Source: Ianthella basta (lineage: Eukaryota > Porifera > Demospongiae > Verongiida > Ianthellidae). Taken from it: a stretch of DNA of 64,000 bases. The first letter of the stretch is position 1. Each line of letters starts with the position of its first letter. The notes under the pieces are model-generated. The model saw nothing but the letters and a program-made list of their open reading frames with translations, searched no databases and was not told the DNA's origin. The position numbers and the translations under genes are program-made. The stretch is from contig OZ025879.1 of NCBI GenBank assembly GCA_964019415.1, positions 203,501-267,500 of the forward strand, given 5' to 3'. Shown piece by piece: positions 1 to 64,000 of the stretch.

Positions 1-470
1 ACTGTACAAAACTACGACACACAACAGTCTTGTGATCATTGTACACACAAACCAGTCACTTGTGGTCAGCTCTGCTCTCCGGTGGCCTCCTACAGTCTTG
101 GCCATGGTCTACCCACTAATATTCTAAGGTCTCTGGTGGTCTCGCTTCATAGCTGCTGTGGTCTCCAGTGGTCTTATTGGGTTTCAAATTGTCTTGAACC
201 CCAGGCCTGTACTGCAGTCATGGCATACATGGCACGGTGACCCACCCATAACGACCACAAATAAAGAGGCTGCCATTATTGCTCGGCAGCTGGTAAAAGT
301 GAATGTAATTGGCAGGGTTGACAAATAAACTGTTACAAGTTGAAATTTAACTGTGTATGAACATAGATAGTAAAAACCTATGGTATGAACAAGCTCCATT
401 GATCAAAGCACAGCAAGCAACTTGTGTACTCTGCCAGCACATGTGTGATGTGGTGTGTGTGCAGTGCACT
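1..470. other. Non-coding flank, no gene seen
   Basis: No open frame with recognisable protein content and no RNA gene is visible. It precedes the 12-bp minisatellite and the start of FANCA. Confidence 0.5.
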
Positions 471-473
471 GTA

Positions 474-772
474 CATGTGTCTATGTGCATGTGTCTATGT
501 ACATGTGTCTATGTACATGTGTCTATGTACATGTGTCTATGTACATGTGTCTATGTGCATGTGTCTATGTGCATGTGTCTATGTACATGTGTCTATGTAC
601 ATGTGTCTATGTGCATGTGTCTATGTGCATGTGTCTATGTACATGTGTCTATGTACATGTGTCTATGTACATGTGTCTATGTGCATGTGTCTATGTGCAT
701 GTGTCTATGTACATGTGTCTATGTACATGTGTCTATGTACATGTGTCTATGTACATGTGTCTATGTACATGG
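474..772. repeat. 12-bp minisatellite (ATGTGTCTATGT type)
   Basis: About 25 head-to-tail copies of a 12-bp unit, with some units carrying a GTGC instead of a GTAC variant. Because 12 is a multiple of three, all three forward frames stay open and give spurious Met-Cys-Leu-Cys-rich proteins. It lies about 220 bp upstream of the FANCA start codon. Confidence 0.9.
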
Positions 773-988
773 CAGCCACCTTGTGTGTGTGTGCTGTGCA
801 TATCAATGCAGCTACCTATACCTATCCTTCAAAATGGCTGCCACATAATTTATTCGTGTACGTGCATGGTTTGTAGACCACTGTACACGCACAGGAGTCG
901 TGTGTACACTATTGCTGCTAAGTAGTACTTCTCGCTATTGGTGGATGCGAATGTAATTAGTGATCGCTAATTATTAATTACCTACAAG

Positions 989-10395
<9,407 letters not shown>

Positions 10396-10599
10396 CCGCA
10401 GCACATTCAACATGTGTGTGTGCTTGTGTGTGTGCTTGTGTGTTTGTGTGTTTGTGTGTGTGCTTGCATGTTTGTGTGTGTGCTTGCGTGTTTGTATATA
10501 CATCACAATGGGAGCAGTGCATACTGCTCTGGTCCATGTTACTCATGGCCCTGTCCTCAGACATGCTTGAGTTGTAAATCATTTTCTACCTGCTGGGGC

Positions 10600-10605
10600 A
10601 ATAAA
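10600..10605 (+). terminator. Poly(A) signal AATAAA of FANCA
   Basis: A canonical AATAAA hexamer lies 205 bp after the FANCA stop codon and before the convergent fucosidase gene, which ends at 10751. Its use is inferred from position. Confidence 0.55.
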
Positions 10606-10750
10606 TACTGTTATTAGGGGAGTAATGAATATCTTTAGGGAGTAGGGCGATACCCAACCCTGTGTATACAAACATACATGCTACCTCACCAGCTCTCGCT
10701 GCCTTACAAAAGTATATAGCTAAAAGTCCATGTAGTTTGTAGCTAGGGAG

Positions 10751-13700
10751 TTAGGCCACGTTTGTCATCCTGAATGTCCATGCTGGTTTGTCTCCTAGCA
10801 ACTGACGGTCAACGTCTGTTGGTATGTTAATGGTGAGGCCAGAGGGGGAGGAGGCGGTCCATGTGAGTGGACCAGTGTGCCCCAGCAGTTCCACTGTGGT
10901 CCCAGAGGAGGTGATGGGCGCTACCAGAGTGAACTTGCCGCCTGCACAGGAGGTGACACAGAGTGACAGAGCGGCAGGGTGACACAGGGTGACACAGAGT
11001 GACAGAGCGGCAGGGTGACACAGAGTGACAGAGCAGCAGGGTGACACAGGGTGACACAGAAGAGTGACGGAGCAGCAGGGTGACACAAAGTGACAGAGCA
11101 GTGGGACAGGTCTTTACATGTCACCCACACGTCAGTCTAGTCATCTGTGTCACTCACACCCCAAGTACCCCACACAACATGGAGCTAGCCCACTACAGCA
11201 GTGTGCAGCAGTGGCACACTCTACCAGCTCCACACACACAGCATGCAGTTGAGGGGTTCACACCTGGGAGTGCTCACCTGGTGTTAGGGAGCTGAAGGTG
11301 GTGGCATAGGTGTACTGTCCATTCTGCGGGGAAGCAGGTCACAGGTGCACTAGGTCCATAGCATCTACAGAGGTAGCTCACCTTGGATGAAGTGTACCAC
11401 GTCTTCTTGTCAGAGGTGTCAAACTGCACTCTCCAGGGGAAGGAGGAGTAAATGGCCTCACCGTTCACCTGAGGAGGGGAAGGGCGGGGTGACGGTGTGC
11501 CCCGCCTCCTCCCTCTCCACCCACCCACTCACCTCCAGCCAAGCACCAATGTCCAGAAGCCGCTCTTCAAAGATGGGCTCAATCCGTCCATCTGCAGTTG
11601 GGCCGACATTAAGGAGCAGGTTGCTGCAGAGTGGGGGGTGAAGGAGGGGAGCATCTGAGAGTGGGGGGCAGGCATCTCAGAGGGTGTTGAGTAGGAGTAT
11701 AGGACAGTCGCAGTTGGTCTGACTCACCCGTTGCAGGCTACTGTCTGCACAAGCTGGTAGATGAGCTGATCAGATGAGATGTACGGATCACTCTGCACAC
11801 ACAACACACACAGCACTGTAACACATGACAGACCACACACAGTAGCACCAAACCTACATCCCTCCGGTCATATCCCCAGGAGTAAGCCTGAATGGTGAAG
11901 GCACTCTCCCACTTGTTGTTCACAAGGTGTCCTGGGGTGTACCTGGAGGAGGGCGGAACCAGTGGGGAGTGGCGGGGAGCAAGGGGATGTGAGTGTGTGT
12001 AAGGGAGGCTGGCTCACGCAGCTCACCTGTCACTGCCGGTGATGTAGTCACCAACACAGCCTAGTCCACATCGGTTGTTGATAACAATGCTGTCCCTCAC
12101 AGGACTCTCATTGTACACCCAGCTGCGGAACTTAGGGGAATCCCAGTACTGTGTGGTGTGCTGACAGGGGGCATCCCCATCCCCATCATTCCAGAGGACC
12201 ATCGGCTGAAGGAGCAGGAGAGGGAGACACTGGGGCTGTCGCCCAAGGCTCCAACTAGGAGACCACTCTCACCTTGTAAGCATTGATCATGTCCATCATG
12301 GTGGGGTTACAGATCTTGTCAGGGAAGTTGGTTGTGGAGCAGTTGTCTGCCGCATCCTGCAGTGATGGACACATCCTTCTCACAGAAGAGCCACACCCCT
12401 TCCCCACACCCTCCCTGGGTGCCCCACCCACCTCCTCATACAGTGGGTTGTACCACTCCCTCAGGCTGTGGTAGAGTCCCATGATGAGTCCCTCCTTGAC
12501 GACACTGTTGGTGAGCTCCCCCACCAGGTCCTGATGGGGACCTAGGTCAGCACTGTTCCAATTCCAGTGCTGACTACTGGGGAAGTTGCACCATCCCTCG
12601 TGATGTTTGGAGATCAAGACCACATCTGAGGGGAGGGGGGAGGGGCAGTGAGGGACAGGAGTGGCCTGGGGAATGGCTGCTGTTTGGAAGGCTTACATTT
12701 TGCTCCTGCTTTGGAGAACAGGCTGGCCCAGTGAGTTGGGCTGAACATCTCAGCACGAAACATTGGAGGGAAGTCGTAGTACCTGAGACAAGCAGAACGT
12801 GCTTCAGTCACATGGAACACCTCAGAGACTAATGTCTAAAGGGAGGGTAGTCGCACAGCACTCACGAGAACTTTGGTCCATTGCAGGGGAACTTTTCAGG
12901 GTCCACCCCAGAGCAGCCGTAGACCCTGTTGTGAAACTCCACCACTTCTGAGTTGCCTGTTTCCAGCAAGTGCCAGTACCACTCGGAGACATAGGAGGGC
13001 ACGCTGAACAAACCCCAGTGGAGGAAAATACCAAACTTAGCATCATCAAACCAACGAGGGCGGGGCCGTAGACGGGTTGTCTAGACAGAAGACAAGCAGC
13101 AGCTGTAGCTAGCGCCCGACAAGCGCTGCAGGTCAAGAGCACTCACATTGAAGGTCCCGTCATAGCGGAAGCGAGGACAGGTCCCTGGGCCGACACCGAG
13201 GGAGCACTTGACCCCAGCCGGCCAGGGCCACATCACTACGATCAGGTTAGAGTCACCAGCAGGTGGGCGTGGTGGGCAGGGGTGGGCAGGGTGGATGGGG
13301 TGGTGGTCTCACCTTTTACTGTGTTCTCTGGGTACTCATAGACCACCCTTGGCTTCTCTCCCTGGAGGTCACAGTAGAAGCTGTGCAGGACCACGTAGTT
13401 GAAGTAGCCTGACCCTGTGTGGTCTGTGTGTGTGGAGGAGGGAGGGGAGAACATGAGCAGTGTACACCCCACTCACTGGTAGTTGGGCCCACCTCCAACA
13501 CTCACCTCCACCGGTGTAGGCCAATCGAATCCCATTTGTGGAGTTCATGGGATCTGCAGGAAGCTGCAGGAGCAAAGGTGGCAAGGGTCACGTGACCTGA
13601 CACTGCTGCTAGTGCAGGCAGTACTAGTCCGTCAGCCGACGCCAGGTCTGGTTGTAGGTAGCAGGACTCACGGGTAGGGCGTCGTTAAGGCTGCCCAGTC

Positions 13701-14001
13701 TGTGACAAGCTTTCTTGCTCAGCACGTACTGGTAGGCTGGCGCCTCCCCGAGCGAGGCGCACGCCGCTGGGAGCAAGCTCTTGTCGACATTGGCGCAGAA
13801 GCTGAAGTAGTAAGTGGACTCCTGTCCGGAGTAGTCGGTGCCGTTGACGGTAAAGGGACCCGCAGCTGCGATCTTAGTCAAATCGTACGTCTCACAGGCG
13901 CCTTCTTGGTTCGTGGCGGGTATCTGGAACTGGCAGCCCGCCCCAGCAGAGTGCTGGAACAAACTCAACACGCACAAGAGCAGCAGCACAGCAGCGACCA
14001 T
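10751..14001 (-). CDS. MRH-domain alpha-L-fucosidase, copy 1 (GH29), 15 exons
   Basis: Retaining exo-alpha-L-fucosidase that removes terminal fucose from glycans, expected in lysosomes or secreted. I joined 15 exons: 13672-14001, 13506-13563, 13313-13423, 13147-13235, 12866-13080, 12697-12782, 12432-12625, 12273-12356, 12027-12205, 11858-11942, 11728-11792, 11533-11623, 11382-11468, 11278-11323 and 10751-10941. They give 636 residues. Residues 1-22 are a signal peptide. Residues 23-150 hold six cysteines (23, 36, 69, 81, 99, 147) and motifs such as [22 protein letters not shown] and FYCD, which look like a mannose-6-phosphate-receptor (MRH) repeat. The GH29 domain follows: [38 protein letters not shown]. 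The likely nucleophile is Asp396 in [10 protein letters not shown]-terminal beta-domain ends the protein. Human FUCA1 is about 466 residues and lacks the N-terminal domain. It is one of three tandem copies and the most diverged. Confidence 0.92.
10955..11105. repeat. GTGACACAGAGTGACAGAG repeat in fucosidase copy 1 intron 14
   Basis: Degenerate tandem GGTGACACAG / GTGACAGAGC units in the last intron of copy 1. Similar open frames on the opposite strand are repeat artefacts. Confidence 0.8.
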
Positions 14002-14020
14002 CTTCTCCAAGCGGTATGAT

Positions 14021-14026
14021 CACGTG
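14021..14026. promoter_or_regulatory. CACGTG E-box upstream of fucosidase copy 1
   Basis: Palindrome ATCACGTGAT lies 20 bp upstream of the copy 1 ATG, inside the 69-bp gap to copy 2. CACGTG is the core of the CLEAR element bound by TFEB/MITF-type factors at lysosomal genes; its role here is inferred. Confidence 0.45.
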
Positions 14027-14070
14027 ATTACGCACTTAATTAAATTTAGGAAATGCGTGGGCGGATTTGG

Positions 14071-17000
14071 TTAGTCCTTGAGAAACTGCAATTTGAAAGT
14101 CCATGCACACTTGTCTCCAAGGATGCTGCGGTCCAGGTCAAGGGGCACCTTGATGTCCATCCCTCCCCCTCCTCGGGAGGTCCACTCTAAAGGTGAGCTG
14201 TACCCAAGGAGACCTACAGTGGTGGCGGTAGTGGTCACAGGCTGTGTCAGCACCACAGTACCACCTGAGGGGCGGGGCAGGGCGGGGCAGGGCAGGGAGA
14301 GGGGAGGGGGAGTACACACAGTGTGGTGGCAATGGACATTGTATGCGTTCAGAGTGAGACATACCAGGAGTGACTGATTCAAAGGTGATGGCGTAGACAC
14401 TCTTCCCGTCCTGTGTGGTAAGGTGGGGAGGTGCTGCACTGGGGATGGGCACAACTCACTACAGAGGTAGCTCACCTTGGATGAAGTGTACCACGTCTTC
14501 TTGTCAGAGGTGTCAGACTGCACTCTCCAGGGGAAGGAGGAGTAGATGGCCTCGCCGTTCACCTGAGGAGGGGAAGGGGCGGGGTGACGGTGTGCCACGC
14601 CTCCTCCCTCTACACCTCCCCACTCACCTCCAACCAAGCACCAATGTCCAGAAGCCGTTCTTCAAAGATGGGCTCAATCCGTCCATCTGCAGTTGGGCCG
14701 ACATTAAGGAGCAGGTTGCTGCAGAGTGGGGGGTGAGGGAGGGGAGCATCTGAGAGGGGTAAGGTGTATAGGACAGTCACAGTTGGACTGACTCACCCGT
14801 TGCAGGCTACTGTTTCCACAAACTGGTAGATGAGCCTCTCAGTCGAGAGGTAGGGATCAACATTCTGTGATGGAAGCAAGGAAACCAGTTGCCACTCAGC
14901 TCATCACGACACACAGCAGTAGCACCAAACCTACATCCCTCCGGTCATAGCCCCAGGAGTGAGCCTGAATGGTGAAGGCACTCTCCCACTTGTTATTCAC
15001 AAGGTGCCCTGGGGAATACCTGGAGGAGGATAGAACCGATGGGGAGTGGATGAATCAGTTGTCCTCCACAATACTCCAACACCGCCCACTTACCGGTCAC
15101 CTCCATTAGTGTAGTCTCCAATGCAACCTTCCCCACACCTCTCGTTAATGACAATGCTGTCCCTCACGGGGCTCTCATTGTACACCCAGCTACGGAACTT
15201 AGGGGCATCCCAGTATTCAGAGGTTTTTTGACATTTAGCATCTCCAGCTCCATCATTCCACAGGACCATTGGCTGCAGCAAAGGGAGAGAGACAGGAGGA
15301 GATAGTTTGAGCCAGTCCTTTGTGTGTACCCCATGGTGCATCGTGCCAGCTGTCTCACCTTGTAAGCATTGATCATGTCCATCATGGTGGGGTTGCAGAT
15401 CTTGTCAGGGAAGTTGGTTGTGGAGCAGTTGTCTGCCTCATCCTGCAGTGATGGACACATCCTTCTCACAGAAGAGCCACACCCCTTCCTGGTGCCCCAC
15501 CCACCTCCTTATACAGTGGGTTGTACCACTCCCTCAGGCTGTGGTAGAGTCCCATGACAAGCCCCTCCTTGACAACACTGTTGGTGAGGTCTCCCACCAG
15601 GTCCTGATGGGGACCCAGGTCAGCACTGTTCCAATTCCAGTGCTGACTACTGGGGAAGTTGCACCATCCATCATGGTGCTTAGAGGTCAAGACCACATCT
15701 GGAGAGGGAGGGGAGTGAGGGGCAGTGAGGGACAGGAGTGGCCTGGGGAATGACTGCTGTTTGGAAGGCTTACATTTTGCTCCCGCTTTGGAGAACAGGC
15801 TGGCCCAGTGAGTTGGGCTGAACATCTCAGCACGAAACATTGGAGGGAAGTCGTAGTATCTGAGACAAGCAAAAAAGAATGAATCATCAGTTTCAGCAGT
15901 GGCTGTGTTCCATAAATGTCCTTACGAGAACTTTGGTCCGTTGCATGGATACTTATTTGGATCAATCCCTGAGCACCCGTAGACTCGGTTGTGAAACTCC
16001 ACTGTGTCCACTAGTCCCTCATGCAGTACTCTCCAGTACCACTCGGCCCCATGGTGATCGGCAAAAGACGGCACACTGAACACACCCCAGTGCAGGAAGA
16101 TACCAAACTTAGCTTCATCAAACCAGGATGGGCGGGGCCTCAGGCGAATGGTCTGATACACAGAGACAGTGATTACATCACCCATGCCCCCCCCCCCCCC
16201 CCCACACACACAGTCACTGTTCTTACATTCCATGTTCCATCGTAGGTGAAGCGAGGACACACTCCACTGCCAGCACCAAGAGAGCAGGCAAACTGGGAGG
16301 GCCACCTCACTACATGCACACATAGAGTGGCACACCAGTAGTCAGTTGTGAGCTGGTGAGGTGGTGTGATGCAGATGGAGGGGTGATGTGATGCAGGTGG
16401 TTGTACCTTTCACTGTGTCCTGTGGCCACTCATATGCCGATACCGGGCGGTCGATGGCAGAAGACTGGTCACAGTAGAGATCATAGACCACAGCATAGGG
16501 GTACTCTGCAGAGAACTTGGTGGCTGTCAAGGAAGACAAGGAGGGATGAAGGCAGCATCCGTCTAGCAAGCAGTGAGCCACACAAGGCTTACCGTTCATC
16601 CTGTACACTATCCTGATACCCTTGGTTGAGTCCATTGGATCCACTGGGAGCTGCACAGCATGAAGAAGGAAGGATATTAACTCCCCTCCCCCTCTCTCCC
16701 AGTTGGATGAATGCTCTGCCGTGCACTTCCGCAAGTGGAGTTGCAATCACCGACTCCAATCACCATTACCATTAAAACTAAGCACTCTGGTTAATTTCTC
16801 ACGAGGCCGGCCGTAGCCGATCGCTAATTTGGTCTTACCGCAACGACGTCGCTCAGTCTCCCCAGTGCCATGCATTCCTTCCCCTTCGTGTACTGGTACG
16901 CTGGGGCTTGCCCAACATCCACACACTCCTTCGGGAGGAAGTCCTCTGAGACGTTCCCGCATAGGCTGAAGTAGTACGTGGCTGGCTCCGTCTCGCCACT

Positions 17001-17189
17001 ACTGCCCGTGAGCTGGCGGGAGCCGTTGACGACGAAAGGGCCCAAGGCGGCTTGCTTGCTCAGGTCGTACGTCTCACAGAGACCGGCATCCCGCGTAGAC
17101 GGCACCTGGAAGCGACAATCGTCTGCTACAGCAAAACACGGCGGCAGCAAGAGGCAGATTATCAAAGCAGTCAACGGAAGAGCAGCCAT
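14071..17189 (-). CDS. MRH-domain alpha-L-fucosidase, copy 2 (GH29), 15 exons
   Basis: Same architecture and intron positions as copy 1. The exons sum to 649 residues: 16839-17189, 16593-16650, 16407-16523, 16227-16309, 15926-16152, 15774-15859, 15505-15698, 15359-15442, 15094-15272, 14935-15019, 14797-14864, 14628-14718, 14476-14562, 14365-14410 and 14071-14264. The signal peptide is [20 protein letters not shown]. The N-terminal MRH-like region carries [40 protein letters not shown] and YDLYCD. The likely catalytic nucleophile is Asp407 in LWNDGAGDA. The start codon is 55 bp from the stop codon of copy 3, and the stop is 69 bp from the start of copy 1. It is much closer in sequence to copy 3 than to copy 1. 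Confidence 0.92.
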
Positions 17190-17197
17190 GTTTTAAT

Positions 17198-17203
17198 CAC
17201 GTG
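17198..17203. promoter_or_regulatory. CACGTG E-box upstream of fucosidase copy 2
   Basis: ATCACGTGAC lies 9 bp upstream of the copy 2 ATG, within the 55-bp gap to copy 3. It is positioned as in copy 3 and close to the position in copy 1. Confidence 0.45.
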
Positions 17204-17244
17204 ACTAGTTCAGTCTGAGAATGCGGGGGCGGGTGGTGAGCTAG

Positions 17245-19368
17245 CTACGTGAGAAATTGCAATTTGAAGGTCCATGCACACTTGTCTCCAAGTATGCTGC
17301 GGTCCAGGTCAAGGGGCACCTTGATGTCCATTCCTCCCCCTGCTCGTGAGGTCCACTCTAAAGGTGAGCTGTACCCAAGGAGACCTACAGTGGTGGCGAT
17401 AGTGGTCACAGGCTGTGTCAGCACCACAGTACCACCTGAGGGGCGGGGCAGGGCGGGGAGAGGGGAGGGGGAGTACACACAGTGTGGTGGCAATGGACAT
17501 TGTATGTGTTCAGAGTGAGACATACCAGGAGTGACTGATTCAAAGGTGATGGCGTAGACACTCTTCCCGTCCTGTGTGGTAAGGTGGGGAGGTGCTGCAC
17601 TGGGATGGGCACACCTCACTACAGAGGTAGCTCACCTTGGATGAAGTGTACCACGTCTTCTTGTCAGAGGTGTCAGTCTGCACTCTCCAGGGGAAGGAGG
17701 AGTAGATGGCCTCACCGTTCACCTGAGGAGGGGAAGGGCGGGGTGATGATGTGCCCCGCCTCCTCCCTCTACACCTGCCCACTCACCTCCAGCCAAGCAC
17801 CAATATCCAGAAGCCGTTCTTCAAAGATGGGCTCAATCCGTCCATCTGCAGTTGGGCCGACATTAAGGAGCAGGTTGCTGCAGGGAGGGGGGGAGGGGAG
17901 GGGAGCATCTGAGAGTGGGGGCAGGCATCTCAGGGGGTGTTGAGTAGGAGTATAGAACAGTCGCAGTTGCACTGACTCACCCGTTGCAGGCTACCGTCTC
18001 CACAAGCTGGTAGATGAGCCTATGAGTTTTGATGTAGGTATCAACATTCTGCGATGGGAGCAAGGAAACCAGTTGCCACTCAGCTCTTCATAACACAGTA
18101 GCACCAAACCTACATCCCTCCGGTCATAGCCCCAGGAGTGAGCCTGAATGGAAAAGGCACTCTCCCACTTGTTCTCCACAAGATGCGCTGGGATGTATCT
18201 GGAGAAAGATAGAACCGATGGGAAGTGGTGGAAATAACAGACTTCTGACAAACCATAACACCAGCCACTTACCGGTCACCTCCATTGATGTAGTCTCCAA
18301 TGCAACCCCTCCCACACCTTTCGTTAATGACAATGCTGTCCCTCACGGGGCTCTCATTGTACACCCAGCTGCGGAACTTAGGGGAATCCCAGTACTGTGT
18401 GGTATGCTGACAGGGGGCATCCCCATCCCCATCATTCCAGAGGACCATCGGCTGAGGGAGCAGGAGAGGGAGACACTGGGGCTGTCGCCCAAGGCTCCAA
18501 CTAGGAGACCACTCTCACCTTGTAAGCATTGATCATGTCCATCATGGTGGGGTTGCAGATCTTGTCAGGGAAGTTGGTTGTGGAGCAGTTGTCTGCTGCA
18601 TCCTGCAGTGATGGACACATCCTTCTCACAGAAGAGCCACACCCCTTCCTGGTGCCCCACCCACCTCCTCATACAGTGGGTTGTACCACTCCCTCAGGCT
18701 GTGGTAGAGTCCCATGATGAGCCCCTCCTTGACAACACTGTTGGTGAGCTCCCCCACCAGGTCCTGATGGGGACCCAGGTCAGCACTGTTCCAATTCCAG
18801 TGCTGACTACTGGGGAAGTTGCACCATCCATCATGGTGCTTAGAGGTCAAGACCACATCTGGAGAGGGAGGAGTGAGGGGCAGTGAGGGACAGGAGTGGC
18901 CTGGGGAATGGCTGCTGCTGTTTGGAAGGCTTACATTTTGCTCCAGCTTTGGAGAACAGGCTGGCCCAGTGAGTTGGGCTGAACATCTCAGCACGAAACA
19001 TTGGAGGGAAGTCGTAGTACCTGAGACAAGCAGAAAAAAAAAGTCAGCAGTTTCAGCAGTGGCTGTGTTCCATAAATGTCCTTACGAGAACTTTGGTCCG
19101 TTGCATGGATACTTATTTGGATCAATCCCTGAGCACCCGTAGACTCGGTTGTGAAACTCCACTGTGTCCACTAGTCCCTCATGCAGTACTCTCCAGTACC
19201 ACTCGGCCCCATGGTGATCGGCAAAAGACGGCACACTGAACACACCCCAGTGCAGGAAGATACCAAACTTAGCTTCATCAAACCAGGATGGGCGGGGCCT
19301 CAGGCGAATGGTCTGATACACAGAGACAGTGATTACATCACCCGTGCACACACACACACACACACACA

Positions 19369-19417
<49 letters not shown>

Positions 19418-21520
19418 CACTGTTCTTACATTCCATGTTCCATCGTAGGTGAAGCGAGGACACACTCCACTGCCAGCACCAAGAGAGCAGGCAAACTGGG
19501 AGGGCCACCTCACTACATGCACACATAGAGTGGCACACCAGTAGTCAGTTGTGAGCTGGTGAGGTGGTGTGATGCAGATGGAGGGGTGGTGTGATGCAGA
19601 TGGAGGGGTGGTGTGATGCAGATGGAGGGAAAGTGTGATGCAGATGGAGGGGTGGTGTGATGCAGATGGAGGGGTGGTGTGGTGCAGATGGAGGGGTGGT
19701 GTGATGCAGATGGAGGGAAAGTGTGATGCAGATGGAGGGGTGGTGTGATGCAGATGGAGGGGTGGTGTGGTGCAGATGGAGGAGTGGTGTGATGCAGATG
19801 GAGGGGTGGTGTGATGCAGATGGAGGGGTGGTGTGGTGCAGATGGAGGGGTGGTGTGATGCAGATGGAGGGGTGGTGTGATGCAGATGGAGGGGTGGTGT
19901 GATGCAGATGGAGGGGTGGTGTGATGCAGATGGAGGGGTGGTGTGATGCAGATGGAGGGGTGGTGTGATGCAGATGGAGGGGTGGTATGATGCAGATGGA
20001 GGGGTGGTGTGATGCAGATGGAGGGGTGGTGTGGTGCAGATGGAGGGGTGGTGTGATGCAGATGGAGGGGTGGTGTGATGCAGATGGAGATGGAGGGGTG
20101 GTGTGATGCAGATGGAGGGGTGGTGTGGTGCAGATGGAGGGGTGGTGTGATGCAGATGGAGGGGTGGTGTGGTGCAGATGGAGGGGTGGTGTGGTGCAGA
20201 TGGAGGGGTGGTGTGATGCAGATGGAGGGGTGGTGTGGTGCAGATGGAGGGGTGGTGTGATGCAGATGGAGGGGTGGTGTGATGCAGATGGAGGGGTGGT
20301 GTGATGCAGGTGGAGGGGTGGTGTGATGCAGGTGGAGGGGTGGTGTGATGCAGGTGGAGGGGTGGTGTGGTGCAGATGGAGGGGTGGTGTGATGCAGATG
20401 GAGGGGTGGTGTGATGCAGATGGAGGGGTGGTGTGGTGCAGATGGAGGGGTGGTGTGATGCAGATGAAGGGGTGGTGTGATGCAGATGGAGGGGTGGTGT
20501 GGTGCAGATGGAGGGGTGGTGTGATGCAGATGGAGGGGTGGTGTGATGCAGATGGAGGGGTGGTGTGGTGCAGATGGAGGGGTGGTGTGATGCAGATGGA
20601 GGGGTGGTGTGGTGCAGATGGAGGGGTGGTGTGATGCAGATGGAGGGGTGGTGTGATGCAGGTGGAGGGGTGATGTGATGCAGATGGAGGGGTGATGTGA
20701 TGCAGATGGAGGGGTGATGTGATGCAGGTGGTTGTACCTTTCACTGTGTCCTGTGGCCACTCGTATGCCGATACCGGGCGGTCAATGGCAGAGGATTGAT
20801 CACAGTAAAGATCATAGACCACAGCATAGGGGTACTCTGCAGATAACTTGGTGGCTGTCAAGGAAGACATGGAGGGATGAAGGCAGCATCCATCTAGCAA
20901 GCAGTGAGCCACACAAGGCTTACCGTTCATCCTGTACACTATCCTGATACCCTTGGTTGAGTCCATTGGATCCACTGGGAGCTGCACAGCATGAAGAAGG
21001 AAGGATATTAACTCCCCTCCCCCTCTCTCCCAGTTGGATGAATGCTCTGCCGTGCACTTCCGCAAGTGGAGTTGCAATCACCGACTCCAATCACCATTAC
21101 CATTAAAACTAAGCACTCTGGTTAATTTCTCACGAGGCCGGCCGTAGCCGATCGTTAATTTGGTCTTACCGCAACGACGTCGCTCAGTCTCCCCAGTGCC
21201 ACGCATTCCTTCCCCTTTGTGTACTGGTACGCTGGGGCTTGCCCAACCTCCACACACTCCTTCGGGAGGAAGTCCTCTGAGACGTTCCCGCATAGGCTGA
21301 AGTAGTACGTGGCTGGCTCCGTCTCGCCACTACTGCCCGTGAGCTGGCGGGAGCCGTTGACGACGAAAGGGCCCAATGCAGCTTGCTTGCTGAGTTCGTA
21401 CGTCTCACACAGACCGGCATCCCGCGTAGACGGCACCTGGAAGTGACAACCGTTCGCTACAGCAAAAGACGGCCGCAGCAAGAGGCAGATTATCAAAACA
21501 GTCAACAGAAGAGCAGCCAT
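17245..21520 (-). CDS. MRH-domain alpha-L-fucosidase, copy 3 (GH29)
   Basis: Third tandem copy, with the same 15-exon layout. The first exon (from 21520) encodes signal peptide [20 protein letters not shown] and the MRH-like region ([30 protein letters not shown]). The last exon ends FKLQFLT and stops at 17245-17247. The GH29 motifs [23 protein letters not shown] and [11 protein letters not shown] are intact. Coding exons and several introns are nearly identical to copy 2, so this is a recent duplication. The intron after the DTVK exon is enlarged to about 1.2 kb by a 22-bp minisatellite, and the next intron holds a CA microsatellite where copy 2 has a C-run. The exon with [20 protein letters not shown] resembles copy 1 more than copy 2, which suggests gene conversion. 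Two CACGTG boxes lie just upstream of the ATG. Confidence 0.9.
19346..19415. repeat. (CA)n microsatellite in fucosidase copy 3
   Basis: About 70 bp of CA repeat in the intron following the WNV exon, starting about 15 bp from the donor. Copy 2 has a short C-run and CA at the equivalent place (16190-16212). Confidence 0.85.
19560..20730. repeat. 22-bp minisatellite in fucosidase copy 3 intron
   Basis: About 53 copies of GGTGGTGTGATGCAGATGGA plus two bases, with G/A variants (GTGGTGC or GTGATGC) that recur in higher-order blocks. Copy 2 carries only about two units at the same intron position (16358-16400). Long histidine- and proline-rich open frames on the minus strand are products of the repeat. 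Confidence 0.95.
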
Positions 21521-21528
21521 GTTTTAAT

Positions 21529-21541
21529 CACGTGACACGTG
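21529..21541. promoter_or_regulatory. Twin CACGTG E-boxes upstream of fucosidase copy 3
   Basis: CACGTGACACGTG contains two adjacent CACGTG cores starting 9 bp upstream of the copy 3 ATG. Farther upstream, CTATATAGG near 21609 resembles a TATA box in a suitable orientation. This is the only fucosidase copy with a normal-length upstream region. Confidence 0.45.
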
Positions 21542-21711
21542 CAAATGCGGCACTATGTGCACAGGTAGTATGTATCAATGATCAGACCATCGCTCATACT
21601 TCGCGTCCTATATAGCATGACCGTGGGCAGCCAGACACAGTGGTGGAACCCAGCAGTAGTTACCGCTGGTGTCCAGACAGGCACAGTGCAGTCCGGATGG
21701 ATTTAGATAGT

Positions 21712-23166
<1,455 letters not shown>

Positions 23167-23367
23167 TTTGCGGGTCTATGACGTCATAAGGGATTTCCCC
23201 AACAATGCATACAACTGTTGACAAATGCCATACAAAAGACTACAACACGTGTATGTCTGTCTGTCTGTCTGTCACAGGAGGTCTGCAGAGCACGCATCGC
23301 TACACAGCTCAAGAATTGTACACTAATAGGGCTGGTGAATTAGGAGATATTTACAGAGGAAGGAATG
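23167..23367. other. Intergenic gap between MED7 start and GPSM end
   Basis: About 200 bp that must hold the MED7 promoter and the GPSM 3' end. A short GTCT repeat lies at 23255-23274. No further gene is seen. Confidence 0.6.
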
Positions 23368-25315
23368 TCAGAAGAAGGGGTTGGGAAATGGGCTGCGCTG
23401 GTCCTCCATCCGCCGAGACTGCAGCTGAAGGATGAGGTTGAGGAAGTCTTCACCAGGCAGGGTCTGTGAGCGCTCAAAGAAAGGATCAGGTGAACGCTGG
23501 TCCTCCAAGCGTGAGTTCTATAGGGAAGGGAAGATAGAAAGGATCATGGACGCATGGCTGGATGCACTCAATACTCCGTGTCAGTGACAGCATGACTTTA
23601 CAAGTGTGCAAACACAGTCAAACATTCCACACATATCAAGTGGTCGCCAATAAGGGCCATGTCACTGTTATGAGACGGGCCATGGAGCATTCACTTTCTG
23701 TTGCAGACTGGAGACACCGAACCCCTTGGCTTGGCCTGCCCAACAGAGGTGACTCCACAAGCCCTCCGCCAAAGGGCTGACAGACAACACATAACCTGTG
23801 CCTTGTGCCAATTATCCTCTAATGAAGGGCACACAACACACACCCCTCACCGCAGTGTACCTCCACTGCTAAACACTGCCCACTGCGTAATTGGATTGGG
23901 ACACAACTCATTACACTCATCCCTCTACCATAACGGGAGTCCTTACTGCTCCCACTGACTGTGCTCACATCTGCTTTGAATTAGTGCTATCCCCTCCATG
24001 AGAGTCACTAAAGGCTAGGCTGCTTGAGTATACACAATGTCACTACAACACACACACACACACACACACACACATGCACACACACACACATGCACACACA
24101 CGCACGCACGCACACACACCGCACGCGCGCACCACACACTTACTTGTGCCGACATTAGTGTGTCGAAGATATCGTCCAGAGAGCCGTGTGATCCGTTGCT
24201 TGATCGTCTCCTTCCGCCATTCGCCCGTACGAAATTCGGCCGTTCCCTCACTGCTTGCTCTCTCTCCTCCTCTCCTCTTGGGGAGTCGGGCGCTGAGACA
24301 GACCTCCTGTCCGCAGCCAATACCTTCGGCGCCGTCACCTCCACAACCGGAGGCACCACGCTACTCCGCTGGTCGTCCATCCTTCGCCCCTGGCACTCCA
24401 CAATCAGGTCCAGCAGCCGCTCGTCCACCGCCTCCTTCCCCTCCTGCGTGGACAGAGACACAAGAGCGCCATAAAGAAGCCGGGTAGGGCGCAAGTGAAA
24501 ACGGACAACGCAAACAGCTCACAAATAGAATGCTTTCGCCTCCGCAGCTAGAGAGAGACGAATAGCTAAGGTGCCTAAACAGAGGAGGGCTTTCAGAGGA
24601 TTGCAGCTGAACTTGGCAGGCCATTCGGTTCTTCTTAGGGAGAGCTCCGCATACTAACGATAACTCCTCCGTATAAGCTAAACCATTCCGTGCACCCATG
24701 CTCGTATACTTACCTCTGGTTTAGAGGGGCTTGCGGGACACACGCCCTCTTCCCCGGCCGGGCTGCACTGCTCCTCGCTTTGGACCATCTTCTCCTCTCT
24801 CTTGGTCGCGCAATCTACATACTTGCTTCCAGCAGACTGGGGGGGGGGGAGGTTGGGATATATGAGAGAGCCTGAGCCTGACTATGACAAGTGTGCGTTA
24901 TGTGTGTGTGTGGGGGGGGGGGGGGGGGGGCACTAACCATACTCACAGGAGCAACCTGGTTTCTTTTCGGTGCCAAAAATGTAGTTTGTTCATCCAGGAA
25001 ATCTGTTCCAGAACTGCTTTTCTTTATCTTTGAAGGACTATGTCGCCCATTCACACCTGGTCATGGGGTGGAAAGAACAACACGCCATTTACCAGTAAAA
25101 TGTCAACCACTGCATCGTCTACAATACTATGCAAGTTTGGCTTGCAATATAATTAGCAGATGACATGTCTCACCTCCATCGAAGGAGTGTCTGTGAGTCA
25201 GCCGTGTGCCAGCTGGTTTGGGAGGGTCTGCAGTGGTTGCATTACCCCTTCGCTTACCAAACAAAGCATTGAAGAACCGTTTCTTCTCCTCAGAGCTAGC
25301 GCTGTAACAACACAA

Positions 25316-25358
<43 letters not shown>

Positions 25359-28300
25359 GATCCTCAACCTCCCCTCCTAGAGCCTTACTCTGCTCCATCT
25401 ACACACACCATTTCTTGTCTTTGCACTTCATCACAACCACGAGGTCGGCCAGGTTCTTCTTAGCTGTTGCCACTCCTGCTGAGTCATTGAGCTGCAGAAA
25501 CAAGGGACCAAGACAACAGTTTCAACAATGCAGAATGAGTTACATGGAACAAAAGAGCCCCCCCCCCCCCCCCCCAACACACACACACACCTGCATTGAG
25601 AGCTCCAAGTGCTTGCAGGCAAAGAGGTAGGCTTTCTTGTGCTCCTCCATCTCAGTGTAGGCGTTCCCTAGACACCAGCATGCCCTGGCAGCACCAAACC
25701 TACCAAGGAGGAAGTAGTTCAGTCTCAACTGGTCAATCCACTCCACCCACCCACCCACCCAGATAGCCCCACCAATAGCAGCGCAGCATTCAGCCCAGAA
25801 CACAGCACTACACACTCACTTGTCATCGAGCTCCTCCGCGAAACAGAGATGCTTGTGAAGGTACTTTGTGGCCATGACGTGGTCCCCAGCCAGTGAGTAG
25901 GTGTTGGCCAAGCTGAAGCAAGCCTGTGCTTCCAGCGCTTTGTTCTTCAGTTGCTGCGACAGTTCCATTGCCTGCCTGAAGGTAGGATGAACACACATAC
26001 AGGAGAGAGAGGGAAAGAAAGACACTTTGGGACTGTTGACCTTGACACATGCCAGTCATGCCATGAGATGTGTGTGCAAAGAATGACAAGTATACAAGTT
26101 AATGTAGTAGAGGCTCGTGCCACGTTGTCTAGCAGATTTATGGGGCATTGATGAGCATTCACGTAGCTGTAGGTCTGGTTCCAGAAAAATGTTTCAACCA
26201 CGAGGGTGTTCATCAGTTACAAAACTGATGAAGACCCTCGTGGTCGAAACATTTTACTGGAACCAGACCTACAGCCACGTGAATCCTCATCAACGCTCCA
26301 CAAATCTGCAAGTATACAAGATGTGGCCTCTATCTCATGGAGGCTGTGAGCTCTCCTCCAGTCCACTCACTCGTAGCACTGCTCGGCCTCACTGTACTGG
26401 CACAGATAGAGGTGGGTGTTGGCCAGGTTCACGTAGGTTCTCCTCAACGCAGGCACATCACCGAGTGGGGCAACAGCCTTCAACCGCTGCACATGAAGGG
26501 TGGTACAGAAGCACGGGGTTACTGCTGGACTGGAGTCACCGAAGCAGACACAGCTCGTGTGGTTCTCACCTTTGAGTAGCACTGCACAGCAGCTTGGAAC
26601 TCTCCCTGCAGGCAGTGCACACTGCCCAGACTGGCATACACCCGGCCCTGGCCACGGAGGTCACCCATTTTGGTCACCAGCTCTAAATGCTCCCTGTGAG
26701 CAAGAGAAACCACACCAAGGTGAAGACACAGGCAGCACTGTCATTCATGTACTGGCAATGTTGCACTGCCCTCCATGTTATGACAGCCACACACACCATG
26801 TCATGGCTCGACAGTGACACTCCCCATGTCACAACAGTGACAACCCCTGGTGTCATGACAGTGACAATCCTGCTGTCATGACAGTGACAATACCCATGTT
26901 ATAACAGTGACAACCCTTGGAGTCATGTCAGTGACAATCCTGCTGTCATGACAGTGACAATCCCACCCACCATGTTACACTACTACACCAATCACTCACC
27001 TGTAGTACTGAACTGCCTTCCTGAGGGTCACCTTGGACTCCTCCTCCCTCCTGCTCTGCTCCACCATATTCTTGCCCAATGCATGGAACACTGACCCCAG
27101 TGTGTACAGAGCACGGGACTCCCCCTCCTGCACACACATGACAGGAATACACTGTACAACAACCAACATACCTCTCCTCCCTACCCCCCTCCCCCCTCCA
27201 ATTGTAAGAATGACCAGAATATGACAGAAACAAGGGTCTGGAAATCGTGACGTGTGACGTGACGTGCACAGACACCTCATTGCAGTGCAAACCGCAAGTA
27301 CTAGTGTGTGCCAGTAACAGCAAGCCGCCAAACCCACAACATCCCGGGAGCAACCCTTGAACTACTTCTGAGTCACGCCTTCAATGAAAGCAGTGATGCT
27401 GGCCCTGCCAAGCTCCGATAGTGAAAGGTGTTTAAAAAGAAATTATGAAACACCAAGTGTATGGCGCAGTGGGAAACTGCACAAACAAGTGTTCATTACA
27501 GCTCACGGCTCATGTTACCAGACATGGGATAGGGTGACTAGAGCTAGGCTGGGACTAGCCTCGTTCCCAGGCCCTTCGCGTTAATTCCGGGGGGAGGAGA
27601 AAAAGGGCCTGGGAGCCACTGTTCTGTGACGTCATACTTCCATATTGAAATGGCGCGTCGACGGAGGATTGCATAAGGTTGAAAAGTCAATGGGCGGCAA
27701 TGTGCGCGGCCTTCGCAAGGCTCTGCAAATGCAGAGTTTGCTCGTCGGACGTTTACTCATTGTTCAGCTGAAAGCTGATGAAGAAAGACCTTCCTGGGCA
27801 CCTTAGTCGGCTGCTGATGGTGGCAATCGAGTCCTACACGAGAAAAAAAGTAAGATAGAGCACCAGTTTCGTCCGCCCTTGCGCACGGTACCCCACTTGT
27901 TGTAGTTGAGTTTTATGAATAATATACGAGCGTGTCAGTTTCCGTTCCCCTACTTTTGGGGGAAAGTTTGCGCATGTGCAAACAGTGTACACCAGGCTGT
28001 CCTTCCCGCCCACGCTAATTATCGCAGATGGCCTGGGGACGAGGCCAACTCTCTCGCAAATGTATGAAAACACCTCTCTACCACAGACAGTACCCTTCGG
28101 CCACCATGGCCTTCAGTACATGTTCGCCCCCCTCCCCACTCACACACACACTGACACAATACACATCCTCTGGTTGTTCCTTCCCCGCCAGTACTCACCA
28201 TGTCCTTAAGCTCCCTGCACATGTCCAGGTACAGCTTGCCGACCTCTGCGGCGTGCTGGTAGCTCCCCATAGCCCGGAGGGTGTTGGTCATGTTAGCAGC

Positions 28301-28621
28301 TGCTTGGGCCTCCTCCCTCCGTTCGCCTGCCCTCCTCGCGTTGGCCATGTCCCTCGAGTACACGTCCAGAGCTCTGTCATACCGCTTCACATAGAAGTAG
28401 GCGTTTCCCAGTTGACTGTATAGCGCGCTCAAGGCCACAGGGTCGGCAGGGGAGGCGGCCAGGGCCTCCTCCAGATACGCTATCCCCGCCTCCCACTGCC
28501 CCTCCTTGCACAGGTGCTCTCCCTGGATGGCCAACTCCAATGCAGGGTCCTCTATCAAGACTTCGGCCTCTACGGGTGGACAATCGGCGCACTGTGACAC
28601 TTCTTGATCTCTCGGCTCCAT
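23368..28621 (-). CDS. GPSM: GPSM1/2-like (AGS3/LGN/Pins) TPR-GoLoco protein, 12 exons
   Basis: Receptor-independent regulator of Gi alpha that links cortical Gi-GDP to the spindle-orientation machinery. Exons 28199-28621, 27000-27127, 26570-26693, 26371-26486, 25820-25975, 25591-25699, 25409-25491, 25174-25301, 24947-25056, 24714-24836, 24144-24443 and 23368-23517 sum to 649 residues; human GPSM2 has 684. The first 380 residues are TPR repeats (for example ALYTLGSVFHALGKNMV, GRVYASLGSVHCLQGEFQAA, YVNLANTHLYLCQYSEAEQC, CFSLANTYSLAGDH). Three GoLoco motifs follow near residues 509-526, 589-608 and 623-641; each ends in the (D/E)DQR triad whose arginine contacts the nucleotide. The second is split by the last intron. 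The linker holds basic serine motifs. GPSM1 versus GPSM2 cannot be decided; a single pre-duplication ancestor is likely. Confidence 0.94.
26117..26316. mobile_element. Palindromic foldback element in GPSM intron
   Basis: Two arms of about 85-95 bp are near-perfect inverted repeats around 26222: the left arm carries GTAGGTCTGGTTCCAG and ACCACGAGGGTGTTCATCAG, the right arm their complements. No coding capacity. It looks like a small non-autonomous foldback or MITE copy within the intron between exons 4 and 5. Confidence 0.75.
26820..26965. repeat. Degenerate GTCATGACAGTGACAATCC repeat in GPSM intron
   Basis: Several imperfect copies of a 20-45 bp unit built on TGTCATGACAGTGACAATCC in the intron between exons 2 and 3. 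The unit contains the short palindrome TGTCATGACA. Confidence 0.7.
27128..28198. other. First intron of GPSM, about 1.07 kb
   Basis: No coding exon seen. Contains the short palindromic GCCTCGTTCCCAGGCCC element (27545-27640) and a related half-site near 28028-28050, otherwise unannotated sequence. Confidence 0.6.
27545..27640. mobile_element. Short palindromic repeat (CCTCGTTCCCAGGCCC family)
   Basis: CTAGCCTCGTTCCCAGGCCC is followed about 50 bp later by GGGCCTGGGAGCCA, an imperfect inverted copy. A related palindrome with GCCTCGTTTCCAGACGC and GTCTGGGAACGAGACT is at 46079-46138. Two copies with the same ends indicate a small MITE family. Confidence 0.55.
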
Positions 28622-28747
28622 GTCAGGTCTTCTCGATCGACTCGCACGTTCAAAAGTGGCGGCGCGAGGTCACTTATACGGCTGCCATCTTCACATCAGG
28701 AAGTCGCACACACCAGCTGGTGGCACGGTGGGTAGTGACAATGAATA

Positions 28748-29503
28748 TCATTTACCAGGGAGATAATTGGGGTCCAAATAGTTGTAGCTGGAATGTGTGG
28801 CAGCTGTCTCAAAGTCAAGGTAGTCCGGGTCACAATAGCTAGAAGCAGATAAGTTCCCTTGGTTGGCTGGAGATTCCAGCCCTTCCCACTTCTCTTCCTC
28901 TCCCTCCCCCTCCTCCTCCTCCTCCTCCTCCGCCTCCTCCTCCTCCCCCTCCTCCTCCTCCTCCTCCTCCCCAATCAGCTCCTACATCAACAATGGATAC
29001 ACAGCACTAATTGGTGATTAGACACATTAAGGCCATCCAAACCAACATACCACCTAATGTTTTAATGTAATGACCAACTGAATCCTCATGGGAGATAGAG
29101 TTGGTGTGTTCAAAGGGTTAACAGCTCAGCATGACCTCCTATTACACCCTACAGACAGCATGACACAAAGCACCTCTATTGGCTCATAACCTACTCACTG
29201 TGATCTGCTGCCCTTCCAATGCTCCAGCAAGCTCTTGCCTGCTAGGGGCACCAGAGGAGGTGCCCTCTGACCCCTCCCCCTCCCCCTCCTCCTCCCCCTC
29301 TCCCTCTCCCTCCCCTTCTTCCTCAAAGTCCTCTGGCATGTACACGTTTGGCTCATAAGTTGCAAAGAAAGTGGATCGCCGTGCAAAGGACTCCATGCGT
29401 GCCTGGCTGGAACCTTTCTTGCGCTGCAGTGGGCAAGAACAGCCAAGAGGGCATGGAGACATGGGCGGGGAGGGCATTTTGCACTGAATTATCACACACA
29501 CAT

Positions 29504-29549
<46 letters not shown>

Positions 29550-31146
29550 GCACGCACACACTAACACCTAGGTAGCTAGCAGGGTGTTGGCTGCTGACTG
29601 TCACACCCGCAGAGGGCTGGCACCTGACAGGTGTATCACATTCATCACACATCAGGACATGCATTAACAGTGCTAGGGACCTCCAGGAAGGTCTATTCAT
29701 TAAAGCATGACCAAATAGGCACATTGAAAGCTATTGGTTAAGTGTTTTAGTGACATCACGGCTTCACACAAACCTAAGGGCTTCTTCCTGTGGGACTGTG
29801 TGTGAGCTAGAAGACAAGCACGCCACAGAGAGAGGGTAATGTATTGAGTGGTTGGTGCCCTCCAGAATAGCCTTGAGGGCTGCCTGACACTCCCCCCAAA
29901 GCCACTCATGGCCTGCCATGAATGGGAGGCTTCCTATTCACACTACCTTCTTTGGCTTCACACTGTGGTTGATCTTGGGCACCACTCCTGGAACAGGCAT
30001 GCCAGCCTTGGTCAACTTGAGGAAATACTTCTGTACACGGCTGGCTACCTAGGGGTGGGTGTGAGGGGAGGGGTGGACCATGTGGAGTGTGAGGGGAGGG
30101 GTCGAGTGTGAGGGGAGGGATGGAGTGTGTGGAGTGTGAGGGGAGGGGTGGACCATGTGGAGTGTGAGGGGAGGGATGGGTGTGAGGGGAGGGGTGGACC
30201 ATGTGGAGTGTGAGGGGGAGGGGTGGAGTGTGTGGAGTGTGAGGGGGAGGGGTGGACCATGTGGAGTGTGAGGGGAGGGGTGGAGTGCGTGGATGTGAGG
30301 GTAAGGTAGTGGTTGAAGAGATGACGGCAAGAGGAACAGTGCGTGTTCATGAGAACACTGCACTTGCTATCACTACAGACACTGGCACAAGCTGAGGCTA
30401 ACCGTGATCTGGTCCACTACTATCTTGTGCAATACCTGTTTGGCCGTCCGGTTGCCGAGAGCCTTTGCAATCTTCTCCCACCTCCTGATCTCCTTCTGCT
30501 CTGAGGGAAACACCTTCAAGAGGTACTCCAGCTTGGCCTGCTCCTCCACTGACCACAATCGGTTGAAGGACTCACTTCCATCGCTCTGTCTACCTCGGAT
30601 GTAAAGGCCTTCCTTGGAAACACCTCTGTGCACCGTGCTGGGACTAGACAGGTGTGGAGAGGTGAAGAACATTCACTCATCGGCAATTCGTGTGTGTGTG
30701 TGTGTGTGTGTGTGTGAGCTTGGGCAGATGTTAATCACCCTGGTTTGTCACTGCTAGCTGTCTCCTGGTCCAGGTTGCCATGGTGATGGTTGTCTGTAGT
30801 GGGCAGGGCTGAAGAGGAATACTTGCTCCAGTCAATCTCTGGGACACTAGCAACCACTTGAGGCCTTGGTATTGGAGGAAGGGTCTGGGGGGGGGGAGGG
30901 GGGAGGAGAGAGCGCTGACAACACTGTAGCATCACTTAGGAGGAGCCATAGGGTGCTACCATTGGACACCCCACTCACTCCTTCCTCAAGCTGCCGGACA
31001 AAAGCAAGTGGGTCCTTCAAAGCATCAACTTTCATCTTTGTCAGTGTCTCCAGGTCCTTTGGGGCACATTTGAGGAATTCAAAAGTATCCACCATCACCA
31101 CACACACTAGATGTGACCAATTGGTTATCACACATGCACTCTTGGG

Positions 31147-31227
<81 letters not shown>

Positions 31228-31864
31228 TAATTGCTTGTATTTTTTGTGCCTCTAACTGCACCAATGCCTTGATCAGCCGCTGGTAGCTAGAAGCAGAAAG
31301 CAGACCAGTGCCATGTGCAAGTACACGTGCAAACAAGATGTGTGCCTTTCGGCGCAAACAGGACACTGATCGTGAGGTGAGCTGGGGCACACTGATAGTG
31401 AGGTGAGCTGGGGCACACTGATAGTGAGGTGAGCTGGGGCACACTGATAGTGAGGTGAGCTGGGGCACACTGATAGTGAGGTGAGCTGGGGCACACTGAT
31501 AGTGAGGTGAGCTGGGGCACACTGATAGTGAGGTGAGCTGGGGCACACTGATAGTGAGGTGAGGTGGGGCACACTGATAGTGAGGTGAGCTGGGGCACAC
31601 TGATAGTGAGGTGAGCTGGGGCACACTGATAGTGAGGTGAGGTGGGGCACACTGCTTATGAAGAAGGCAGCAGTTGCACACTCACTCCTGGTTGCTCCGC
31701 AGCAAATGGTGGTCTGACTCAAAGAAGTAGTTCTCGGCGGCCACATCATCACATGCATACATTTCTGACCCTACTGCTGCCACCTTAGTTTCCTCTTGAT
31801 CTCCCTTTCCTTCATTTGAGCACACTGTCTGGATTGTGTTTACCACTCTTGCTTTGCCCGCCAT
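28748..31864 (-). CDS. ZZZ3-like SANT/Myb protein without ZZ finger (8 exons)
   Basis: Relative of ZZZ3, a subunit of the ATAC histone acetyltransferase complex. Exons 31686-31864, 31226-31286, 30979-31056, 30739-30884, 30436-30643, 29947-30048, 29199-29423 and 28748-28981 sum to 410 residues; human ZZZ3 has about 903. Matches in order: ENYFFESDHHLLRSNQ, DYQRLIKALVQLEAQKIQAI, DALKDPLAFVRQLEEG, VPEIDWSKY, the SANT domain (LWSVEEQAKLEYLLKVFPSE ... RWEKIAKALGNRTAKQVASR), VQKYFLKLTKAGMPVPG, STFFATYEPNVYMPED, and the terminal SYNYLDPNYLPGK. Where ZZZ3 has its CxxC-rich ZZ finger this protein has only an acidic glutamate run. The long disordered N-terminus of vertebrate ZZZ3 is also absent. Intron 1 contains a 26-bp minisatellite. 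Confidence 0.88.
30052..30300. repeat. GGGGAGGGGTGGACCATGTG repeat in ZZZ3 intron
   Basis: About nine imperfect units of a 26-31 bp G-rich sequence (GTGTGAGGGGAGGGGTGGAC). The minus-strand proline/histidine open frames here are artefacts. Confidence 0.85.
31155..31224. repeat. (CA)n microsatellite at a ZZZ3 donor
   Basis: About 70 bp of CA; on the gene strand (GT)n begins exactly at the 5' splice site after exon 31226-31286. Confidence 0.9.
31373..31650. repeat. 26-bp minisatellite in ZZZ3 intron 1
   Basis: About eleven contiguous copies of a 26-bp unit (GTGAGGTGAGCTGGGGCACA plus six bases), nearly identical to one another, which suggests recent expansion. Ser-Val-Pro-rich open frames on the minus strand come from it. 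Confidence 0.92.
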
Positions 31865-31934
31865 TTTGCTGTAAGTCTACTTCCGGCCTGCTCCACACTC
31901 TATCACCAGCCCGGCCGGTGACCGCTGCAGCCTC
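31865..31934. promoter_or_regulatory. 70-bp divergent promoter ZZZ3-like / FAAH
   Basis: The two start codons, at 31864 (-) and 31935 (+), are separated by only 70 bp. The interval contains TACTTCCGGC, an ETS-type site common in bidirectional housekeeping promoters, and a CCGGCCGG palindrome. Function is inferred from layout. Confidence 0.5.
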
Positions 31935-33947
31935 ATGGAAAGTGTGACCAACGCTATATACAGCTCGGCTTCGTACGTTTATTCGTTCTTTCCCAGTTGG
32001 CCTGGGACTCCGCCCAAACCTCCACCTGAACCACCAAAAGTTGCAATGAACCCACTGCTGGTGGTTGTGCCTGCCATTGGAGCTGCACACGCCATCGCCT
32101 TTCTTCTTGTTCTAAGGTGGATGTTCACGCGCGTAAAGGCTGGCCACGAGGTCAATCCGCTGCGGCCACCCATTGAGAAGGTCATCGAGGCAAGCAAGAT
32201 CAGCAAGACGACGTCACTTCAGGCCAGCGTGAAAGTGCCGCGTGTGCCCAATTCGCTCAACAGACTGCTTGTCTGGATGATTTATACTCGCTTTGGGCGG
32301 TGGATCTTCACCCCCAGGTTGTTGAAGAACAATGGCCTCGCCATGCTGGAGGGTGTGTGCATTCCCGAGCACATGACCTTCCGTCCTCTTGTGGTCCCTG
32401 AGAACAGAGATGGAGGTGAGGGGAGGGCAGCAAGAGAAGCTCTAGTACAGGAATTGATGCAGGAGCAGTTGGCAACTGCTGTGCCAGGGCAGTTCCGATT
32501 CCGCTCTGTCGTAGACTACCAGGAAGCTTACAGCAAGGGCACTGTGACCCCAGTGGGTGTGGCCAAGGCTGCCCTTGCTGCCATTGCTGAATCAGATGGC
32601 ATGAACCCGCCCCTCAAGGCATTCGCACAGCTGGACGAGAAGGATGTCCTGGACCAGGCACGGGCCTCTACACAGCGCTGGAAGGAGGGGAAGCCCCTTT
32701 CATGGCTAGATGGTGTGGTGGTTGCCCTGAAAGAGGAGTACAAGTGGGCTCCGCTAGCGTACCGCTCTGGGGCCATGCTGGAGTCCCCCAACACAGAGCA
32801 CGTCCCCAACAGTGCACTTGGCAGGAAGCTTCAGGAGTTGGGGGCCATTGTGTTAGGGGTGACCAACATGGTGGAGTTTGGCACTAGCACGGTGGGCTCC
32901 AACCCAAACGCTCTCCACGGCACACCACGCAACCCCTACAACTTGGGCCACTACACAGGTGGCAGCTCCTCCGGATCCGCTGCAGCCGTGGCTGCTGGGA
33001 TATGTGTCATCACGTTGGGCACAGATGGAGGAGGGTCTGTGCGGCTGCCTGCAGCCCTCTGTGGGAATGTGGGCATCAAGGCCACATATGCCCGCTTGGT
33101 GGACCCGGGTGTGAAGCCCATTTCTGCCACTGTCGGGCACTGTGGTATCCATAGCAACACGGTCATTGATGCTGTTGCCACTTACAGTGTCCTAGCAGGG
33201 AAGAACAGCATGTTCCCCGAGTCCCAAGTCCAGCCACCAATCACTCTGAGGGGCATTGACAGCCGAGATTTGGGTGGCATTCGGCTTGGAATTGATCTTG
33301 ACTACATCGCCAACTTGTCAACCAAAGAAGTCAGTGACTCAGTGCTGGACTTTGTGCAGACGGACCTGAGTGCAGCTGGGGCTGAGGTGCACACAATCCA
33401 CATCCCTGAGTTGAACGAGACACGTCTGGCTCACCTGGCCACGATTGCCAGCGAAATGGGCTGTGGGCTCGGCTACTATGTGCAAGAGCACTTCTCACAA
33501 GTAAACAGTGAAGCTCTTACCATAATCGGCACTGGAATGAATCTTTCTTCCGAGATTTACCTCAATGCCCAGCGACAGCGGACCCGTGCCATGACAATCC
33601 TGAAGACTCTTTTTGAGGAGGTTGACTGCATCATCACACCCACCTCTCCCATCCCCGCCCCCAGGATCCCCTCTGATGATGGCACCTACGGCAACACTAA
33701 CTTGGACTTAGCCTACAAGCTGTCACTGTACGCCTTCCTCGGTAACCTGTGCGGTGTCCCTGCGATCACCCTCCCCATTGCCTACAACGTGGACGGACTG
33801 CCAGTGAGCATGCAGATCATGGGACGGTGGTGGGAGGAACATGTCATCTTCAAGGTTGCCATGGTAGCGGAGAGGATTGTGGAGAGCAAAGGTGGCAAGC
33901 TGAAGCCACGCCTGTACTACGACCTGCTTCAGAGCGCTGCAATGTGA
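31935..33947 (+). CDS. Fatty-acid amide hydrolase, plant-type FAAH (intronless)
   Basis: Membrane-anchored amidase-signature serine hydrolase that cleaves N-acylethanolamines and other fatty-acid amides. A single 670-codon open frame starting MESVTNAIYSS. A hydrophobic segment at about residues 38-62 (LLVVVPAIGAAHAIAFLLVL) is a likely membrane anchor. Catalytic Ser-cisSer-Lys elements are visible: Lys266 in VVALKEEYKW, the glycine/serine loop GGSSSGSAAAVAAG with Ser344, and the nucleophile Ser368 in GTDGGGSVRLPAALCG. The spacing between the two serines (24) equals that of rat FAAH. The N-terminal RFGRWIFTPRLLKNNGLAML and C-terminal GLPVSMQIMGRWWEEHVIF and YYDLL motifs resemble Arabidopsis FAAH rather than vertebrate FAAH1. 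No introns, unlike most neighbours. Confidence 0.92.
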   Translation: MESVTNAIYSSASYVYSFFPSWPGTPPKPPPEPPKVAMNPLLVVVPAIGAAHAIAFLLVLRWMFTRVKAGHEVNPLRPPIEKVIEASKISKTTSLQASVKVPRVPNSLNRLLVWMIYTRFGRWIFTPRLLKNNGLAMLEGVCIPEHMTFRPLVVPENRDGGEGRAAREALVQELMQEQLATAVPGQFRFRSVVDYQEAYSKGTVTPVGVAKAALAAIAESDGMNPPLKAFAQLDEKDVLDQARASTQRWKEGKPLSWLDGVVVALKEEYKWAPLAYRSGAMLESPNTEHVPNSALGRKLQELGAIVLGVTNMVEFGTSTVGSNPNALHGTPRNPYNLGHYTGGSSSGSAAAVAAGICVITLGTDGGGSVRLPAALCGNVGIKATYARLVDPGVKPISATVGHCGIHSNTVIDAVATYSVLAGKNSMFPESQVQPPITLRGIDSRDLGGIRLGIDLDYIANLSTKEVSDSVLDFVQTDLSAAGAEVHTIHIPELNETRLAHLATIASEMGCGLGYYVQEHFSQVNSEALTIIGTGMNLSSEIYLNAQRQRTRAMTILKTLFEEVDCIITPTSPIPAPRIPSDDGTYGNTNLDLAYKLSLYAFLGNLCGVPAITLPIAYNVDGLPVSMQIMGRWWEEHVIFKVAMVAERIVESKGGKLKPRLYYDLLQSAAM

Positions 33948-34337
33948 AGAGTAGGGTCTTTACTAACGAACTAACCATTAGTTGCATTTCCAGTTCACTT
34001 TTAGTTGTATGCTGTCAACATTGACCCACTGTGGTTAGTAGGATGAGTAGGTGTTTTAAAACTATGTAGAAGGGCTTCCTTTTTGTACTAGAAACTGAAC
34101 AATGACCTTAGATGTTAGCTGTGTTCATTCAGTGTGCACACAATATACATGGACTGGACCAGCGCTGGTGTGTTAACTTGCAATGAGCACAACATATACA
34201 TGTACACAAAGGCTTTATTTAAAGCTGGTGTATATACTCCATGCACAGGTGGGCAATGCCTCAAATGATTCAACACAGTTCAATGTACAATGGGATAACA
34301 TATAATGAGCGACCAACAGACTGGGGAGTAGGGAGTG
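33948..34337. other. FAAH 3' flank and TM2D2 3' flank
   Basis: Convergent 3' regions of FAAH (+) and TM2D2 (-), about 390 bp. AT-rich, no coding signal. Confidence 0.5.
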
Positions 34338-35161
34338 TCAGTAGAAGCGCTCCCAGGTCACCCCGCTAGCAGGCACCATGTTTCCTGAGAGCAGCAGAGC
34401 AATATCCACCACCCACCACACACCCAGCCCTCCCAGGGTGAGCAGCTTGGCAAGACCGAGGCAGCAGTAGCCCAAACAGAACCGGTCAATGCCACAGAAC
34501 CCAAGAAACACAGAGAAGAACACTATGGTTGGGAAAAACACTCGATTGTACCTACAGAAGGGGGGTGGGGCAAGAGGTGGGTAAGGGGGTGGGGCAAGGG
34601 GAGAACCCTATACACTGTGGGTGGGTCACTTACGTGATGCACGGAACATTCCTTTTAATGAACGTCCTGTTGCCATGACACTCTATCCCTTCGAGGGCCT
34701 CGCAGCGAACAGATGCTCGCTTTACCTCATCAAACAAACCTCCCCCAAACTGTAGAAGGAGAACTCATACCATTAAGAGAAGCTGAATTCATGCGAGTAA
34801 GGGGCCCAAAGATGTTCCTTCCGACTTACCGAGCCGGGTGTGCAAACTGCCTCACTGTCATTCGCTGGATTCAACACCATTGGAGGATTCTGGCACTCGT
34901 GAAATTCGTCTGGTCTGGTGTGCAAAGGACAACGCGGAAACAACACATCACATGATTTTTAGATCTCTGCGGGTTTTGGCTGTAGCCAAGACAGTCTCAA
35001 ACTCACAAAAGACAACAGAGAAGCTTGGGCCCATTTGGATCATACGTAACATCTTCAAAATCCTCCTCTGTACATGTGAGAGACTGGTTCGTTTGCGCTC
35101 GAGCAACTGCCCAAAGCACGCAGCTAACAACGAACACTGTCCAGACAGCCATTTTCTCCAT
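34338..35161 (-). CDS. TM2D2: TM2D2, TM2 domain-containing protein 2 (4 exons)
   Basis: Conserved two-span membrane protein of the TM2 family (the Drosophila amaretto/almondex/biscotti group linked to Notch signalling). Exons 35007-35161, 34830-34914, 34634-34749 and 34338-34551 give 189 residues; human TM2D2 has 214. The signal peptide begins MEKMAVWTVFVVSCVLWAVA. The cysteine-rich lumenal part includes PDEFHECQNP and CEALEGIECHGNRTFIKRNV. The TM2 domain has two hydrophobic spans with FLGFCGIDRFCLGY, the DRF variant of the family DRY-type motif, and KLLTLGGLGVWWVVDI. PDEFHEC and the C-terminal SGNMVP-type ending favour TM2D2 over TM2D1/3. A decayed copy of this gene lies at 45690-46060. Confidence 0.93.
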
Positions 35162-35230
35162 TTGTCACGTGACGTGACGACCTCGGTGACGACTCTAGCA
35201 TCGACAAATGGCGGCAGGCTACTGAGTGAA
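35162..35230. promoter_or_regulatory. 69-bp divergent promoter TM2D2 / XRCC4 with GTCACGTGAC
   Basis: Start codons at 35161 (-) and 35231 (+) leave 69 bp. It contains the 10-bp palindrome GTCACGTGAC at 35164-35173 (E-box/CLEAR consensus) followed by overlapping TGACG half-sites of CREB/ATF type. Function inferred. Confidence 0.55.
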
Positions 35231-36367
35231 ATGGAATCACTCTTCGACGACGTGGAGGATGATGTACCTGCCCCTTCAGACGTATCCAGTTCATTTGAAA
35301 TAACTCGTCAATCCCTTCCTCTGCTCTCCCCGACGAGCAATGGCAACCTGTGCAAGATAGTCCCAGAAGACGATCCTCTGAAGGCGTATTACCTCATGGC
35401 TCGGTACGACGGAACAGAACTCTCTCTGCACGTATCGGATGGAGAGAAAACGTGGTCTGGGGTGCTATCCAAGAACACCCTCAGTGAGCTTTCCGCCGCG
35501 ACCCACTTGAACGAAGCCGATCACCTGCAAGACACTTTGACGGCGCTGCAGCAAGGGGGTGGGGCGAACGCCGCATTCGTGTTCAGTGTGGGCACCACCT
35601 CCAGCGGCAGTCTACAGTTGGCGTGGAAGAAGTTCCTCCCGAAGGAGAACATCCGTTTTCAGCTTGGGTCCATGATCCTCCACCCTGCCCCCCTGCAGCA
35701 GACGCACCATCAACTGTTGGACTTCGCCATTGACAGCATGCGGAGTCTCCGCGCGGAGGTAACTGCAGTGAGGGCTGAGAAGCAGCGCCTCATCACTGAG
35801 CGTGAATCAGCTCTCCACCGGCTGGAGGAGAGTGTGTCGCTGAAGGAGGAGCTGGAGAGGGACCTTTACGGCAAGTTCAAGGTTGTGCTCAATGACAAGA
35901 AGGCAAAGATACGCAAGCTGGACCAGCAGGTGGAGCAGCTCCTTGATGAGAACGCACGGCAGCAGCAGAAGCTGCAAGAAGCCAGTGCAGGCAAGACGAG
36001 TGAGTCAGGAGGAACTGGGTCCAATCGAGTGATCACGGGAGATGGCAGTGAGAGTGAAGAAGAGACAGATGAGGAGTTTGGCACACCCACAATGGAGGTG
36101 GATGCTGCTGCTGGGCCTTCGACATCAAGCACCACTGAGCATGCAGCAGCACAATCCTCTCTCCTGGATGGTGGGGAGGAGGAGGGGCACTCACTGCCAG
36201 TGAAGAGGAGGCGGAGGAAGGAGGTGTCTCGCACAGGACAGACTCTGGTCATCCCCAAGCCTCCACAAAGGAAGCCTGTGCCCTCCAAACAGGACAGCAG
36301 TAGCTCCACCACTTCCTCATCAAAGAAGGACTCAATGGAGTCAGACGAGCTATTAAACATGCTCTGA
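35231..36367 (+). CDS. XRCC4: XRCC4, non-homologous end-joining factor (intronless)
   Basis: Scaffold that binds DNA ligase IV and XLF in non-homologous end joining. An open frame of 378 residues from MESLFDDVEDDVPAPSDVSS; upstream in-frame sequence belongs to the shared promoter, so I take the ATG at 35231. After a 35-40 residue acidic extension comes the beta-sandwich head (AYYLMARYDGTELSLHVSDG, ENIRFQLGSMIL). The long stalk helix contains SLKEELERDLYGKFKVVLND and KKAKIRKLDQQ, which align closely with human XRCC4 (SAKEALETDLYKRF, VLNEKKTKIRSL). The acidic-serine region (ESEEETDEEFG), a basic KRRRRKE cluster and a DELLNML tail follow. Human XRCC4 (336 residues) has several introns; this gene has none. 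Confidence 0.94.
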   Translation: MESLFDDVEDDVPAPSDVSSSFEITRQSLPLLSPTSNGNLCKIVPEDDPLKAYYLMARYDGTELSLHVSDGEKTWSGVLSKNTLSELSAATHLNEADHLQDTLTALQQGGGANAAFVFSVGTTSSGSLQLAWKKFLPKENIRFQLGSMILHPAPLQQTHHQLLDFAIDSMRSLRAEVTAVRAEKQRLITERESALHRLEESVSLKEELERDLYGKFKVVLNDKKAKIRKLDQQVEQLLDENARQQQKLQEASAGKTSESGGTGSNRVITGDGSESEEETDEEFGTPTMEVDAAAGPSTSSTTEHAAAQSSLLDGGEEEGHSLPVKRRRRKEVSRTGQTLVIPKPPQRKPVPSKQDSSSSTTSSSKKDSMESDELLNML

Positions 36368-36760
36368 TGCACTTCACTATGCAACTCATTGTAGTTATGG
36401 TAGCAGTGAACAGTGAACTACCTGTAGTGTGTAGTGTGTATGACAGTGTATTGTCATTGGATTAAATGACTATTGCTTCTAGTATGATATGAACAGGAAC
36501 ATCCTGCATGGGGGAGGGGGGAGGGGGGGAGGGGGGGGGGGCATTGCAAGGATACAGCAATAGCAGGTTGTGTTGCACCTGTTACCCTATTACAGCCATG
36601 ACATTGTGCATGAACAATACTGATTTGATCTCTTCTGTGTGATGCACTGTCCACTGAAGAGAACACAGAGATGGGGGCATGGCCACTTCAAGTTAGATCT
36701 CTCCTGCTCTCCTTCAACCCACCTATGACTACATCCTCAATCTATAGGGCTACTTTGACT

Positions 36761-36803
<43 letters not shown>

Positions 36804-37000
36804 AGCATGTGAGAGAGAGACTTGGATTAATGATATTCATAGCACTGTTGACAATGTATGGTACATGTACGTATGGTATGTATGGTATGTATGGTATGGA
36901 TACTAATATTATTCATGGTGTAGTTAAGTAACATGGCCGGCAAGACACACACGACATTCGAAAATTCGATGCAATGAATTGGCAGCGATTTGACGCACTT
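36368..37000. other. XRCC4 3' flank with simple repeats
   Basis: Contains a G-rich run (36510-36541), a GT microsatellite (36765-36800) and a short ATGTATGGT repeat (36868-36900). The first 90 bp after the XRCC4 stop recur at 49540-49627. No gene seen. Confidence 0.6.
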
Positions 37001-38260
37001 GATGGGAGGGCAGTCAGCGAAGATAGCACATTTAGGGATACACTCAGGCATGCAGTTAATTAAGAAAGGTGGGCAGCACACTGTAGTAAGATTCTACTAG
37101 TGAAGTCTCATAATTGACAGCATGTAATAAACGGACATATCCGAGGAAATCATACGAATCCGAACTCTGACACGTGCAAAGTGCGCCAAGTGTTGCCGGG
37201 AGATGGAGAAGTAAGTTAGGGAGGGGGAGGGCCAGAGCACATAGGCAGAGAGGGGAGACAGAGAACAGGGGAGGCAACTGGCCACTGGCAGAGCAAAAAG
37301 TGCCAAAGAGCCTCATGTGTGTGATTGCAAGTGTGACTGCCTCGCTCAACTTCTAACCCTGCATAATATCACTGTACAAGCCCATCAATAACGACATTCA
37401 CGAGAATGCGACAATCAGGAGCATGTTTTGGTACAGATAAACGAAGATAGCACTTTTAGGGATGCACTCGGGCATGCGGTTAATTAAGAAAGGCGGGTAG
37501 CAGACTGTAAGACTTCTATTAGTAAGTAGTGAAGTCCGATAAGCGACAGTGTGGGACAGTATACAGACAAATCCGAGGAAATTCACACAAATCCGGGAAC
37601 TTTGTCACATGTGAAGTTTCGCACGTGCTTTGGAGCCACTGCTTGATGGTGAACATTGGCTGCAGTGAATAGAAAGGGTAATTCAAGCTAGGAAAAGAGC
37701 CTTCTTCCCCTGGAGGGGGCAGGGGATGGAGAAGTACAAAGAAAGAGATTGAGGGAGTAAGGTATGGAGGGGGAGAGACAGAACAGAGAAAGACAGAGAG
37801 GGAGGCAGAGAACAGGGGAGGCAACTGGGACACTGGCAGAGCACAAAATGCCTAAGGACCTCATCTGTGGTCTAGATCCACACAATGCAATAGGGATTGC
37901 AAGCTGAAATGAAACAAGCTCGCATTGTCTCGTTGTTTCTATCATTTAAGTGTGACTGCCTCACTCCTCAACTTCTAACCCTGCATAATACTACTGCACA
38001 AGCCAATGTAACAAAGATAATGCCTTTCACGAGCGAGCGAGCAATACTCAGGAGTGTGTTTTGGTACAGATAAACACGGTCAAGTATCTATTGGTTGGTA
38101 GCAAAGTAAACAGCAGATGGCTAAGCTGTTTGCACACCTGTTCCTGAAGAGCTAGCCGGAGCTCTAGCTCTGAGGATGGGTGCACTGGTGTTCAGTGAGG
38201 GAGTACAGCTAGCCGGAGCTCTAGCTCTGAGGATGGGTGCACTGGTGTTCAGTGAGGGAG
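37000..38260. repeat. Dispersed repeat family, copies 1 and 2
   Basis: Two related modules. One contains GATAGCAC and GGGATRCACTCRGGCATGC, at 37020-37350 and 37440-37640. The other is purine-rich (GAGAAAGACAGAGAGG, AGGGGAGGCAACTGG), at 37670-38150. Both recur at 40780-41250 in diverged form, and a weak copy lies in a COP1 intron at 55575-55690. Also a 60-bp direct repeat at 38150-38265 (AGCTAGCCGGAGCTCTAGCT). Non-coding. Confidence 0.65.
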
Positions 38261-38390
38261 TACAGTGCCTGCAGCCCAACAGCATCGCACCAAAGATCAG
38301 ACATTAACACACGCAATGTATGACGTAAAATCCTTTGACAATTTAAAAATAACAGCAAGCTTTGTATTGACTATTCAGGGGCAGTTGAAG

Positions 38391-38708
38391 GGGAAGTTAG
38401 GGGAATCACCCGCCAGGCTCCTTGCCCCACTCCTGGGGGGAGTGGTCCAGCCTCGCCATTGATGGTCCGGGCTTGGATTTCAAAGATGCAGCAGAGGAAT
38501 CTTCTTGTATGTGGGCGGGGCACATGCAGTGGGGTCATGCCCATCACTGGAGCAAGTGGAAAAAGAAATACCGTAACTTAAGAACACTCACAGCTTCCCC
38601 TCACCCGCAGCCTTCACACGTCACACCTCATCTGCCATGAAGCAGCGTCTGACCCTGAGAGAACATTGCCCCCAAAGATGACTGTGGCCAGCTCCCTGGC
38701 TGTGGAGT
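38391..38708 (-). pseudogene. COP1 fragments (exon 9-like then exon 11-like)
   Basis: 38395-38560 resembles COP1 exon 9 (56330-56560; shared GGTCCGGGCT, CCCATCACTGGAG) and 38632-38708 resembles exon 11 (54572-54650; shared GCTCCCTGGCTGTGGAGTAT). Reading frames are broken and the two pieces are in the opposite relative order to the gene. Interrupted at 38709 by an insertion. Confidence 0.7.
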
Positions 38709-39717
38709 ATGTTATGTTATGTCATTATTAAAGGTGACCCCTTCAGCCATGGGCTGGTGTCAATGGGGGACCCAACAGTGCAAGGACATGTAAAACAAGG
38801 ACAGGACAACACAAAACATGCACAGCAAGACAAAAACTGACAAAACAAATGGACATAACACATACACACAAAGAAAGACAAAGAACATGTAACTACATTC
38901 ACTCATAAGCAGACATGCACATGCACATACAGCCTAGTTGACGTAGTCTAATCAGGTTTGATTCTGACTACTTCAGGAGTTACTTCAACAGTGGTTCAAA
39001 AGCGACAGGGGCCGCGATGTAGAACGAGGCCAGGCAGTCCATCAACCAGTACATACTCAACACTCTTACAAACATCCAGGTACTTCTTCGTCCTGTTGTC
39101 ATCTATCTCATTCTCATCATCATCAAGATTAGGCATCTTGATGGGAGTCATAGCAATCCCACCTCCTTTGTCAGCAAACTTCAGTGCTGGGCCAATCCCT
39201 TCTTCCATCACAAATTCTACCTTGTCATAAACATTTTGGCCACATTGCACAATCTTGTCCAGTACAGCAGGGTCGTCAGAATCATCGTCATAACCAGCAG
39301 TGGCCAAATGTCCATCCTTACTCTTACAGACTGCTGGCGTGTCAGGAGGAAGATGAGGTGTCCGGATAAGAGCATTGATTGGAGTGGTAGAAGGAGCAGG
39401 GTCTTCTAGAGTGCTCCCTGGATCTTCCTTTTCCTTCTCTGAAGGACAGACCTTGGTTTGGATGGTTTTCTTACGGTGCCTCGTGCGCTTTCTCTTCTTG
39501 TCTCTCTTCTCATTTCCTGATGTGGGCCAGAACAGGGTCACCGAGAAACCAGCATGGGAACATCTAGCATTCCACATTGGGCTCTCCAGTGTGAGGTGTT
39601 GTGATTGAAGGCTCAGCACTGTAGGAATAGGAAGCCCTAACCTGGCTAAATCGCCATAAACTCCATCAAACACGAGAGCTGCAGATACGCGTAGTGTCCG
39701 CCATTTTTTCCGCCATT
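38709..39717 (-). mobile_element. About 1.0-kb insertion in a COP1 fragment, with an unidentified ORF
   Basis: The element splits the sequence GAGTATGACACGAACTTGCC, which is uninterrupted at 40172, and is flanked by a TATG duplication. Read on the minus strand it starts near AATGGCGGAAAAAATGGCGG and ends in a short tandem TAATGACATAACATAACATA tail, like some non-LTR retroposons or their mRNA-derived cargo. A minus-strand open frame (about 38996-39700) encodes a basic segment (KRDKKRKRTRHRKK) then an acidic C-terminal half (DDDENEIDDNRTKKYLD). I do not recognise the protein. Confidence 0.5.
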
Positions 39718-40480
39718 TATGACACGAACTTGCCCACCTTACTAACAGGCATGAGAACGCATGTAGAAAAACACATAACATAACAGAGCAACTCATAAAT
39801 CCTTTGACAATTTAAAATTAACAGCAAACTTGTATTGACTATTCAGGGGCAATTGAAGGAGAAGTTAGGGGAATCACCTGCCAGGCTCCTTGCCCCACTT
39901 CTGGGGGAGTGGTCCAGCCCCACCATTGATGGTCCGGGCTGGGATTTCAAAGATGCAGCAGAAGAATCTTCTTGTATGTGGGTGGGGCACATGCAGTGGG
40001 GTCACGCCCATCACTGGAGCAAGTGGAAAGAGAAATACATTAACTTAAGAATACTCACAGCTTCCCTTCACCCACACCCTTCACACGTCACACTTCACTT
40101 ACCATGAAGCAATACATGACCCTGAGAGAGCACTGTCCCCAAAGATGACTGTGGCCAGCTCCCTGGCTGTGGAGTATGACACGAACTTGCCCACCTTACT
40201 AACAGGCATGAGAACGCATGTAGAAAAACACATAACGTAACAGAGCAACTCAACTGAACAAGAGGACACTTCATGCTAATACCTGTGTTCATGGTGTGTG
40301 CATTTGCACTTGACTCACCTCTCCAGTCACACTAACACTGACTGTCCCCAAAAATGACTGTGGTCAGCTTCCTAGCTGTGGAGTATGACAGGAACTTGCT
40401 CAGCTCACTAGCGAAGATTGGCAGGGCATTGAGATCTTCATCTGTGAAGGCATGAGGATGCATATAGAAAAACACATAAC
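39718..40480 (-). pseudogene. Further COP1 exon 9/11 fragments
   Basis: 39840-40010 repeats the exon 9-like block of 38391-38560 with about 90 percent or better identity by eye. 40101-40195 and 40340-40437 are two exon 11-like blocks (CTGTCCCCAAA, GAACTTGCTCAGCTCACTAG). A copy-and-shuffle arrangement; no intact coding sequence. Confidence 0.65.
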
Positions 40481-40662
40481 GTAACAAAGCAATTTAACAA
40501 GAGGACTATCACACTTTTGCTAATACCTGTGTCATGGTGTGCGCATTTGCACTTGACTCAGCTCTCCAGTCACACTCTATTGAAGGCAATAAGACAAGGA
40601 GATGTGATAAACATGTAACAAAGAAATAAAGTGGAATGAGATCCAAAAGACATTCTAACATT

Positions 40663-40760
40663 GGATGTGCTTGCAGTGTTCGTGGAGGACAAGCGACGTT
40701 TGAGTGAGTGGGTCAGTCAAAGAAGTAGCAACACATTGGCAGTTGAGTGCTGCTCATGCC
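40663..40760 (+). pseudogene. Inverted COP1 exon 6 fragment
   Basis: Encodes LAVFVEDKRRLSEWVSQR on the plus strand, equivalent to COP1 exon 6 (56906-56970, minus strand). It is therefore inverted relative to the gene and to the neighbouring exon 11-like pieces. Confidence 0.75.
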
Positions 40761-40779
40761 TTCTCTTCCATCGGCAGAA

Positions 40780-41450
40780 GGAGTGTGTTTCAAGCTACGA
40801 AAAGTGCCTTCTTCCCTTTGAGAGGGCAAGGGGATGGAGAAGTGACAAAGAGAAAGATTGAGGGAGTAAATTAAGGAGGGGGAGGGGACAGAACACAAAG
40901 ACAGAGAGGGGAGGCAGAGCACAGGGGAAGCAACTGGCAGAGCAAAAACTGTGTAAGGCCCCATCAGCAGTCTTTATCCACACAATGCAGTAGGGACTGC
41001 ACACAAGTTAAGATGGAATGAAACAAGTTCCCGTGTTTCTATCATTTAAGTGACTGCCTCACTCCTCAAGTCTGCATAACACCTCTGTACAAGTCCACGG
41101 AACAATGATAATGGCATTCACAAGTGTGTGACAATCAGGAGTGTGTTTTGATAAATAAACAGTCAAGAGTTTTTCTATGGTGTGGTAAAGTAAACAGCAA
41201 AATTAATGGCTAAGCTGTTAGTACACCTGTTCCTGAAGAATTAGCATGAAAAAATGAAGAGAAATACCCTAACTTAAGAATACTCACAGTTTCCCCTCAC
41301 CCGCACTCTTCACACCTCATCTGCCATGAAGCAGCGTCTGACACTGAGAGAACATTGCCCTCAAAGACGACAGAGGCAGGCTCGCTGGCTGTGGAGTATG
41401 ACAGGAACTTGCTCAGTTTGCAGCGAAGTGCGCCAAGCTGTCGACTTCTT
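40780..41450. repeat. Dispersed repeat copy 3 plus COP1 exon 11-like piece
   Basis: 40785-41250 is a diverged copy of the 37670-38150 module. 41320-41440 is another exon 11-like COP1 fragment (GCTGGCTGTGGAGTATGACA, GAACTTGCTCAG). Confidence 0.6.
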
Positions 41451-41671
41451 TTTCTGTGGGGGTGTGAGAATGCATGTAGAAAAAATAACACAACAGAGCA
41501 ACTTAACAAGAGGAATAACATACTTCTTGCCAATACCTGCATTCATTGTGTGTGCACTTGCACTTGACTAAGCTCTCAAGTCACACTCTCAAAAGGCGAT
41601 AAGGAAATGTGATAAACAAGTAACAGACAAGTGAAACAAAATAATGCAAGACCTTCTAACATTGGACACTC

Positions 41672-42130
41672 TTGCAGTGTTCGTGGAGGGCAAGCGACGT
41701 TTGAGAGAGTGGGTCAGTCAAAGAAGTATCAACACATTGGTACATAGACCATCTTAATTAGCATTTCCGAGTGTCACTGATTAGTCAGTGCCCGGTGTGG
41801 CAGTTTCAAAGGAGGCTCTGGATAGAGCCCGCCCACACTGGCATATAAAGAGGGAATGGATCAGTGGCTGTTGGCGGTGACCAGTGACCCGGCTGCTAAA
41901 GGGTCGGCTAAAGATCTGGAGGTTGCCGGTGCTGGTCCGATTCACTGCCATTTTTCCCTTCCCCCCTTCTTTCCTTACCATGTGTAGTTCCAAACGTTAT
42001 CTTTCAAACACATTGGTAGTTGAGTGTTGATGTTTTCTCTTCCAACTGCAGAAGGAGCAAGCAGAACACATCCAGGTCCTCGAGTACACACTCATGGAGA
42101 TAACCCGCCTCAAGGAACACCAATAGACAG
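41672..42130 (+). pseudogene. COP1 exon 6-7 fragment split by a foldback-element insertion
   Basis: 41680-41745 matches COP1 exon 6 and its downstream intron; 42004-42127 continues with the same intron and exon 7 (KEQAEHIQVLEYTLMEITRL). The sequence between is inserted, and AACACATTGGTA (12 bp) is present on both sides. Orientation is opposite to the COP1 gene. Confidence 0.75.
41829..41990. mobile_element. Partial foldback element, copy C
   Basis: Right arm of the foldback family also found at 59484-59740 and 61660-61916 (CTAAAGGGTCGGCTAAAGAT, CTTACCATGTGTAGTTCC). The loop segment (GGCTGTTGGCGGTGACCAGT) is in the opposite orientation to copies A and B, and the left arm is missing. Confidence 0.7.
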
Positions 42131-42745
42131 ACCTAGTTGCATGGTCTTCCAATGCAGAGAACATTGCTCTTTGCAGTACTAACACTGCACAATGCTATTC
42201 CTTAGTACTACTGCTGGTGTAATGTTATGCTGACATCATATGCATGTTTTGAAGTATCCTCAGTGAGTCATTTATGGCTAAATGTGAACATGTCAATTTT
42301 TGGTTCTTGTTCAATCTGCGTGTGCACCGGGAGGGGGGGGGGGTAGGGGGACAGCGGAATTTGAGAGCCTCTGCTCACTGGACATCATGTAGCCAGCAGA
42401 GGCGAGTGACCCCACATCTACAGGACAGCCTAGTCTCATCATTAGCCTGTTACTGCTGATAAAGCTGGTTTATCAGCTGATGAAGGCCTACGTGGCTGAA
42501 ACGTCCTGAGTTACAGTGAATTTCTGCTATGCAAGTGCTCAAACAACTACCCACTAGCAATAATACATCCCACGTAGCAATGAGTCTCTACGCTATCATA
42601 ACAGTGACATGTTTGCACCAACATCAATTCTCCACTAACACACACTGCAGTAAAGGACAGGACTCTCTCTCTCTCGTGCCTCACACCCTTGTGTGGCGAT
42701 GGCAGGAAGTGTCACATACAGCAACTAATGGTTTGATTAATGTTA

Positions 42746-42823
42746 TACAGTCGGTTTCAGAATGGTTGTCCAAAATGGCAAATCGCAAATGGCGTGACGT
42801 ATTGGCAAATGGCGTGACGTCAT
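42746..42823 (+). repeat. Left terminal inverted repeat of the transposon
   Basis: Pairs with 45354-45432. Contains CAAATGGCGTGACG twice and TGACGTCA at 42816-42823, a CRE-type palindrome that could drive the open frame starting at 42894. Confidence 0.88.
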
Positions 42824-42893
42824 GCATAGCATTCATCACGTTACACAGTAATCAGATTTGGCGCGCGCGGTCTGAAGCTAGGTGTAAGTCTCG

Positions 42894-44000
42894 ATGGATG
42901 GTCACTATTGGGATTTGTTGCTCGGCTCTACACCGGTACCGTATTCAGAAGATGAAGAGTTGCCTTCCCTGCTCACGTTAAACCAACTCTCTCCTGTCGT
43001 CGGAACGCAAGGCCACTACGTTTTACGCGATCCGTCCGCCTCTCTCATTTCAGTAGCTACGGATGACGGTTGTCTACTAGAGGGAACGGCCAGCATCTCC
43101 ACAGTGGTGGATGACAGCTGCCTGCAATTGCAAGCGGAAACGGCGAGCATCTCGTCAGGGACAGAGACAGGAACAGCAAACGTCTCAGAGGCGACTACTC
43201 CTGGGGCACAGATTGTGAAAGAGCTGGCAGTGAAAGTCTTGCCCTCCATAGATGCCAGAGAAAAGGAGGCAAAGACTTACGTTGTGAAGAACATTCCAAG
43301 AAACTCCACAACTGGTATGGCGTCTTTCAAAACATATCTTTCAGAACAGCTGGGCGTGGAAGGAATTGCTGATATTGGATATTACCTCAGAGGAGGAAAA
43401 AGAGTTTGGATTAAGTCTTGCGGTGACTTGGTTAGTGTCTTAGTAGACATTGATGTCAAGTGCAGAGGAAGCATTTGGGTCGTGGAAGAAGGCTATGAAG
43501 ATGATGTTGAAATTGCACCAAAAACAAAGAAACGGAGGTCCGATGCAGAAGAGAGGCAGGAACGGGTACAGGCGAAGTTTGAAGACTTGAAGAAGTGGCA
43601 TGGCACTAAATACACATCTCCGCAGTATAGATTTTGGGCAGAAGCCTTGGAAGTGGGTTTGCACACAAGCACTGATGATCCCCCTCGTGGCCGAATGTTT
43701 GAAGGCCCCAAAACTTGCAAGAAACCCAGTGAACTGAAAGAAGCATTTACCGAATTGGCAAAGACTCTTACCGATGTGGTACGAGGAGGTCATAATACAC
43801 CACCATTGTCTAGCAGCCCACTAAAGCACAATGATACTGGTTCTCCTAATGCTTCAAGACCGCTGAAAGTTGCTGACCTGAAATCTAAGTATATTCAGCA
43901 GATCAAGGACCTCTTCAGCCTTTATGAAGTCGGAGCCCTGAGTCAAGATGATTTTGACAAGCAGAAAGGTATCATACTCGAACAAATGGGATTATGCTGA
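42894..44000 (+). CDS. Unknown 368-residue transposon-encoded protein
   Basis: Starts MDGHYWDLLLGSTPVPYSED; the ATG is 70 bp from the left inverted repeat. N-terminal 100 residues are acidic and Ser/Thr-rich. A globular block follows (KTYVVKNIPRNSTTGMASFK, DIGYYLRGGKRVWIKSCGDL, RGSIWVVEEGYEDDVE). Then come a nuclear-signal-like KTKKRRSD and a conserved-looking YTSPQYRFWAEALEVGLHTS. The C-terminal 35 residues (YIQQIKDLFSLYEVGALSQD then DFDKQKGIILEQM) resemble the SHOCT oligomerisation motif. I do not recognise the family. It could be a DNA-binding or regulatory partner of the transposase. Codon use and an uninterrupted frame argue that it is real. AATAAA at 44303-44308 could end its mRNA. Confidence 0.75.
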   Translation: MDGHYWDLLLGSTPVPYSEDEELPSLLTLNQLSPVVGTQGHYVLRDPSASLISVATDDGCLLEGTASISTVVDDSCLQLQAETASISSGTETGTANVSEATTPGAQIVKELAVKVLPSIDAREKEAKTYVVKNIPRNSTTGMASFKTYLSEQLGVEGIADIGYYLRGGKRVWIKSCGDLVSVLVDIDVKCRGSIWVVEEGYEDDVEIAPKTKKRRSDAEERQERVQAKFEDLKKWHGTKYTSPQYRFWAEALEVGLHTSTDDPPRGRMFEGPKTCKKPSELKEAFTELAKTLTDVVRGGHNTPPLSSSPLKHNDTGSPNASRPLKVADLKSKYIQQIKDLFSLYEVGALSQDDFDKQKGIILEQMGLC

Positions 44001-44321
44001 CTTGGCAGTTAGCTAAGCAGGACCTCAGCTGGTAACTTTTGCAGTTGCTTTTGAGTTTGTACAGTTAAATTTTGCTTGACCACATGCATATAGTTACAAT
44101 ATGTTTTCTTTTGCACCATTGTGCATGCTTTTTGATTACATGAATTATGATTCAGAATTTAATTGGACTACAACTGGATGGAGTAATGATGTGTAATCTG
44201 GAAACATTACCATGTATAGCGAGCGTAATATGTAATTATGCATACATGTATACACAAATCATATGAGGTTGTTGTGATTAAGTGTTGCATAGTATACTGT
44301 ATAATAAAACAGTAAACCAGT

Positions 44322-45284
44322 CTAAACTTTATATCCAGCATGCTTAATATATCCTGCACAATCAGCTGCCTTGACTTCCATAAAAGCTGAATATATGACT
44401 AATCTTGGATTTTGACAGGATTGATAGACAGCTGCATTCTTCTGCAGTTCTCGTTTCACTTGGCTGAAAACTTCTTCAATGGGGTTCATATCTGGACTGT
44501 ATGCTGGTAAGAACCACAACAAACAACTAGCGTTATCTACCAAATCTTGAACCTGCTGAACGTGGTGTATGGATGCATTGTCCATGATCAGTATTGATCT
44601 CGGGTTGACTCCATCAAAAGGCATCATAACGGGAAGAACTGACCTTTCAATATAATCACAAAAGTGGATGCCATCAACACCACCTTCTAGCAATTCAACA
44701 TCTTCAATTCCTCGTGTTGACATCGAAGCTAAGGCAGAAAATCGTTTCCCGCGCCCCATCAGCTTCTGACTCACTGGTGCAATTCCTCTTAGGCTGTATC
44801 CCATCCTTCGCAAACTGTCCCTGCGATCGACACCAGATTCATCCAACCATACAAAGTATGATGCGTCGATGTCTTCTATTCGAACAGAAAAGGCTGCTCT
44901 CTCTGCTTCTGATCGCGTCAAAACTAAGTGTCGTATCTTTCTCCTTGTGAGTCCCAAACGCTGTGTGGTCCTACAAATCGTCGGGATAGATACCACCACG
45001 CCTGCTTTCTCTTCAAGATACCGCTGAACTTCGTCCAAGTAAATTCCTGGATTCTCAAAAATGACGTTGAGGACCAGCGTTTCTTCTAGACTTGTTAACG
45101 TTCTCGGTCTACCAACGCTTACCCTGCTTGCAACGTATCCGGTTGCTAAGAAGAGACCGACGATCCTTCTAACCGTTCTTGCAGAGACATACAGTGATTC
45201 CGCAATTTCGTCCGGATTAGCCTCCTTATAGACGCTCTGCCAAACAATCCGCCACCGAAGGTCTTCTGAAAAAGGAACAGGCAT
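44322..45284 (-). CDS. DD34E transposase, Tc1/mariner-IS630 superfamily
   Basis: 320 residues, MPVPFSEDLRWRIVWQSVYK. The N-terminal half holds two helix-turn-helix segments (EIAESLYVSARTVRRIVGLF and GVVVSIPTICRTTQRLGLT) separated by a basic GRPRTL hinge (GRPR-type AT hook). The catalytic half carries VWLDESGVDRRD (first Asp), ILIMDNASIHH (second Asp) and YSPDMNPIEEVFSQ (Glu); 34 residues separate the second Asp from the Glu. It cuts at the inverted repeats and inserts at TA. The frame is complete with no stop or frameshift. The start is 70 bp from the right inverted repeat, mirroring the partner open frame. Confidence 0.93.
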   Translation of the reverse strand: MPVPFSEDLRWRIVWQSVYKEANPDEIAESLYVSARTVRRIVGLFLATGYVASRVSVGRPRTLTSLEETLVLNVIFENPGIYLDEVQRYLEEKAGVVVSIPTICRTTQRLGLTRRKIRHLVLTRSEAERAAFSVRIEDIDASYFVWLDESGVDRRDSLRRMGYSLRGIAPVSQKLMGRGKRFSALASMSTRGIEDVELLEGGVDGIHFCDYIERSVLPVMMPFDGVNPRSILIMDNASIHHVQQVQDLVDNASCLLWFLPAYSPDMNPIEEVFSQVKRELQKNAAVYQSCQNPRLVIYSAFMEVKAADCAGYIKHAGYKV

Positions 45285-45353
45285 GTTTCACTAGGCTTAC
45301 ACCGTATAGGATACTGCTTATACGCAAAGACGTCGTTTTAGAGCCCCATTTGC

Positions 45354-45432
45354 AATGACGTCACGCCATTTGCTAATGCGTCACGCCATTTGCGATTTGC
45401 CATTTTGGACAACCATTCTGAAATCGACTGTA
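45354..45432 (-). repeat. Right terminal inverted repeat of the transposon
   Basis: Reverse complement matches 42746-42823 over about 79 bp. TGACGTCA lies at 45356-45363, adjacent to the transposase start. Confidence 0.88.
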
Positions 45433-45689
45433 TACGGTGCCTCAGGTGGATAGTGGGTCAGAGCTGTGTGCATATGCTAATGCCAGGGGCTACCTCCTCC
45501 CACAATATAATGGCATCCTGAAGTGGGCTGGGATGAGACTAACAATGGTTTAGCAGTGGGTTGGGGTAGGATAACCCTAAACATAGCAGCAATACACATA
45601 TACATCTACTTGGTGACATCCTGTCCTAGCTTACAGCTGGGCAGCCTCTGCTGAGTGTCATGTCACTGCAAGCTTGTGGTGGAACACAC

Positions 45690-46060
45690 ATGCACTGTGG
45701 GTGGGTCACTTACGTGATGCATGGAACATTCCTTTTAATGAGTGTCCTGTTGCCAGGACATTCCGTGCCTTGGATGGCCCACCCATGAACACAAGTTCGC
45801 TTAACCTCCCCACACAGACCACTTTCACATGCATAGAAAGAAGCACTTTACATGGAAGTGCATACACGTCGAGGAATCACCAATATGCTTATCAAACTCA
45901 CACAAGAGAGCAGATGAAGAGTTTAGGGTTTTGAGATCATGTGTAACGCCGTCAAAATCCCAGGAAACTGTCTAAAGTCTCAGTTATAATTAGCATGTCA
46001 ACAACATCTTGTGGCAGCCATTTTCTTTGCCCGGTCACGTGATGACTGTAAAGGGCGGTT
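45690..46060 (-). pseudogene. Decayed TM2D2 copy
   Basis: 45697-45760 matches TM2D2 exon 3 and its donor (GTGGGTCACTTACGTGATGC, GGAACATTCCTTTTAATGA). 45920-45960 resembles exon 1 (ATCATGTGTAACGCCGTCAA). 46012-46045 matches the exon 1 start and promoter (GGCAGCCATTTTCT ... GGTCACGTGATGACT). The coding frame is destroyed. It retains the CACGTG box of the parental divergent promoter. Confidence 0.75.
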
Positions 46061-46078
46061 TGTACGTACAGTGCTTCT

Positions 46079-46138
46079 AGCCTCGTTTCCAGACGCAATC
46101 CTCTCGCGCGCGCAGAGGCAAGGGTCTGGGAACGAGAC
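46079..46138. mobile_element. Short palindromic repeat, second copy
   Basis: GCCTCGTTTCCAGACGC and GTCTGGGAACGAGACT form an imperfect inverted repeat around a GCGCGCGC centre; related to 27545-27640. Confidence 0.55.
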
Positions 46139-46139
46139 T

Positions 46140-46495
46140 GCAGTGCTTCAGGGTCTTGGGTAGAGTTTCAGGGGGGTTATCCCCACTTGCCCATGACCAT
46201 GTGACTTTAACTTATTATTGACACTGAGGACGACCTATGCACTAATCATGTATGCACATGATCAGAGCTGATTGCTATGTTCAGTGTGGACACAGAACAA
46301 ACTAGAGTACACATAGTGTACATACCCCACACACGAGCGAACAGTTAATGCATGTTTGTGAGTGTAGACAGTGTAGTGCTATGTAATTGGTTGACAGCAT
46401 CTAAAACTATTTTGTTAAGTGCTTCAATTGTAAATAAAGAGTACTTAGTTAAAATCAGTGATGAAGTGCTTTATGCACTGCTGTAGTAGAGGTTG

Positions 46496-46531
<36 letters not shown>

Positions 46532-46865
46532 TGGTGACGTGTATTTAGGACCATTATTGGGAATGTCCTGGGCTATGTATGTATACATGGCCACTCTAAA
46601 TGGAGTGGAGGTGAGCTAGTTGTATCTGCGACTGCTGCTGCTGAATATCGAGGCAGCTGCAGGGAAGGTAACAAGAAGATTTTGCTTACAGACAAGCAAT
46701 AAATGTGTCAGGAGGCAAGCAAGGAATGTTTCAGCGAAAGGAACAACTACTCAGCGAATGAATGGGAAGGCATTCAGGGTCTTCACTGCCGTCAGCCATC
46801 CGCAGTCGTCTTATGGTAGAAAGGGATGGACCAGAGTTAAATGCATGTATGAGGGAAAATGCAAA
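46140..46865. other. Unannotated interval with a CA microsatellite
   Basis: Only a CA repeat (46496-46526) and non-coding AT-rich sequence are evident. The start of a long plus-strand open frame at 46620 is not supported by any recognisable protein. Confidence 0.5.
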
Positions 46866-46869
46866 AGTG

Positions 46870-47800
46870 ACACTAGCACTCTCCCACTCACACCAGCACT
46901 CCTCACTCACACCAGCACACTCCTCACTCACACAAGCACTCTCCCACTCACACAAGCACTCTCCCACTCACCAGCACACTCCCACTCACACCAGCACACT
47001 CCCACTCACACCAGCACTCTCCTCACATCAGCACACTCCCACTCACACCAGCACACTCCTCACTCACACCAGCACTCTCCCACTCACACAAGCACTCTCC
47101 CACTCACACAAGCACTCTCCCACTCACCAGCACTCTCCCACTCACACCAGCACACTCCCACTCACACTAGCACTCTCCTCACACCAGCACTCTCCTCACA
47201 CCAGCACTCTCCTCACACTAGCACTCTCCTCACACCAGCACTCTCCTCACACCAGCACTCTCCTCACACCAGCACTCTCCTCACACCAGCACTCTCCTCA
47301 CACCAGCACTCTCCTCACATCAGCACACTCCCACTCACACCAGCACACTCCTCACTCACACCACACACTCTCCCACTCACACAAGCACTCTCCCACTCAC
47401 ACCAGCACTCTCCCACTCACACAAGCACTCTCCCACTCACACCAGCACTCTCCCACTCACACCAGCACACTCACACTCACACTAGCACTCTCCTCACACC
47501 AGCACTCTCCTCACACAAGCACACTCCCACTCACACCAGCACTCTCCTCACACCAGCACTCTCCCACTCACACCAGCACTCTCCTCACACCAGCACTCTC
47601 CCACTCACACCAGCACTCTCCTCACACCAGCACTCTCCTCACACAAGCACACTCCCACTCACACCAGCACTCTCCTCACACCAGCACTCTCCCACTCACA
47701 CCAGCACTCTCCTCACACCAGCACTCTCCTCACACCAGCACTCTCCTCACACCAGCACTCTCCCACTCACACCAGCACTCTCCCACTCACACCAGCACTG
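46870..47800. repeat. CTCACACCAGCACTCTCC minisatellite
   Basis: About 930 bp of 17-21 bp units (ACTCTCCTCACACCAGC and ACTCTCCCACTCACACCAGC alternating). Ser-Leu-His-Thr-rich open frames of 370-440 codons on the plus strand arise from it. Confidence 0.92.
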
Positions 47801-48500
47801 CCACAACTCTCTTAGTCCTCTTCTTGGTGCTGGCGCTGGGCACCCAGGTGAAGCTGAGGAAGACTGCTTCCATCAGAGCATAAAAGTGCTCTGGCAGTTG
47901 AAAGCGGAAGAGATACAGTCCATAGAGGTATGAGGCCAGCAGCAGGACATCAGGGAGGAGTACGGTAGACACCAGCTGGGCACCACAGAACAAGAAGACC
48001 GTCCCATTGAGTACTGTTTCAACGAATGTCTGGTGGAGAGAGAGGGGTGGAGAGAGGGAGGTAGGGAAGGGAATGAGAGGGGAGGAGAGGGGAGGGGAAG
48101 GGAGGGGAGGGGATGGAACCATACCAAGTATTTAGCACAGTCTACTGTCAGTGTAGGTGGTGGATGTGCGCTGGACACAACCACGCCATGTAGCCATAAT
48201 GACTACTTAACATAGTGTGTCTCTGTTCAGTGGTACATCCCTAGTAGGAATCACTGCGGAGCGAGAGAAGCAGAGGAGGTTCTGCCCAACCAGAGCAACA
48301 TTGAGGAGGAAGAAGATGAAGAGTGGGTAGAGGAAGTCGGTAGTGCGGATGCAGCAGGGCTGAGTCAGGTCACTTGTCTCCTTCTTGAACCGGCACCAGC
48401 CATCAGAGCCGTCTACTCCTTACCAATTTCAATAGAAAGCCATGGGGTTTGAGGACAAATTTCTGGCATGTGTGCAGGGCATTGACCACCTGTGCCGTTT
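47787..48500 (-). CDS. Unidentified multi-span membrane protein, 3' part
   Basis: At least two exons on the minus strand. The last exon (47787-48029, good CACCAG acceptor) encodes [20 protein letters not shown] and [20 protein letters not shown], then [20 protein letters not shown], ending [12 protein letters not shown] and a st op just inside the minisatellite. The preceding exon (about 48235-48415) encodes [20 protein letters not shown]. At least four hydrophobic spans are visible. A further upstream exon may lie near 48420-48495 ([20 protein letters not shown], preceded by a strong pyrimidine tract). I see no N-terminus. The family is not recognised; it may be a partial or decayed gene. 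Confidence 0.45.
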
Positions 48501-48633
48501 GGAAGGGGGACTGGGAGAGAAGGAGGGAGGGAAAGGGAGAGGGGAGGACAGGGGAGGTAGAGGGGAGGAGACAGGGAGGGAGAGGGGAGGACAGGGGAGG
48601 GAGAGGGGAGGACAGAGGAGGAGGGAGAGGGGA

Positions 48634-48750
48634 GCTTCACCGGCCGGTGGCACAAACCAGCTAGCTCCACCGGCCGGTGGCACAAACCAGCTAGCTCCAC
48701 CGGCCGGTGGCACAAACCAGCTAGCTCCACCGGCCGGTGGCACAAACCAT
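48634..48750. repeat. Four copies of a 30-bp repeat with a 14-bp palindrome
   Basis: Unit CTCCACCGGCCGGTGGCACA plus ten bases, four times in tandem and almost identical. Each contains the perfect palindrome CCACCGGCCGGTGG. It lies beside purine-rich GGGAGAGG repeats (48505-48625). Confidence 0.88.
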
Positions 48751-48799
48751 CAGTAGCCACAGCATTAGTATGAAAATGCAAGAAAGAAGGTACAAACAC

Positions 48800-49300
48800 A
48801 TCCGCAGTAGCACTATGTACACAAGCAGAACAGACACACTAACTACTGATTGCATACATGTTCCAACTTCTTAGACACCCTTCACACCCTTACACCCATC
48901 TACAATTAAAACACACACACACACACACACACACACAGGAAATACCACGAAAGATGGCAATTTCTCGGCAAACCATTCCCATCCACAGACAGCACCAAAT
49001 GACCCTCTGCCGTTATTGTCTCAGGCGTGGGGCGGTATAAAGTTCTACCTCGGCCGTGCAAGCGGCAAATGTCAAAACTGCTGACAGGCAGACAGACAGA
49101 CAGAGTGAACCAATCACTTAACCCCCTTGCGATATCGCGCGTGGGGTAATAAATAAGTCTAATAGTGCATTGTGCAACCAGTGACAAAGGACTGTACATG
49201 TTATGCTGTCCCGATGCAGAGGACAATATTCCCACTCCACTCAGTATATCCAGCTCTTGTTAATTAATCCCTGACCCAGCTAGCGTGACCTGTCTCCTCA
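48800..49300. other. Unannotated interval
   Basis: CA microsatellite at 48909-48938; otherwise no coding or RNA signal recognised. Confidence 0.5.
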
Positions 49301-49302
49301 TT

Positions 49303-49627
49303 GAGCAATGGAGTCAGACGAGCTATTGAACATGCTCTGATGCACCTCATTGAGCAATGGAGTCAGACGACCTATTAAACATGCTCTGATACACCTCACT
49401 GAGCAATGGAGTCAGACGAGCTATCAAACATGCTCTGATGCACCTCATTGAGCAATGGAGTCAGACGAGCTACTAAACATGCTCTGATACACCTCGTTGA
49501 GCAATGGAGTCAGACGAGCTACTAAACATGCTCTGATGCACTTCACTATGCAACTCATTGTAGTTATCGTAGCAGTGAACAGTGAACTACCTGTAGTGTG
49601 TAGTGTGTATGACAGTGTATTGTCATC
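49303..49627 (+). pseudogene. Tandem-duplicated XRCC4 tail fragments
   Basis: Five consecutive 46-47 bp units each contain ATGGAGTCAGACGAGCTA and AACATGCTCTGATGCAC (or close variants), the XRCC4 codons for MESDELLNML and stop. The fifth continues into 90 bp identical to the XRCC4 3' UTR (36366-36459), ending at TGTATTGTCAT. It abuts the COP1 3' end. Source is XRCC4 at 36330-36459. Confidence 0.9.
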
Positions 49628-49682
49628 TAATACTTGTGTTTCTGAGCAGATTGGATAGGCCGGCACAAGCATCAACTTTGGG

Positions 49683-59085
<9,403 letters not shown>

Positions 59086-59483
59086 GTCCAGCCGACCAGT
59101 TTTCTACGTTCACTATGGCTTACTGGCTACAACGGCTCTACTCAGGTGCCTGGCTTGCTAGACCCTACCAATTAACACTGGAGGCGGGGAACTAACACTT
59201 CCGCTGTAACCAAATGTGTTACAATAGCACATGGCTAACTTTTACCTTTTGCCTATGAATATTTTTATCCTAGCCTGCTAGTCGCATCTGGCCCCTTCCT
59301 CCGTCTGCGCCCAAGGCGCTTACTTAGCAAGACAAGAATTTGGACCACACGCGAAATACGCGGGGGTACCAAAGTGGTTATTCTCTAATAGTTTTATTGT
59401 TAATTAGCACAACATACTAAATTCTGTTCATTTTTAATTAAGATGGTATGTGTACCATGGTAACACGAATGAAAGACAACGTG

Positions 59484-59740
59484 TGGAACTACACATGATA
59501 AGGAAAGAGGGGGAAGGGAAAAATGGCAGTGAACTGGACCAGCACTGGCAACCACCAAATCTTTAACCGACACTTTAGCAGCTGGGTCACTGGTCACCGC
59601 CAACAGCCACTGATCCATTCCCTCCTTACGTACTGATGTGGGCTGCTAAAGGGTCGGCTAAAGATCTGGAGGTTGCCGGTGCTGGTCCGATTCACTGCCA
59701 TTTTACCTTCCCCCCTTCTTTCCTTACCATGTGTAGTTCC
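59484..59740. mobile_element. Foldback element, copy A
   Basis: 257 bp bounded by GGAACTACACATG and CATGTGTAGTTCC. The arms are about 100-bp inverted repeats (AAATGGCAGTGAACTGGACC against GGTCCGATTCACTGCCATTT). No coding capacity. Confidence 0.85.
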
Positions 59741-60046
59741 GAATGTTGCCTTTCTGTTCATTTTGTAGCATTGTATATTAAAGTCACAAATCATTTAATT
59801 ACCCATTACTTCTGATGGTGTCCTCAATTGCGACATGGACCACGAGTCTAGTCACACACAATCCAATCATTTCACAACATACACACACAATCAGTTAGAG
59901 TCCAAGTACAAAATGAAGTAATAGCATGTGGTTGCTATTTAAGGGCATGAACACAGAGTGGGGGCCACAGCAACTAGCAGCCTCCATGCAGCAGTCAACA
60001 GTGAGATGGTCTTCAGAGAGAGAGCCACCAACTTAGTGGAGCTCCT

Positions 60047-60320
60047 TCACATAGTTAGCTGGAAAGAATCCCTTCTGCAGAGTGGAGGAGGAGTATGAGG
60101 GGGAGGAGGAGGAGGAGGAGGAGGGAGGGGGAGGGAGGAGGAGGAGGAGAAGGGAGGGGGAGGGAGAAGGAAGAGGGGAAGGAGGGGAAAATGTAGCAGT
60201 GCATGACAACTGAAGAGTGGAATAGCCACTTTGTTACATCCTACCTTACCATTGTACTCCCCAAGCCACCAGTCCGGTCGGTCCGTCTCTTTGGACAAGA
60301 TTCTAATACGACAATGCCGC
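60047..60320 (-). pseudogene. Orphan VAV terminal exons
   Basis: Two exons with intact splice signals encode the second half of the VAV SH3 domain (ILSKETDRPDWWLGEYNGK, KGFFPANYVKELH). The remaining VAV exons are absent on the 5' side and are replaced by COP1-derived sequence at 60420. A truncated duplicate. Confidence 0.85.
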
Positions 60321-60419
60321 TGTGAAGAGGGACAATCAGTGAGAGTGACCACTGGCACATAGATCCAGCAGCCCACCCTCTCCTTCCCTGCAATACCCTC
60401 TCTTTCCTTGCAATACATG

Positions 60420-61370
60420 ACCCTGAGAGAGCACTGTCCCCAAAGATGACTGTGGCCAGCTCCCTGGCTGTGGAGTATGACAGGAACTTGCTCAGCTCAC
60501 TAGCAAAGATTGGCAGGCCGTCGTATCCTTCCTCTACAAGGGCACATCACAACACACACTTGAGACACCCTCACCCCCTTCCACACCCACCTCTGTCACC
60601 TCTGCCACACCCCTCACCCTCCCTCCCTCCCCACACCTGTCACCTCTGCCACACCCCTCACCTTCCCTCTCCACCCACACCCCTCACCCTCCCTCTCCAC
60701 CCACACCTGTCACCTCTGCCACACCCCTCACCCTCCCTCCCCACCCACCTCTGTCACCTCTGCCACACCCTCACCCTCCCTCCCCACCCACCTCTGTCAC
60801 CTCTGCCACAAGTCTCGTAATAGAACTCCATCACTTCATCCATACAGGAGCTGACCTTCACCTTTTTGCTGGATACAGACACCTGGGGTCGACCAGACTG
60901 GAGGGGGAGGAGGAGATGGAGGGGGTCAGTGAGGCAATGGAGGGAAGGGGAGAGTGGTGAAAGGAGAGGAGGAGAGCAACATTAGTACAATCTCCCATGC
61001 ACTACCTGTCTCTCTCAGAGCATGCACTGCAGATTGAGGACTGGGCGCTAGTTAGAGTGAGTGCATCTTACACCAACACAACACTTTGCCACACAAACTG
61101 AGGCCAGAAAGTGTATTCATTGAGTCAAGGTTAATGATATTCATATTGTGGGATTATCATGGGCTACATACAAGCCAGGCGGCAAGAAGATAGCTGTTCG
61201 CATGTTACAGAGAATGGATTGGGGATGCTAGGGAATTTAATCAGCGGGCATGCCTGGGCATGCCTAGCACTCGTATGGGTGCGCTCAGTCACGTGGTGTA
61301 AGTAGGCATACGTCATAAGGCTTCCCCTTTGTAAAGTCCCCTTTAGTGCAGAAGAATTGAAGGTAATATC
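60420..61370 (-). pseudogene. Duplicate of COP1 exons 10-11 and flanks
   Basis: Matches 54572-55450 with high identity, including exon 11 (60430-60536) and exon 10 (about 60810-60897, SGRPQVSVSSKKVKVSSCMD), the donor minisatellite and the intron. It lies outside the COP1 gene between two VAV-derived blocks, so it cannot be part of an intact COP1. Confidence 0.88.
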
Positions 61371-61436
61371 TCTAATAGTTTTATTGTTAATTAGCACAAA
61401 ATACTAAATTCTGTTCATTTTTAATAAAGATGGTTT

Positions 61437-62209
61437 GGTATTTTTATCCTGGCCTGCTAGTCGCATCTGGCCCCTTCCTCCGTCTGCGCCCAAGGCGCTT
61501 ACTTAGCAAGACAAGAATTTGGACCACACGCGAAATACGCGGGGTACCAAATTGGTTATTCTCTAATAGTTTTATTGTTAATTAGCACAAAATACTAAAT
61601 TCTGTTCATTTTTAATTAAGATGGTCTGTGTACCATGGTAACACGAATGAAAGACATGTGGAACTACACATGGTATGGAAAGAAGGGGGAAGGGAAAAAT
61701 GGCAGTGAACTGGACCAGCACTGGCAACCACCAAATCTTTAGCCGACACTTTAGCAGCTGGGTCACTGGTCACCGCCAACAGCCACTGATCCATTCCCTC
61801 CTTACATACCAATGTAGGCTGCTAAAGGGTCGGCTAAAGATCTGGAGGTTGCCGGTGCTGGTCCGATTCACTGCCATTTTCCCTTCCCCCCTTCTTTCCT
61901 TACCATGTGTAGTTCCAAACGTTGCCTTTCCGTTCATTTTTGTAGTATTGTATATTAAAGTCACAAATCATTTAATTACCCATTACTTCTGATGGTGTCC
62001 TCAATTGCGACATGGACCACGAGTCTAGTCACACACAATCCAATCATTTCACAACATACACACACAATCAGTTAGAGTCCAAGTACAAAATGAAGTAATA
62101 GCATGTGGTAGCTATTTAAGGGCATGAACACAGAGTGGGGGCCACAGCAACTAGCAGCCTCCATGCAGTAGTCAACAGTGAGATGGTCTTCAGAGAGAGA
62201 GCCACCAAC
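61437..62209. repeat. Segmental duplication block B, non-coding part
   Basis: Parental or sister copy of 59264-60046, downstream of the VAV stop. Contains foldback copy B (61660-61916). A third partial copy of its start is at 61372-61436. Confidence 0.8.
61660..61916. mobile_element. Foldback element, copy B
   Basis: Same ends (GGAACTACACATGG / CCATGTGTAGTTCC) and inverted-repeat arms as copy A; it was probably duplicated along with the surrounding block. Confidence 0.85.
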
Positions 62210-64000
62210 TTAGTGGAGCTCCTTCACATAGTTAGCTGGAAAGAATCCCTTCTGCAGAGTGGAGGAGGAGTATGAGGGGGAGGAGGAGGAGGTGGAGGAG
62301 GGAGGGGGAGGGAGGAGGAGGAGGGAGGGGGAGGGAGGAGGAAGAGGGGGAGGAGGGAGGGGGAGGGAAGAGGAGGAGGAGGAGAGGGAAGGGGAGAAGG
62401 AAGAGGAGGAGGAGGAGGAGAGGGAAGGGGAGAAGGAAGAGGGGGAGGAGGGAGGGGGGAAGGAGGGGGGAAGGAAGAGGAGGAGGAGGAGGGGGGGAAG
62501 GGGAGAAGGAAGAGGAGGAGGAGGGAGGGGGGAAGGAGGGGGGAAGGAAGAGGAGGAGGAGGAGGAGAGGGAAGGGGAGAAGGAAGAGGAAGAGGAGGAG
62601 GAGAGGGAAGGGGAGAAGGAAGAGGGGGAGAAGGAGGGGGGAAGGAGGAGGAGGAGGAGGAGGAGGAGGAGGAGGAGGAGGAAGAGGGGGAGGAGGAAGA
62701 GGGAAGGGGAGAAGGAAGAGGAGGGGGGGAAGGAGGGAGGAATGTAGCAGTGCATGACAACTGAAGAGTGGAATAGCCACTTTGCTACACCCTACCTTTC
62801 CGTTGTACTCCCCAAGCCACCAGTCCGGTCGGTCTGTCTCTTTGGACAAGATTCTAATACGACAATGCCGCTGTGAGGAGGGACAATCAGTGAGAGTGAT
62901 CACCGGCACATAGATCCAGCAGCCCACCCTCTCCTTCCCTCATCTACAGAGACCCTACGTACCAACTGGTGCAACTTTGAGAACACACCTGTAAACTGAG
63001 CTCTCCTGGATACTCTGCCTTGAATGAGTACACAGCCTCACAGAAACTTTGTGGGTTGTGGCTTGGCTCACCATTGGAAACAGGAGGCTTTCCTGGGATG
63101 GGTGGGGACACTGGCCCAGCCCCACTAGATGTCCGCCGCACCGCATTGTTGTCTGCCATTGCAGGAAGGCTTATCCTGTGCATCTGGTCAGGTGAGTGAC
63201 GTGTAGGGTTGATGGCCGAGGTGCTGGTGGGTCGCCGACTAGCATCAGCATTCGTAGTGGTTCGTCGGGAGAGCCCCACACTGCCAGTACTGCTGGAGGT
63301 CTCCTTGGCGGCCACGTCCCAGTACGGATAAAGGAGGGTGGTGTCCACGCCAGGAAAGCTAGCACCCAACGAGACTTGGCGGTAGTATTCGACAAGGTCC
63401 TGAGAAAGGACAGTGAGACAAGTGTGCTGCGATTGTGGTATGTAAAAGTGTTTAATCCACACAGACTCACAACAACAGAGTGGAAGTCCTTAGCATCTGA
63501 CACAAACAGTCGTTGTGTTGCTTGATTTTTTTGTATCTTGATGTGCCGTGGCATCTGTTTCCACCTGTATGTGTGGATACACCCAATACAGCACACCCAC
63601 ACACACTGACAGGTCCACACTTGCTACAACACCCAATACAGCACACCCACACACACTGACAGGTCCACACTTGCTACAACACCCAATACAGCACCCACAC
63701 ACACACTGACAGGTCCACACTTGCTACAACACCCAATACAGCACACCCACACACACTGACAGGTCCACACTTGCTACAACACCCAATACAGCACCCACAC
63801 ACACACTGACAGGTCCACACTTGCTACAACACCCAATACAGCACACCCACACACACTGACAGGTCCACACTTGCTATAACACCCACACCACTCCCACTGG
63901 CAAGTCCATGCATACAATTCTATACCTGAGTGCCACTGCAAACCCGCCATGTCTCTGATCGCTCTCACGGATGAGGAAGACTCCATCAGCCGCATGGTGC
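62210..64000 (-). CDS. VAV: VAV-type Rho guanine nucleotide exchange factor, C-terminal SH2-SH3 part
   Basis: The gene enters from beyond the right edge. Exons 63926-64000 (partial), 63471-63564, 62989-63399, 62796-62870 and 62210-62251 join in frame. The SH2 domain starts HHAADGVFLIRESDQRHGGF (phosphotyrosine-binding Arg in FLIRES), then MPRHIKIQKNQATQRLFVSD and VDLVEYYRQVSLGASFPGVD, then TTLLYPY. The SLGASFPGVDTTLLYPY end matches the VAV family. A Ser/Thr-rich linker with PPIPGKPP follows, then an SH3 domain (AVYSFKAEYPGELSLQ, DWWLGEYNGK, KGFFPANYVKELH). The protein ends shortly after the SH3, as in VAV. The CH-DH-PH-C1 part is outside the window. Confidence 0.9.
62260..62745. repeat. GGA-rich purine tract in the last VAV intron
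   Basis: About 485 bp of almost pure purine (GGAGGA, GGGGAAGGA units) on the plus strand, partly organised in about 60-bp higher-order repeats. Block A has only about 120 bp of it. Glu/Gly and Pro/Ser/Leu frames are artefacts. Confidence 0.93.
63571..63885. repeat. About 51-bp minisatellite in VAV intron
   Basis: About six tandem units containing ACACTGACAGGTCCACACTT and ACACCCAATACAGCAC, in the intron between the two SH2 exons. Each unit differs only by small changes in the CA stretch. Confidence 0.92.

Follow-up and report, generated by a model that had tools for sequence, protein, structure and literature searches.

To our knowledge MRH domains act as receptors or form distinct subunits of enzymes that process sugars, and the conserved cysteines of the fold pair in disulphides. 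One such receptor is CI-MPR (IGF2R), with 15 repeats, for which PMC7481795 describes a role of the pocket Arg in MRH/CI-MPR sugar binding and, in a legend, lists Gln, Arg, Glu and Arg as the sugar residues of domain 9. An MRH domain works with a glycosidase in glucosidase II (alpha/beta), where, according to PMC6272264, the domain sits on a separate subunit and binds mannose glycans for a GH31 enzyme of the ER. In contrast, three genes of the sponge Ianthella basta carry the MRH part in cis, as a single repeat fused to an enzyme between signal peptide and catalytic domain. The window considered is the whole 64,000-nucleotide stretch (contig OZ025879.1, positions 203,501 to 267,500) in which these genes lie.

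Organisation of the three genes

Three tandem copies had been placed at positions 10751..21520 of the window by the first-pass annotation, and both limits are exact: 10751 is the last base of copy 1's stop codon, and 21520 the first base of the start codon of copy 3 (Table 1). The gene models have equal exon numbers with matching phases, and GT...AG borders occur at 42/42 introns, a count that serves as a consistency check only because exon borders were placed at GT/AG sites. The start of GH29 within exon 4 of gene 1 was placed via alignment to FUCA1. Open frames of 552 and 510 residues in copy 3 were rejected, as both run through a minisatellite in intron 3.

Table 1. Positions (numbered within the window) and content of the MRH-GH29 genes and their exons, from the gene models.
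Feature	Position	Strand	Content
Gene 1	10751..14001	(-)	15 exons, 636 aa; signal peptide, MRH-like domain, GH29, Fucosidase_C
Gene 2	14071..17189	(-)	15 exons, 649 aa; architecture as gene 1
Gene 3	17245..21520	(-)	15 exons, 648 aa; architecture as gene 1
Gene 1 exon 1	13672..14001	(-)	signal peptide and first MRH half (YYFSFC, AYQY, LG)
Gene 2 exon 1	16839..17189	(-)	signal peptide and first MRH half
Gene 3 exon 1	21170..21520	(-)	signal peptide and first MRH half
Gene 1 exons 2-3	13313..13563 (13563-13506, 13423-13313)	(-)	second MRH half, GIRLAY, FYCD
Gene 2 exons 2-3	16407..16650 (16650-16593, 16523-16407)	(-)	second MRH half, GIRIVY, LYCD
Gene 3 exons 2-3	20738..20981 (20981-20924, 20854-20738)	(-)	second MRH half
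Gene 1 exon 4	13147..13235	(-)	last MRH strand (WPAGVKC), linker, GH29 start (11 protein letters not shown)
Gene 2 exon 4	16227..16309	(-)	last MRH strand (WPSQFAC), linker, GH29 start
Gene 3 exon 4	19430..19512	(-)	last MRH strand, linker, GH29 start
Gene 1 exons 5-15	10751..13080	(-)	GH29 catalytic domain and C-terminal beta domain
Gene 2 exons 5-15	14071..16152	(-)	GH29 catalytic domain and C-terminal beta domain
Gene 3 exons 5-15	17245..19312	(-)	GH29 catalytic domain and C-terminal beta domain

The motifs first noticed in the front domain, TYYFS(F/L)C, GIR(L/I)xY and YCD, are present in all three copies, as are six cysteines counted from the first Cys of the domain through YCD. The domain had been taken to span about 125 residues and to close at YCD; the YCD is there, but the domain continues to the Cys of (V)KC/FAC for a total of about 160 residues, with one further Cys ahead of GH29. 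A Y-D-L layout was also claimed, whereas copy 3 reads YEL, not YDL. For the MRH part, the pair of copies 2 and 3 gives a dN/dS of 0.13; comparison with copy 1 gives 0.22-0.27, at a dS (1.7-2.0) that is saturated.

The enzyme half is matched by the Pfam GH29 model at 368-372 bits in 3/3 copies, against a curated cut-off of 25.2, with PF01120 at E 6e-111, 8.2e-110 and 4.4e-110 and PF16757 at E 1.3e-10, 2.3e-14 and 3e-14 in genes 1, 2 and 3 respectively, and Fucosidase_C is above its cut-off in every copy. Human FUCA1 (GH29; PDB 7PLS) is 46-48% identical to the copies over 424-425 aligned positions, and the absence of an MRH part from this animal FUCA1 holds, the 436-residue 7PLS chain aligning from its residue 6 with nothing MRH-like in front. 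The catalytic residues of FUCA1 named in PMC9548408, nucleophile D225, acid/base D276 and E289, all have counterparts in the three copies when aligned, the numbering being mapped by hand. Following the HWG motif, the copies have additional residues around NRVYGCSG...PCNGP that set them apart from human FUCA1. The enzyme would be active as a fucosidase.

Pocket residues and the role of the front domain

The sugar-contact set of MRH lectins we take to be Q-R-E-Y. In the front domain Q and E are kept in 3/3 copies, and R is replaced by Tyr and Y by Val in 3/3, the alignment being gapped near the R and Y columns; among the 12 MRH rows used for comparison (below) R is present in 10 and Y in 9. The pocket Arg and Tyr of CI-MPR repeats have been lost. 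The loss itself is silent on what the domain does, because many CI-MPR repeats are MRH domains without sugar binding, and with Q and E, two of the four sugar residues, retained, the domain may still bind some sugar.

The explanation that best accommodates these observations, at a probability of roughly 0.57, is that the genes encode secreted or lysosomal FUCA1-type GH29 alpha-L-fucosidases with an MRH-related accessory domain that is no longer a mannose/M6P lectin. In these enzymes the MRH-related domain stands after the signal peptide and ahead of the catalytic barrel and, its mannose/M6P lectin role presumably lost, may now serve as a built-in accessory domain. It could pack on the enzyme or on partners and so influence substrate positioning, oligomer shape or regulation of the enzyme. 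The fused domain may be seen as doing in cis what the MRH subunit does in glucosidase II, or as comparable to the CI-MPR repeats that bind no sugar.

A tentative alternative, which overlaps with this explanation in that the latter leaves the ligand unspecified, is that the MRH domain binds some other glycan or a protein through a remodelled pocket or another face, fucosylated matrix glycans being one example, and that it is a new binding module for GH29. Fusion to a glycosidase together with purifying selection would fit such a role, as would the appearance of the same replacements, Tyr and Val, for the lost Arg and Tyr in copies that have otherwise diverged.

It is rather unlikely that the domain is a working MRH lectin which catches mannose-type or phosphomannosyl glycans, either on substrates or for lysosomal self-sorting of the enzyme. 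MRH homology speaks for such a lectin, as does the pocket Gln and Glu pair retained in all copies, and CI-MPR domain 5, which like the copies is without two of the usual cysteines, is one of the four carbohydrate-recognition domains of CI-MPR according to PMC7481795. Against it stand the changes of Arg to Tyr and of Tyr to Val in all three copies. The original proposal that the front domain reads mannose or M6P is on these grounds not supported, and that of self-sorting to lysosomes by M6P is without direct support. The domain has probably lost its function as a mannose/M6P lectin.

Homology of the front domain

That the front domain is related to MRH was borne out by profile comparison with shuffles and controls. 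Compared with eight CI-MPR repeat cores from the PDB, the MRH part gave a probability of 91 and P 9.5e-7. Against 12 repeats, seven of them units from the CI-MPR-like locus in the same genome and five from the PDB, the score was 44.0, which none of 300 column shuffles reached (maximum 24.0), and the reversed profile scored 15.5. Intron-cut CI-MPR-like units, including the last of a 793-residue frame, and three bovine rows were excluded from this set, and the PDB rows in it are presumably of human or bovine origin. As positive controls, the genome's own glucosidase II beta scored 43.2 over 52 columns against the CI-MPR repeats, similar to the MRH part of the copies, and a hand-joined CD-MPR-like protein 68.5, whereas GH29 segments used as negative controls gave 9.3-12.7 in 6/6.

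The order of motifs, YYxxxC, Q, LG, IxxxY, CD and W...C, is common to the CI-MPR repeats and the copies, and in the alignment YYFxxC, CD and the final cysteines are retained in 3/3. The column cysteines aavC, GDxC and xCxY are missing from all three copies, which have extra cysteines elsewhere; the second and third of these are the same two that CI-MPR domain 5 lacks. One Cys is off its place in the usual CI-MPR pattern and another stands about 10 residues on, as is also seen in one repeat of the genome's own CI-MPR-like gene.

Pfam, which was to place the front domain among CI-MPR/MRH profiles, gave matches to CIMR and ATG27, both of which we take to be MRH-type models, all below the curated cut-offs. 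CIMR reached at best 17.9 against 22.5 bits, in one of three copies, and ATG27 19 against 27 bits (isolated domain E 2.2e-4) in two of three; with full proteins PF00878 gave E 0.021 in gene 1 and PF09451 E 0.0014 in gene 2 and 0.0065 in gene 3, again below cut-off. Other weak Pfam matches of the isolated domain were Folliculin_C (E 0.12, 2/3 copies) and GH141_M (E 0.19), and in a PDB profile search CI-MPR appeared at E 1.1, ranked behind the unrelated trichomaglin at 0.22. These subthreshold Pfam and PDB matches are what an unrelated cysteine-rich domain resembling MRH by chance might produce, but two separate models, CIMR and ATG27, both match, and the full-length profile alignment outscores 300/300 shuffles and 6/6 negative segments, so chance similarity was rejected and such a domain is very improbable. 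As judged from sequence profiles, the front domain is homologous to CI-MPR-type repeats and would belong to the MRH domain superfamily.

The weakest alternative, that exons 1-3 form an independent MRH gene immediately upstream of every fucosidase and the fusion is an artefact of the gene models, can practically be dismissed, since exon 4 encodes the last MRH strand as well as the first GH29 residues and therefore makes the MRH part and GH29 one gene, as first proposed, reading frames agree across all junctions in three copies, and the start of exon 5 is, by eye, without a signal peptide.

Other genes of the genome and wider searches

Three further GH29 genes lie in tandem at C12:7.33-7.34 Mb. 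These are of FUCA1 type and have a signal peptide, which leads directly into GH29, with an MRH part in 0/3; their exon layout differs from that of the MRH-fused copies, to which one of them, joined by hand, is about 45% identical. CD-MPR-like arrays are present in the genome as well, as is a CI-MPR-like gene with multiple MRH domains.

A genome search with the N-terminus of gene 2 gave 10 matches, 10/10 inside the three genes or their introns, and one with that of gene 1 gave eight, six of them so placed and two outside (E 4.0 and 9.8) that look like chance. The possibility that further genes in the genome carry this MRH domain was rejected, there being no convincing match outside the three copies, although distant copies could escape these searches because only the best candidates were scored. 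Relatives in prokaryote contigs numbered 0 among 60 pattern matches. Among the matches listed for open-licence literature on such fusions and on sponge fucosidases there was no MRH-fucosidase fusion, which is weak evidence of novelty.

Implications

At the level of the DNA and its predicted proteins it is clear that one gene is present in three copies with coding constraint on both halves, that the catalytic residues are conserved and that the front domain is homologous to CI-MPR repeats. MRH with GH29 is a new combination of two known families. More speculatively, an MRH domain captured by an animal glycosidase may have become a new carbohydrate- or partner-binding module for ligands other than mannose, giving a cis enzyme-plus-lectin-fold fucosidase beside ordinary FUCA1-type genes. 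In this early-branching animal MRH is fused to a lysosomal-type hydrolase, and it is under selection despite the loss of half of the classical sugar grip. The fusion permits a direct test of how an enzyme makes use of an MRH fold that is perhaps not reading mannose.

Gene structure and the fucosidase half

The three tandem genes g1, g2 and g3, whose exon borders were set by hand at GT/AG sites, have matching exon phases across the copies. From N- to C-terminus each encodes a signal peptide (recognised by eye), a cysteine-rich domain, GH29 and the fucosidase C-terminal domain; Pfam scores the last two at 368-372 bits (cut-off 25.2) and 42-54 bits (cut-off 25.6). Exon 4 spans the junction: it carries the N-terminal domain's last strand (WPSQFAC or WPAGVKC) together with the first GH29 residues, which align with RYTPDW of FUCA1, and so the MRH (mannose-6-phosphate-receptor-like) domain and GH29 belong to one gene, as the first-pass annotation had it, and not to two. 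In FUCA1 the nucleophile is D225 and the acid/base D276, plus E289 (excerpt of PMC9548408). Alignment to FUCA1, with the numbering mapped by hand, places counterparts of these residues in all three copies, and we infer that the enzymes are active. NG86 dN/dS among the copies is 0.22-0.26 for GH29, and for the N-terminal domain 0.13 (g2-g3), 0.27 (g1-g2, dS 1.7) and 0.22 (g1-g3, dS 2.0), dS being saturated in the latter two. Intron 3 of g3 (1,225 bp against 97 bp in g2) is filled by about 53 copies of a 22-bp minisatellite, which accounts for long false open frames in this gene.

Features in the window and related loci of the genome
Feature	Location	Strand	Details
g1	window 14001-10751	minus	15 exons, open frame 636 residues
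g2	window 17189-14071	minus	15 exons, open frame 649 residues
g3	window 21520-17245	minus	15 exons, open frame 648 residues
Minisatellite	window 19563-20731		
DDE_3 transposase domain	window 44325-45287	minus	321-residue open frame, E 5.4e-29
FANCA-like stretch	window 5690-6061	plus	PF24783 E 8.8e-6, 26.0 bits, below cut-off 27.2
TPR stretch	window 28022-28669	minus	TPR_12 E 9.2e-9
Second GH29 cluster (L009, L010)	C12:7.33-7.34 Mb (C12:7328500-7343800)		tandem, at least three genes
CI-MPR-like locus (L042)	C21:5552500-5562400		
CD-MPR-like array (L055)	C16:2097800-2104800 and C16:2.099-2.146 Mb		steps of about 4.3 kb
CD-MPR-like array (L054)	C13:1356500-1366400		three matches within 8 kb

The TPR stretch is one that we take to resemble GPSM/LGN.

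Homology and sugar pocket of the N-terminal domain

Full proteins matched the Pfam families CIMR (E 0.021, g1) and ATG27 (E 0.0014, g2; 0.0065, g3), and the isolated domain matched CIMR in one copy (E 0.0034) and ATG27 in two (E 2.2e-4), with weaker matches of other kinds to Folliculin_C (E 0.12) and GH141_M (E 0.19). All these CIMR and ATG27 matches stay below cut-off. In the PDB, a profile search brought up trichomaglin, with E 0.22 across 34 positions, and CI-MPR, with E 1.1 across 120, as its two rows. Profile-profile comparison is clearer, with a probability of 91 and P 9.5e-7 against eight CI-MPR repeat cores, and a score of 44.0 over 139 columns against 12 MRH repeats (seven from this genome's CI-MPR-like locus, five from PDB). 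None of 300 column shuffles reached that score (maximum 24.0), and the reversed profile gave 15.5. Single copies scored 30.2, 33.9 and 34.3, with maxima of 24.2 (g1) and 19.8 (g2) in 200 residue shuffles of each of these two. Of the positive controls, a CD-MPR-like gene joined by hand scored 68.5 and glucosidase II beta 43.2 (52 columns); the negative controls, six GH29 segments, scored 9.3-12.7. Homology to MRH, proposed earlier from motifs, is therefore taken as well supported.

The best explanation, with a probability of about 0.57, is an MRH-fold accessory domain that would position or regulate the fucosidase and is probably no longer a mannose or M6P lectin. The copies lack both cysteines of what is presumably a disulphide pair in CD-MPR. 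CI-MPR domain 5, a carbohydrate-recognition domain (excerpt of PMC7481795), lacks both too, and so the fold could be intact without them. A third cysteine of the usual MRH set is absent, with another about ten residues on, a shift also seen in one of the repeats in the CI-MPR-like gene of this genome.

Counted by alignment column, the pocket Gln and Glu are kept in all three copies (7 and 8 of the 12 MRH repeats), as a working mannose or M6P lectin would have them, but Arg is replaced by Tyr and Tyr by Val throughout (Arg in 10 and Tyr in 9 of the 12). Such a lectin seems unlikely, and the first-pass suggestion that the domain reads mannose or M6P lacks support. The fourth pocket residue is taken by us to be Tyr, and R391 was put via its motif at chain position 389 of 6V02, an offset of two. 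The domain 9 legend in the excerpt of PMC7481795 gives Gln, Arg, Glu and Arg.

Cluster evolution and related genes

By their identity (94.5% in GH29, 96.9% in MRH) g2 and g3 are recent duplicates. DNA identity of g1 to these two is 55-79% in exons 1-5 and 14-15, 78-93% in exons 9-11 and 93-99% in exons 6-8 and 12-13, and several introns are nearly identical; this mosaic fits, and suggests, gene conversion confined to the GH29 part, with the MRH part evolving separately.

A GH29 search of the genome (209 Mb, 96 contigs; the window is C12:203501-267500) gave at least 23 matches, those listed all lying in this cluster or the second on the same contig, where the canonical fucosidases run in three of three cases from signal peptide straight into GH29 without MRH. 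Among the matches listed in the genome search there was no MRH domain of this type beyond g1-g3, and among those listed from the open-licence literature no MRH-fucosidase fusion. The architecture may already be present, unremarked, in public proteomes; we class it as two known families newly combined. In the mitochondrial COX1 open frame (contig C96) 12 TGA codons are read as Trp and six AGA as Arg, the latter at what we assume are conserved arginines; this code would suit a non-bilaterian animal or a near relative of one, probably a sponge. Elsewhere in the genome lie a gene for glucosidase II beta (C17, PF13015 E 5.8e-22), a CI-MPR-like locus of many MRH units, of which several share one 793-residue open frame, and tandem CD-MPR-like arrays on two contigs (PF02157, best E 1.2e-5); it would be unusual for putative M6P receptors to have expanded in this way.
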